Shown here: in pieces, positions 1-64,000 of the stretch
Numbering within the stretch: position 1 is the stretch's first letter
How the letters are laid out: each line of letters starts with the position of its first letter
Assembly: GCA_030272155.1 (NCBI GenBank)
Contig: CP126195.1
Coordinates: 5,687,001-5,751,000, forward strand
Length of the DNA stretch: 64,000 nt
Direction of reading: 5' to 3'
Source of the DNA: Tetradesmus obliquus
Taxonomy: Eukaryota; Chlorophyta; Chlorophyceae; Sphaeropleales; Scenedesmaceae
Notes under the pieces: generated by a model
Databases searched by the model: none
Told to the model about the DNA's origin: nothing
What the model saw: the letters and a program-made list of their open reading frames with translations, nothing else
Program-made: the position numbers and the translations under genes

Positions 1-642
1 GTAGAAGCAGCAGCAGCTGCAACTGAGTTTGTCATCACAATGCAGCAGCTACCTATAGGTTGAGGATGGCCCATGCCCGTGCCTATGCACAGGCACACTT
101 TGTGCTGCCGTTCCTCTATGCCTGCATCACGCACTGATAGGTCCTTGCACATGCAGCTTTTACCTGGTGACTTTTCCTGCAGCATCTTTTCAGCTGCTGC
201 CCGTGTCTTTTCAGGGAACCAGGCGTCCTTGCCGGGGCAGATGAACAGCAGAGGCACAGCTGCAGCCTCCAGCTCCTTAGGGATCTGCAAGGGGAGCAGC
301 AGCAGCAGCAGCAGCAGCGGTGGCGGCGGCAGCAGCAGCAGCAGGAGCGGCAGGGCAGGGCAGATACACAGTGGTTGCTGCACACACTGCACACCAGAGC
401 TACAGCCTCAAGCGATGCAGCAAACCAATGTTACTGTACCTACACAGTCTTCAAGGCAGCCTGCATACTGAGCATGTTCAGTTCGTCTAGCAGCAGCAAC
501 TGTACACAGCAGCAGCAGCAGCAGTTGTTGCCTCATGCGGTATCAAACCCCCACCCGTATCATGCCGCCTGGGTGTGCTGAGCAGACAGCGTCCAAGGTT
601 TGAGGCCTACTGGACATGAGCACTCCAACCAGTCCGCCTGAG

Positions 643-710
<68 letters not shown>

Positions 711-1291
711 TGGTGCATTCAGGTGATGTGCTCTCCATACAAGCCGGCACACATGTTGACTTGCAACTTGCATGCTGTGGGCGGTGTGCGCTGTCCTGCA
801 ACTGCTGGTTTGTTGGTTCAGCAAGTGGTGCTCGTTCCTGCTGTGAAAGTGTCTGCGACCAGCATCAACAAAGTGAGGATGCACATGTGCATGTTACCAG
901 CTCTTGTGGTTGTCCTCTGCCAAGCTCACCGTAGCAGTAGCTACTCAACCCGCCGCCCGCGAGCAACATCAATGCGGCAGCATCAGCGTCAGCATCAACA
1001 GCAGAAGCGGCCAGTCCACAGTAGCAGCAACAAAGCAAGCAGTTGAAACTTGAACTGCTGAGCAGAGTGTGCGTAGCAGCCCCTACTGCTTATGGACCTG
1101 CCCATCAAGCAGTGGTGCTGCACAGTCCGCCTGCCCCCTGCCAGCAACTGCTGTGGCCACACCTTGCTGCAGGTGCTGCATCCACTCAACCCTCAGCCCC
1201 ACAAACCATTTTGCAGCTGTTATTGCTGTTACTAGCAGCATTTCAAATACGTACGGCTGGCATGCTGACTTTGCTGCAGCTGCTTGTCAGG

Positions 1292-1330
<39 letters not shown>

Positions 1331-2367
1331 AAAAGTTTGATCTCACTCCCCCAGCAGGCTGCTGCTGCCACAGGCCTCACCCCTGCAGGCCGACCTTCTT
1401 TGCGCCATGCTTCTCTCGCAGCTCTGCCGTTGCTGCTGTCACGACATCAATGGCATAGTCTGCAGGGTGCCGCTTGAGCCAGGCGCCCTGCAGGCACAGC
1501 AGCAGCAGCGGCAGCAAGAACAGCAGCAGGCAGCACATGCTGAAGCAGTAGCCACCCACTTCGGTGCTGCACCTCATGGGAGGGAGTATTGTGTGTCCCT
1601 GCACAGCCACGCTGCATGCGAGGTATACTGGGACGGATTTAGCTGGCGACACACTGCTGCAGCAGCCACTGGCAGCACCTAAGCGCTGGCCAAGCAATGG
1701 TCAAGTCAATATCTGCCTGCCATCTATGGCTTGCAAACTTGGCAGTGACCAATGCTGCTGCTGTAAAATGACAAGTAATATGCAAAGGCATGGTTACGTG
1801 TTGTGCTGACACCCACCCTGCCCAACCACTTCCACGCCAGCCACAAATAGCAGTAATTGCCAATGTTGCATTGTAGTACTTGGTGCTGCTGATGCCGCTG
1901 ATGCTGTGCAACTCACCATGCCCATCCACTTCCATGCCAGCCACAAGTAAGAGCGCGCCTTTCCCAGCAGTGACAGCCCAGGCAGCGATTCATACGTCAG
2001 CAGCATCTGCATGTCCATTGGCTCCCCTTTAAAGTAGTCTGGCACCACACACAAGAAGCCATTTTCTGCAAATGCATCCGCAATGAGCCTGCAGGCACAT
2101 AGCGGTTCCACACAACGATTGGGTTACAAGCAGGTGTTACATCGGCTCGCTGGGCTAGTGCCTGAGGCAGGAGTCTCCTGTTCTGTGGCATTGGAACTGG
2201 TAACAGGCGCCCAGCCATGCCAGGTGGCACTTCACATCAAGATAATTCAGATGTATCAACTGCAGCCAGAAGTTGCCTCTGGTGACGTTGATTTGGTTTG
2301 TGATCAACAACCCACGCCTAGGCCAAGTGCCTAGGCTGTACATGGTTGGTATGCACCTCGTGCAGCA

Positions 2368-2405
<38 letters not shown>

Positions 2406-3081
2406 CTCGCACATTTTTTGCAGCACGATGCTGGCTGTTTGTCCCACCTGGCATTCGGCAGCTTGTAGCCAAATACGTCAGTGCCAAGGATGATGGCAGC
2501 GCTGCTGCCTGTGGATGGCTCGCTGCAGCAGACAAGAGAAATATACAGTAATGTCACACGTCAACATGCACGATTGAGTTGTAGCTAGCAGAAGGCACTC
2601 TGCTCACTGCTGCCTGTGGACGGCTCGCTGCAGCACAGGCAGCGTCACTAATTGATGATCAGAACAAATATGTGATAGATGCACGATGAGAAGATATGCA
2701 GACTAAGTTGAAGTTGTTGGCTGTTGGCGATTCTACGAGGTACAGCTGTTCAGTAAAGTGCACAGCGTTGTCAGCTGTGCATGAAGTGCAAGACTGTGTG
2801 GTGGTGCTGATGCGAGCACAGCCTGGGCAGAAGCAAAAGCTGGATGATGCACACAATTGCATGACAGATAGGGAACCATACGCAGGGATATAAGCCTTGC
2901 AGAACTGAGCAGCAGCATTGGGGCTGCTGCACTGCAGCAGCAGCACCAACCCATCAAGCAGCAGCACCACCACCATGTGCACAGACCTAATGTAGCAAGG
3001 CACGCCTGCAATCGTGGACTCCGTCCCCTTGGGTGTTCCCTCATCCAGGCTCCCTATCACGCAGTTTGCACACACTGCCAT
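1..3081 (-). CDS. Dienelactone hydrolase family protein, copy 1 (3' end outside window)
   Basis: Alpha/beta-hydrolase of the dienelactone hydrolase/CMBL family, probably soluble, substrate unknown. Exons in coding order: 3081-2987, 2522-2448, 2088-1917, 1487-1381, 940-930, 637-555, 284-164; the last exon lies left of base 1. All junctions are GT-AG and phases agree. The ATG at 3081 begins MAVCANC, followed by GSLDEGTPKG; it is the first ATG of this open frame that suits the family, but a start further upstream cannot be excluded. Motifs seen: DVFGYKLPN, VVPDYFKG, the nucleophile motif GYCYGG (Cys about 152, encoded by the 11-nt exon 930-940) and the Asp of CPGKDAWFPEK (about 201). The catalytic His should lie in the missing exon. 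Exon lengths from exon 2 to exon 7 match copy 2 (exon 6 differs by one codon), so the two genes are tandem duplicates. A partial copy of the exon 2 head lies at about 2594-2632. Confidence 0.85.
645..709. repeat. (CAG)n run, about 22 units
   Basis: Uninterrupted CAG on the plus strand, hence CTG on the transcribed sense strand of dienelactone hydrolase copy 1. It lies just upstream of the exon 6 acceptor and is read as intron; poly-Ala or poly-Cys ORFs here are artefacts. Confidence 0.95.
930..940 (-). other. 11-nt microexon of dienelactone hydrolase copy 1
   Basis: On the minus strand CTACTGCTACG is preceded by AG and followed by GTGAG. The upstream exon ends CTG CAG GG and the downstream exon begins GC GGA, so the join reads L-Q-G-Y-C-Y-G-G, the nucleophile motif of the family. 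Skipping this exon would remove the catalytic Cys and shift the frame. The paralogue has an equivalent 11-nt exon at 5139-5149. Confidence 0.85.
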
Positions 3082-3623
3082 TTGATTGCTGCTTGAGGCA
3101 ACGTTGACTACTGGTGCTGTCGGGCTTCCCGCTCCGAAAGCAGCTTCAAGCAGGTCGCTCCTCAAAATAATACCTTGATGTGCTAGCAGGTAAGATATTG
3201 GAATATTAGTTTTTCTCAAAGTGTCTACAGCGGACAAGCGAACACTTGGGCGCTGGTTGCAGACGGTGCAGGGGACCCTTAGGAGCACACGTGCCAGTTT
3301 TCCCAGATGCGGCACTCGGACTGGCTGGAAGGCGGCATATTGCTTTTGAAAATGATCTGCCAGATAAACGGTTTAGCCTTCAAGCAGAGTGAAGCATCCT
3401 GCATCAAGGTCCTGAGCCCATGCTTGCTACTAACAGTCACCTACAACAGCAGGCAACTGCTGGCAGCAATCCAGCTCTGCACACACGCTAATGGCGTTTA
3501 CACTTTTTTTTTTCAACCCTTCTGAATCTTACGGAGTTACCTGGTGTGGTCAATGCAGCATGCATGCACAGTGCAAACTGCACTGCCATGTCTAGCGTTG
3601 CCCTCAGAGTCTAGTGAAGTTAA

Positions 3624-4197
3624 CTAGAGCACCAAGCCAACAGCCGCTGCAGCATCAGCCTGCCCCTGCACTGCAGGCGGCTGCACTCCTTCCAGGTGCT
3701 GCTTGAAGAACCCTATACCCTGCTGCAGTGCGTCCTGCCGCGCTGCATTGACTGCCGGGTCGGCCTTGCTGCCTCGCACTGCAAAGCCATGCTGCGTGCC
3801 GGGGTAGAGGATGAAGCGCCCGAGATCTGGCAGCAGCAGCGGCAGCAGCAGCCACAGCAAGATAAACACCGAAGCAGCAGCAGCCGACAAATCTGTACTG
3901 GAGTCCACAGCATCCAAACCTTGTCACGCGGACCACCCTGCACTACAGCAAACCTTTCAAATGGCATTACAGCATACCGGTATGTAGTGCACTTGCCAAA
4001 TCCCTGATGCCCTGCATTAGAACACGTTGTGCTTCTAGGCTTGCAGCCAACAGCAGCAAGCTGCTGGCTCGCACCTGGCGACTGCTGCTGCAGCAGCTGC
4101 TGCGCTGCTGTGCGCGTCTTCTCAGGGAACTGCGCATCACTGGCTGCACAGATGAACTGCAGCGGCACCTGCACTGCCTGGATATCCTCAGGGATCT

Positions 4198-4254
<57 letters not shown>

Positions 4255-4693
4255 TGAATGAATGAATGAATGAGCTACGCGTGGTGTGTTCACACTTAAC
4301 ACCCACGTAAGGTAAGGAAGGGTACGTGTGTGGCAATGAGGATACCTCATGCGCCTCCACGCCTCCTACCATCCCTACCGTACCCGAGGGTCCGGCAGGG
4401 TACCCGTGGGGCCATAATATATGCCACCTCTTGCGTCTCTTGGTGGTTATGTGCGGAGGGATCTGATCTGGGCAGGCACAGCAGCAGATGCTGATTGAAC
4501 AGCCGCAGGAGTGTGCTTTGCAGTACATCCACATGCAGTGGCGCAGCAAATCACATGGTCCGCTAAGCAATGTGGAAGTTCAACTGCGCTCACAAGAACA
4601 TCTAAATGGACGAATTTATACGGCTTCAGGACCCTGAAGCACATGTGCTGCATTCGGAGAAACTAAGAAACGAACGAACCACTAGCAGCAGCT

Positions 4694-4724
<31 letters not shown>

Positions 4725-5484
4725 CATAACCAGCAGCAGCAGCAGCAGCTCACCTTGATGAGGCCTGGGTGGGCGGAGCAGACTGCGTCAACCGACTCAG
4801 GCTTGGCTGCCATCTTCACCCCAACCTTGCCGCCTGCACGCATGCATCCCGCAGCAGCAGCAGCAGCAGAAGCAGCAGCAACAAATAAACAACTGCTCAG
4901 TACCAAACCCATCAAACAAGGTACAATGGTGCATGCGTGATGGCCACTCTCTCACTGCAATCTCCTGAAGAGGATCATCACAGCATGTCTCAACACTGGC
5001 TGAATCATCATTCAGGAAAGTTACTATCTCCTGCATCACAGCGTTGCTGCAACTGCTACAGGATAAGACATGTGTTTGAGCCGGGGTTTTGACACAGAGG
5101 TTCCAGTACTCTGTAACCTGCTGACCAGTGACACTCACCGTAGCAGTAACTGGAACCCAGTGAATAGGCAGGATTGTCGGCGCAGCAGCAGGCATGCCGG
5201 CAGCAGCAAAAAGGACGTTGTCAGCAGCTGACAAGGGTGGGGTAACAGCAGTACATGTGTACTGCCGTACGACAGAAAGTGCTGGGCGGCTTGCACATGG
5301 CATCTGCTTCTTCATAGGTAACAACAATCGCAATAACAGGATGCTATCTGGATTACTGCTGTTGCGCGGCATGCCCACTGTCCCAATGCATGGCTTGCGG
5401 CCGCAACAATGACACAGTGACTGCACCGCTCACCTGCCGGGGGAAGATCCCTGTGGTCACAGCACTGTTCAAGCATGGCTGCAC

Positions 5485-5515
<31 letters not shown>

Positions 5516-7300
5516 AAAGTCAACTCTTCTGGCAGACCGCTGCTGCTGCCGCAGGCCTCACCCCTGCAGGCCGACCTTCCTTGCGCCATGCTTCTCCCGT
5601 AGCTCCGCCGCTGCTGCTGTCACAACATCAATGGCGTACTCCACTGGGTGCCGCTTGAACCAGCTGCCCTGCAAGCACAGCAGCAGCAGCAGCAGCAGCA
5701 TGCACAAGTGTTTATCTTCGCTTCAGGAAAAGAGCACGGTATGGCCAGTAAAAATCTGACAGCAGACTGAACGCCTGCATAGCAACATACATATACACTG
5801 CACGCAGTCAATCTGCACACACTGCTCTGCACAAAATGCACCGGCCGGGCAACAAGGAACATGGCTGCTGCAGATGCAGTACTCACCATGCCTCCTATCT
5901 GCCCAGCCAGCTGTGCATAGCCGCCCAGCTTGCCCAGCAGTGACATGCCAGCACAGTACAGCCATAAAATTTACTGCACAGTTGGCTTACTCAGCCCTGC
6001 AGATGCAGTACTCACCATGCCTGCTGTTTGCCCAGCCAGCTGTGCATAGCCGCCCAGCAAAAGGGACATGCCGGGCACCGCCATGCATGCACATGAGATG
6101 CCATGTTCATCCAAGATGTGCAGCATAATGTCCTGCTGTGCAGCTGCATTGCACAGAACCTAAAGCACTGCTGCTCACCATGCCTACTATCTGCCCAGCC
6201 AGCTGCGCATAGCCGCCCAGCTTGCCCAGCAGTGACATGCTTGGCAGGGCCTCATATGTTTCCAGCAGCGCTATGTTCATGGGTGCTCCTTGGAAGTAGT
6301 CTGGCACCACTGTGAGGAAGCCGTTGTCTGCAAAGACATCAGCAATCAGCCTGCAGGAATAAAAACACACACACATGGTCTGCATGAGTGTTTCAGTGGG
6401 AAGGTGCAGGTATGTTCATGGGCTCCCCATGGAAGTAGTCTGGCACCACTGTGAGGCAGCCGTTGTCTGCATAGACATCAGCAATGAGCCTGCAGGATCA
6501 AGGTGCAGAGCACATTTGTGAACTGTGGTGGGGGTGGATGCGAGGCAAATTCAGCTGCTGCTGATGAACATGTTGCTACTGCTGAACCAGTCATTTTCTG
6601 CACTACCTTAGGCCGACAAATCCCTGCCAAAAACTGGATGCATGCCAGTTGCACAGCCATCTGCCTGCCACGTTGCCACTTCTAAACAGCCGAAATGAAG
6701 TGCTCAGCATGACAGTGGCTCGCCGCCAGGGCAACTGCTGCATGCGTGAAGTCACATCAGCAAGCTGTCAAGTCAGTATCTGTGCGAATGTTCAAACACA
6801 TAACAAAGCAGCTGTACCTCGAGTTGACCAGTTTGTAGCCGAAGATGTCTGTCGCTAGAATGATGGCACAGCCATTTGGGGAGGACGGCTGGCTGCAGCA
6901 GCACAGAACACGCAATGTAGCCAGAAACAGGCAGCAGTTTAAAAGGGCCTGTGAGTTTATGACTCGTACTTGCAAGTATGGTCAGTGCAAATGTAAGGAA
7001 ATTTGCTTTAGTAGCTGTGGATAGCAGCACGCAGTACACCACCAGCAGCAGCACAGGGTGAGTGCCAACACACCTGATGTAGCAGGAAACGCCTGCTATC
7101 ACTGACTCCTTGCCTTTTGGTGTGCCCTCGTCCAAGCTTCCTGTTAGGCAGTCCTTGCACGCTGCCAAGCGTTGCCTAGATGCGTGTCGGTGCTGTTGCC
7201 ACAGTCGTGGAGCTGCTGCTGCTGCTACTGCTTTCGGGCCCGCTTTGATGCGAGCGGGCAGCGCTGCGCCGCTGCATCTGGTGTGCGAGGAGACTTGCAT
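3624..7300 (-). CDS. Dienelactone hydrolase family protein, copy 2
   Basis: Complete paralogue of the previous gene, 331 residues. Exons: 7300-7074, 6892-6818, 6350-6179, 5668-5562, 5149-5139, 4833-4754, 4195-4075, 3826-3624; total 996 nt. The ATG at 7300 gives about 65 Ala/Arg/Ser-rich residues before GSLDEGTPKG, possibly an organelle transit peptide (inference). The triad is Cys196 in GYCYGG (microexon), Asp244 in CAASDAQFPEK and His277 in YPGTQHGF. DIFGYKLVN and VVPDYFQG also match the CMBL/dienelactone hydrolase family. Partial copies of exon 3 sit in the flanking introns: its head with acceptor at about 6411-6495, and its tail with donor at about 6012-6060 and 5886-5960. A (CAG)19 run (CTG on the sense strand) abuts the exon 7 acceptor. 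Confidence 0.9.
4198..4252. repeat. (CAG)n run beside an acceptor
   Basis: About 18 CAG units on the plus strand, followed by about five GAAT units. In the sense of the minus-strand dienelactone hydrolase gene this is (CTG)n leading directly into the AG of exon 7. Confidence 0.95.
5139..5149 (-). other. 11-nt microexon of dienelactone hydrolase copy 2
   Basis: Minus-strand TTACTGCTACG lies between an AG acceptor and a GTGAG donor. Joined to the flanking exons it completes G-Y-C-Y-G-G with Cys196. Length and phase are the same as in copy 1, and only the first base differs (third codon position of Gly), which is what a conserved functional exon should show. Confidence 0.87.
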
Positions 7301-8042
7301 TTTTAGCGAAGTATAGGAGCACCAAAAGCACGGAGTTGTCTGTAGAAGTTGCACAAATGGCTGACCTGCACGTACAAGCAACGGATCTGTAGCTATTTTC
7401 GGCTCGGACCCGCTTTCAGGTGTGATTGCGCATGGATGAACCCCAGTTTAACTGATTCACAGCAGTTCTGCTGAAAACTGCGGCCCAACGTTGTAGTAGT
7501 GCCTGCAATATATGCGGTCGGGTAGTAACAGGTTACAGGGCAGTGTGTTTCACAACTTGCACAGCTCACAGGGCACGTTCGTACTGTATGATTCATAAGA
7601 ACCCAAGAAATATCGCGTGAAATGAGCATGCGGACCATGCAATGTGGTGTAGCACTACATTTGCCAAGTTGCAAGTTGCACCCTTGCAGACAGTCACAAG
7701 CCAACCCGCAACCACTGCTACAGCCCAGTACACGTTGCTTGCCGATGCACGCACACCCAAGCCATTTGCGCCGAAACCATAATGACACGTTGAATGAGAT
7801 TTGAAACTCAAGGCGGCGGACATATGCTGCATGAGGAGAAGGGCCAAGTCGCCCACCACGCTCTACAATTTTAGCGCTGCGCTGCAGTGCACAGCCTTGC
7901 GCTCAACGCAGCTGCCGCAACACCGCACTCCTACTCAGTATGAACGCGACTCCACAAATGCAATGCTGTGACTCACTCTTACAATAAGCATATGTCATCC
8001 CTCACACTCCAACCGTGACCCTCACCCCCAGCCCGTCACACT
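7301..8042. other. Intergenic: dienelactone hydrolase copy 2 promoter side and pirin 3' flank
   Basis: No exon with family similarity or consistent splice sites was found. It should hold the promoter and 5' UTR of the gene starting at 7300 and the 3' UTR of pirin. Short ORFs on both strands look random. Confidence 0.5.
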
Positions 8043-9370
8043 TCACAGCTCGTCATCTCCCTCCCACACATTGTCCCGCGGGTCCTGAAGCCGCCCAGCC
8101 TGATAGTCAGCAAAAGCCTGCGCAATCTCCTGCTGGCTATTCATCACAAACGGCCCATGCTGCACGATCGGCTCGCCAATCGGCTGCCCGGCAATCAGCA
8201 GGAACTTCAACCCTGAACCCTCGCCCTGCCCGTAACCGTTACTTTCGCCGCCACTTGACACACCTGACACAGCCGAATCCAATGCTGAGCTGGCAGCAGC
8301 AGCAGCAGCTTCTGCAGTGATGTGGTCACCACCACCTAACATCAAAGCGTGCTGCATCTTAGCCGGACTGCCGCTGATGCTGCCAGCGCCATCATACACA
8401 TACGCAAACCCTGACCAGCCCTGTGGCACCTGCAGCGTCACTGCTGCTCCCGGCTGCAAAATGACGTCATATAACATGCCCGGGTTCTTCATGACAATGG
8501 GGCCATTGGTGCCAGCATGTTGGCCTGCCATGACACGCACACGGCTGCCTGCTGCTTCTACTGCAGGGATGTCAGAGGCCTGGTAGTCCTGGTACCTGTA
8601 GGGTTCAGAGTTGAAGTGCAGCATATTGTTTAGTGCCCATCTGCTGGACAACGTTGTGATTGCAGGGATGTCAGAGGCCTGGTAGTCCTGGTACCTGTAG
8701 GGTTCAGGGTTGAAATGCAGTACATGTGTTAGTGCCCATCTGCTGGACAAGGTTGTGATGCAGGGATGTCAGGGGCCTGGTAGTCCTGGCACCTGTGCGT
8801 GTTATGAGGGATCAAACAGCGCAGCCAAAAGTTTAGTGCATGTAAAGATGGACAGTCTAGCATGTAGTGGACCTGGTGTATGCTGCAGCTGATGAGGGCT
8901 TCACTGCGTATATGCCAGAGGCCTGGTAGTCCTGGTACCTGTACCGTTAAGAGTTGAAGTGCAGCATATTGTTTAGTGCCCATCTGCTGGACAAGGTTGT
9001 GATTGCAGGGATGTCAGAGGCCTGGTAGTCTTGGTACCTGTGCGCATTTTGAGAAGTCAAACAGCGCAGCCACGCGTTCAGTGCATGTAGTGGACCGGGT
9101 GTATGCTGCAGCTGTTGAGGGCTTCATTGCAGAGATGTCGGAGGCCTGGTGTTCCTGGTACCTGTCAGGTGGAAGGTTTGAGCAGTGCAGCACAGGTATA
9201 AATGTCGGTTGTTTTGTCTGCGGCTGTCAAAGTTTCACTGCAGCGCCATAGTAGCCGTTAGCAAGCAAACAGATGGAAAAGCTTGCAGCAGCAGATGCAT
9301 ACTAGAGTCAACTTCAGCACATGCAACACAAACCATGCATACACCCAAAACTCCTCACTGCACATCCAGC

Positions 9371-9403
<33 letters not shown>

Positions 9404-10958
9404 GCGCGCACCTTGGCTTTGTCATCTTGTGCTTGCGTGGCAGGTTGATCCACAGCTGGAAGCCCCACAGCCGGCCCTGCCGCCCCACAGGCATCTCAGA
9501 GTGCACCAGGCCGCGGCCCGCCGTCATCCACTGCACCCCGCCAGGGCCGATTACGCCCTGCAGCCAGACAAGGGAAGGGGAGGAGCGGCAGCAGGGGCAG
9601 CAGCAAAGTCAGCAAGAAGGTGGGCTGCATGAGACTCACAAAGTTGAAAGGGTGTTGAGTGATGATCGCAGCACCGCGGAGTGACATTGGCTGCGGGTTT
9701 GATTTGTGGTGTGGACAGCACACTGCCACATCCACTGACCGAGAAACCTAGGCTGCGATGTGGTGTTTTAACACCGTCTTGCTGCTGCATGACTCGGTTG
9801 CCGTGTTAGACAGCAAATCAATGCAACAAAAGTAAATGAGTTTCTAATGTATTCCGCTTATCACTCACCGCGTTGCCTGCTGAGTCCTTGTGCTGCATCT
9901 CGCCCTCAAGCATGATGGTGCAGGTCTCAAAACCCCTGCAGCACAGCAGCAGCAGCAGCAGCACAAGCAGCAGCAGCAATCCTTCATGTCGCACATGCAG
10001 TTGCAAGCACATTCACTGACGTAGCAATAGCCAACATGCAGACACGCCATCATTGGTTGGTGCAGTTGTGCGCTCTGCCAGCTGTGCGTCCCAAAGATGT
10101 GCATTGCAGTGTGAGACCAACTTGCAGGAAACTTGCAGGAACTTTGCAGGAACTTGCAGGAAACGTGCAGGGCCACACCTGTGTGGGTGATCAGGAAAGC
10201 CCGCGCTGGCCTGGTTGACTGGCAGCTTCAGCTCATCAAGCATCAAAAAAGGGTCCAGATTACGCAGCTTGGGCGTGCCCACCTGCAGCACAGAATAGAA
10301 AGGAGCAGCAGCGGTGACAGCAGCAGCAGCAGCAGCAACGCAGATTGTTATGATGAGATTGAAGACTGGCTGGATGGTTACGCTGCTGCTGTCGGTCAGG
10401 TGATGTTGAGTGCGCCTGCCATTCACCTGGCTGTCACATGCCTGCCGGCTGACTTCTCCCAGGACAGCTCCAACGGTAGCAGGTTCGATGCATGCCAGAA
10501 CAAGAAATTTTTCGGCACATTTGTTGTTGCATTGATCTGCTGGCACCAATGACTAGCAGCAGTGGCGCAATACTGCATTTCTGTTCTGCCCAGCCTGTTG
10601 CAGCACTCACTGTGCGGCGGATCTGCACGCCAGCCCCCTCGCTCAACCGCATGCCCTCCACCACCTTCACCACTGGACGCAGCATCTGTGTGGCTGTTGA
10701 CATCGTGTCTGGTGTCGCTTCTACTGCTTTTACTCCTGCTGCTGGTGGTGCTGCTGCTGTGGCTACTGTTCTCGCTGCTGCTGTCGCTGCCGTGTGTGCA
10801 GCGCCGTCTATGTTGCTTCGTTCACGTGCTGTGTCTTTTGTGTTGGGCAGAAAAGCTGCGCCTTGATAGCTTGCGAGCAAATAGTACACGAAGATTAGCA
10901 GGCAAGCGCCAGCTGCGAGTTGCGGAAGCTTTGAAAGCCTTTTTCGGGCAAACGCCAT
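8043..10958 (-). CDS. Pirin family protein with N-terminal membrane anchor
   Basis: Pirin, a bicupin metal protein (nuclear cofactor or quercetinase-like in characterised members). Exons: 10958-10611, 10282-10179, 9935-9869, 9557-9412, 8595-8043; 1218 nt, 405 residues. The four metal ligands of the family are present: His148 and His150 in FPDHPHRG, His192 and Glu194 in [28 protein letters not shown] and [11 protein letters not shown] are also typical. Residues 1-116 are not pirin: a basic start (MAFARKRL) precedes a hydrophobic stretch at about 13-33 ([15 protein letters not shown]), then an Ala/Thr-rich linker. This predicts a membrane or targeted pirin, unlike the soluble family norm. Start choice: ATG 10958 is the first ATG of the frame and lies 28 bp after a TATATA. 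Five extra copies of the exon 5 head lie upstream of exon 5. Confidence 0.9.
8596..9161 (-). repeat. Five extra copies of the pirin exon 5 head with acceptor
   Basis: The first 30-40 bases of exon 5 (encoding [11 protein letters not shown]) with the preceding intron end recur with copy starts at about 8694, 8792, 8938, 9037 and 9161. Only the copy at 8595 continues into the rest of the exon. The copy at 8694 is open and in frame with the real exon, so its use would insert 33 residues. Confidence 0.9.
10113..10172. repeat. Short tandem repeat in pirin intron 2
   Basis: Five imperfect 11-13 bp units of the form AACTTGCAGGA directly follow the exon 2 donor on the transcribed strand. No further function is visible. 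Confidence 0.7.
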
Positions 10959-10985
10959 GTCATAATGGCGCACAAAAAAATCCAC

Positions 10986-10991
10986 TATATA
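10986..10991 (-). promoter_or_regulatory. Possible TATA box of the pirin gene
   Basis: TATATA about 28 bp before the ATG at 10958. If functional, transcription would begin almost at the ATG and the 5' UTR would be very short, so either the leader is minimal or this match is chance. Confidence 0.3.
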
Positions 10992-11039
10992 GACATGGTC
11001 CAGCGAGCGAGAGGAATACACCAGGTGTCATCCGCTAAT

Positions 11040-11432
11040 GCTTAGACCCAATGTTACTGGTTAGTCACCCTGAGCAGAGCAGCTGACTCTAAGGACCACC
11101 ATACGATGCACTGAAGACTGTCGTTTCTGAGGCACAGCCAGCGCAGAACGTTGCGTGCAAATGATCAATAACCGCCAGCTGGTGCAGCGCAACAAACCAA
11201 AGAGCCTTCAAAGCACCCTTGCAGCTCAGCCTGATGCCAGCCAGCATCACTGTAGTGCAGCAACTGCTACCACCACTGCCACTAAAGAAAGTACAACATT
11301 TTCAGCAAATGCTGTTGCTGCAAGTGCCACCGCCACTGCCACAGTGCTGACTTCACTTCGTCTGTCAATCTTCGCAGCTTGCAGGGGCCACCAACGGCGC
11401 CAGGCTGGCGCCACTACCCCAGGCCTGCCCCT

Positions 11433-11470
<38 letters not shown>

Positions 11471-11509
11471 CATGAGAGCTACAGAACCATGCGTTTGACC
11501 CATTACTCC
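11040..11509. other. Intergenic between pirin and quinone oxidoreductase
   Basis: Promoter side of pirin and 3' flank of the oxidoreductase. It contains a CTG run at about 11439-11470 (plus strand) and no recognised gene. Confidence 0.5.
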
Positions 11510-11539
11510 TCACAGCTTGCTGAGTTGGCCAGGTCCCTG

Positions 11540-11571
<32 letters not shown>

Positions 11572-13136
11572 CCATGGTGAGGATGACCTTGCCCCTGACC
11601 TGCCTGCCCAGCAGCGCCGCCATTGCCTCAGGCAGCTGGTCCAGGCGGAACCTGCAGGCAGGCACAGCGCATCACAACACAGCTTCATCCCTGCTCACAT
11701 GTTGCAAAATGAACTCTCTCCCTTTACAACACGCTGTTTCAACCTGCAATCTTCCATCACAGCAAAGACGTCTGATCGTGTGTTTCTGAACACCTGTCGT
11801 GCCTGTGAAGACAAGTGCTATCAAGTCAGTTTCAGCCAGCCCTTTGCTGGCAGTTGCTGCAGGCCATTGACATGGGCAGCACGTCACTTGCTGCTGGGTT
11901 CTGAGCGCTATCACAGCCACAAATCAAGCTCTTTTGTCACCAACAACCATGCATCAGACATGTGTCAGTCCTGCAATAACAGCCTCTCGCCCTATCCATC
12001 ACGACGGAACCAACTTTTAGAGGGACCAAATCCTTCTCAAAGCCCTATGAGGTGACGACACCCAGCTCTCACCTGTGCAACACCTGCAGCGTCAGCCAAC
12101 CCTGCCCTGCCAACTGCAGTACCTGTCGCAGCCTGATCTGCAGTGCTACTTGCAGCGCTTATTGCCTGCAGAACCCAATATAATCGTATCAAGCAGAATA
12201 TCCATGCAACCCTCACCTGTGCGACACCTGCAGGGTCAGCCTGCCCTGCCCTGCCCACTCCAGCACCTGCCGCAGACCATCAGCCAGCACCTTGTAATCC
12301 TTCATCATGTAGCTGCCCCAAAGCACACCTGCAGCTGTATTTCCTCTGCCCTGCACAGTGTGGCACTTGCTCACCCTCACTGCGAGGCGGACACTGCTTT
12401 ACGGCAGTATTCTGCGCGAAACCCTGTGTTCTTAACCCACACCCACCCCTCACCTGTGCGACACCTGCAGCGTCAGCCTGCCTCCCCCCGCCCACTGCAG
12501 CACCTGCCGCAGACCATCAGCCAGCACTTTATAATCTTTCATCATGTAGCTGCCCCAAAAGATGCCATGCATGGTGGTGTTCTTGACCAGCAGCAGGTTG
12601 GCCGGCACCTGCGGCACATCACAATGCAACAATTGGCGATGCAGGGTTTTCCGTCAGCCACAGTGGTGCCAGTGCTGTGCGTGGTCATGATACATGGCCT
12701 GCAGATCACATCCTGCTGGCATGACATGATGCTGCTACTACCAGTGTTGCAGTCACGGCTGCTGCACCACACCACCCGCCATTTCAAGAAAACAAAAACA
12801 TCGAAGGCAACACCCTGTACAGACAGAATGCGTGTTTGGACAGAAGCTTAAGTGTTTGAGCGTTTGCATATCGAGAAGTATGCAGCTGCCCACCTTTGGG
12901 ATGTCTCCTGCTGCGAAGCCAATGACCAGGTACTGCCCGCCCCATGCACGCAACACTCAAAGTCAAACCCGACATGCTGTGCAACCGCTCAGGCACTTGG
13001 CTGGCAAGCCCACCTTTGGGATGTCTCCTGCTGCAAAGCCAATGACCAGGTACTGTGCGCCCCACGCCACACACTTGAGCGACTCAAACAGCGCCTGGCC
13101 ACCAACAGGGTCAAACACCACATGAACGCCTGGGCC

Positions 13137-13172
<36 letters not shown>

Positions 13173-13248
13173 TCACAAACACATTATTTTGGCACGGAAA
13201 CAGCGCCTGGCCACCAACAGGGTCAAACACCACATCAACGCCTGGGCC

Positions 13249-13320
<72 letters not shown>

Positions 13321-15740
13321 CGTTGGTGGTGCAGCTGTGCCAGGCACATGGAAATCCAGCAGAAGGGAAGCATGGTGCCGAATGAAACAGAGCATTGAAC
13401 ATTTACAAACCTACAAACAGCCTGCAATCATTTTATTGGCCGGCTCACCTTTTGGTGCTGCTGCTGCAACAAGCTTGTGTAGCCGCTGCCCCGCTGCTGC
13501 TGGCGCTGCCGTGTCCACCACTGCATCTGCTCCCAGCTGCGCCAGGTAGGCTGCCTTGTCAGCGCCAGAGGTGACAGCCACCACCCGCGCACCCAGCAGC
13601 TTGGAGATCTGCAAACAACAAGCACAAGAAGCTGGTTTTTATATGAATGAAGCAGTGCCAAGCGCCCAGGCTGCCTTGTCAGCGCCAGAGGTGACAGCCA
13701 CCACCCGCGCACCCAGCAGCTTGGAGATCTGCAAACAACAAGCACAAGAAGCTGGTTTTTATATGAATGAAGCAGTGCCAAGCGCCCAGACTGCCTTGTC
13801 AGCGCTAGAGGTGACAGCCACCACCCGCGCACCCAGCAGCTTGGAAATTTGCAAATGCCATGTAAAAATAGCACAAAACATTGTTCACAAAATGATAAAT
13901 GCTTGTTCAGCGCCAGAGGTGACAGCCACCACCCGCGCACCCAGCAGCTTGGAAATCTGCAAACAATCATGCACACAAGAAGCTGATTTTCATATTGATA
14001 AAGCAGTGCCAAGCACCCAGGCTGTCAGCAAGCGTGCAGCAGGCCGAATGCTGTGGCAGCATTCTGCTGCCCAGGCCCTTCTGTGCAGCTTTAGCTATAC
14101 TTGCTGCACAGCACCGCAGAGCAGATGCCCTGTCAGCACCTTCCATACCCTGTTGGCATCTAGCTCTAAACCAAACAAGCAGTACTTCACCCCCCCCCCC
14201 CCTTGTGTACGGCTGACAATCACCTGCACTGCTGCTGTGCCCACGCCGCCGCTGGCCCCCAGCACCAGCACCGTCTGCCCTGCCTGCAGCCGTGCTCTGT
14301 GCCGCAGCGCCAGGTCAGCAGTGCCGTACACAATCGGCACGCCAGCAGCCTCAGCAGCATCGACACCAGCTGCAGCAGCAGCAGCGGCAGCAGCAGCAGC
14401 AGCAGCAGCAGCGGCAGAAGAAGAAGTACATGGGGAGTCAGCAGCAGCGCCAGGTCAGCAGTGCCGTAAACAATCGGCACGCCGGCCGCCTCAGCAGCAT
14501 CGACACCAGCTGCAAGGAATGCAGAGTCAGCAGCAGTGCCAGGTCAGCAATGCTGTAGTGCCAATTCAAGCAGCAGGAACGCCAGCAGCATCATGGCTGC
14601 TCATTTTCACGCTGACAGCAGCAGCTGCGGCACCAGCAACACTAAGAGAAGCGGATGCATCCATGCAGAGCAGTGGATACCCCGACATGATTTGGGCAGC
14701 ACCTGACAGTGTGCTATTGGATCAGCTCTACAGAACACAGGCAACGCTGCCAAGTTTCAGGGCTGTTCGTGCGTGCCAGAAGATTGCAGCAACATGTGAG
14801 CTGCTGTGTTACCTGGTATGTGCCACGCTGCTGCTGCAGGCACCACCACTTCTTCAGCAAAGGCACCACCTTGCGTAACAGCACACACCTGCACGGCACA
14901 CACAGCACAGCATCACATAACGACAGTTTGATCAGCAGCAATGATTTGACGGATGCAACCTGGCAACACCGAGCTGTCGCCAGTCACAACAGAACAACTA
15001 CACTGACTTGGTCACTGGTTGCGGTGATGCTGCAGCAAGAAAGACAGGCCACAGTCCTTGTAAGCACCATAGCCGCCTGCGTCAATAACACCATGGCACA
15101 GTGTAACATGCATGTAACATAAGCAGGAGCAATAGCTCGAACTCACCAGGTCTCCTGGCTTGAAGCCTTTCACTCCCGCCCCCAGCTGGCACACAATGCC
15201 TGACACCTCGCTGCCTGGGATGAAAGGCAGCTTGGGCTTGACCTGGTACTGGCCCTGCAGAGTGTGCAGCGTTGAGAGAAGGTCAAACAGAGGGATTCAA
15301 TACGTAGAGTGTGTTACGTTTGTGGCAAATGGCATGATGCCGTGATGTGAAGCTGAAGGAGGTGATGCAATGGCATGCCCATGTCCATCATGGCACCGCA
15401 TGCCCTGCAACCTAGACCCGTTCAACTGCTGACAGAAGTCGATCATGAAACATCCCGATCAATTTAGTTGCATTCAAGCTGCGAATGCACCAGGCCCTGG
15501 CGCCTGCACAGCACTGCTGCTCATCCATTGCTCATCATGCAGCAGCATCGCATTGGACAACTGCCTCACTCGCACCTTCACTTGCAGGGCGTCCGGAAAG
15601 TTGAGGCTCGCAGCTGTTACGCGAACACGGATGCATCCCGGCTGTATTTGCGGGGCAGGCTGGTCCTGCTTCAGCCGAAGCACGCCTGAGCCAAGGGGCA
15701 GGGTGGGGTCGCCCACCTGCTCGCACACGATAGCACGCAT
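11510..15740 (-). CDS. Zeta-crystallin-like NAD(P)H quinone oxidoreductase with C-terminal SKL
   Basis: Medium-chain dehydrogenase/reductase without zinc-ligand motifs, of the NADPH:quinone oxidoreductase type. Exons: 15740-15576, 15254-15147, 14888-14813, 14369-14224, 13608-13449, 13129-13014, 12608-12454, 11651-11510; 1068 nt, 355 residues. Seen: MRAIVCE start, PFIPGSEVSG, VYGTADLAL, the cofactor loop LGASGGVGTAAVQ (about 151-165), GADAVVDT, VVFDPVGGQALF and FWGSYMM. The protein ends in a Ser run and QLSKL-stop, a canonical PTS1, so peroxisomal import is predicted. The start is the first ATG and fits the family N-terminus. Introns hold copies of exon heads (exons 4, 5, 6) and exon tails (exons 6, 7). 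Exon 6 has His in GVHVVFD where an upstream partial copy keeps Asp. Confidence 0.92.
12069..12326 (-). repeat. Tail copies of quinone oxidoreductase exon 7
   Basis: Two copies of the exon 7 tail with the GTGAG donor lie downstream of the real exon: a long one at about 12213-12326 and a short one at about 12069-12135. Reading frames in them are remnants of GGGRLTLQVSHR and the residues before it. Confidence 0.88.
13251..13320. repeat. (CAG)n run, about 23 units
   Basis: The longest CAG run of the window (CTG on the transcribed strand). It lies upstream of a head copy of oxidoreductase exon 6, and a second run (13137-13168) lies upstream of the real exon 6: the run was probably duplicated together with the exon head. 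Confidence 0.95.
13609..13980 (-). repeat. Exon 5 head array in the quinone oxidoreductase gene
   Basis: The head of exon 5 (ISKLLGARVVAVTSGAD) with its upstream intron end is repeated at starts of about 13728, 13848 and 13956. The first unit is a near-perfect 120-bp repeat. The unit near 13848 has lost the AG acceptor (AAATTT in place of AGATCT on the relevant bases), so decay of unused copies can be seen. Confidence 0.9.
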
Positions 15741-16322
15741 GGCGATCGATGTTCAAGGAGAATACGCTGATATGGCGCTTCAATTACTATTGCCAAAGGT
15801 GATGGCAGCTGTTATGTTTCGGGTTCTGGATTGCACAGCAGCAGCTAGGTGCAGGAGCAGATACTTGCAGCAGCTCAGCTCAAGTCCCACGCGAGTTCTT
15901 GCCACCATCTTCAGTAAACCATCGTAAACTGCAAGGCCATGAATGAGCAGTGCTGTTACATGCATCAGGATTGTGTTGTAGCACATCTAGGGTTTGTCAG
16001 CCAGCTCTGCCAGTTCATCACTGCACTCTCTGTTAGGCGCCCTGACCGCTAAAGCCGTTACAATCAACAGGTGAGCTGTCACACTCCAAACGGCTGTCCG
16101 GTGGCTGCTCGCGACACTTGCCGCTGTGGCAGCAGCCTGACCAACACGGTACAATTGCAGCAGTTGCAGACCGGCATAGCCTGTCCGACGTATGAACACC
16201 CGCAAGCTAGGCAGCTGCCATGCCAACCAACGCCACCTCAATCACTACTGCCACAACAACAATCAACACCACCAGCAGGCCCAAACCTACTGCGCTGATG
16301 TAATGTCTGCTACCTTATTCAC
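15741..16322. other. Intergenic: oxidoreductase promoter side
   Basis: About 580 bp between the start of the oxidoreductase and the stop of the Sep15/SelM-like gene. No motif or gene recognised. Confidence 0.5.
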
Positions 16323-16668
16323 CTAATAGTCTGCCGCAACACCAGGAGCCTGGCCGCCTGCCCCCGGCCGCCGCCGCCTGCGCCGCATGCGCTGCCCATC
16401 ACGCCTCCTCCTGCCACCCCCTGGACCTGCAGCTGCACCATCCCCAGCACCCCCACCGCCAGCTGCTGCTGCTGCTGCTGCTGCTGAACCTTCCGGGCCT
16501 GCATTGCGCCGCCGCCGCCGCCGCATGTGACGCCTCATGCCACCGTACGGGCCGTCACCTGCGGCACCCGGGCCCGCTCCTGCTGCTGCTGCTGCATTGC
16601 CGCCCTGCCGGCGGCGCCTGGCCCCATAGGGACCCTCTCCACCTGCCGGCCTCCGCGCAGCTCGCCCA

Positions 16669-16704
<36 letters not shown>

Positions 16705-18257
16705 TTGGGGCCGATTGCAGCTTCTCGTCCTGCTGCCGGGACAGGTGCCGGGCCTTGCTTGTTGCTGCTGGCAGCAGCGCCGCTACCTGCTGCAGCTGCT
16801 GCAGGGGACTGCTTTGCAAAGCCTTTGGACTGCACCCACATGTGCAGCTGGTCAAAATTTAGCTTGTCACTGACCTCCTCTCGTGAGACCTGCAGCATGT
16901 CCCATTGCATTTACATCGTCATCATCAACAGGAGCAGCAGCAGCAACGGCAGTGATGAGTGACGCAACAGAGGCAGCACTGTGGCACCCGGGCGTCTCCT
17001 TCAAACAATTGATACTGACATCACGCTGCACCCGGACCATGCGTATGCCAACGCATACTGGCCGTCTCTGCAGCAACAGCATGGCAGCAATGATGGCTGT
17101 TGATACATCTGCCACATTATTCATTCACTAGCGCAGTGCACACATCCTTGGTAGCACTTGGTGTACATGTGATCATCACTCACCTCCTTACCACCAGCGT
17201 CATACAATATGAGTGTGGGCACTGCTCCTGGGATGCTGCAGACGTGTTGCAGCACACAAACAAGCAGCAGCACAGCACTGTAATGTGTGGCATGCTACAG
17301 TGTTGCTGTCCATACAGCAACGCCCGGCTGTGTGCTGCGTACACAATGCAGCGGGTTTGCAGCAGTACTTGAACAGACACGCAGAAGTACAGCAAGTACA
17401 GGGCTACTGCTGTTGTTGCTGCCCGTCAAACTGTTGCTGTCATCAGAGCAGTGAAGCTTGTGCTTCGATGACCAAGCTGAAGCAAGCACAGGTACTGCTG
17501 GCCACCACGCATGCAGGTGCACTGATCTGCTGAGAGGTCTAATGCCTGCTGGCCTCTGCGATACATCTGATGCTGCCTGCCGGCTGTTGGCTTCCCCTAG
17601 CTGCCGCTGCGCTGTGTGAGCAGGGTGTGCTGTGTGCGTGCTTGCAGGAAACTCACAAGTTGACTGACAGCTTGTCGCCATACTCCTTCTTGAGCACTGA
17701 GTCATGCAGGAAGCGCTTCAGCTGCAACATGAAATATATAAGGTGATGAAAAAAGGCATGCAGATAGAGCACATTTAACAGCGTGATTCATGCGTTTGCG
17801 TGTCTTGCTGGTGCTGCATGTGACGTGGCACGCTCATCAGCAACAGCGGCAGAGGCTGATGCGGCCCTCCTTGCTCTGCAGTGCTGGTGTTGCATGCTTG
17901 AGTGACATCATCTGAAGTCAACGCTAGACGGTAAAGTTCAAGGTCGATGTGCAGAACAGCATGCTGCAGGTGGTGTAGTTGTTGAAGCGCTGCGCAAGCA
18001 ACTGCTGCTGTTGACTAATCAGCCTGGCTTGCTGCTGCTGCTTCTGCTGGTGCAAGCTTCAGCGCACCTCGGGCATAGAGTTTAGCCTGCATGCCGGACA
18101 TGACTGCAGAGCAGCGGATCACGCTTGTAAGGCAAAGTTAGGGCAACACAGAAGCAGGCAAAGTGCTGACAGGCGCAAGTACCTCAAATACGCCCTTAAC
18201 TACTGGCTCCGCGGACGCCTGAGCTAGCAGTAATATTACTATTCCAACCAGCAACAT
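16323..18257 (-). CDS. Sep15/SelM-like thioredoxin-fold protein with CPAC and Arg-rich tail
   Basis: Small ER redox proteins of this family carry a CxxC/CxxU motif after a signal peptide. Exons: 18257-18183, 18103-18068, 17721-17657, 17235-17184, 17067-17020, 16889-16323; 843 nt, 280 residues. The ATG at 18257 opens a hydrophobic signal peptide (MLLVGIVILLLAQASA), then VVKGVFE-SCPACRLNSMPELK: CPAC at 27-30, with Cys where SelM members often have Sec. IPGAVPTLILYDAGGKE (60-76) and VSREEVSDKLNFDQL match the SelM/Sep15 core (compare PGADPELVLL and MTREEIN). The donor of exon 5 could also be 17032, in the same phase. The last about 165 residues are Ala/Gly-rich with several R4-R7 blocks, unusual for the family. 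TMX2 was considered because of PTLILYxxGGKE but fits the CxxC region less well. Confidence 0.72.
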
Positions 18258-19103
18258 CTCGTCTGTCTTGGCTGCGAACTCAGCACTCCACCCTAGGCCT
18301 GGAGCCGGACCGTACGCAGGCGTGCATGTGTTGCGATCTAAAGGCCGAATCAAGTAATATACCACTTAGTTATAGAGGAAGTCTTATTTGTGGCCGGCAC
18401 AGCAGCAGCAGCTATGCAGCGGCATTGCTTTGTGCTCAGCACTGCTCAGTGTGAGCCTGACTGACGCTGGGTGACAGTCAGTCCGTAGCAATTTAAAAGT
18501 GTCTCGCCGCAAGCTTGAAGCAGGACTGCACAAACCCCATCTGTAAGGTGTTGTCGTGTCTGGGATCCGCTGTGTGATTCACACCAACATGGTGTTGGGC
18601 CGCAACCCACTACACCAGGGCCAACCTTGCACCTTTGCCATGCGTGGTAGCATCAAGATGTAGGGGCAGAATGCCAGATTGCCTGAACATTCAACAATAT
18701 TTTCGTCGCTACCAACGTGGCTACACCGATGCTGGTTGCAGCACTTCCTGAACGTGCCATGGAACGTGAACCCATGTAGCTGCAGAACCATCTGCCCCAG
18801 ATTTGGCACACCTGTCTTCATTGAGGCATGAGGTGGACAGCTGGATGGTGCCACAGACGTTTGCTGTGCGTGTGTTTAGCAAATGTACACCCCCTCTTGA
18901 GCTGAACAAGTGCACACAGCACAAAGTGTCACTCTGCCGGCAAGCTGCCAGCATTGGATGCCCTTCAACCCTGGGCAGATGACAAACCCTACTTGCATAC
19001 TGCGTTCGCTGCTAGCCTTCTAGAGGGCTGAGCGCCACTAATCCAAACTCTTTTATTGCCTCAGCTTTCTTTGTAGGCATCCGTGTTGACCAACATCAGA
19101 GCC
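18258..19103. promoter_or_regulatory. Divergent promoter region
   Basis: About 850 bp separate the start codons of the minus-strand Sep15/SelM-like gene and the plus-strand S28 peptidase, so both promoters must lie here. No clear TATA box or repeat was seen. Confidence 0.5.
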
Positions 19104-21156
19104 ATGGCTCAAGCCACGCGCTTGCTGCTGCTTCTGCTGCTGTCCCCTCTGCTGCTGATGCTGATGCATGCGACGGCAGCATCTGCATACAAGCCTCCGC
19201 TGTCCACCTACAGACCCCCGAAATGGCAGAAGGGACACAGCCTGTCCGAGCAGCCCGATCTAGTGTCTCGGTGCACGCTGCTGTGGCGAAACGCAACGCT
19301 GGATCACTTCACATGGGTGCGACTCACAATCACGCCTTATTGCAATCAACGTGCACGAGCTTGCTTACAATCCACGCGTTGCATCGCTGCTGTGCTGCTC
19401 TGCTGCAGCGTGAGCCTGAGAATGGCACCTCCACTTTTCAGCAGCGTGTGTTCATCTGCGATGAGTTCTGGCAGCCAGCTCCCAACAGGGCCCTCGGACC
19501 GATCTTTTTCTACCTGGGCAACGAGGCAGACGTGACTCTGTAAGCACCAGACAGACCAACAGCGACCAAGCAGCTGCAGCGGCACCAGCACCAGCAGCAG
19601 CAGCATGCGCTACCACATGTGGTGTGTCATGACAGCTGCAAAACACCTCAGGACGCATGCTTAGCCGCACCATGCACTGCAACTGATTTGTCTGCTGCCA
19701 CGTGCTGCGTCAGGTACCTGAACCACACCGGCCTTATGTGGGAGAATGCGGCCCACTTTGGGGCCCTGCTGGTCTTTGCCGAGCACAGGTGGGGCGCACA
19801 ATTCTTACACCAAAGCAGCTTGAAGTAGCAGCATCATGTTTTAGGAGCTGAGAGTCAGCGGGGGCAGTTTGCAGGAAATATCTGTATCCTTGCACAGCCC
19901 AGCAAAGCTGCCTGTTCATTACCAAGTTGCAGCAACAGTCCTACAGTGCTCGTGAATTACGGCTGGCAGCACACTGTCGCAACACAATGTTTGTAGGTAT
20001 GCACCTTGCTCATTTAACTCTGTGCTGGTGTGCTGCTTGCCAGGTATTATGGCCAGTCCAAGCCGTGGGGGGCTGACGTGCGCACGCACATGGGCTACCT
20101 CACTGCAGAGCAGGCCCTGGCAGGTGACAGACAGTGTAGATGCAGCAATGTGTTGTGTCTCAGTCATTACGAATTTGAAGTTAAGGCAACAGTGTGGCAT
20201 GGGCTACCTCACCGAAGAGCAGGCCCTGGCAGGTGACAGGCGGTGTAGATGCAGCGATATGATGTGACGTAGACCTTGGTATTTCTGAGCAGTCGACGTG
20301 ACAGTGTGGCATGGGCTACAACACAGCAGAGCAGGCCCTGGCAGGTGCCAGGCGGCACAGCTTCAGCCGTACGGTATCACTCAGACGTTGGTATATCTGA
20401 GCAGGCAGGGCAACCATGTGGCATGGGCCTCACTGCAAAGAAAGCCCTGGCAGGTGACAGGCATCGTTATTGCAGCCGTACGATTTGAACTATACCACCC
20501 CAAATCGATGTCGTTCAGCAGTCAAGGCAACTGTGTGGCATGCGGTACATCTTTTGGATGTGTTGATTCTGGCAGCTACTGCCCTTGCTTGGTCCACACA
20601 GCATGTATGTTAGTGCAGGAGGCGGTGACGTGCATCACAACCCAACAATGCAGACGATACATCTTGCCGCACATGCTTGTCAAGCTGCGATTCTGTTGTC
20701 GCTACTTAGCCATTGCGCTGACTGACATGCGCTGACAAGGATCAGCTGCATGCCTGCTGCTGCTGCTGCCGTTGCTGCTGCTGCTGCCTCAGACTATGCG
20801 GAGGTCATCCAGGAGGTCAAAGCAGCATGGCCTGGCGCACAGCACAGCGCTGTCATCGGCTTTGGGGGCAGGTCCGTGCCACCATCCGGACCGTGCCTGT
20901 GCAAACTTGTGATTGCTTGCTGACCCACGCAACATAATGTGTCTATAACCATGCAGCAGGACACCTGCTGCGACACATGTGGCACATACGGGCTCAAGCA
21001 GCTGCACACGACGGTCAAACTTGATCAGGGAGCAGCGGCAGCAGGGATGTGGCACATGTACTTGCTAAGCTTGCTGCATCACTGCAAATTGCCTGCTTGT
21101 TGCCCACGTGCTATGCTTGCCTTGCATGACACATGTGCTGACGCCGCCACGTCTAC

Positions 21157-21205
<49 letters not shown>

Positions 21206-21452
21206 GCGCTGCTGCTGCTCTTTTGCACCGTCGTGCCCTGCCACTGGTTGCTGTGATAGCTATGGTGAGTGTCCGCTGAAGATAGGGCATTGCTGCAACA
21301 TCTGTCTTGTGCGAACCCTCCTGCTGCTTCCCCAGCAACCATAGTGCTACCAAGCCAAGCAGCAGGTTCACATCAGATACTGTCTGAGCATGCACATGAG
21401 GCAGTTGCAACTGCCCATGTCCTGCTATTTCTGCACCACAACCTTGCCATCC

Positions 21453-21491
<39 letters not shown>

Positions 21492-22691
21492 CGGCATGCT
21501 TGCTGCCTGGATGCGTAGTACCCGCACCTGCTGTGTATGCCATGCTCTTGACAAGCCTTTCTGTCCCTCAACTGTCGCATGCAGACAGCTTCTCATTTGT
21601 GTGTCATGTCTGCTTGCTTGTTCACGTGTTTTGTCTTGCAGGCGGCATGCTGGCTGCCTGGATGCGGCTCAAGTACCCGCACCTGCTGTGTATGCCATGC
21701 TCTTGACAAGCCTTTCTGTCCCTCAACTGTCGCATACAGACAGCTTCTCATTTGTGTGTCATGTCTGCTTGCTTGTTCATGTGTTTTGTCTTGCAGGCGG
21801 CATGCTGGCTGCCTGGATGCGGCTCAAGTACCCGCACCTGCTGTGTATGCCATGCTCTTGACAAGCCTTTCTGTCCCTCAACTGTCGCATACAGACAGCT
21901 TCTCATTTGTGTGTCATGTCTGCTTGCTTCATCATGTGTTTTTTCTTGCAGGTGGCATGCTTGCTGCCTGGATGCGGCTCAAGTACCCGCACCTGCTGGT
22001 TGGCGCCATTGCTGCCTCAGCACCCATCTGGAACTTCTACGGGCAGGTGCGGGGGCTGCTAGTTGTGCAAGGAACCCTGAGGAGCATACATGTTTGCACT
22101 CTTACAAATCAAGCTTCTCTTCATAACTTTGCAACACAGCCGATAGCAATGCAGATTTGCGAAGTGGCGTGTAGATTGCTGCATACTGCTGACACCATAG
22201 CTTGTCTCAGTTGCTGCCGTCGCTGCCGTGTGTGCTCGGGAGCCTCCAGTTGATGAGCTGGCCTTTGCCAAAGGCGTGACGTATGATGCACGATTTGCGC
22301 TTTGTGCATGTGGGCGGTTCACATACAACCCTCTTGCACTTCTTGTTGCTCGGCAGGACCCTCCGTTTGACGAGCTGGCCTTTGCGAAAGGTGTCACGTA
22401 TGACGCAACGCCGGAGGCTGGCGCGGCGCCGGGCTGCGTGCAGACAGTGCGGCGGGCATGGGAGGTGCGACGCCCTGCCTTGTTCAGGGTGTTATTTGTT
22501 TCACACGTGGCAAGATGAGGTGTTGCTCAGGAACAAATATGAAAGCTGGTTGGCTTTGCTGCAGCACTGCTCAGCAATGTACCTGTAAGGCGCCAGCTGC
22601 CCGTGCAAGTTGTATGATGTGTGTTGCCTCAGCATCTGCACTGCAATTTCCAGCACACCAACACGAGACATCACACTGTGCTGTGCATCAA

Positions 22692-22734
<43 letters not shown>

Positions 22735-25700
22735 CTTTTGTGGCTGCAGGTGCTCATGCAGATGGGCGCTTATGCTGGCGGCCGCGCCGACATCGCTGCT
22801 GCCATGCGGCTGTGCCCTGAGACGCGACTCAACAGCAAAGAGGATGTGCTTGCTCTGCGTGAATACTTGGCCAGTGCTTGGTGAGCCTGTTTGCTCCCAG
22901 CCACTGCAGGGACATGATTTTGTTGGTCAACCTTGCTGTGTAACATACGCTGTGGGTTTTTTGGCTGATGTGCGCAGAGACCATCTGCCCATGGGCAGCT
23001 GTCTATACCCCCATCCACCACAACAGCATGATCTTGTTGGTCAATTTTATTGATCATATCACACTGTATAACTCTTCCGCTGTGCTGCTGCGTGCAGGGA
23101 CTACCTGGCCATGGGCAACTTCCTGTGCAACTATCATACACAAGGACATAACTTCTTTGGTCACACTTCTGTATCACATCACGCTGTCTCAATCTTCCGC
23201 TGTGCTGCTGTGGTCAGGGACTATCTGGCCATGGGCAACTTCCCCTACCCCCATCCGCTGCAACAGCATGATCTTGTTGGTCAAACTTGAATCATCATAT
23301 CACACTGTATCACTGTTCCGCTGTGCTGCTGTGTGCAGGGACTATCTTGCCATGGACAACTATGTTTACTCCCATCACTGCAATAACATGATGTTTTCTG
23401 TCAAACATCCTGTAACACCCCATCACGCTGTCACACTCTTCCGCTGTGCTGCTGTGGACAGGGACTATCTGGCCATGGGCAACTTCCCCTACCCCCATCC
23501 GCTGCAACAGCATGATCTTGTTGGTCAAACTTGAATCATCATATCACACTGTATCACTGTTCCGCTGTGCTGCTGTGTGCAGGGACTATCTTGCCATGGG
23601 CAACTATGTTTACTCCCATCACTGCAATAACATGATGTTTTCTGTCAAACATCCTGTAACACCCCATCACGCTGTCACACTCTTCCGCTGTGCTGCTGTG
23701 TGCAGGGACTACCTGGCCATGGGCAACTTCCCCTACCCCCATCCGCTGCAACAGCATGATCTTGTTGGTCAACTTTGTTTATCATATCACACTGTATCAC
23801 TCTTCCGCTGTGCTGCTGTGGTCAGGGACTACCTGGCCATGGGCAACTTCCCTTACCCCTCCTCTTACATGACCAACGGTGAGCCCAGCACACAGCCATT
23901 TGTCGGCCAAAGCACGGATGAGACGATGTCATAGTGCCTTGTATTGTCTGCCAGCCTGTCAGATAACAATGCGCACTTCACTCAACAGCACAAGCAGCTT
24001 GCTGCTGTAGTATGGTGCACTGCAGCGCAAGCAGTCGAATCCTATTGAAAACATCTGCGTGGCCTGCTGTACAGGTGCGGGCGACCTGCCGGCGTACCCT
24101 GTGCGTGTGGCGTGTGAAATCATGGTCAGCAGGGGCACCCTGGACGGCCCAAGACTCATGGAGGGTGAGCTGTTTGTGCTTTATGGTTCAATGCGTGTTA
24201 CGTGGGGTTCGTGTGGCACTCGTAGGTTGATTGCTGAGCAGGGGCACCTCTGACGGGCCATGGTTCATGGAGGGTGAGCCGTTGTAGTATCATATACTGT
24301 GTTGTGCATGTTACGTTCACCATCATGCACAAAACCAGCATATATACAGCCACAAGGAAGCCAAGCATGAGCTGACAGCACTTGCATGAGTTGACAGCAC
24401 ACCCTTGATCGGTGGCCCCTGTCAGAAACAACACTCTCTCATGCTGTATGCACGCCAGGCGCAGCGTGCTGTACAACTTTAGCGGCAAATTGCTCGACTG
24501 GTGCCTGCCCCCATTCCTTTTCGTGTCACAAGCAACCCAAACTTTTCTGTGCTCCCCTCATGCTGCCTGCAGGCCTCGCGCAGGCTGCCGGCGTGCTGTA
24601 CAAATGCAGTGGCAGCCTACCTGACCTGGCTCCTTGCGCCGTGGAAGCAATTTTCCACCCACAACACTTGCCTTTTTTTCCTAATGCTGCCTGCAGACCT
24701 CGCGCAGGCTGCCGGCTTGCTGTACAACTTCAGTGGCAGACTGACTTGCCTGGCGCCTGGCGCTTTTTATACAGAACATGTGCTCAGTACACTGCCGTTT
24801 CGCCCCTCATGCTGCCTGCAGGCCTAAAGCAGGCTGCCGGCGTGCTGTACAAATGCAGTGGCAGCCTACCTGACCTGGCTCCTTGCGCCGTGGAAGCAAT
24901 TTTCCACCCACAAGACTTGCCTTTTTTCCTAATGCTGCCTGCAGACCTCGCGCAGGCTGCCGGCTTGCTGTACAACTTCAGTGGCAGACTGACTTGCCTG
25001 GCACTTTTTATACAGAACATGTGCTCAGTACACTGCCGTTTCGCCCCTCATGCTGCCTGCAGGCCTCGCGCAGGCTGCCGGCGTGCTGTACAAATGCAGT
25101 GGCAGCCTACCTGACCTGGCTCCTTGCGCCGTGGAAGCAATTTTCCACCCACAAGACTTGCCTTTTTTCCTAATGCTGCCTGCAGACCTCGCGCAGGCTG
25201 CCGGCTTGCTGTACAACTTCAGTGGCAGACTGACTTGCCTGGCACTTTTTATACAGAACATGTGCTCAGTACACTGCCGTTTCGCCCCTCATGCTGCCTG
25301 CAGGCCTCGCGCAGGCTGCCGGCGTGCTGTACAAATGCAGTGGCAGCCTACCTGACCTGGCTCCTTGCGCCGTGGAAGCAATTTTCCACCCACAACACTT
25401 GCCTTTTTTTTCCTAATGCTGCCTGCAGACCTCGCGCAGGCTGCCGGCTTGCTGTACAACTTCAATGGCAGACTGACTTGCCTGGCGCTTTTTATACAGA
25501 ACATGTGCTCAGTACACTGCCGTTTCGCCCCTCATGCTGCCTGCAGGCCTAAAGCAGGCTGCTGGCGTGCTGTACAAGTGTAGTGGCAGCCTGCCCAATC
25601 TGGCTCATTGCGCCGTTGAAGCAATTGTCCGCCCACAACACTTGCCTTTTCTCCTAATGCTGCCTGCAGGCCTCGCGCAGGCTGCTGGTGTACCGTACAA

Positions 25701-28619
25701 CTTCAGTGGCAGCCTGCCCTGCCTGGCGCCTTAGCAAGAACTGTCTGCTTACAAAATCTGCATTTTTCTTGATTAATGCTGCCTGCAGGCCTGGCACAGG
25801 CTGCTGGCGTGCTGTATAATTTCAGTGGCTGCCTGCCCTGCCTGGCCCCTAGTACTTCAAGAACAGTCTGCTTACAACACTGCCGTTTGCCCCTCATGCT
25901 GCCTGCAGGTGTGGCGCAGGCTGCTGGTGTACTGTACAACTGCAGCGGCAGCCTGCCTTAATTGGTGCCTGTCCCCGTTGTCTTTTATATCACAACCAAC
26001 CCAAACATCTCACTCCTCCCCTCAACTGCCTGCAGGTCTGGCACAGGCTGCTGGCGTGCTTTATAACTTCAGTGGCAGCCTGCCCTGCCTGGCGCCTGGC
26101 TCTGGCCCCAGCCCTGAGTCTGACGAGGACGCTAATTTTTGGGACTACCAGTGGTGCACTGAGATGGTCATGCCTGCCAGCAAGGACGGCGGTGAGTGAA
26201 TTTGGGCCAAGGTTGGTTGCACTTGTCACCTGCTACAGCATGTTCTTTGCTTTGGATTTAGACGCTGCCTGGAAGTCGACTGTGGCAGCAGAATCTGCAC
26301 ATGTGTGTGCGGCGGCCTGCCACCAATACATAACTGATGTAGCTCCAGTGTGGGCCCCAGCCCTGAGTCTGACGAGGACGCTAATTTTTGGGACTACCAG
26401 TGGTGCACTGAGATGGTCATGCAAGCCAGCAAGGATGGCGGTGAGTAGGCGTGCGATGATGGCGGTGTGCAGCTGCCGCCTGTTGCAGCGTGTTCTTTGC
26501 AGCACAGCAGATGCCTGCCTGGCAATAGATCATTAGAGGACACTGCTCTCGGCGCCAACCAACACCTGCCCTACTTGCGTTCCTGCCGGCGCAGTGAGCG
26601 ACATGTTCTACAAAGACACCCTCAAGTTCAGCGCAATGCTACTGAGCTGCCAATGTGACCTCAACAAATCCATGTGCCAATCACATTTTGTGCCAAATGC
26701 CGTCTGCTGCAGTGAGTGACATGTTCTACAAAGACACCTTCAATTTCAGCGCTGCTGTCGAGAACTGCAAGCGCACCTGGGGCGTGGCGCCACGCTCAAA
26801 GTCCTGGCCAGTCACACAGGTCAGCAGGGCAGCAGCAGCAGCAGCAGCAGCAGCAGCGCAGAGTTTCTGGTTCATATACACCAGTCAACAGCTGCGGCGG
26901 TCTGTTGACCGAGGGATGGCGTGCAAATGCATGGCAGGGTGTGTTCAGGTTGCACGTCAATGACACATACAGCACTTGTTAACGGCAGAGCAGCATACAA
27001 AACATAGACATTCGCAGCGCTGCACGCGTGTAGTGCTGGCGTTTTGACATTGAATAATGGCATTGTCCGTGCTGCCATGACGATCGCTGCTGCTGCCGCT
27101 CCCCTGCTCGCTGCAGCTGGCGCTCCCCAGCCCGCTGCAGCTGCTGGATTTGCCCTGCTACATTGCTGAAACCGCTGCAACTGCTGCGCTGCTGCACTGC
27201 TGGCTGCTGATGATGACAATGCTGCTGCTGCTGCAGTGGGGTGGCCGTAACATCGCTGCCGGCAGCAACATTGTGTTCAGCAACGGCCTGCTTGACCCCT
27301 GGCATGGTGGGGGCGTCATGGATGATGTCAGCAAAAGCCTGGTGGCTGTGGTCATTCCTGAGGTGAGGATGTCAGCTACTTTCAAATGCTGGTTGTGTCT
27401 GGCTTTACATGGTGCAGAACATGGGTTGCATGGAATTGGAACCAACAGCAGCTTGGTGGTGTCTGTTCTCCTGATGTGGGGTGTTGTTAAGCAGCACAGC
27501 AGCTTGTATGATGCCAGCACAGTCTGGACCCCTGGCATGGCTGGGGTGTGATGGATGACGTCAGCAAGAGCCTGGTGGCTGTTGTTATTCCAGAGGTGAG
27601 AATCCTGCCATGTTTTGAGTGTTCAGATGATGTGGTGTGATGAAGTGCATGCGTAGTTATGCATTGCATCAATGGCTTGACCCCTGGCATGGCGGGGGCG
27701 TCATGGAGGACGCGAGCAAGAGCCTGGTGGCTGTTGTAATTCCAGAGGTAGGGCTTGCAGCCATTCGTTACTAGTGCTTGTGGTATGGCTACCACTACAT
27801 GGCAGGAGGCTGTTGCTGTTGCGTTCTGGCTGAATCAAGGTGACTCTGGCAGCACAGCAGCTTTCTTCCTGTCATCGGGCTGACTTTGTCATTGTCATAA
27901 AGGATCGCACGTGAAATTGCCGGATCACAGCTTTAAAAACTCTGTCAAACAGTCGCAGCACAGTATGCACAGCATGTACAGCAAGCACCTTGACTGTGCA
28001 GTCTGTTTAGTGCAAGTTCACACCATGCACACATTGCCAGAGCACTGTCAGGGGTCAACCGATGCCGCCACTACGATTGCTGCTGCTGCTGCTGCTGCTG
28101 GCATGCCTGCAGGGAGCACACCACTTGGACCTGATGTTCAGCCACCCCCTGGACCCTCCCTTAGTGCTGGCTGCTTGTCATACTGCTGCTGCTGCTGCTG
28201 CTGCTACTACAACATGCCTGCAGGGCGCCCACCACCTTGACTTGATGTTCAGCCACCCCCTGGACCCTCCCTCAGTGCTGGCAGCACGCAGAACACAGCT
28301 GCGCCACATCAAGCACTGGATCAAGCAAGCGGCCCGAAGGCACAGCGAGCAGCAGCAGCGGCTGCAGTGGTGGCGGCAGCAGCAGCCAGGATATGAGGCA
28401 GATGAGGAGGTGGAGGAGGATGCTCAGCAGCAGCAGCCGCAGCAGCAGCAGCAGCAGTTGCAGCGGCCTGCTGATTATGCAGGTATGGTTTCTGCAAGCT
28501 GGCAGAGTGTGTGGATGAAGTGGTGGCCGCAATGGCTGCAGCAGCAGCAGCAGCAGCAGCAGCAGTTGTTCGGTCGCCGAGCAGGCAGCAGATCCAGGCT
28601 GACAGCACCAGCAGCGTGA
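19104..28619 (+). CDS. Serine carboxypeptidase S28 (prolyl carboxypeptidase/DPP II type)
   Basis: Lysosomal or secreted exopeptidase family cleaving next to Pro. Exons: 19104-19316, 19409-19539, 19714-19788, 20044-20123, 20793-20871, 21260-21264, 21952-22046, 22357-22464, 22750-22880, 23826-23878, 24075-24164, 26036-26191, 26713-26819, 27237-27362, 28224-28619; 1845 nt, 614 residues. The ATG at 19104 (context GCCATGG) gives a Leu-rich signal peptide. Triad: Ser193 in GGSYGGMLAAW, Asp461 in SNGLLDPW, His486/487 in GAHHLDL. Other family motifs: FFYLGNEADV, AEHRYYGQS, LVGAIAASAPIW, RTWG. The last exon adds a Gln-rich tail of about 100 residues. Introns of at least eight exons carry junction copies, which is why the gene spans 9.5 kb. 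Exon 6 is only 5 nt. Confidence 0.93.
20124..20560 (+). repeat. Tail copies of S28 exon 4 with donor
   Basis: The exon 4 end (encoding MGYLTAEQALAG, followed by GTGACAG or a similar donor) recurs at about 20198-20233, 20309-20344 and 20421-20455, with a weaker trace near 20530. The copies are increasingly degraded away from the real exon. Confidence 0.88.
21260..21264 (+). other. 5-nt microexon at the S28 catalytic serine
   Basis: CTATG lies between ...GATAG and GTGAGT. Exon 5 ends GGG GGC AG and exon 7 begins GT GGC ATG, so the join reads G-G-S-Y-G-G-M. Without these 5 nt the frame breaks and the nucleophile motif is lost; with them the full 1845-nt model is in frame. No other occurrence of the needed sequence with splice sites was seen in the 1080-bp interval. 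Confidence 0.85.
21487..21951 (+). repeat. Head copies of S28 exon 7
   Basis: Three extra copies of about 154 bp carry an acceptor and the exon 7 head (GGMLAAWMRLKYPHLL), starting near 21490, 21643 and 21798. Only the fourth, at 21952, continues to VGAIAASAPIW and a donor. Confidence 0.92.
23098..23825 (+). repeat. Six extra copies of the S28 exon 10 head
   Basis: Exon 10 heads (DYLAMGNFPYP) with acceptor start at 23098, 23218, 23339, 23462, 23583 and 23706, with a regular spacing of 120-123 bp. The real exon at 23826 is the only one followed by SSYMTN and a donor. Units two apart resemble each other most, suggesting later two-unit duplication. Confidence 0.93.
24446..26035 (+). repeat. Twelve extra copies of the S28 exon 12 head
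   Basis: Acceptor plus exon head (encoding LAQAAGVLYNFSGSL) start at 24573, 24697, 24822, 24945, 25063, 25186, 25304, 25429, 25547, 25670, 25789 and 25909, plus a degenerate one near 24456. Spacing is 118-127 bp. In the middle, two unit types alternate (GVLYKCSGSLPDL and GLLYNFSGRLTCL), giving a dimeric higher-order period of about 240 bp. The complete exon is at 26036. Confidence 0.93.
26354..26445 (+). repeat. Tail copy of S28 exon 12
   Basis: About 90 bp repeat the end of exon 12 (SPESDEDANFWDYQWCTEM and following residues) with a GTGAGT donor, downstream of the real exon. It is nearly identical and so recent. Confidence 0.92.
27527..27752 (+). repeat. Tail copies of S28 exon 14
   Basis: Two copies of the exon 14 end (PWHGGG...SLVAVVIPE) with GTGAG or GTAGG donors, at about 27527-27594 and 27676-27749, downstream of the real exon. 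Confidence 0.9.
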
Positions 28620-29244
28620 GCTTGCAGCTTTAGGGTCAGCCACCTACTTGTGCCCTGGCATTATCATGCCGCATGTAATGCGCAGCGCAGTACATGCAGC
28701 AGTGACAGCATGGCTTGAGATCTGTAGCTGTCACTGGATGCTGCTTGCACATTGCATGAATGCCAGGTGACAAACAAAGCAGGAGGCACTCCTGGTGGCG
28801 CCTGACAAGTCATTTCTGGCGTTCTGGCGGTGCCCTGGTGATGGCAGCAGCCTGTGTTTGTGGGCTGTTGTCGTATGTGCAGCTTTGCTCGGATGAAACG
28901 CAGCCACTGTTGATATGTTCGTCATTGCGGGTGCTTTCCTTTCTCAATGGCAGTGTAAACAAGCGGCCATGCATGTGCTACAGTTCTTTGTGCTGAGTGA
29001 CACCAGGGCTCCTTTGCAGGACAGCGCTGCATTCACGTACACAATTTAAAAAAGCTTGCAGGAGTTTGGTTTTTAGCGACGACAGCTGTGGGGAGTTGCG
29101 TTGTGGCAGCACTGTTGCTGCGACAAGAGGCTAGGTCTTTTGTTCTAGGGTTGTTGGGTGCGCAGCACTGCTAGCTAAGTCGAGATCGCATCGCATTCAA
29201 CTTTGAACTTTGAAACAATTGAAACCTACGACGCGCCGAACTTA
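28620..29244. other. Intergenic between S28 peptidase and membrane protein
   Basis: Contains the peptidase 3' UTR and the presumed promoter of the next gene. A 78-codon ORF at 28760-28996 has no recognised feature and no support. Confidence 0.5.
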
Positions 29245-29580
29245 ATGCAGTCTCCCGGGTGAGCTGACATTTAGTTCTAGTTGCGGCAATCATCGACACG
29301 CGCTGCCGCGTCACTCATCACGGTCTAATAATGTTTCCAGGTACACAAGCTTGCCTGGTGGCTGGCAGCAGGAGCGCAGGAAGTCGGTGGTGACGTGGTG
29401 AGGCCCTTTCAGCAGCACAGGGCATAACAGCACCTGGCCAGCACGTGACAAGCTGATGCTGTGGCACAGATGCGTTGAAAGAACCGTCTTGGCTGTGAAC
29501 GGCATCATGCTGTCGTGTGACGCTGCCTTTGGTGTCTAGTGCACCTGCTGCTGGTGACGCCATCCCACAAAGACGAATGT

Positions 29581-29640
<60 letters not shown>

Positions 29641-30493
29641 TGCTGTGCTGCAGGGGCGCCTACCAGATCCCAGCTGTGCCACTGGCATGCAGCCTGCTCA
29701 TCATCACTGGGCTGCCCATGTGGTGAGCTGCTGCTGCGGTTGACTCAACCAAGCATGCAGCATGCTGCTGGCTTGTCACAAGCTGCAGACGAATACTCTG
29801 CTGCTGGCAGTACTTCAAGCAGCAGCAACAGCAGCACACTCTGCGACCCTGCAAAAAAACAAAGCAAACGCCAATACTCACACAGATTTGCACTTACGTT
29901 GTGGTCAAATGTGACATACCATCGGTCGAAGCACTGTCACTGATGCTGCCGGAGTTGTGCTGCTGTGCAGGGCGGCTGGCATGCTACAGGCGCGTGCCAC
30001 CACTGACTCTATCTTCAAGGACCTGGGCGTTGCAGCAGACTCGGTTGACCGGCTCAAGGTGAGGATGATGCTGTCAATGATGTTCTTAGCTATTGGGTGT
30101 AGCTTGCTGCAAGCTTGCCAGTCACGCACATGTGCTGCCACAAGCACGCCAGCCCTACAAGAGTGCTGCAAGCAGTGCGCTTTGGTTGCTTGATTTTGTG
30201 TAAGCAGACTCCATTGACCGGCTCAAGGTGAGGCGCTGGTGCCATTCAAACTGTTCTGAGCTGTCGCTGGAGCGTGCTGCAAGCTTACTTGTCATGCATG
30301 TCAATGCAGCATATGTGCTGCAAATTGTACTCCAGCCCAACATAAGCTCTGCAAGCAGTGCGCTTCCGCTGATTGCTCGAGTGTACGGCGCACCTTGTGC
30401 ATGTTGGCAAGAGCAGCCTAGTCAGAACATGTTGAACATGCCGCGCGTGCTTCATTCGGTCACAGCCGGCACACCTGAAGAGCATAACAGCGA

Positions 30494-30537
<44 letters not shown>

Positions 30538-31803
30538 GGCTGCAGGCAGCTGTGCTGACCGCAGTGCTGCTGCTCAGCCCACTGGTTGCAGTGGTGCTGG
30601 GTCTGAATGTGTGGCTTGAAGCAAGCAGGGCAGCGCGGCCCGGACACACAGGTGGGCACTGCTGCTGCTTGGCTGGTTGCTGCATCTAGGTGGTGTTTGT
30701 GGCTCCTACCAGGCTCTGCTGCAGTTTCCTTGCTGGGTACAGGTAGGCACCAACGCTGATGTTGCTGCTGCTGCTGCTGCTGCTGCTGCAGAAACAGGCC
30801 TCTCCTTGAGCCACTACACCTCCAGCAGCACCAAGGTCAATGCAGCAAACTGGGTGCTGCTGCTGCTGCTGGCAGTAGTAGCCCTGTCAGGCAGCATCAC
30901 CTGGCTCAGCACCATGAGTGGCGCACTGTCAGCAACAGCAGGCGGAGGGGGTGGCGGGCCGCCAGGACCCCCCTGGTGGCCACCTGCAGCAGCAGCAGCA
31001 GCAGCAGCAGCACCTCCACCCCTAGCAGCACCTGTGAGTTCAAAGCCAACACCAACCCAGGATCTGCATGTTACTGCTGCACCTGCGCCAGCAGCAGCAG
31101 CACCTGCACCTCCAGCCAAGCAACATACACATACATTGTTGGCTGCTGCTGAGGGTGCGGCCGAGAACCAGTGCCCGCCCGGCTGCGTTGACCTGGGCGT
31201 CATTGCTGCGCTGTTTGGGCTGCCAGGCGGCTGCTTCTGCCAGACGTGGCTGCTGGCAGACCTCAACAGCAAGCTGCAGGAGGTGCGCTGAATGCTGGCT
31301 GAACGCTGGGTGTTTGTACGAAGCCTTGCTGTTGTGCACTGCACACCTCATCCACTGGTTCTGTACTATTATGAGCTGGTGTATCAGCAATGCTCCGTTT
31401 GCCAGGTTCAGCTTTGGTTAAACGTTGCTTTTCTGTTGGCTGCCAACTCAGCAGGCATCGACTGCAGGTTATGTTGAGTGCTGAAGAAGCGCTGTGGCAA
31501 ACGCTTCAACAGCTAGCATAGCGATTACTCCCTTCCTGTAGTGTTCCTGAGCTGCATGCGCCGCCGCCGCCGCTGCCGCCGCCGCTGCTGCTGCTGCTGC
31601 TGCTGCAGGCGGTGCGCTCGCTGAGCATAGCTGTGGCTGGCGCCGCGCTGCTGCTGGTTGGCCAGAGCTTGCTGTTTGGCTACCTGGCTGGGCAGGCTGT
31701 GCATGCAGCAAGAGATCTGGAGGATTTGCTGAAGCAGGGAGATGGGATGCTGGTAGTGGGCGGGGCAGCTGCACCAGGCAGGAGCAGTGTGGCAGAGGCA
31801 TGA
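29245..31803 (+). CDS. Multi-pass membrane protein, perhaps plant prominin-like
   Basis: Exons: 29245-29258 (tentative), 29341-29397, 29654-29722, 29971-30058, 30546-30651, 30792-31282, 31609-31803; 1020 nt, 339 residues. From exon 2 on, splice sites and phases agree. The first exon (MQSPG) is chosen only because its ATG and donor give the needed phase. Membrane segments: PAVPLACSLLIITGLPMW, LTAVLLLSPLVAVVLGLNVW, NWVLLLLLAVVALSG and SIAVAGAALLLVGQSLLFG. Between segments 1 and 2 lies a helical stretch (TTDSIFKDLGVAADSVDRLK), and between 3 and 4 a Pro/Ala/Gly-rich loop and a Cys-containing part (CPPGCVDLG, LPGGCFCQ). The order Y...GGW...YxxPxVP resembles plant proteins of the At2g12400 type, but the match is weak. 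A tail copy of exon 4 lies at about 30203-30233. Confidence 0.6.
29583..29637. repeat. (CTG)n run upstream of an acceptor
   Basis: About 18 CTG units (one TTG) lead into the AG of exon 3 of the membrane protein gene. Similar sense-strand CTG runs precede exons 5, 6 and 7 of the same gene. Confidence 0.95.
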
Positions 31804-34800
31804 GCACCTGGATACGCATCATCATCATGTTACCCATCAAGCCATAGCATCAACGCCTGGATACGCATGATGTTTAAAGACGGGTCTGCACAGGAAAATA
31901 TGGATTTGCGTGTGCAGCACAGGCGCTGTTGATGCAGCAGTCGTGCGTAGGATCGTGTCCATTGGGTTGCACCCTGGTGACTGTGGTTGGCTAGCTGCGT
32001 AGAAGGAGCCCCCACAACCTGGTTCTGACGTGCGCATGGTGCCTGCCCGAATGACTGGTGCATTCTGTTTGCCAAACTCTCTCGAGGGCAATCATTCATG
32101 CAGCACCTGCCGCATTTGGACGGCCCAATGATGCCGCGCCAGCGTCATGCTGCATATTCAGCATATCCTGGTGCGCAGCTATGCATGAAATTGATTGTTC
32201 ATAATCATTTGAAAAGGACGAGAGCCTTTTGGTGTCATCCTGTTCTATCCAGCTGGGGCATTTGGGGCATGGGATCACTGCTGCCAGAACGCAGCATTGC
32301 CAGCAGTGATTTGCTGTTGGGACAACCGGCGCGTTGGCTTCAGCAGCTGACTAACACAGCGTAGGCTTCTGTTGGAGCACGTGCAATTCTTTATACTGCG
32401 TTGACAGCTGGAGCCCAGCGATGGGCATCTCAACCGCAGGAGAGATGATTTGACGGTTGAGATTGCGGTATCTTCACCGCAACCACCTTGCCGAGCGATG
32501 GCAGCCACAAGGCGCCAAGAAGAGACCATAGTAAAAATCAAGCAAAGAAATACTTATGAAGTTGACAAGCGTTCGCCTAGAGAAAGCAGCATGTTCAGGG
32601 CTTTGTCGTGTGCAACATTCGTTCTCGAGCGGCCATAGCCTGCTCCTCAGCGGCGGATGCTTTCAAAACGTTTCTATAAATCTCCCGTTGAGTCACTAAA
32701 CACACTATTGCCTTCAAACAGACAGAACGGGCATCACGAGCAATCTACATCAGACTCTAGAAGCTTACCCTACTCTGTGTTTGCCTTCAACGACTGGTAT
32801 AAGCCAAGGCTTCTTAGGTGAGCCAGCATGAGGCTGATCAGGCCCGCAGCAGGCTCCTGGAATTGTGCACGTCTCGACAGACACGAGCGTCGCATGCATG
32901 GCGTTTTGATTGACAGTGAATAACTAATGATTGTAATGGCTTTTTTTCGGGCGCTGAACGTTGTACTGGGATTGTTGTGCCTTTGCAGGGTCGCTTTTTT
33001 GGACTTTCGCAGCAGTCACCTCAGCTTCAGCATCATGTCCAGTCTCATGGACAGCAACTCTTGTGCCACAAGCTGCCAGCAGTCTCCGCAGAACAGCGGC
33101 TGCGATGAGCTGCCAGGCTTGGACGAGAGCATGCTCTTCGACGACTGCGAGATCACCAGCCCTTGCACGCACGAGCTGGGCCATCACGCTGGAGTGCACA
33201 TGCACCGCGTTCAGCGTGTCTGGGCGAACCTGTGCGAGCTGCAGGCGCACAGCGATGGCCTGCACTAGGCGGGAAGTCACTGAGCAGCAGCAGGATGCCT
33301 CTGGGGCCACCATCAGTGGCCTCCAGCTAGGTCATCGTGTGTCAGCTTACGTAGACGAAGCATTGGATGAGCTCTATTTTCGTGTCTCCTGGTCAGCTGT
33401 GCAGCATGCACACACAGGCAGTGGACCCACAGTTTATGGACCGTGACATCCACCAGCAGCAGCTTGCCGGCAGTGGTGCTGCTGCTGTGTGTGTTTGCCA
33501 GCGCTGGGTGATGAAATGGTATGTGGCGGTGTCTCTCTTTCTTTCTCTGTCATCATGCCAATTGCATGTGTACCATACAGCAACCCTGCCCTGGATTCTC
33601 AGGACAGCCGGAGCTGTTGCTTAGCTTTTTGCCTTTGCCCTGGATGTGTCTGCAGGACGTCAGCCACTTTGACGATGTCCTGCCTGGATGATGTTCTCTT
33701 GTTTTGCCCCCTGTGTCATTTGCACCCTGCAAAAAAAAACCACTTGTATGCCTGAGCAGTCCGTCATTGAACCCAGATGGACCATTTGAATCAAGAGCAG
33801 ATGGTTGCTCAGGCTGCGTGCAGGAGGGGCGTCTCATGGCTTATGTTGCCAGGGCTAATTCTCTTTTTTTTCTCAAGAAGTGCTGTATCCCAGCACAGCA
33901 CAGCTGCGAAAAGGTTGCGGTTCGAGGTGGTTTTTGCTGTGTCCTGTGTGCTGTGCGCTGGCTGCTGCGCCCTTGCGCATGCAGCCATGCTGCTCTTGCA
34001 GGACATGGCACCCATCAGTCTGGGCAGTGATACCACTGCTGTGGTGCAGTGATATCACTGCTGTGGTGTAGATGGCAAGACGACGCCTGCATGTTGGCAT
34101 CGGCGCACAACTTGCATGGCCAAGCACATTTGCTGAGCAGTGAGCAACTGCACCGACGTATAAAGTGAGGCGTGTGGCTTTTCCGCATTTGCCACACGCT
34201 GCACCCACTTGGATGGATCTTTATTATGGGAGGGATTGGCGGTGTTTGTTACAAGTCGAGCAGTAGCAGTTGCAGCAGCCTGCACAGCTGCCATGGTGCT
34301 GCGCTGTTGCACATTTGCTGCTGGCTTTGCTTGTCTGCTTCACTGCGGCGATCGTGTGCCACTGACAGCCCTGACGGGCTGTCTTGCCTGGTGCTATTTA
34401 GACTGTGCTGCTGCGCCCCGACGAGAGTCATTCGATTGAAACTCTATGTGCGCTGCACGTGTCTTTACCAAACTGCTAGGTGCTTTATGCCAGTAAGGCA
34501 GCGCACTCCCTGCCCGGCTGCTGTTTGTTCTGTGCTGTGTGGCTTGCGGCAATGTGGTTTCTTGGCCTGTTGCTTGTGCATGGTAAGCGCTGTGCATGGT
34601 ATGGTGTGCATGCATGTGGTGGCGATCTCAGCACACTTTTGAAGTGCTCTGGACCGGCGCTGGGTGTGTTGAGGCTGGAATCTTTTTGTCAGGCAAATGG
34701 CTTGCTTTTGACTGACCTGCTGCATCTCCGGTGGCGTGCTTTTCCTCCCGCTTGCTTCATTGTCATTGGTGTGCTGTTGGCTGGCTTGCTGCATCCTCAG

Positions 34801-35046
34801 CGGTTTGGTTCTGCCTTGCCTGGTGCCATGTGAGTGCAAGGATCATGTGCGCGCTACTCGTAGCTTGCGCGGCAGGTTGTTTGTTGCTGGCCTTGTGGCT
34901 GATTTGCGCTTGTGCTGCTGGCACTACTGCGGCGCAGCTGTGCGTGCCATATCACATGCATGCCACTCGACGACCGCGTCTTCTGGCGTCCTGCAAGGCT
35001 CTTGTGGAGCTCAGCTGCATTGGCGTGTGAGGCTGCAGGCTGAGTA

Positions 35047-35090
35047 TGTGTGTGTGTCTGTGTGTGCGTGCGTGTGTGCTTGCGTGCGTG
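35047..35090. repeat. (TG)n microsatellite
   Basis: Alternating TG with a few interruptions (TGTGTG, TGCGTG) just ahead of a small tandem repeat. Confidence 0.8.
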
Positions 35091-35096
35091 CCTTCT

Positions 35097-35160
35097 CAGC
35101 ACACATGCATCCATCTGCCAGCACACATGCATCCATCTGGCAGCACACATGCATCCATGC
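35097..35160. repeat. Three tandem copies of a 21-bp unit
   Basis: Units of the form CAGCACACATGCATCCATCTG, the last ending ATGCGG. No coding role is apparent. Confidence 0.8.
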
Positions 35161-37849
35161 GGTGAAGGGCTGGCAGGGCAAGGGCGGCAGGACAAGGGCT
35201 GTGTGTCTGGACAGAAGCTGGTGTACCGATTGAAGGGGTGACGGGAGGGGGTGGGTCCTGGGCGGCTGTGCACTATCAGCAGTATTCTGCTGCAGCATTG
35301 TCTGCTCTTTGGTGTGGTCTTTGCTGGTTTGCTTGTTTTGCGTATGTTGGGGGTAGTGCGTTAGCGCTAGGGAAGATTGGGTACTGCAGGTTTTGTAGGA
35401 GATGGCAGTTGCAGCCTACTTGTATCAGCAACGTGCGAACAAGAATGGCATCGTCACTGCAGCTAGTGCAGTGCTTGGCAGTAGGGGTGTGTCAGCTGTT
35501 GGCAGCTCTGTTGCATACATATCAGGGTGTTTTCAGTGGTTACTGCTTGGCCGCTTGTGCTGGTGGGTACCACTGCTGTGCTGGTGTGTCGAGGCACACA
35601 GGCTTATGGCACTGCATGCCACGTGTATTGAACGTGTTGATTGCTGTGTCTCGCGTAGGCGTACAGACGCTTGTAAGGCGATTTGACTTGAGACGTTACA
35701 GTGCAGGCGTTGCGATACGTGCAAGCTGCATGCCGCATTCTGGCTGCTGCAGAATGTCGCAGTGGCCTACTTGTATTCTTTGTGCTCTCCCTTGCATGTT
35801 GTACTTTGCTATTGCACCTTAGCAGTGTCTCTTGCTTACCTCTGAAATGTCTTGGGTAGGGCCGCGTGCTGACGGCTTGATTCGGGTATGTGCAGCTGCT
35901 TGGTGGTTTAAAGATCTACCGGCGTGCGTCACTCTTTGGTAGTATGGCTTTGTGGTACAGCGGTGCACTGGCCTGCTCATGCAACATGGTAGCAATCTTT
36001 GCTTTGCACGCTTTCCTGCTGTCGGTGTGGGCTTGCTGCTACCTGCCTGGTTAGCATGGTGGATCAGTAGCTTGTGTAGTGGTATTGCTTGCTATTGCTG
36101 GTGCAAGCACACCTGCTGCTGGAGCCTTTGCCTTCCACGCGTTTATATTGCATCGACAGCAGCGCAGATCTGGGCACGGGTGTTGGCAGCAGCAGCAATG
36201 CGTGTAACAGCAATGGATGGGCATGTTCATCCATACTCCTGTTGTGTCGTTCTTCACGCTGGTTTAGCAGCATTCCTGTGTTGGTGGTGCCATGCCTGCA
36301 TTGGGTGTGCAGGTGCCACGCTTGTGTTGGGAGCAATGCTTAATCGCATCAGCCTGCTTGCGTTCTGACAGCGGCGTTGTGCAGTAGTCTGCCTGGCAGC
36401 ATTGAGTGCCAGCCCGCCGGCGGCTGGCATGATACTGTGACAGATATGCCTGCATCCCACCTGTGCTGGAGTGGCACGCCCACTTTGTGAGGCCCTGCCC
36501 AGCACATCTTCTCTGCTCTGCTGCAGGAGATGGCCACTGTGGCTGTGATGTATGTGCTTGTACCATATGTGTTTCACACAGGTGTCTTGGCCTGCCACTC
36601 GGTTGGCAACCATGCTCCACACCAGTTACAGTCATGTATGCTGCCATTGCGAGTGTGTCGGCTACGGTGTGCATGATTCCTTGCATGCTTGGTTTCTGTC
36701 GTCCCAGGGGTGGAGCGTTTTTGCTATGGCACAAGTAGCCCAGATTGTGAGAGTGCAGGCACAAACTTGTTGGATTATTGGCTCAAGGACAGCAGAAGTG
36801 AGGCATGAAGCTTACATGTGTGTTGTTGGGTATGCAGCATGGTGTGAGGCTCGGGCATTCCCCTCACAAGTCCTGATGTGTAAGCACAGAGCGTCGGGGG
36901 TTTGAAACCGAGAGCTACACAGCACCAGGCTTTTGCTTGGGCCTCAGACCTGTTGTTGTTCACACACATGCAGAACAGCAGTGTGTGCTGTATGGGACCC
37001 GTGTGGCATTCACACTGCTGTCCGCTTACGCTTGTGCTTTGGGACGCCAGCAGCACTATGAGCTGCTAGCATGCTCTTGGGACCTGCAGCGGGTGCGTGT
37101 TTGCACCCGTTTACACATGCACGGCATGCCACGCGGCGTCAGATATCATTGTTCAACCTAAAGCCATACCATGCATGCATTTCCAGCATTGTTTGGCCGC
37201 CTTCTGGGATTAATTTGTACCAGATCCAGCTCGCTACTGCTACCACTGCCTTGTGTAGCAGTCGTTTCACTGCTTGTAGCAGCACTGTTGCTTGCCCAGC
37301 CAGGCAGCAGAGCAAGGACATGCAAGTGGCAGGTAATCTAATTGCTGCACGTAATTGTCGTATTTGGTAGGCTATTGTGCAGTTGGTGACATGTGCAGCA
37401 CTGTAACACAGAATCGTACACGCTTATCCATACCAGCGATCACCAGCTGCTAAAGTTCAACTTTAAGTTACTGCGTCTCTTGCCCAGGGCGGCTGCGCTT
37501 GTGTGCTGCACTGCGCTGCCAAGGTGTTCGCTTCCTGCAGCTTTGTTTGTGGCGTTCACGCTGTTTCACCGTGAACATGGCATGCTGCAGTGAACACAGC
37601 CAGCACAGTAGCGACCAGGTCCGCCAACAACAATTGCCGCTTGGTCGCATTGCATGTACTGTTCCAGCCAGTGAGGGTTTTTGGCGTTGGCTGGTTTTTC
37701 TCTCTCATGACGCTGCCATGATCAGATTTCTTTGTTGGAGCCGTTGTCTGAGCTGGTGGGGCTTCTTGGAGTTGGTATGGCTTTTTCCGTGTCCAAGATA
37801 CTACCTTGATTATAGACTCCTTTATTGGGGCGGCTGGCACTGAGTGTTG

Positions 37850-38090
37850 GTCGGGTGTGTGCGGCATGCAATTGAGCTGTAGCACACCAAGGGGGTGTGG
37901 GGGTTCAACTCCCCCGCTTATTTTTTGGTCCGGGCGCTGGGCACCTCCGGTATAGGGTGTTGTGACGTGTTCTGCTGGTGACGCATTGCCTCCCGCTCCC
38001 GGCAGTTGGGCTTGCCCAATTGTGCTGTGGTAGCGAGCCAGTAGGATTCCGTCCCCCCTGGTAACCAAAAAAAAAACAAAAAAAACACAG
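37850..38090 (+). mobile_element. Candidate tRNA-derived SINE
   Basis: At 37899-37915 a perfect tRNA T-arm is seen: five G, the loop TTCAACT, five C, containing the pol III B box GGTTCAACTCC. About 150 bp downstream an A-rich tail (38067-38086) ends the segment. No full tRNA cloverleaf could be folded, because the 5' acceptor strand does not pair. The 5' limit is a guess and no target-site duplication was confirmed. Confidence 0.4.
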
Positions 38091-38802
38091 CCAGCATGCA
38101 CAGCTGTATGCAGTGCAGCTGTGTTCCATGTACAATGCTAACTCTCTGTCAACAGCTGCACTGCATGCAGCCAAATGACACGTGTTCGATAGCAGTAAGC
38201 CGTCAGCCTGATCCACGTCAGATGCGTGTGTTAGGGAGCATGCAGGCAGCAGCTGCTGCTGACGTGGCTGTGATAGGTTTGGCATCAACCAGCAGCTCCG
38301 TGCGAACACCTGGCAGTTAGCACCGTTGCGCGCTGTCATGGCACATATATCTGCGCTCGGTGATCATCAATCAACATGCATACGTGCATGCCAACGGCTG
38401 GGCCTCGTCGTATTAAGGAAGCACGGTGATTACATGTGGATCCTGCCGCTGTATCACACGGTATGATCATGAGCCGAGGGCTTGCACGTGGCCACGTCCA
38501 TGGACCGGTGAGGGGAGAAACGCTCCCAGAGATCTGCGCATAAACAAACACAGTGCACGTGCACACCACCATAGAACGACATGATTTCATGCCAGATCGG
38601 CCGTATATCGAGGAGGACACAATGATGCGGGGAGTCAAATTGCGGCGCCAGCTGGCGCCCTTTGAAAGAGCACCACAACCACAACAGTTCGATGCCAATC
38701 CACAGGCGTGTTGAAGTTGAGCATATCGATAAGAAGACTAGTCAAATGGCGCAAAGATAGGCAGATCCCGAGGGGATCTTTATGCGCGACTCCCAGCTTC
38801 TT

Positions 38803-39105
38803 TTACTGCGTCGTACAGGATGCTGCTAGCAGCGCTGCGGTAATGTTGCAGTGTACACTGTGATGTCCTGACAGCTGCTGCTTGAACATGTTGTCAATGC
38901 CGTTTTCCTTCAGAAACACAATTGTGCAGAAGTCGCTTGAGCACATACATTTGCGGCTTATCAAAGTATTGCGTCGTTCAAAGCGCAAGCAAGCGGCTAC
39001 GCTGCTTAAGTTGTGCGTCAGTGTGCTGCTTGCACTGCTGCGTTGCCAACGCAGTGTTTGCCAAAAACTTACATGTGCCGCACTTATTAGATCACACCAA
39101 AGCAT
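38803..39105 (-). other. Orphan ORF, 100 codons, TTG or internal start only
   Basis: The open frame includes RFERRNTLISRKCMCSS and FLKENGIDNMFKQQ. No family recognised, no splice support, no codon signal. Listed only because the surrounding region is otherwise empty. Confidence 0.15.
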
Positions 39106-39538
39106 AACTTAAACAGCTGTAATTGTAATCAGTGTGCATTCAAGGCGCTGCACTGCTGTGATCTGCTGCAATCAGCAGGTGACACAGCAGATTTCTGCAG
39201 GAAGTTCTCGAACAAAACATGGATGGGCAGCAAGCGATGTACTTGCAGACAAGGGATGTAATTAATGACTCATTTTGATTTATAGCACGATAACACGCAT
39301 TGACGCGCCCTGTAGCGCTGTTGAGCTTGGGTTCGGTGTATAGCAGGACCGAAACAGGTCGTGCGCGGTCGCTGCGTGACGCCTAGCATGAATCAGTCCA
39401 CATAGAATAACCGAAAAATAGTTTTGAGGCGCTGCGGGAGCATATGCAAGGCTTGAAACGCGCGCAATTTGGCAAACCAGTTCATGTCAAAAAGTCATAT
39501 GAGTGGGAGTCGCGTAACAACATACAAATGATCACGCG

Positions 39539-39632
39539 TTGACGTCCCAGCCGTTCATGAACAGCTTCTCATACACCACCCGGGCCTTGTGAGGCCCCAG
39601 GCCACTGCCCAGCTGCAGCCCAGTCAGCATGC
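39539..39632 (-). repeat. Copy of the MUS81 3' coding end
   Basis: About 95 bp repeat the last codons (MLTGLQLGSG...LFMNGWD) with a slightly different end and a stop, downstream of the real stop. It is the same tail-copy pattern as at introns, but here at the gene terminus. Confidence 0.85.
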
Positions 39633-39782
39633 ATGTGCGTGTACTGCCAGACTTCCTTTGCACAACAGCACAGCGTGCCTACCATCATCACCTACGCCAA
39701 CCAGCACAGCCGCAGGGGGCGCGGCACCCACAAAGCAACCACAATCACAGGCCTACACAGCATCAGACATACGCACAGCCTA

Positions 39783-40031
39783 TCACGCGGTGATGTCCCA
39801 GCCGTTCATGAACAGCTTCTCATACACCACCCTGGCCTTGTGAGGCCCCAGGCTGCGCCCACTGCCCAGCTGCAGCCCAGTCAGCATGCCCTGCGCTGCT
39901 GACGTGGCATTGCCCCCCGGAGCTGCCAGCGCACCCCTCATGCAGGACTGATAGGCCCGGAAGAGGCTGATGGGTGTGGGGTAGGCGGCAACCACAGCCT
40001 GCACTGCCTCAACGCCAATGCCTGGCAGCCG

Positions 40032-40069
<38 letters not shown>

Positions 40070-41203
40070 GCAGCGGCGGCAGCAGCAGCAGCAGCAGCAG
40101 CGGCGGCAGCAGTGATTGACCAGCGCCATAACAAATGCATGCTGCTTTCAAAGGCAATGTGCATGACGCGCAGCCAGCAAAGCCCAGATATATCCACACG
40201 ACTGTCACATCGTTAGGTAGCATGAACATGCCGCGTCGCTTACCGCTGACACTCAGCAGCAGCTCTTGCCACTTCTGCCGCACTGTCTTGGTGCGCCGCG
40301 CTGCAGTGAGCCGGCTGTTCCATGACGCCAGAAGCTCCACCTCACCGCTGCCAACCACCACGGCACCTGCTGCTGCTGCTGCTGCACTGCCGCTGTGCCC
40401 TGCTGCTGCTGCTCCTGCAGCAGTCCATGGGCCGTAGAGGTCTTGCAGGAACCTGCAGGGGCAGCAGCAGGCAGGCAAACAGATCACAACCAGGCAGCAG
40501 ATGCAGCAGAGGCGAGGAACGCAGCAAGACAGGTTGCATCGTACTGGACCGAATCTCTGGTCGATCCAGTTGTGACGCGAGCTGCCAGCATGCCTCGCTG
40601 AGCGACGTGACAAGCCCGGCAGCCCAACGCCGCTAGCACTCCCTGCAAAGACTGCATGCAGCTGCACTGCTCTGTGGCATTTAAACAAGCTGAGGAGGCA
40701 GTCCATTTCAGCAACAATCGCGCAGCTGTGGTGCTGGTATTCAAACGTACGTCATCCTCCAGTCAGCAGTCAGCAAAACAACAAGCCTTCAACAAAATAA
40801 AGATCCAGCTGCCCACGTGGTGATGCGGCTGAGCAGCTTCGCAGAGCCAGCACGGCTTGCCATCTCCAGCACCTTGAAGCCATCTGGCAACATGAACAAG
40901 ATGATCACATCACCAAGTAGGAATGGTAAAACCACAAACATTGTCTCACGTGGTGATGCGGCTGAGCAGTTCGATGGAGCCAGCAGGCCCTGCTGTCGGC
41001 AGCACCATGAAGCCATCTGGAAACATAACCAAGAGGGTCACTTCACTAAAAACACAACAGACTTCGCCTCACGTGGTGATGCGGCTGAGCAGCTCCACGG
41101 AGCCAGCAGGGCTTGTCGTCTCCAGCACCTTGAAGCCATCAGCCAACAGCGTGCGGTGCAGCACCGTGGTGCAGGCAGCAGCCTTGGATGCACCACCTGA
41201 AGC

Positions 41204-41238
<35 letters not shown>

Positions 41239-42280
41239 GGTAGCACCCGCATGTAGTGTATAATGGTGTCACGCAGCAGCTCAACTGCGGTGCCAGCAAC
41301 TGCAGTGCAGATCTGCATCACATTTTTAACGAACCTTTCGCCAGCCAGCCACCTTTGGCCCGGTCTGCCTGCAAGTCTGCCGCGTGGCCTTTCAAGATGT
41401 ACATCAACCGGGCGCGAACCTTGAACACGTAATCCTCATAACAGTGCCAGCCACTTACGGTTGGCGCCATCTGCCTGCAAGTCTGCCACGCTGCCTTCCA
41501 ATATGTACATGGGCATGCCTAGGCCTGCCTCGCCCGCCATGGCCCACTTCTGCGCGCTGCCGGACTGTGCTGCAAGCTAGCAACTGCATTCCGAGACCCT
41601 TGCCAGCCACTCACGGTTTGCACTGTCTGCCTGCAAACTCGCCCCAGATTGTTTTAATAGTCATATGTTATTGTGAGCTAGAGAATATGCTCCGACTCCA
41701 GAACACACAGCTGGCAACTCACGGTTGGCGCCGTCTGCCTGCAGATCTGCCACGCTGCCCTCCAAAATGTACATCGGTATGCCCAGCCCCGCCTCGCCCG
41801 CCATGGCCCACTTCTGTGCGCTGTAGCGGCCGTCTAAAATGGATGCGGCCAGGTCCTCGTACGACTTGCGCTCAGCAAAGAAGTCCAGCACATACCTGCA
41901 GGGGCCAAGATAACCACAAACACAGCAAATCATGCAGCAAAGACAAGATCCAGGCATGTGCAGGAAAATCCAGCAAGCATAAGGCTGCAGCAGAGGGGCA
42001 CAAACATCCACCCCAGCACCACAGGAATGTGCATGAGCAACTGGCTGTCCCAGCAGAAGCAGCACCAGCAGAAGCAGCACCAGCAGAAGCAGTACCAGCA
42101 GAAGCAGTACCAGCAGAAGCAGCAGCAGCAGCAGTAGCAGCAGCAGCGCCTCACCGTGCGCGCGTCAGCTTGTGCTCAGCCACCCACAGCACGTCCCCGC
42201 AGGCCAGCGTGACAGCACTGTCCACACGCAGGCCCTGGCCCGCCAGCCCGGCAGCGATGCGCTGCAGCGTGTCTGCAGCC

Positions 42281-42349
<69 letters not shown>

Positions 42350-43703
42350 TGGATCAGAGCTGACGCCGCTGTCCACGCGCAGGCCCTGGCCCGCCAGCCC
42401 GGCAGCGATGTGCTGCAGCGTGTCTGCAGCGGCGGCAGCAGCAACAGCAGCAGCAGGTGGATCAGAGGTGCCGCTGCTGCCCACGCGTAGGCCCTGGCTG
42501 GCCAGCCCCGCTGCAGCGTGTCTGCGGCAAGCAGCAGCAGCAGCAGCAGCAGCTATCACATCATGGACGCGTCAATAGGATCCATGCAGTGTGCAGCCCA
42601 ACAACCTCACCCTAATGCATTGCCACAACCACTAAGTACACAATCTTGAGTGGCATCCAGCGGTAGCTGCACCAGACTCGCCCCAACCCGCGTATTGCAA
42701 TCCACACATCCGTTTGTGGTGTCACTCGTCACTGAAATCACGCCCACAAGCCCACATGTGCGCGCCAGGGGCTTGGCTCCTGCTGATCAACATGTTACCA
42801 CAGCCTCCCACCTACTCACCGGACCCCACACGCAACAATGATGCGCCTGAATACACATGAGCATCAGTTCTGCCAAAACAATCATCTGGCTCACTGAACA
42901 CGTGCACACCTGTGCGCCCCAGGGGCTTGGGCCCCGATGCGTACCGCCCGTACTGCTCCCGCTGGTCGATCAGCAGCACAAGCTCATAGGCATCGGCAAA
43001 GCACTGCCCTGGCCCGAGAGGCGGCAGCCGCAGCCGCGCCGCACTTATCAACAGCAGACAACATGCAACACGACAAGCAACAACAGACTACAGCAAGCGA
43101 GCATGATTTCATTTAACACCTGGCCAAAAGAACAATTGTCTCTGCAGCCAGTCGTCACACGCCCACCCACCTGTGCGCCCCAGGGGCCTGGGCCCCGAAG
43201 CGTACCGCCCGTACTGCTCCCGCTGATCGATCAGCAGCACAAGCTCATAGGCATCAGCAAAGCACTGCCCTGGCCCGAGAGGCGGCAGCCGCAGCCGCAG
43301 CGGCGTCGACATCAGCGGTGCTGCCCACGGCCGAGCAGCGTCACTGCAGGGCATGCAGCAGCAGCAGTGTTGAGTGGTGAGGTGAAAGGACGTGTGGCAT
43401 GGCGCATGCAAAGTCCACGGCGGCAGCAGCTGCTGCAGGAGGCTTGTCGGACAGGCGTCCTGTAGCTGTGAGAAGCACACGAAGGATGCAATCAGAACAC
43501 AACTGCTGCAGGAGTTGCCATGAGTGCTAAGGATAATCGATCGTTCAGGTTCATCCAGGAGTGAGCCGAAGACGCCATTACATGAGGACGATAGACGCAG
43601 CCGCTCACGTGTCAACGCCAACGTATGTGGAGGAAGACACCTCAGCAGGCCGCGGCCGCGGCCCACCACTGCTGCCATTGCTAAGGCCTGCTGCCGAACC
43701 AGA

Positions 43704-43738
<35 letters not shown>

Positions 43739-45736
43739 GTGGTTGGACACTTGTTGATCTGCTGCGGTTGGCAGCAGGCGCCTTGGCTGCTGCTGCTGCT
43801 GCTGCTGCTGCATCAAGGTGCATTAGCTCCGGTTCATCAGGGCCAGGATGCTGCTGATGTGGCCGCTGTTTGACATGTGGCTGGCTGGATGCTGCTGCTG
43901 CTGCTGCTGCTGCAGACGACGGCTGCCGTTTCGCTATCGGAGGCTTGTTTGCGGCTCGAGCTGAACTGGCGGTTGCTGCTGCAGCTGCTGCTGTCGACTG
44001 CTGCAAGTCCGGCGGCCGGCCCAGGTCAGGATGCTGCTGCTGCTGCTGCTGCTGTTGTTGCTGCACTCCAGGGTGCTGCTGCTGCTGCCATGGTTGCTGC
44101 TGTTCTTGGTGTTGCTTCCTGGCAATGCAGAGGTGCGGGTGGTGCACAAGCACCACATCATCAAAGTAATCTTCACAGTGAACATCATCCCCAGCCATTT
44201 CTTCCGGGTCATCTTCACAGTGTGAACTCCGGCCCATGTCTCCGTTGGCAGCAGCAGCAGCACCAACTGCAGCTTCGCTGGCAAACCTGCTACTACCCCG
44301 GGCTGGCTGCTGGGCTGCTGCTGATGCTGCTGCTGCTGCTGTGGTTTCCCCGCACTGGCTACCAAACCCATCCTGTGACTGCTGCCACTGCTGCTGCTGC
44401 CACTGCTGCTGCTGCTGGCTGCCTGGGCGTGCTGCTGCCTGTGACTGCTGCGTCGGCGGCTGCTGTGACGCGACTGCTGCAGTGGCGGCTGGTCGCTGCT
44501 GCTGCTGCTGCTGCTGCTGGCTTGGTGCTGCCTCAGTGAGCCAAGTGACAGCATCTATAACAGAGCCCCCACAGCACTGCAGAGCCTGCAGGTGCAGCAG
44601 CAACCATCATGTGATTCAAGAGGGACTGCAAACAGGCAGAGGCCGCATGTACGGCACAGAGGCAACATTTCAGCAGCAGCAGGTGATACTTTGCGGCAAT
44701 ACACAGCAGCACCCTGCAAGCATGGCTGACTCTGCTGAACAGCTCTGACTCCGCGCCTCAGCAAGCATCACTACTGCACAACGCTGACCAGCTTCTGCCT
44801 ACCCTATGCACTCATAAACTGCGTCCTGCAAGAGCTGCAACGCATTTCGTTCAAAACGACGTGTGCTGAGCCGTGCCAGTTAGGCCTGTGCAGGATGTGT
44901 ACCCTGCAGCCGCCTCACCTCCAGGGCCTGCTGCTGCTTGAAGCCCATCGCCACCAGCACCTCCACCTCAGCAGGGTCAAACTCAGCAGCAGCAGCAGCA
45001 GCAGAAGCAGCACCAGCAGCAGCAGAGGCCCCGCCTGCTGCTGCTGCAGCTGCTTCCGCTGTGCCTTGCTGCTGCCACCACTCGTCATCATCCAGCTGAT
45101 CACCACTGCCTTGACGGGTGCTACTGCTGCGCCGCCTGCGCTTGCCTCTACTGCTGGTGCTTCCTGTTGCTGCTGCTGCTGCTGCCTCTGCATGCTGGTA
45201 AAGCCCGTCCTCATCATCAGCAGCAGCAGGGTCTTGCTGGTAGCTGCTGCTCGCCCAGAAGCCATCTCCTGCAAGGCACGGATCATCGTCACCTGCCCAG
45301 TAGCAGCCACCAGCAAAACCACCATCTCCAGCAGCAGCAGCAGCAGCAGCAGCAGGTGATTTTGTCTGCCACTGTGTGGTTGCTGCAGGAGTGCCTGCCA
45401 CATGCACACCCAGGCTAGCAGCAGCAGCGGCAGCAGCATCTGCGGCAGCCACTGCTGCTGCGACTGTTGCGTCAATGCTGACGCCCTGCGAGCTTTGGCG
45501 GCCGCCCAAACTGCCGCCGCTGCCTGCGTAGTAGAACTCGGCACTTGTGCTGCCTACATTGCGCCTGCTGCTGCCGCTGCCGCCAGTGTTGAATCCAGCT
45601 GCTGTTGCATCTGTAGCTGCGGCACAAGTGTGGCCGCTACCAGCAGCAGCAGCAGCTGCAGCAGGTGCCTTCGCTCGTCTCTGCTTCTTGGCTGCTGGGG
45701 CTGCTGCTGCTGGCTCTACATTGGCTGCTGCTGGAC

Positions 45737-45779
<43 letters not shown>

Positions 45780-45825
45780 GATGGGGCTGACTGGTGGTGG
45801 CTCCTCATCATGCGGCACCTGAAGG

Positions 45826-45860
<35 letters not shown>

Positions 45861-48357
45861 CGGGCGAGCCTAGTTGCAGCAGACACACCCTGCATAGCAC
45901 ACGTGCTGCACCAATGATGCCTTGACATAAATGTGCAAAGTTGCACAACACAGCATTGGAAACAAGCAGCAGCAGGCACATCCCACCATGCGCACAAGCA
46001 GCAGAGCAGCAAATACAGGTTGTTACAGGATGCAATTTGTCTAGCGAGACACGCCGCGCGGTTTGTCAACAATGAACTGGCGGCATGCAGATGCCCCAGC
46101 CCCCACATGCGCGTGTGGCTGCATCTTGCGCGACTCCACACTCCAACATTCACAGCCAGCAAACGCAGCAGATCGCAAGGCACTGCAGCAGATCGCTGTT
46201 TTGCCAGACATGCATCTTACTTCAGCATTCACATGGATTGCAATAACTGGTGGCATGCACAGCCCCAGCTCGCACCTCCGCGTGAGGTTGCATCTTGCCG
46301 GACTCCACGGCGTGCCGGTACAGCCGCGCAGCCAAGCCCATGCCTGCTGACGTCAGCCGGATCTGCAGCAGCAGCAGCAGCAGCAGCAGGGACGTTTGAC
46401 CAAAGCCAAACCAGTTCAAGGCAGGTCACAACTGCGCATGCTTGCTGGTTGCTCTGCGGCAGGACAGCAGCGTATGCACGCTGCACTGCTAGGTATGCAT
46501 CAGCAAAGGCAGCATGTACGTGTAGTGTTCTGCGGCAGTTTGCCTCAGCTGGGCCTGGTCAGGGTTTAGCCACACACCTTGAGAGGGTTTGACCAGCGCT
46601 GGATGAGCGGCGTGTCGCGGTTCTCCAGGGTCTGCAAGGCATCAGAATGTCGGCAGTAGCAGCCACAGTTATGTTGGTAAGCGCATCAGCTGCGGTGACA
46701 ACACTTCACATGACACACTTACTACATGCACTAATGCCTTGCAAGACATGCAAAGCATCAAAGTGCAACATACCTTGATGTTGCTCCAGCCGTCATACCA
46801 CTTTCCCGCGCCCCTGGCACCAGCCCAGGCGTTGGCGTTGCCCTGAATCGGAGCATCAGCCAGCCTGCTGGCCTCAGCAGCAGCAATGAGCGTCTCCTTG
46901 GTCATGTGGGGGCTGCCGGTGCGGTGCGCCTGCACAGCAGCAGTAGAACAGCAGCCATGATCAAGAAAGAAGCAGCTGTGGGTTGTGCACAATCACCGCT
47001 GCAGGCAGGCCCCACTGGGTGACGTGCGGTGTCGTGGCGCAGCGTGCCTGCACAGCAGCAGAATACCAGCCACAGCTTGTCATTGTTGTGTAGTGCTGCA
47101 TGGGCGCGTCAGCCAGCCTGCTGGCCTCAGCAGCAGCAATGAGCGTCTCCTTGGTCATGTGGGGGCTGCCCGTGCGGTGCGCCTGCACAGCAGCAGAAAC
47201 AGCAGACATTGACAAACTTGAAGCAGCTGGGTGTTATAATTGCCTCAGCCGCTGCAAGCAGGCCTTTCTGGGCAGTGTGCGGTGTCGTGGCGCGGTACGC
47301 CTGCACAGCAGCAGCAGAACAGCAGCAGCAGCAACGGCAGCAGAACAGCAGCCACAGCTGCGTTGGCGAGATAAGATGCAGTTACAGAGAGTGCCGCCAT
47401 GAACGCGTAGTTGCCACAACAGCCTCTGGGAGAATACAATCGGCAGACACAGCATCCAGCCAACAGCCAACAGCATCCAGCCAACAGCCAAAAGCAGCTC
47501 ACCAGGTACAATGCCACCATGAATGCACAGCTGGCGTTGCAGTTCAAAGGACAGTGTGGCCCAGCAGCAGGCAGCCACAGCAATCTACAACATCAAGCAG
47601 CAGCTCACCAGATACATTGCCACCATGAATGCATAGTTGGCAGTAACAGCATACAGCGAGGCAGCACACACGTTGGAACATATTATCCACAACAGCACAC
47701 AGAAGCTCACCAGATACATTGCCACCATGAATGCATGGTTGGCAGTGCCAGCTCACAGCAGGGCAGCACACGCACTGCAACATATTATCCACAGCAGCAC
47801 ACAGCGGCTCACCAGGTACATTGCCACCATGAATGCATAGTTGGCAGTGCCAGCTCACAGCAGGGCAGCACACACACTGCAACATATCATCCACAGCAGC
47901 ACACAGCGGCTCACCAGGTACATTGCCACCATGAATGCGTATTTGGCACCGCAGTTCAACGGACAGTGTGGCACAACAGCAGCCGGAGACACAGCTATAC
48001 TAAACACGAAACAGCAGCTCACCACGTACATTGCCATTGCAACCATGAACGCATAGTTGGGCAGTGCCAGCTCACAGCAGGCCAGCACACACGTTGGAAC
48101 ATGTTTGACCAAAGCAGCACACAGCAGCTCACCAGATAAATTGCCACCATGAATGCATAGTTGGCAGTGCCAGCGCGAGGCATGTACTCCTGCTTCGCCT
48201 TGCTGCTGCCGCTGCCTGCTGCACCACCACGGCCACGCTTTGCAGGAGCAGCAGCAGCAGCAGCAGCATCGCCCTGGCTACCAGGCACATCATCAGCTGC
48301 TGCTGCTGCTGCTGCTGCAGTGCGCTTCTTGCTGCCTGCCCCAGCAGGCTTCTTGGG

Positions 48358-48408
<51 letters not shown>

Positions 48409-48913
48409 GGCTTGTGATGCTGCAGCTTGGCGCAGCACCTCTGCTCCTAGCGCTGCAGCAGTGGGATCTGCAGCCAAGGTACAGAATTCAGCAGGCAGGC
48501 AGCAACACATGGGCGTCAACTCAGCGTTGCCCTCATAACACATCCAACCCGCTCAGGCAAACAGTGGCTTTGCTCACGTTGCTGCTGGTTAGCACATGCC
48601 ACATGAAGAGAAAGGAGGCATTCATTGACTGTTACAGACTGAGCGTGTGTACAGACTTGGCTGTTGATGGCAAGTGTTACACTTGGGTTGGTCACCTCTG
48701 CGCAGTATCCTGGCAATCTCCTCCAATGGATCGTGCTCCGCAACGCCAGGCTGCCTGAATGCAGCACCAGCATCTGCTGCAGCGCCATGGCCTGCTGCTG
48801 CTGCTGCTGATGCAGGCCTGCTGCCTGTCCCTGACGCAGGTCTGCCTGCTGCTGCTGCTGCTGCTGCTGCTGCCGCAGACGCAGGCCTGCTGCTTGACCC
48901 TGATGCAGGTCTG

Positions 48914-48948
<35 letters not shown>

Positions 48949-49055
48949 AGGGGCGGCAGGCTGCGCTGCGGCAGCATCTGCTCCAGGCTGCTGTGCACGC
49001 TTCTGAGCACGCTTGGCTGCCGCATCTGCGCGCTTCTCCTCTTGGGCGGCCCTCT

Positions 49056-49099
<44 letters not shown>

Positions 49100-49593
49100 T
49101 ACAGCAGCAGCAACAGCAACACCTGGCGCATCAGAGACCACGTGCATGTAGGCACGATTCTGACATACACATAGCATCTGTTACACATGCCTTCCATGTT
49201 GCCTGCTGTTCGCGGCATGCCACATGTTATGTGCTGGTGCAGCTGCCACGTCCGCAGCTTCCCACCTCTGCCTGCTGCCGCAGTGCTGCCTCCTCCTGCC
49301 AGCAGATTTTCACTCGCTCTGTAAATTGGGCCACATGTTACAAGTCACATGCTGTGTTATGATATGTTTATGTTATGTTATGGTGTTTGCTGCCACAGTG
49401 GCCCACCTCTGCCTGCTGCCGCAGCGCTGCCTCCTCCTCGCCCCCCCGATTAGGCTGCTTGTTGCATATAGGCATACAAGCTGTGCTTCAGGGCAATTGC
49501 ACTGCTCACCTCTGCCTGCTGCCGCAGCGCTGCCTCCTCCTCGTCCTCTGGGTCAGGCGGGTAGCGCCGCCACAGGTTGTGCTCAATGACCTG

Positions 49594-49631
<38 letters not shown>

Positions 49632-49816
49632 CCGAGTGCATGTGAGTCGGTGGTACTAGCAGGGTCACCAGTACAGATCTAAAGCCATGTGTGTTAGTGT
49701 GGCTGCAACATGCCCTGCTGCTGCTTGTGATGCAACCTGACGTCACAGCAGATACAATGTAGCGCACCAAATTGGGGTATATACGCTAGCTGCTTCGCTT
49801 TGTAAGAGTGTGGTCC

Positions 49817-49848
<32 letters not shown>

Positions 49849-50861
49849 CCCAATGGCCTGTTTTGATGCAGCACCGCAAACATCAAGCTATCTCATCACC
49901 TGCCTGCAGCCCTTCAGCTTCGTGCTGCTTCTGCTTCTGCTGCTGCTGCTGCTGCCGCTGCTGCTGCTGCCCAGTAGCCCATATTCAAGCAACCCTACAC
50001 ATAGCAGTGTGCCTCACGTTAGCCACCACCTCCCCGCAGCCCTTCAGCTTCATGAGGTGTGCCTTGCTGCACAACCTGAACGGCTGGTTCAGCACGTCAT
50101 GCTTGGCCCTGCAGGCAGCACAGGCGCAGCAGCAGCAGTGCAACATGAATAGGTAAGATGTTACGCAGTATGAGGACCGCTGCATGAGCGAATTGGTTGT
50201 GTTGCTGCTGCTGCGTTTCGTACTCTTCTGCACCCATCCATACTCAAGCAACCAAGTTACTGTGCTGTATTGCAAACATTGATGCTAAATTGCTGACAGG
50301 TTCTATAAAATGGAGAAGTTCAAGTTCAGCCCACCTGTTGACGTTGAGCATGGTGTTGTGGTAGCGCTCAGCATCCATGGCGCGCATGTCAGCATGCAGC
50401 TCACTGCAGGCAGAGCAGGCAGCACCGCACACATCATCATCATGTTACTCATCAAGCCATAGCTTATTCCACCTATTTGCAGTGGCATTTGATTGCAGTC
50501 ATCAGCAACCAAATATGCTGCAGGTGGCAAAGCACGCCTCACCTTTCATGCGCAAGTCACTGTCTTTCATTCTGCCCAGATGGCAGGGGCAACCACGCCA
50601 CCTGAAGCATCAGTAATCTTTTTCTCACAGCAACACTTGGCTGTACTTGCACCATGTGTGCGGTGCTGCCATACACATGCAGGCATCTGCAGGCAGTTAC
50701 TGTGCAAAGGTGTCCCTGGAAGCGTCTATTTGTATTGACTGTTTGTATATACCAGCTCACTTGCGGAACGGCAAAGAGGCGCAAGTGGACTCAACTGCTG
50801 CTGCTACAGATTCAAGCTGGTGAGTACATGAAGGTGATTGCACTTGCTGTAAGAACTTCAT
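39783..50861 (-). CDS. MUS81: MUS81 structure-specific endonuclease, catalytic subunit
   Basis: Holliday-junction and fork-cleaving XPF-family nuclease acting with EME1 in the nucleus. Exons: 50861-50761, 50403-50335, 50108-50018, 49590-49510, 49053-48696, 48467-48133, 46929-46774, 46631-46578, 46362-46276, 45818-44919, 44585-43609, 43343-43171, 42272-42155, 41895-41723, 41196-41073, 40452-40244, 40021-39783; 4245 nt, 1414 residues. Order: helix-hairpin-helix (LMKLKGCGEVVAN, about 75-87); YMPRAGTANYAFM; winged helix (HMTKETLIAAAE...KWYDGWSNIK); UBA-like domain split by an intron (EVEVLVAMGFKQQQALE plus CGGSVIDAVTWL); nuclease domain with LRLPPLGPGQ, LIDQRE and the catalytic ERKSYED (1175-1181, ERKxxxD); C-terminal hairpins (GIGVEAVQAVV, SLGPHKARVVYE). 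Plant MUS81 has the same order but is about half as long; the excess is Ala/Gln/Ser-rich linkers encoded by CAG runs. The first exon is the least certain: its ATG and phase fit. Confidence 0.93.
40804..41010 (-). repeat. Tail copies of MUS81 exon 15
   Basis: Two diverged copies of the end of exon 15 (DGFKVLETTSPAGSVELLSRITT) with CACGTG-type donor context, at about 40804-40880 and 40944-41010, downstream of the real exon. Confidence 0.85.
41340..41660 (-). repeat. Tail copies of MUS81 nuclease exon 14
   Basis: Copies of the exon end (GIPMYILEGSVADLQADGAN with GTGAG donor) at about 41455-41570, with weaker ones near 41340-41420 and 41610-41645. The real exon is 41723-41895. Confidence 0.85.
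42360..42525 (-). repeat. Head copies of MUS81 exon 13
   Basis: Two extra copies of the exon head (TLQRIAAGLAGQGLRVDS) lie at about 42360-42424 and 42470-42521, upstream of the real exon and each followed by CAG runs. The farther one is more diverged. Confidence 0.88.
42908..43033 (-). repeat. Tail copy of MUS81 exon 12
   Basis: About 125 bp nearly identical to the end of exon 12 (LPPLGPGQCFADAYELVLL and following) with its donor, downstream of the real exon. Confidence 0.92.
47000..47310 (-). repeat. Head copies of MUS81 exon 7
   Basis: A long copy (about 47099-47190, AHRTGSPHMTKETLIAAA) and two short ones (about 47012-47051 and 47270-47310), each with a GCAG acceptor, lie upstream of exon 7. 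Confidence 0.85.
47385..48072 (-). repeat. Six or seven tail copies of MUS81 exon 6
   Basis: The exon 6 end (TANYAFMVAIYL) with a GTGAGCTG donor recurs with ends at about 47503, 47609, 47711, 47813, 47915 and 48023, spaced 102-110 bp, plus a degenerate unit near 47390. The real exon ends at 48133. Confidence 0.92.
49262..49445 (-). repeat. Tail copies of MUS81 exon 4
   Basis: Two copies of the exon end (EEEAALRQQAE plus donor), at about 49262-49300 and 49406-49440, downstream of the real exon 49510-49590. Confidence 0.85.
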
Positions 50862-51846
50862 ACCGTCATGCCAATGCTGTTACTGACCATAGTTGATAGT
50901 ACAGTTCACAGTTGAGCGTGAGCACGTGTACTTGACACTACTGCAGCGCCAGCAGTGCATGCAGCTGCACCTTGCTGTGCACGCTGTGCTAGCAAACAGC
51001 ACATTCGCTATTGCGAATGGCTCAGGAGCACCGTAAGCTGTTTTTTACGTTGTTTATACTGTTATTTAGCGCTGCTAGTGGTGCTGGTGAGGCCCTATTG
51101 CTCCATGCCAGCACCAAACTCACTGCAGGAACTGGTGCAGCAGCAGGTTGCCTGGGCACTTGAGCTTGATGCCTGCCGCTCCCCTGCCGCTCTCAACGTA
51201 CTGATAAGCACGCATGGCTGCATCCGACCAATCAACACGAGTGCGTCCTCCGCTCATGCTGCGTTCGCTGCTGCTTGCCCTGAGCGTGGGCAGTTCTCAT
51301 CAGGGTCGGCAAGCCCTGCGCTCGTTGCAGCTGAGCAAGCACATTTTCTGAATGATCATATGCTTCTGCCACATTTCCAATATCAGACAAGGTTTTGGTG
51401 AGGCTTGACTCCAAGCCTTGCTGATTGCGATTGATCCACACACACTACTTGAAGAAGCCGCGACGCACAATTTGTATGAAATTCAAATTTGCTGCTGCAG
51501 GCAGCACAGCTCTGCCTTGCGAGGTTGCAAACCCTCTCATCACTCTTGCATGTCATGTCATTCACGGTCACACTCACACTGTGTGAGGCACTGTCCAAAG
51601 ACGCCACAACACTGCTGCCGTGTGCTCAGCACCTCCGCAGCCGCAGCTGCTGGCCTCATAACAGAGATTCCCTTCACATGCGTGCTGTGACACACAGACA
51701 TACTGCCAGCCTGGCGATCAATACAATACACCTCAGGACGGAAACCCAGTTTTTAGAGGCTTCCTCAGGCACAAGCCCAGCGAGCCGCTGCTCCGATCAC
51801 TAGCCCCGACGTGCACGGGGACCCTAGGGGCTGCTGCTGCTATTTT
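50862..51846. other. Intergenic: MUS81 promoter side
   Basis: About 1 kb between the MUS81 start and the 3' array of the dsRNA-binding protein gene. No gene or clear regulatory motif recognised; open frames at 51232-51607 (minus) have no support. Confidence 0.5.
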
Positions 51847-52634
51847 CTGACTTGCACCTGCTGCGCTGCTCCCTGGAACGCCGCCTGCAGCCTGCCTGCC
51901 TCATTCACGCCAGCCTGCTGCTCCTGAGCTGCCAGCATGTCCGGCTGCTGCTGCTGCCACTGCTGCTGCTACTCTCTGACCTGCACCTGCTGCGCTGCTC
52001 CCGCCAGCGCCAACTGCAGCCCATCTGCTGCGCCAGCCTGCTGCTCTTGGGCCGCAAGCATGTCCGGCTGCAGCTGCAGCTGCTGCTGCCACTGCTGCTG
52101 CTATTGTCTGACCTGCACCTGCTGCGCTGCTCCCTGCAACGCCAACTGCAGCCCATCTGCTGCGCCAGCCTGCTGCTCCTGGGCAGCCAGCATGTCCGGC
52201 TGCAGCTGCTGCTGCTGCTGCCACTGCTGCTGCTACTCTCTGACCTGCACCTGCTGCGCTGCTCCCTGCAACGCCGCCTGCAGCCCGTCTGCCTCATTCA
52301 CGCCAGCCTGCTGCTCCTGAGCTGCCAGCAGGTCCGGCTGCAGCTGCTGCCACTGCTGCTGCTACTCTCTGACTTGCACCTGCTGCGCTGTTTCCTGCAA
52401 CGCCGCCTGCAGCCCGCCTGCCTCTTTCACGCCAGCCTGCTGCTCCTGGGCTGCCAGCATGTCCAGCTGCAGCTGCAGCTGCTGCTGCCACTGCTGCTGC
52501 TGCTATTCTCTGACCTGCACCTGCTGCGCTGCTCCCGCCAGCGCCAACTGCAGCCCATCTGCTGCGCCAGCCTGCTGCTCCTGGGCTGCCAGCATGTCTG
52601 GCTGCAGCAGCTGCTGCTGCTGCTGCTGCTGCTG
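51847..52634 (-). repeat. Array of copies of the dsRNA-binding protein's terminal coding segment
   Basis: Six extra copies, spaced about 125-145 bp, of the segment encoding AAQEQQAG...LQGAAQQVQVRE-stop lie downstream of the true stop at 52635, separated by CAG-rich stretches. If transcribed they would form the 3' UTR. The long plus-strand Leu/Cys ORFs here are antisense shadows. Confidence 0.9.
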
Positions 52635-54323
52635 CTACTCTCTGACCTGCACCTGCTGCGCTGCTCCCTGCAGCGCCACCTGCAGCCCGCCTGCCTCTTT
52701 CACGCCAGCCTGCTGCTCCTGGGCCGCCAGCATGTCCGGCTGCAGCTGCTGCAGCATCAGCTGCGCTGCGTGCTGCTCCGCCTCTTTCTTTGAGGGGTGT
52801 GGCTGGCTGCCTGTCAGGGAGCAGGGCCCTGTGGGGCCGTGCAGGGTGACTGTGGAGGTGAACATGGTGGGCTGGCCCTCAAAGCTGCGCTTGGTGCTGC
52901 AGATGAGTGTGGTTATAGTGAGACAGGTAAGCAGGTGCAGACGGGGACAGCACACACATGCCTGAGTCAGCGCAGACGAGGTTAGTCGTGGTCACAAACG
53001 ACACTGTGATGCACAGCGCTTGCTTGTGCTGTGCAACAGTATGGCTGGCTGCCTGTCAGGGAGCAGGGCCCTGTGGGGCCGTGCAGCGTGACTGTGGAGG
53101 TGAACATGGTGGGCTGGCCCTCAAAGCTGCGCTTGGTGCTGCAGCAGAAAAGGGAGGTTGGTGTGTAAAGAACATGCAAGTGAGGGCTATACAAGGTGAC
53201 TGTGGAGGTGAACATGGTGGGATGGCCCTCACAGGTGCGCTTGGTGCTGTGGGTGTTACATAACATGGGGTATAACACAGGCAGCAGGTATGAAGCAAGT
53301 ACAGCAGCAGAGCAGGTGTACATATGCCAGCAGCGGCACCTGCAAGTTGGCAGCTGTCGACAAGTCAAGGATGCAGCAGCACACACAGCAGTATAGCATG
53401 CAAATTAACAGTAAAAATAAGATAACAATAACACTAACACAGCTGCGAGGGTACCTGTATGTAGGCAGCCCCCAGCCGTCATATCCCAGCAGCCGTTTGC
53501 TGGCTGCTTTCTGCATGAGCTCCTGCAGCCTGTTCTTGTAGTTGGGCGCTGCTGCTGCTGCCGGCGCTGCTGCTGCTGGCGCTGCTGCAGCTGCTGCTGC
53601 ATCTGCTGGTTGTACAGGCCTCGCGCGTGCTACTGCTGCTGCGCCGTTTGCTTGCGGTACCGGCGTTGCTGCGGCGTTGGCTGCTGCGGCCGCTGCTGAC
53701 AGCGCAGCCGATGCACTGGCACTTCCTGCAAAGAGGCTGGCAAATTCTTCGTGCAGCAGCATTGCAGCAGCTGCTGCATGCTTTGCCCCTGACCTTGTTG
53801 GCCCAGTGCCAGCAGCTGTCAACTTAGGGTTGCTGCTGCTGCTACTGCTGCTTCTGTTCATCTGGAGCAGCTGTGCATATACTGTCCACTGTGGTCTGTG
53901 ATCGGGCGTGCCTGGCACACGTGCAGCATCACTGTATGATATTTGGAAGCCCCCTCTGCCATGTGCTAGCAGGAACTCTGTTAGCTGGTTGATGCAGCTG
54001 ATGCTTGGTGCTGCTGCCTGCTGCTGTGTGCTGCTGCTGTTGGTTGTTGCTGCTGCTGCTGCTGTGTAGTGCAGGCCCTGCTGTAGTTGCATCAATAGCG
54101 ATGCTGCTGCTGCAGTCTTGGCCTCCTGCTTGGTCTTGCCTGCCCCATCTGCTGTTAGCGAGTTGAATCCACTTGCAGCAGCAGGTGAGGGCACAAGCAG
54201 CACCGCTCTACAGTGCCAACTTGAGGGTTGTCCGACGGGCCCAGTGCAGGCGTAGGTAGGCTGCGCACACTTGTGTTTGTCTGCCCACTCTTTCAGCTGC
54301 GAGATGCTCGTGTGCGATTGCAT
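52635..54323 (-). CDS. Protein with three double-stranded RNA-binding domains
   Basis: RNA-binding protein of DRB/HYL1-like build, probably a partner in small-RNA processing or RNA editing (inference). Exons: 54323-53455 and 52896-52635; 1131 nt, 376 residues. The ATG at 54323 opens MQSHTSISQLKEW. Domain 1, about 5-75: ISQLKEWADKH, then TKQEAKTAAAASLLMQL. Domain 2, about 98-195: INQLTEFLLAHG, then SGAKHAAAAAMLL. Domain 3, about 268-340, split by the intron: NYKNRLQELMQK, then PTMFTSTVTLHG and SKKEAEQHAAQLML. The helix-strand-KKEAExxAA pattern is canonical in domain 3. Linkers are Ala-rich. No catalytic domain. Two head copies of exon 2 lie upstream (about 53085-53145 and 53195-53248), and copies of the last coding segment, stop included, follow the gene. 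Confidence 0.9.
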
Positions 54324-55403
54324 GCTGTACTCCAAGGTGGGTGCCAATCAGACAGGGGCCGAACGTCGCGTATCTTGCAAATTTCGATGTGATTATCGTA
54401 TATAAGGTGACAACTTCAAATCGGTGTGTATGCAGCTGGCGATTGACGCTTTCCCAGAACCCTAGTGACTGGATGAGCAAGTATCCGTGCTGAGCCAGGG
54501 GAAGGGCAAAAGCCGCAGACGGATGTGCTGGTGTCTTCTAGTTGGCTGAGTTGCTTCAACATCCGTCACACATGTTGTTGATGCAGCTACATTGCTCTGA
54601 AACTTGATGGCTGAGAAATCTTGGACTGCCACTTCACGTGCACAGTGTGCTGCTGCATCAGTGCCACCCAGCACAACTTGCTGTGTGCATACCATTGACC
54701 ATTGCCGCATGTGACAGCCTGTTGATGTTGTTATAACATCTCAAAATCCACGAGACTGGAACCACACAGTCAAACATTATGTTTCAAGGAAGCCATTCAA
54801 ACGGTTTGTGCTGGTGCCACTGGCACCAGTGGTGACCAGCTCTCGGACAGGTTTACTGTGCCGCCACGTGTTGCATCAACCTTCAACCATTGGCCACCAA
54901 CCTTCAGCCATCAAAACCGTAGTACAAAAGCAAAAACCACCATTGACATGCATTTCCCCTCACCCACCGCCTGAAATTGAAAAGTCTTGACTAACGGTCC
55001 CTCACTGGGTGGCACCCCTCAGTTGAAGCGCGTGCATCAGTTCTGTGACACAACCTTAGTAGTCACTGCCAATAACTCTTGTAGTCAGCATCATGCTTAA
55101 GAGTCTTAAGTCACCATGAAGCTGAAAACACACAACCCAACATACTGTGATAATTGTTCCAGGAAGCCATTGTTAGGGCTGGCGAGAGGCTCGCTGTGCA
55201 ACCAAGTGTTGCATCGGCATTCAACCGTTGGCCACCAACCTTCAGCCATCAACAATTTTGCACAAAAGCCAAAAGCACCATTGACATGCAAATTTCCTCA
55301 TTCACCGCCACAAAGTTGAATGCTTTGACTAAAGGTCCCCAACCCCCAGTTGAATTCAACTCAACGCGCTTCGAAGCGCGTGCATCAGTTTTGTTCCATA
55401 AAC
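54324..55403. repeat. Intergenic with a diverged direct repeat of about 270 bp
   Basis: Segments of about 54795-55072 and 55164-55419 share blocks such as TTGGCCACCAACCTTCAGCC, GCGCGTGCATCAGTT and TAGTAGTCACTGCC at an offset near 350 bp. The segment adjoins the start of the dsRNA-binding gene and the stop of the PC-esterase gene. No coding function seen. Confidence 0.75.
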
Positions 55404-55471
55404 TTAGTAGTCACTGCCATACCATCCCTCATACTGCTCCTGATACAGACCCTCTTGACTAGCAATGCCAA

Positions 55472-55540
<69 letters not shown>

Positions 55541-58500
55541 CAGGTGCAGGCCGCACCATCCAGCCCGCAGGGGGAGGGCTCTGGATGACAACAGGCACGC
55601 ACTGCGGCTGCGCCTTGCTGACAGCAGCTGTTGGCAGAGGCTGGATGTTGTACTGCTTGAAGGCCTTGAAAAGGGTGTAGATCTCCCACTGCGGGGGCAT
55701 AAAACAACAGCAGAGATGCAGGCACACTAGTCAGTAGGATGTGGAGGGTGTCTTTGATTTGGATTCCGAGCTAACAAGCCTTGCCAACAGCCATAGGCAG
55801 CAACATCTAAACGCTTGCAAACGGGTACATCCCACACAAATGTCATTGTTATTCCTATGTCATTGTTGTTGTCATTGTTATTGTTATAGCACACAATTGA
55901 GGGAGCTAAGGCTGACCTCTGGCACGCCAGGTGAGCACCAGTGATTGCAGTCCCAGCCCGCGCCATCCACGTAGATGTGGGCGCCATACAGCTGCCTTGT
56001 CATGCTGTAGTTGTCGATGATTGGCACGCCGGCACTGCAATAAAGAGAGGTTGCAGGTGTAGACAGGGGAAGCAGGCAGTGATTTGTTGTTTAGTGTGAG
56101 CTTTGCTGCTGCCTGTCAAGTGTGCAGCACAACACAGGGCGGCTGGTGCTGAGATGCTGCAAAGGCTTGCACCTATCTGGCATTGACATATCCTCTGCAT
56201 GGCATCACAGTGCTGTGGTTGTCCACCACTGGCACACCGGCAGTGCACGCAGGTCACCCCTGAGGGGTTGCAGGAGTTCAGTTTAAAAGTCTGCCATCTG
56301 CCGCTGAGAGACATGCCAAGCAAGTGCTGATGTATTCAAGGTTTTGGCCGTATCTGGCCCCGGCTTGTGGGTTTGCAATCACTGGTTAGGAGTCACTAAG
56401 GTGGGTTGGAGTGGCTCCCCGCCTCTGGGTTCACCTCTTGCTAGAAGAATGTGTAATCGATTGATTGATAGATTGATCGTCTGCCGCTGATGAGAGCGCT
56501 GTGCCCTCTCACCTGCCCAGCAGCTTCTCTGCTTCAGACTGCAGCATGCTGCCGATGCCAAGTGTGTAATTGCCTGCAAGGCAGGGGCACACAGCAACAC
56601 ATTTCCCCTTTTTTGCTCCTCCCATTGCAAATGGCTTGTAGCATCTGAGATGGTGCCAGGACCCACATCAGATTATCCTCTCCACAATAAATCCTGCTGG
56701 GTGTTACTTGCCTTGGTAAGAATGCAGCAGAACGCGTTGATAACAGGGGTCACTGCAGCTGCAACAGTTCCTTGGTAATGTAACATGTCAAATGGGAGTT
56801 CATCAGTGGGCAGTGATCGTGCATACCTTTGTGCGCTGGCACACACTCTGCGCCAAAGCGTGCCGTTTTCTTCTTCGGTGCCTTGGCTTGCTGCTGCGAC
56901 ACTACCACACCCTCAGCAGCCTGCTGCGCTGTTGGTTGCTCCTGCGCAAGCTCAGTGCTGCTGCTGCTGCTGCCGCTAGTTGATGCAGCTGCCGCTACAG
57001 CAACAGCAGCACTGCCAGGTGCATTGATATCGTCTTGCACCTGACTTGCCACTGCCTCTGCTGCGGCTGGAACGCTAGCAGTGCTGCTGCTGCTGCCGCC
57101 AGGCGGAGTTATGCCGAAGTCAGTGCCAGCTGCAGTGATGTTGTTCAACCCGGTGTTATTGCCAATATTTAGATCTGCTGGTGGTATCACCCACACAGTG
57201 GTCTTCTTTATGGGGCAGGGGCTGTGGTCGTGTGCAGTGACGCGGTACACCAGATTGGGGAAGTGCTCACGAGTGCTCTGCAGGAGAAAACAGAGTACAG
57301 GGGAAACGCCAGTGACACAAACATGGACGATTGCTCATCTGGCAGCCACACCAGCTGACATTGCGGCAAAGAGTGCTGCAAGGCAGCAATATGCACCAGC
57401 CTGGCAAGGCACGTATGCACAGCATCATGCACAGCTAGCCCTCACCCTGCCTTGGTAAGTTTAGGCTCCCTTGCCGCTGAGGTGTTCAAGTACTGGCGCT
57501 GAGGTGTTCAAGTACTGGCGCTGAGGTGTTCAAGTACTGGCGCTGAGGTGTTCAACTACTGGCGCTGAGGTGTTCAAGTATTGTTGTGTGTCAGACAGAA
57601 CAGCATGTCGCATTGTTTCAAGCAGACTGGAAAAAGAAAAATGGAACTTGGCAGGTTTCACGCCTTGTAGAATGCAGCCAGCTGGCGCAGGGAGCGCCTG
57701 TAGGTGTCCAGCTGCAGCCCCGCGCAGTTGTTGAAGTGCCAGCGGCCGAAGTTGATGAAGAAGATGTCACGCTTGCGTGCTGCCTTGCCCTGCAGCAGCT
57801 GCAGCAGCGATGGCTCCTGCACACAGCAGACGCATAGAGCGGCAGAAATGTGGGTGAGATGTTCGATGCAGCTGCTGGGCGCCGCCTTGCCCTGCAGCAG
57901 CTGCAGCAGCGACAGCTCCTGCACGGCAGCAGGTGTACAGAGTTGCAGAACAGTATGTGGGGTGTTTTATGCAGCTGCCGAGCGTTGCCTTGCCATTGCA
58001 GCACCCTACAGCAGCTGCAGCAGCCATGGCGCCTGCAAGGCGGCAGACAAGCAGAGCAGCAGCAAAGTCTGACGAGCAGAGGGGGTCAGGTTTTGAGGCG
58101 GCTGCAAAACGGCATGCTCTGCGCTGCTGCTCGTGCACGTTTGTTCACAGCTGCAATGGAACGGTTCCAAGACGCTGCTCAAGGTGGCTCCTCCTTTCCT
58201 GGCATGAACAATATTCAATGCTTTCACACTGTTGCACCAGTGCACCTCATCGCAGCAAGCTCACTCTGAATGTTACTCTGCACGTAGCTCCTCAGATTAT
58301 CTCCATATCACGTGTGCAGCTTGTGCCTTTTTTTGTTGATACGGTGTCAACACTAAACTAGTACCAGCTGAGCTAAAGATGATGTTCAAATGACTCCTTT
58401 CTAATCTGCTGTCACTGTACAGCCAGGATCTCACCCCAGGTGTAGAAGCAGCAAACTCCTCGCCCCGCACGCTGTTGACCCAGCAGATGCGCCCGCCAGC

Positions 58501-59856
58501 AAGCAGGTGCACACAACCCGGCATATCTGTAATCGCATGGTGCCCCATCACGCTCGTTTGGTTGGTGTCGGCCGCCTGGAAGATCTCTTTCAGTAGTGCT
58601 GTGTTGGGCGATGCTGCACATTCGCCGACTGAGTGGTCCCAGAAGTCTGTCATGAAGCAGCGCAGGGCGTAGTAGATGTTGCGCATCATGGAGTCCCTGC
58701 AGATGCAGTCACACAAATGTTGATGTCAATCATCAGAATCTTGCACGCGCTGCTCAGTGGCTGGGCTCAGTGACTGGGCTCAGTCAATTGTGCGCATCAT
58801 GGAGTCCCTGTAACAGTCCCTGCAGATGCAAAAGGAGTGGCAGCAACATAAAGGGTGATGCTTGAATGTCGTGTGCAAGGCTTAACTGCTGCATGTCGAC
58901 ACAGCCAAGTGTACCATCAAGAGATGCAGCAAAGTGGCGTACAGCTCACCCACTGCCCCAGAGTATGCACCCCTTGAGGTACTCATGCAGCTCGCAGGGT
59001 GAGAAGTGTGACAGCAGAACACTACAAGTGTGGCATGGGCCATGACTGCCTTGGGGACAGCCTTGCGTCAGTACTCACCCAATCACCCAGAGTGTGCGCC
59101 CCTTCAAGTACTCATGTAGCTCGCAGGGTGAGAAGTGTGACAGTGCATCACCCTCTAGCTGCTGCAAAGCTGCCATGATGCCAGGGGTCTGGGACAGCTG
59201 GCACTTGTTGGTCAGCGGCGTGTTGCTGGTGCTGCGCCAGTTGCAGGACTCGCTCCTGCAGGGGATTGCATGCAATCAAGAAACAGGGAGAGAATGTTAC
59301 ATGTGGGTGCTGGCACCATCTTGGACGTTATGAGCCACAACAGGGTGGGCGCATTAAAACAAAAACTGTGCGGTAGGGAGACAGCCTTGAAGTGTGGGGT
59401 GTTGGGTCACATGTGACTGAAAGGTTGTGTGGCTTGAGTCCTGCTGCTGATGTGTAGCTTGCAGCTTTTCTACGTTATAACATGCAAAGTGCCCCTTACT
59501 TGATGTTTAAGTTAGGGTAATTCGTGCAGCACCAAAACAGTGTCCTTGCAGCTTGTATGCTGCTGCAAGTGCTGCTGCTACTCATGCCGCTGCTTCTGCT
59601 TCTGCTGCAGCTGCTGCTTGCTGCAGGATCCTTTGTGGACACATGCATCGTTTGTGTCGCACCATGAATCATCACGCGGCTGGCAGCCCGTCTTGCAGTT
59701 GCTGTAAACGCCTCCAAACAGCAGCGGGGTTTGCTTGGCCCCGGTTTCGTAGGAAACACTGCACTGCGCTTGTAACGCATCATTTTGTTCAGCCTGAACC
59801 AAATTTACGCTATTATAAATTAGTAAAGCTGCCACGACGACGATGCAGCAGCGCAT
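55404..59856 (-). CDS. PC-esterase domain protein (TBL/PMR5-like)
   Basis: Probable polysaccharide O-acetyltransferase or esterase of the Golgi lumen, by family. Exons: 59856-59663, 59255-59079, 58696-58435, 57816-57662, 57275-56827, 56573-56513, 56034-55917, 55688-55404; 1701 nt, 566 residues. The ATG at 59856 starts a signal peptide or anchor (MRCCIVVVAALLIYNSV). The GDS block reads WVIGDSMMRN (Ser126) and the partner block WDCNHWCSPGVPE gives DxxH (Asp461, His464), so the catalytic residues are present. DIFFINFGRWHFNN and TYRRSLRQLA match the family core. Exon 5 adds an Ala/Ser/Gln-rich insert of about 100 residues; the C-terminus has a run of more than 20 Ser (CAG run, 55473-55539) and ends YGSDY. 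The end of exon 1 is chosen by phase. Junction copies flank exons 2, 3, 4 and 7. Confidence 0.85.
55473..55539. repeat. Triplet run encoding poly-Ser
   Basis: CTG on the plus strand, AGC codons in the minus-strand PC-esterase last exon. A rare long uninterrupted run inside a coding exon, so the repeat length directly changes the protein. Confidence 0.9.
57477..57582. repeat. Five tandem copies of a 22-bp unit
   Basis: CTGAGGTGTTCAAGTACTGG-CG units; the fourth has CAACTACT and the fifth ends in TATTG. Located in the intron between PC-esterase exons 4 and 5. Confidence 0.9.
57860..58035 (-). repeat. Head copies of PC-esterase exon 4
   Basis: Two copies of the exon head (LSLLQLLQGKAA) with acceptor, at about 57871-57922 and 57985-58035, upstream of the real exon; the farther is more diverged. 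Confidence 0.88.
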
Positions 59857-60893
59857 GATGTCTTCCCGCGCCCAGGCGGTACTCAAAGCGAGAGAACAAC
59901 ACTGCTTACATCGGGAAAAACGGGCGCAAAATCAACATAATTATTTGAAACTAAGTGTTAGAGTCTGATCCATTACTAAAAAGAAATACGGTCCGTCCGT
60001 CAGTCAGTCAGAAGCCTGGCTTAGGACCTGGCCCTTGAACCCCAGGGCGATTCGAAAACTTCAGAGGACGCAAACGAAGGAGCGATTGCAACAGAAAAAA
60101 GTTAAGTTGGGCACCTGAATTCGTTTCGAGGCTGCGGGCTGGGTGAGGCGGTGTTCTTTTGCGGGGTGCTACTGCAAAACATCACGGGCTACAGCAGGAA
60201 CAGCAGGCAGTGAAGCAAACTATTTGAGAAGCGATGGCTTGAGACGATTACTTTAAGTGAAAGGCGCCCGGGGTAGGGATAATCATGGGTGGCTTCTAAA
60301 ATTGCAGGTGTTGCAGTTGCTGCCTTGAGGACAGCACCAGCAAGCACGGGTGCCCCCCATCCTTACTTGGGCCTCCCATCCTTACTAGATACAAGTGACG
60401 TAGTCACGGGAAACTGCTAGTAGTCGCTCCAGTTATACTCGTGACAGCATCGAGTACCAGGCGGTCAGTAAGGTGACACCGGTGTCCACACTTTCGATGC
60501 ATGCCATGTACCACCTGGGCTTCCAACAGCTCGTTGCTGCAGCTGATTAAATGCAGCAAAGCAGCGGAAACAGCCGTGTGTCATTTGCGCAGCACACGTT
60601 GACATGTGTTACCAAATGCTGAACAGGTCGAACCGTTTGTGGCCACATCAACAATGCTGCAGATGCTGCAACCACGCTGACAGCGGGTATAAGAGAGTTA
60701 CAATGTGCGCTGGTACATGCCCACACAAGTTTCCGCGAAGCTTAACTGAGCAGAACCAAGGACGAAACTATACCTCCTGGGTTCCAAAATATTGAGGTAA
60801 CTGCACACTGTCTCAATTCAGAGCAACAGCAACGCCGCTACCGCCAACTTCTTCTGCAGCACGTGCCACTTAAGGCTGCTACTGCCCACACGT
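59857..60893. other. Intergenic: PC-esterase promoter side
   Basis: About 1 kb with no recognised gene; it contains a small direct repeat of CCCATCCTTACT near 60355-60390 and a 63-codon ORF without support. Confidence 0.5.
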
Positions 60894-61588
60894 TCACCAC
60901 TCAACCTCCAAGGGTACTGCGCCACCTGCTTCCTCTGCTGCTGCTGCTGCCTTCCCACTGCCGCCCGGATGCGTTGGCCGCTGCGCCGCAGGCAGCATTC
61001 GCACGCGCGCCTGCGAACCCGACCCCACCACCTCAAAAGCAAGCCCGTAGCGCCCACACAGCGCCGCCTGTGCACGCCGCACATGCTCTGCACGAGGCAG
61101 CAGCTCAACAGGCTGCTGTAACGGTGTAACAATCTGCTCAGCTGCCAACCGAGCCTCTTCCAAGCCCTCCTCTTCCTCCACTAGTGCACGCGCTGCACCA
61201 CCACCACCCCTGCTGCTGCTGCTGCTGCTGCTAGGTTGCTCTTCGTCTGCGCCATCACCATACGGCCAGTCATCCGGGCCCCTGATAGGAACAGCAGCAC
61301 CCCCAGCAGCAGCATCTGCTGCTGCTGCCGCACTGCCCGGCCATGAGGATGAGTCAGCATCATCATCCATGCTGCCGCCCCTGCTGCCAAACAAGCTGCC
61401 GGCTGAGGGCTCCAAGCCCAGCAGAGTGCGGAATGCACGCACCAGGTTGCTGCTGCTGCTGGATTTGATTGCGTAGACTGGCACACCGGCTTCACGCGCT
61501 GTTGCGCGCAGCGTGGCGTTGGTCTTGAGGCGACTGCGGATTGCCAACACAGCGTCGGACTCTGAGGGCCGGGGCGCGAGGTACACCT

Positions 61589-61641
<53 letters not shown>

Positions 61642-61739
61642 GCAAGCAAAAGCGTGGCGTCTGTTTGAGGCGGCTGCGGATGCCTAGCACAGCGTCGGAC
61701 TCTGAGGGCCGGGGAGCGAGTTACACCTGTGTTGCAACA

Positions 61740-61777
<38 letters not shown>

Positions 61778-64000
61778 TGGCAGCGTGGCGTTGGTTTTGA
61801 GGCGGCTGCGGATGGCAAAAACACACACCTTGTCATGCAGCCCCATCGCGCTCATCACCTCCCACAGCCGCTCCTCATCAAGGTGGCATGCACCATGCAG
61901 CACTCTGGTGCAAAGACCCAACAAACCCTTGAGCTTACGTTTGTTTTTCCAAAATCAACCCACCTTATCATGTCTCCCCAATGCGCTCATCACCTGGCTG
62001 ACACAGGCGCCCCCCACCAAGGTCGCAGTGCACAGTTGCCCTTTACATCTGCAAATGACACACAACCTCCGTCATTCTTACCTTGTCATGCAGCCTCATC
62101 GCGCTCATCACCTCCCACAGCCGCTCCTCATCCAAATCATCACCTGGTTCGCCTAGGATTGCAGCATATAATCGTTCAACACCCAGATAAACTCACCTTA
62201 TCATGTAGGCCCATCGCGCTCATCACCTCCCACAGCCGCTCCTCATCAAGGTCACTCGCATGCAGCCGCAGCAGCGCACCCTCGGGGCCAGCAAGACCCA
62301 GCCGCACGGCCCGCCCACGCCGCGTGACAGTGGCTGTGACGCAACAGCCGCACACAGGCAACATAGATGTCAGCCAGATGAATGAATGTCAGCCAGCAAC
62401 AGCAGCAGCACGCGCCCGCGCCGCTTAACAGTAGCAGCAGAGAGAGCAGGGGATGCCCAGTGGCAAACATGAGAGCAGGGGATGCCCAGTGGCAAACATG
62501 AGAGCAGGGGATGCCCAGTGGCAAACATGAGAGCAGGGGATGCCCAGTGGCAAACATGAGAGCAGGGGATGCCCAGTGGCAAACATGAGAGCAGGGGATG
62601 CCCAGTGGCAAACATGAGAGGCAGGGGATGCGCAGTGGCAAACATGAGAGCAGGGGATGCCCAGTGGCAAACATGAGAGCAGGGGATGCCCAGTGGCAAA
62701 CATGAGAGCAGGGGATGCCCAGTGGCAAACATGAGAGCAGGGGATGCGCAGTGGCAAACATGAGAGCAGGGGATGCCCAGTGGCAAACATGAGAGCAGGG
62801 GATGCGCAGTGGCAAACATGAGAGCAGGGGATGCGCAGTGGCAAACATGAGAGCAGGGGATGCGCAGTGGCAAACATGAGAGCAGGGGATGCGCAGTGGC
62901 AAACATGAGAGCAGGGGATGCCCAGTGGCAAACATGAGAGCAGGGGATGCGCAGTGGCAAACATGAGAGCAGGGGATGCGCAGTGGCAAACATCGGACAT
63001 GCCAGCCGAAGCGGAGTGGCAGAGCAGTTGTGCTTTGCGGTGCAGCCACTACACATATGCTTCTAGATCATCAGGGCAGGCACACTGCTCATGTGCAGGC
63101 ACACTGCTCATGTGCAGGCACACTGCTCATGTGAGGTTTGGTCGCTGACCATGTGCAGGCACACTGCTCATGTGCAGGCACACTGCTCATGTGAGGTTTG
63201 GTCGCTGACCATGTATGGCAGTAAAGAACACGGTACTCAGCATCAATGGGCTGAGCACCATGCACACAGCATCACACAACACACATTGAGCTGTTCAGCA
63301 AACAGGTACAATGATGCCACAAAGCACCCACCTGGCCCCGGCTCCTATTGTCCCTCCGCCACCAACAGCCGCCACATCTGCTTCTAGTTCATCAAATCTG
63401 GCACACTGCTCAAGTGAGATGCATTTGATTCCAACCATACCAATCATACATGGCAGAGCAGGTCATGCTCTCAACATCATTTGGCAAAACACGATGCACA
63501 AAGCACCAGGCACCAGGCTGTTTAGCGTCAGCATGTGTTGCTGCAAGGTGCTCTCAACCGCCAAAAGTGTGGCCCGCCTCACCTGGCCCGGGCTCCTGTT
63601 GCCCCTCAGCCACAAACAGCCGCGGCCGCACAAAGCCGCCAGCAGCCGCAGCAGCAGCAGCAGCAGCCTCCGCATCTACACCCTCTCCAACCAGCACACC
63701 AGCAGCAGCAGCAGCAGCAGCAGCGCCGGGCCGCCGCAAATCCGGCAGCACCCTCGCACCGCTGCTGCTGCTGCTGTTGGTTCGGCTGGCAGGGCTTGCT
63801 GCACCGCCTCGGCTGTGTGTGTATTTCAGAATGGATCCATCTGCAGCTCGTTCGCGCATTTGGCCTCCAGGGTTTTGCCCGGCCAGCAATGCATCTACTG
63901 CTGCTGCCACGTCAGCGTACACGTGCCACTTGTTGCGCTCAAGCATCTCGACAGCGACGTCAAAGGTTGGGGGCGCTGCGCGCTCCAGGATGCTCTTCTG
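60894..64000 (-). CDS. Ycf45-like AAA ATPase/R3H protein, 3' part
   Basis: Ycf45 and its nuclear relatives are P-loop ATPases related to SpoIIIAA. Only the part after the ATPase core is in the window: exons beyond 64000 to 63583, then 62333-62197, then 61586-60894 with the stop. The first piece reads SILERAAPPTFDVAVEML and AAVDALLAG, the conserved segment after the ATPase domain. Exon 2 gives TRRGRAVRLGLAGPEG and EERLWEVMSAMGL; exon 3 gives SESDAVLAIRSRLKTN, AGVPVYAIKSSSSSNLVRAF, acidic and Ser-rich stretches, and a degenerate R3H-like end (RRAQAALCGRYGL, ARVRML). Phases agree across both introns. The long intron 63582-62334 holds a 29-bp minisatellite; the second intron holds tail copies of exon 2 and head copies of exon 3. 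Confidence 0.85.
61643..62130 (-). repeat. Junction copies in the Ycf45-like gene
   Basis: Exon 3 heads (SESDAVL...RSRLKTNAT) recur at about 61643-61728 and 61776-61812; exon 2 tails (DEERLWEVMSAMGLHDK plus donor) recur at about 61838-61882, 61965-61995 and 62090-62135. Head and tail copies meet in one intron. Confidence 0.88.
62441..62993. repeat. 29-bp minisatellite, 19 copies
   Basis: Unit GAGAGCAGGGGATGCSCAGTGGCAAACAT with S = C or G. By my count copies 1-6, 8-10, 12 and 17 have CCC and the rest GCG; copy 7 has one extra G. Since 29 is not a multiple of 3, all minus frames stay open for long stretches, giving false 190-265 codon ORFs. Confidence 0.95.
63075..63215. repeat. Compound tandem repeat
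   Basis: Units of GCAGGCACACTGCTCATGT (19 bp), five in all, interspersed with two copies of GAGGTTTGGTCGCTGACCAT. It lies in the same intron as the 29-bp minisatellite. Confidence 0.85.

Follow-up and report, generated by a model that had tools for sequence, protein, structure and literature searches.

In Chlamydomonas reinhardtii, 337 microexons of 1–15 nt have been reported (Yu et al. 2022, PMC8831610). The sequence-only reading of the S28 peptidase gene described here regarded its 5-nt exon as close to the smallest exons known; this has to be corrected, because exons of 1 nt were validated in plants (PMC8831610), and the rarity that it implied is overstated, exons of 1–15 nt being well documented in plants and Chlamydomonas in the available part of the same paper. 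According to this part, the introns flanking plant microexons are apparently removed in turn, more often the downstream one first, with the upstream one detained. The 5-nt microexon of rice Os08t0562700-01x is similar to the S28 one in size and in having been missed by annotation, and it was validated by RT-PCR; it belongs, however, to a different gene and adjoins a 12-nt microexon (PMC8831610, available text). The 4-bp microexon of MPC1, the mitochondrial pyruvate carrier, is constitutive and, like the S28 one, has a size that is not a multiple of three, but it is found in a different gene and was studied with minigenes (PMC9929638, available text). The main text of PMC8831610 has no mention of 'carboxypeptidase', and of its 4 occurrences of 'peptidase' the one in the available text concerns Peptidase_M1; the available portion of PMC12409088 mentions neither algae nor Scenedesmus nor Chlamydomonas. 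The literature search gave no paper linking a microexon with an active-site catalytic serine or with prolylcarboxypeptidase.

The gene considered here is located in a stretch of 64,000 nt of Tetradesmus obliquus DNA (contig CP126195.1, positions 5,687,001 to 5,751,000), which is called the window below. P0001 denotes the public T. obliquus protein OEZ85_003168, the closest of the listed proteins, identical with the predicted product at 527 of the 536 aligned positions (98%). A slash marks a splice junction. The features are as follows:

19104..28619, + strand: S28 peptidase (Pro-X carboxypeptidase-type) gene, hand-built model with 15 exons, ATG to stop, 614 aa
20793..20871, + strand: exon 5, ending GGC TTT GGG GGC AG in phase 2, donor GTCCGT, residues identical to P0001 up to the boundary
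20872..21259, + strand: intron 5, 388 nt, with a (CTG)n tract inside and the 3′ end GATAG (21255-21259)
21260..21264, + strand: microexon 6, CTATG, giving the last base of the Ser codon, the Tyr codon and the first base of the Gly codon
21265..21951, + strand: intron 6, 687 nt, donor GTGAGT (21265-21270)
21488..21998, + strand: 155-bp tandem repeat, 3.3 copies, in intron 6 and reaching into exon 7
21585..21598, + strand: 14-mer ACAGCTTCTCATTT, copy 1 of 3 (copies also at 21740-21753 and 21895-21908), judged to be a pseudo-exon
21952..22046, + strand: exon 7, preceded by ...TTTTTTCTTGCAG and opening GT GGC ATG CTT

The 15 exons were selected manually, guided by homology and splice sites, and every modelled intron is bounded by GT...AG. 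Joined together, they form an open reading frame of 614 aa ending at 28619. The 3′ end of the model is uncertain: when 28482 is joined to 28686-28705, 16 exons and 575 aa are obtained with the C-terminus AQYMQQ, as in P0001. The last intron fitting P0001 is 28483-28685, where the manual model instead reads on to 28619.

The first 550 aa of the spliced product were used in the profile and structure comparisons. The Peptidase_S28 profile (PF05577) matches residues 65-506 with E 1e-76 and 259 bits against a curated cut-off of 25, which places the product in family S28. The structure 3n2z of PDB, which we take to be human lysosomal Pro-X carboxypeptidase, was aligned with query residues 60-517 (E 3e-117), and 4ebb, presumably human DPP2, with residues 65-527 (E 5.6e-98). 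When the microexon is included, the motifs GGSYGGM, DPW and GAHH, containing Ser, Asp and His, align to both structures, and the product has the set of motifs characteristic of S28, namely Ser in GGSYGG together with the Asp and His motifs; we assume that these three residues are the catalytic ones. The algal protein differs from both human ones in a long glutamine-rich C-terminus. The gene product may be predicted to be an active Pro-X-type peptidase.

The end of exon 5, the five nucleotides CTATG with GATAG before and GTGAGT after them, and the start of exon 7 are all present where the sequence-only reading had placed them. Its further claim, that the Ser codon is split as AG/C and that CTATG completes the motif GGSYGGM, is borne out by the joined reading frame: exon 5, CTATG and exon 7 together keep the frame open and form this motif, the predicted spliced sequence being ...GGCAGCTATGGTGGC.... 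Omission of CTATG leads to a frameshift with a stop 36 residues past GFGG. Hence, as expected of a coding microexon, the segment is bounded by splice sites and is in frame with both neighbours (GATAG/CTATG/GTGAGT), its acceptor being weak. Single AG...GT-bounded inserts of up to 200 nt with a length of 2 mod 3 were scanned in the 1,080-nt gap with the ends of exons 5 and 7 fixed, and 21260-21264 alone restored G-x-S-[YFWH]-G-G-M. The earlier statement that only CTATG restores both motif and frame is thus right for the motif among inserts of up to 200 nt and wrong for the frame alone, for which, for example, a 14-nt insert suffices. Six in-frame exons ending at 21264 were tested; the five longer ones, starting at 20957, 20960, 20999, 21002 and 21029, all hold stops and were rejected, CTATG being the sole stop-free option.

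In the first protein search, scoring was limited to the 7,974 candidates with the most words in common; of these 3,684 passed, 120 being listed; GGSYGG was found in 119 of these, the exception being P0001 itself. The second search gave 461 passing proteins, 120 of them listed and 119 of the listed ones with GGSYGG (P0213 is without it). In the third, 79 proteins were listed and 74 new ids counted, 73 with the motif (P0276 is without it). P0013 and P0121, about 75% identical and apparently transcript-derived by source name, are among the proteins with GGSYGG, and the 22-residue stretch around the motif in both speaks for the microexon. The C-terminus of P0121, an apparently transcript-derived protein from a relative, is ...MPASRDGGENTEQ, which would be consistent with retention of the intron following exon 12. 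Inclusion of the microexon in the mature mRNA we infer from the sequence, because no protein resembling a same-species transcript is present among the listed results of the three protein searches.

S28 matches were retrieved from the same genome (104.66 Mb, 17 contigs), giving the paralogs L011, L012, L013, L014 and L015, with which the gene structure was compared. In L011 and L012 (GGATCGTACG/GTGAGC) as well as in L013 (GGCAGCTATG/GTGAGC), an ordinary exon closes with a contiguous GGSYG, and the 12-mer AGCTATGGTGAG is common to L013 and the window gene. With junctions placed by eye, the next exon opens GT GG. in L011 and L013, giving GGSYGG, and CT GGC in L012, giving GGSYAG. At L012:3191, an acceptor before 3558 would give GGSYAGM, not GGSYGGM. 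In L014, a GGSA-type sequence was seen by eye ahead of GTGAGT on the opposite strand, and L015 has a contiguous GGSYGGML without an intron at the site. The position of intron 6, in phase 1 after SYG, is common to L011, L012 and L013. The AG/C intron (intron 5) is absent from L011, L012, L013 and L015, the window gene being the only one in which it was observed.

A gain of intron 5 may be proposed because the donor position is shared with paralogs and the AG/C intron is unique to the window gene. The ancestral exon would have had the same end as L013, ...GGCAGCTATG/GT, and its final 5 nt would have been severed when an intron was later inserted between AG and CTATG. Intron loss in the paralogs may be an alternative to gain; the simplest reading is probably that an older intron was already in place and a new one arose 5 nt upstream of it. 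An origin of intron 5 from an introner family or by tandem duplication is unsupported: the first 286 nt of the intron had only a self-match in the genome, in a search that leaves simple repeats and highly frequent words out of account, and the region 20780-21300 showed no repeat of at least 12 nt, either direct or inverted. The exon 7 pattern, a long shot for finding relatives' DNA, gave 0 matches in bacterial and archaeal genomes. The paralogs with the counterpart of these codons on a normal exon suggest that one intron gain just upstream of an existing intron may create a microexon.

The strength of splice sites was estimated using a matrix derived from 12 donor and 12 acceptor sites of the same hand-built gene, with the introns flanking the microexon excluded, so that all scores from this small matrix are rough. 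The microexon donor 21264 scored 7.49 and took rank 1 of 70 GT sites. The microexon acceptor scored -0.12 (rank 13 of 41 AG sites), the top score belonging to the exon 7 acceptor 21952. This microexon acceptor is TAG, CAG being present in all the other 13 modelled acceptors. It is preceded by 188 nt without AG, the second longest such run among 4,605 AG sites on the + strand of the window; the CTG repeat at 21158-21219 inside it accounts for part of the run, because a CTG tract by itself contains no AG. The longest AG-free run on this strand, 208 nt, ends at 44483 and is the only one of at least 200 nt. CTG triplets are also frequent (11 to 14 per 80 nt) ahead of exons 5, 9, 14 and 15.

In the most likely mechanism, the microexon would be too short for simultaneous binding of both its splice sites, so its introns would be removed successively. 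Intron 6 (21265-21951), with its strong GTGAGT donor, may go out first, after which CTATG would form the start of an exon of ordinary size, 100 nt. Intron 5 would then be removed with the help of the weaker TAG acceptor, the first AG past the long AG-free CTG-rich tract. Such a downstream-first order would fit the combination of a strong donor and a weak acceptor. Skipping of the microexon would truncate the protein. If the microexon donor were joined to the decoy acceptor 21642 or 21797 without further splicing, a stop would follow after ...KYPHLLCMPCS, and with the decoy 21491, also without further splicing, the altered frame would run to a stop at 21861. The gene offers a clean test case for studying how the spliceosome handles an exon with splice sites 5 nt apart.

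The decoys belong to three partial copies, at 21491, 21642 and 21797 in the 155-bp repeat, of the acceptor and beginning of exon 7, and precede the true one at 21952. Between 19000 and 28700, about 30 partial copies of 9 of the 14 tested exons (4, 7, 8, 10, 11, 12, 13, 14 and 15) are situated in neighbouring introns, 29 of them spanning one splice junction; the number was obtained from 46 rows by subtracting 3 exon 1 and 13 exon 15 rows in CTG-/CAG-type simple repeats. In L012, the S28 paralog on C6, an acceptor and exon start are doubled at 3445 and 3558 (CTGGCATGTTGGCC twice) behind the SYG intron, so that the window gene is not alone in showing such decoys. In our opinion, the spread of decoy exon starts and ends through a single intact gene may be of greater interest than the microexon.

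If the 14-mer (21585, 21740 or 21895) were the real exon, the product would lack the catalytic serine (GGRQLLICGML), and the public protein points in this direction: P0001 reads GFGGRQLLICGMLAAW, RQLLIC replacing the SYG region with the catalytic serine absent, it shares the end of exon 5 and the start of exon 7 with the manual model, and exon 5, the 14-mer and exon 7 joined together translate to its RQLLIC peptide. The 14-mer is also flanked by AG and GT, and a stretch rich in pyrimidines lies upstream of it. Its donor, however, scores -0.07 against 7.49 for 21264, it is present in three identical copies inside the 155-bp repeat, and its use breaks a motif that all the listed homologues except P0001 retain (119 of 120), the Asp and His motifs remaining; the acceptors, -0.99 to 1.26 against -0.12 for the microexon, do not separate the two. 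Moreover, microexons of 1–15 nt are often missed by annotation, according to the available text of PMC8831610. It is very unlikely that the 14-mer is the true exon, and RQLLIC in OEZ85_003168 is apparently an annotation artefact derived from a 14-nt pseudo-exon. A public gene model can thus lose the catalytic residue of an enzyme through one missed 5-nt exon, and the S28 example, itself well supported, yields a useful correction to such a model. The 5-nt and the 14-nt segments singly restore the frame, and both together do not. That they are alternative microexons, the choice being influenced by the copy number of the intron 6 repeat, seems quite unlikely; if true, this could let the gene alternate between a product with peptidase activity (SYG) and one that is catalytically dead (RQLLIC).

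The roughly 30 partial exon copies in introns and the weak microexon acceptor could be signs of a decaying gene with duplicating exon fragments, in which CTATG would be a relic no longer correctly spliced. This is highly improbable for a gene that retains the three catalytic motifs and has no stop across its joined model exons, and which is matched at 527 of 536 aligned positions by a protein from another contig record. It might also be supposed that CTATG matches by chance, the Ser-Tyr codons coming from an exon with other than AG/GT borders or being lost by an assembly error in exon 5, as the insert enumeration covered AG/GT-bounded exons and the looser test, in which every microexon that restores the motif and has at most 60 nt was counted, succeeded in 23 of 1,000 shuffles. 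When the 1,080-nt gap was shuffled 20,000 times with its dinucleotides preserved, however, the exact form AG/CTAYG/GT appeared in 70 shuffles (0.35%) and in none of the 20,000 when a GTRAG donor was required, and the microexon donor position matches three paralogs. An assembly error would have to be shared, since P0001, from a separate contig record (6,724,026 against 6,747,500 bases), is also without SYG. Chance or misassembly is therefore hardly credible.

Summarizing these data, it may be concluded with high confidence that CTATG is a genuine coding microexon, which would be included as a rule, of a putatively active S28 gene of the Pro-X carboxypeptidase type. The evidence supports the 5-nt microexon as the only arrangement found that yields an intact S28 peptidase. 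The DNA sequence confirms the observation, and the overall finding is very probably correct.

The 5-nt microexon of the S28 gene is a new example of the tiny exons already known in algae and plants. It differs from the plant and green-algal set of PMC8831610 in that its inclusion is deduced from sequence only. In the available text of this paper, the plant and green-algal microexons are, like the S28 one, tiny, internal and coding, have a length that is not a multiple of three and were missed by annotation. Both are required for the reading frame and for a protein motif, and the strong donor and weak acceptor of the S28 microexon agree with the tendency to upstream-intron detention described in the same text.
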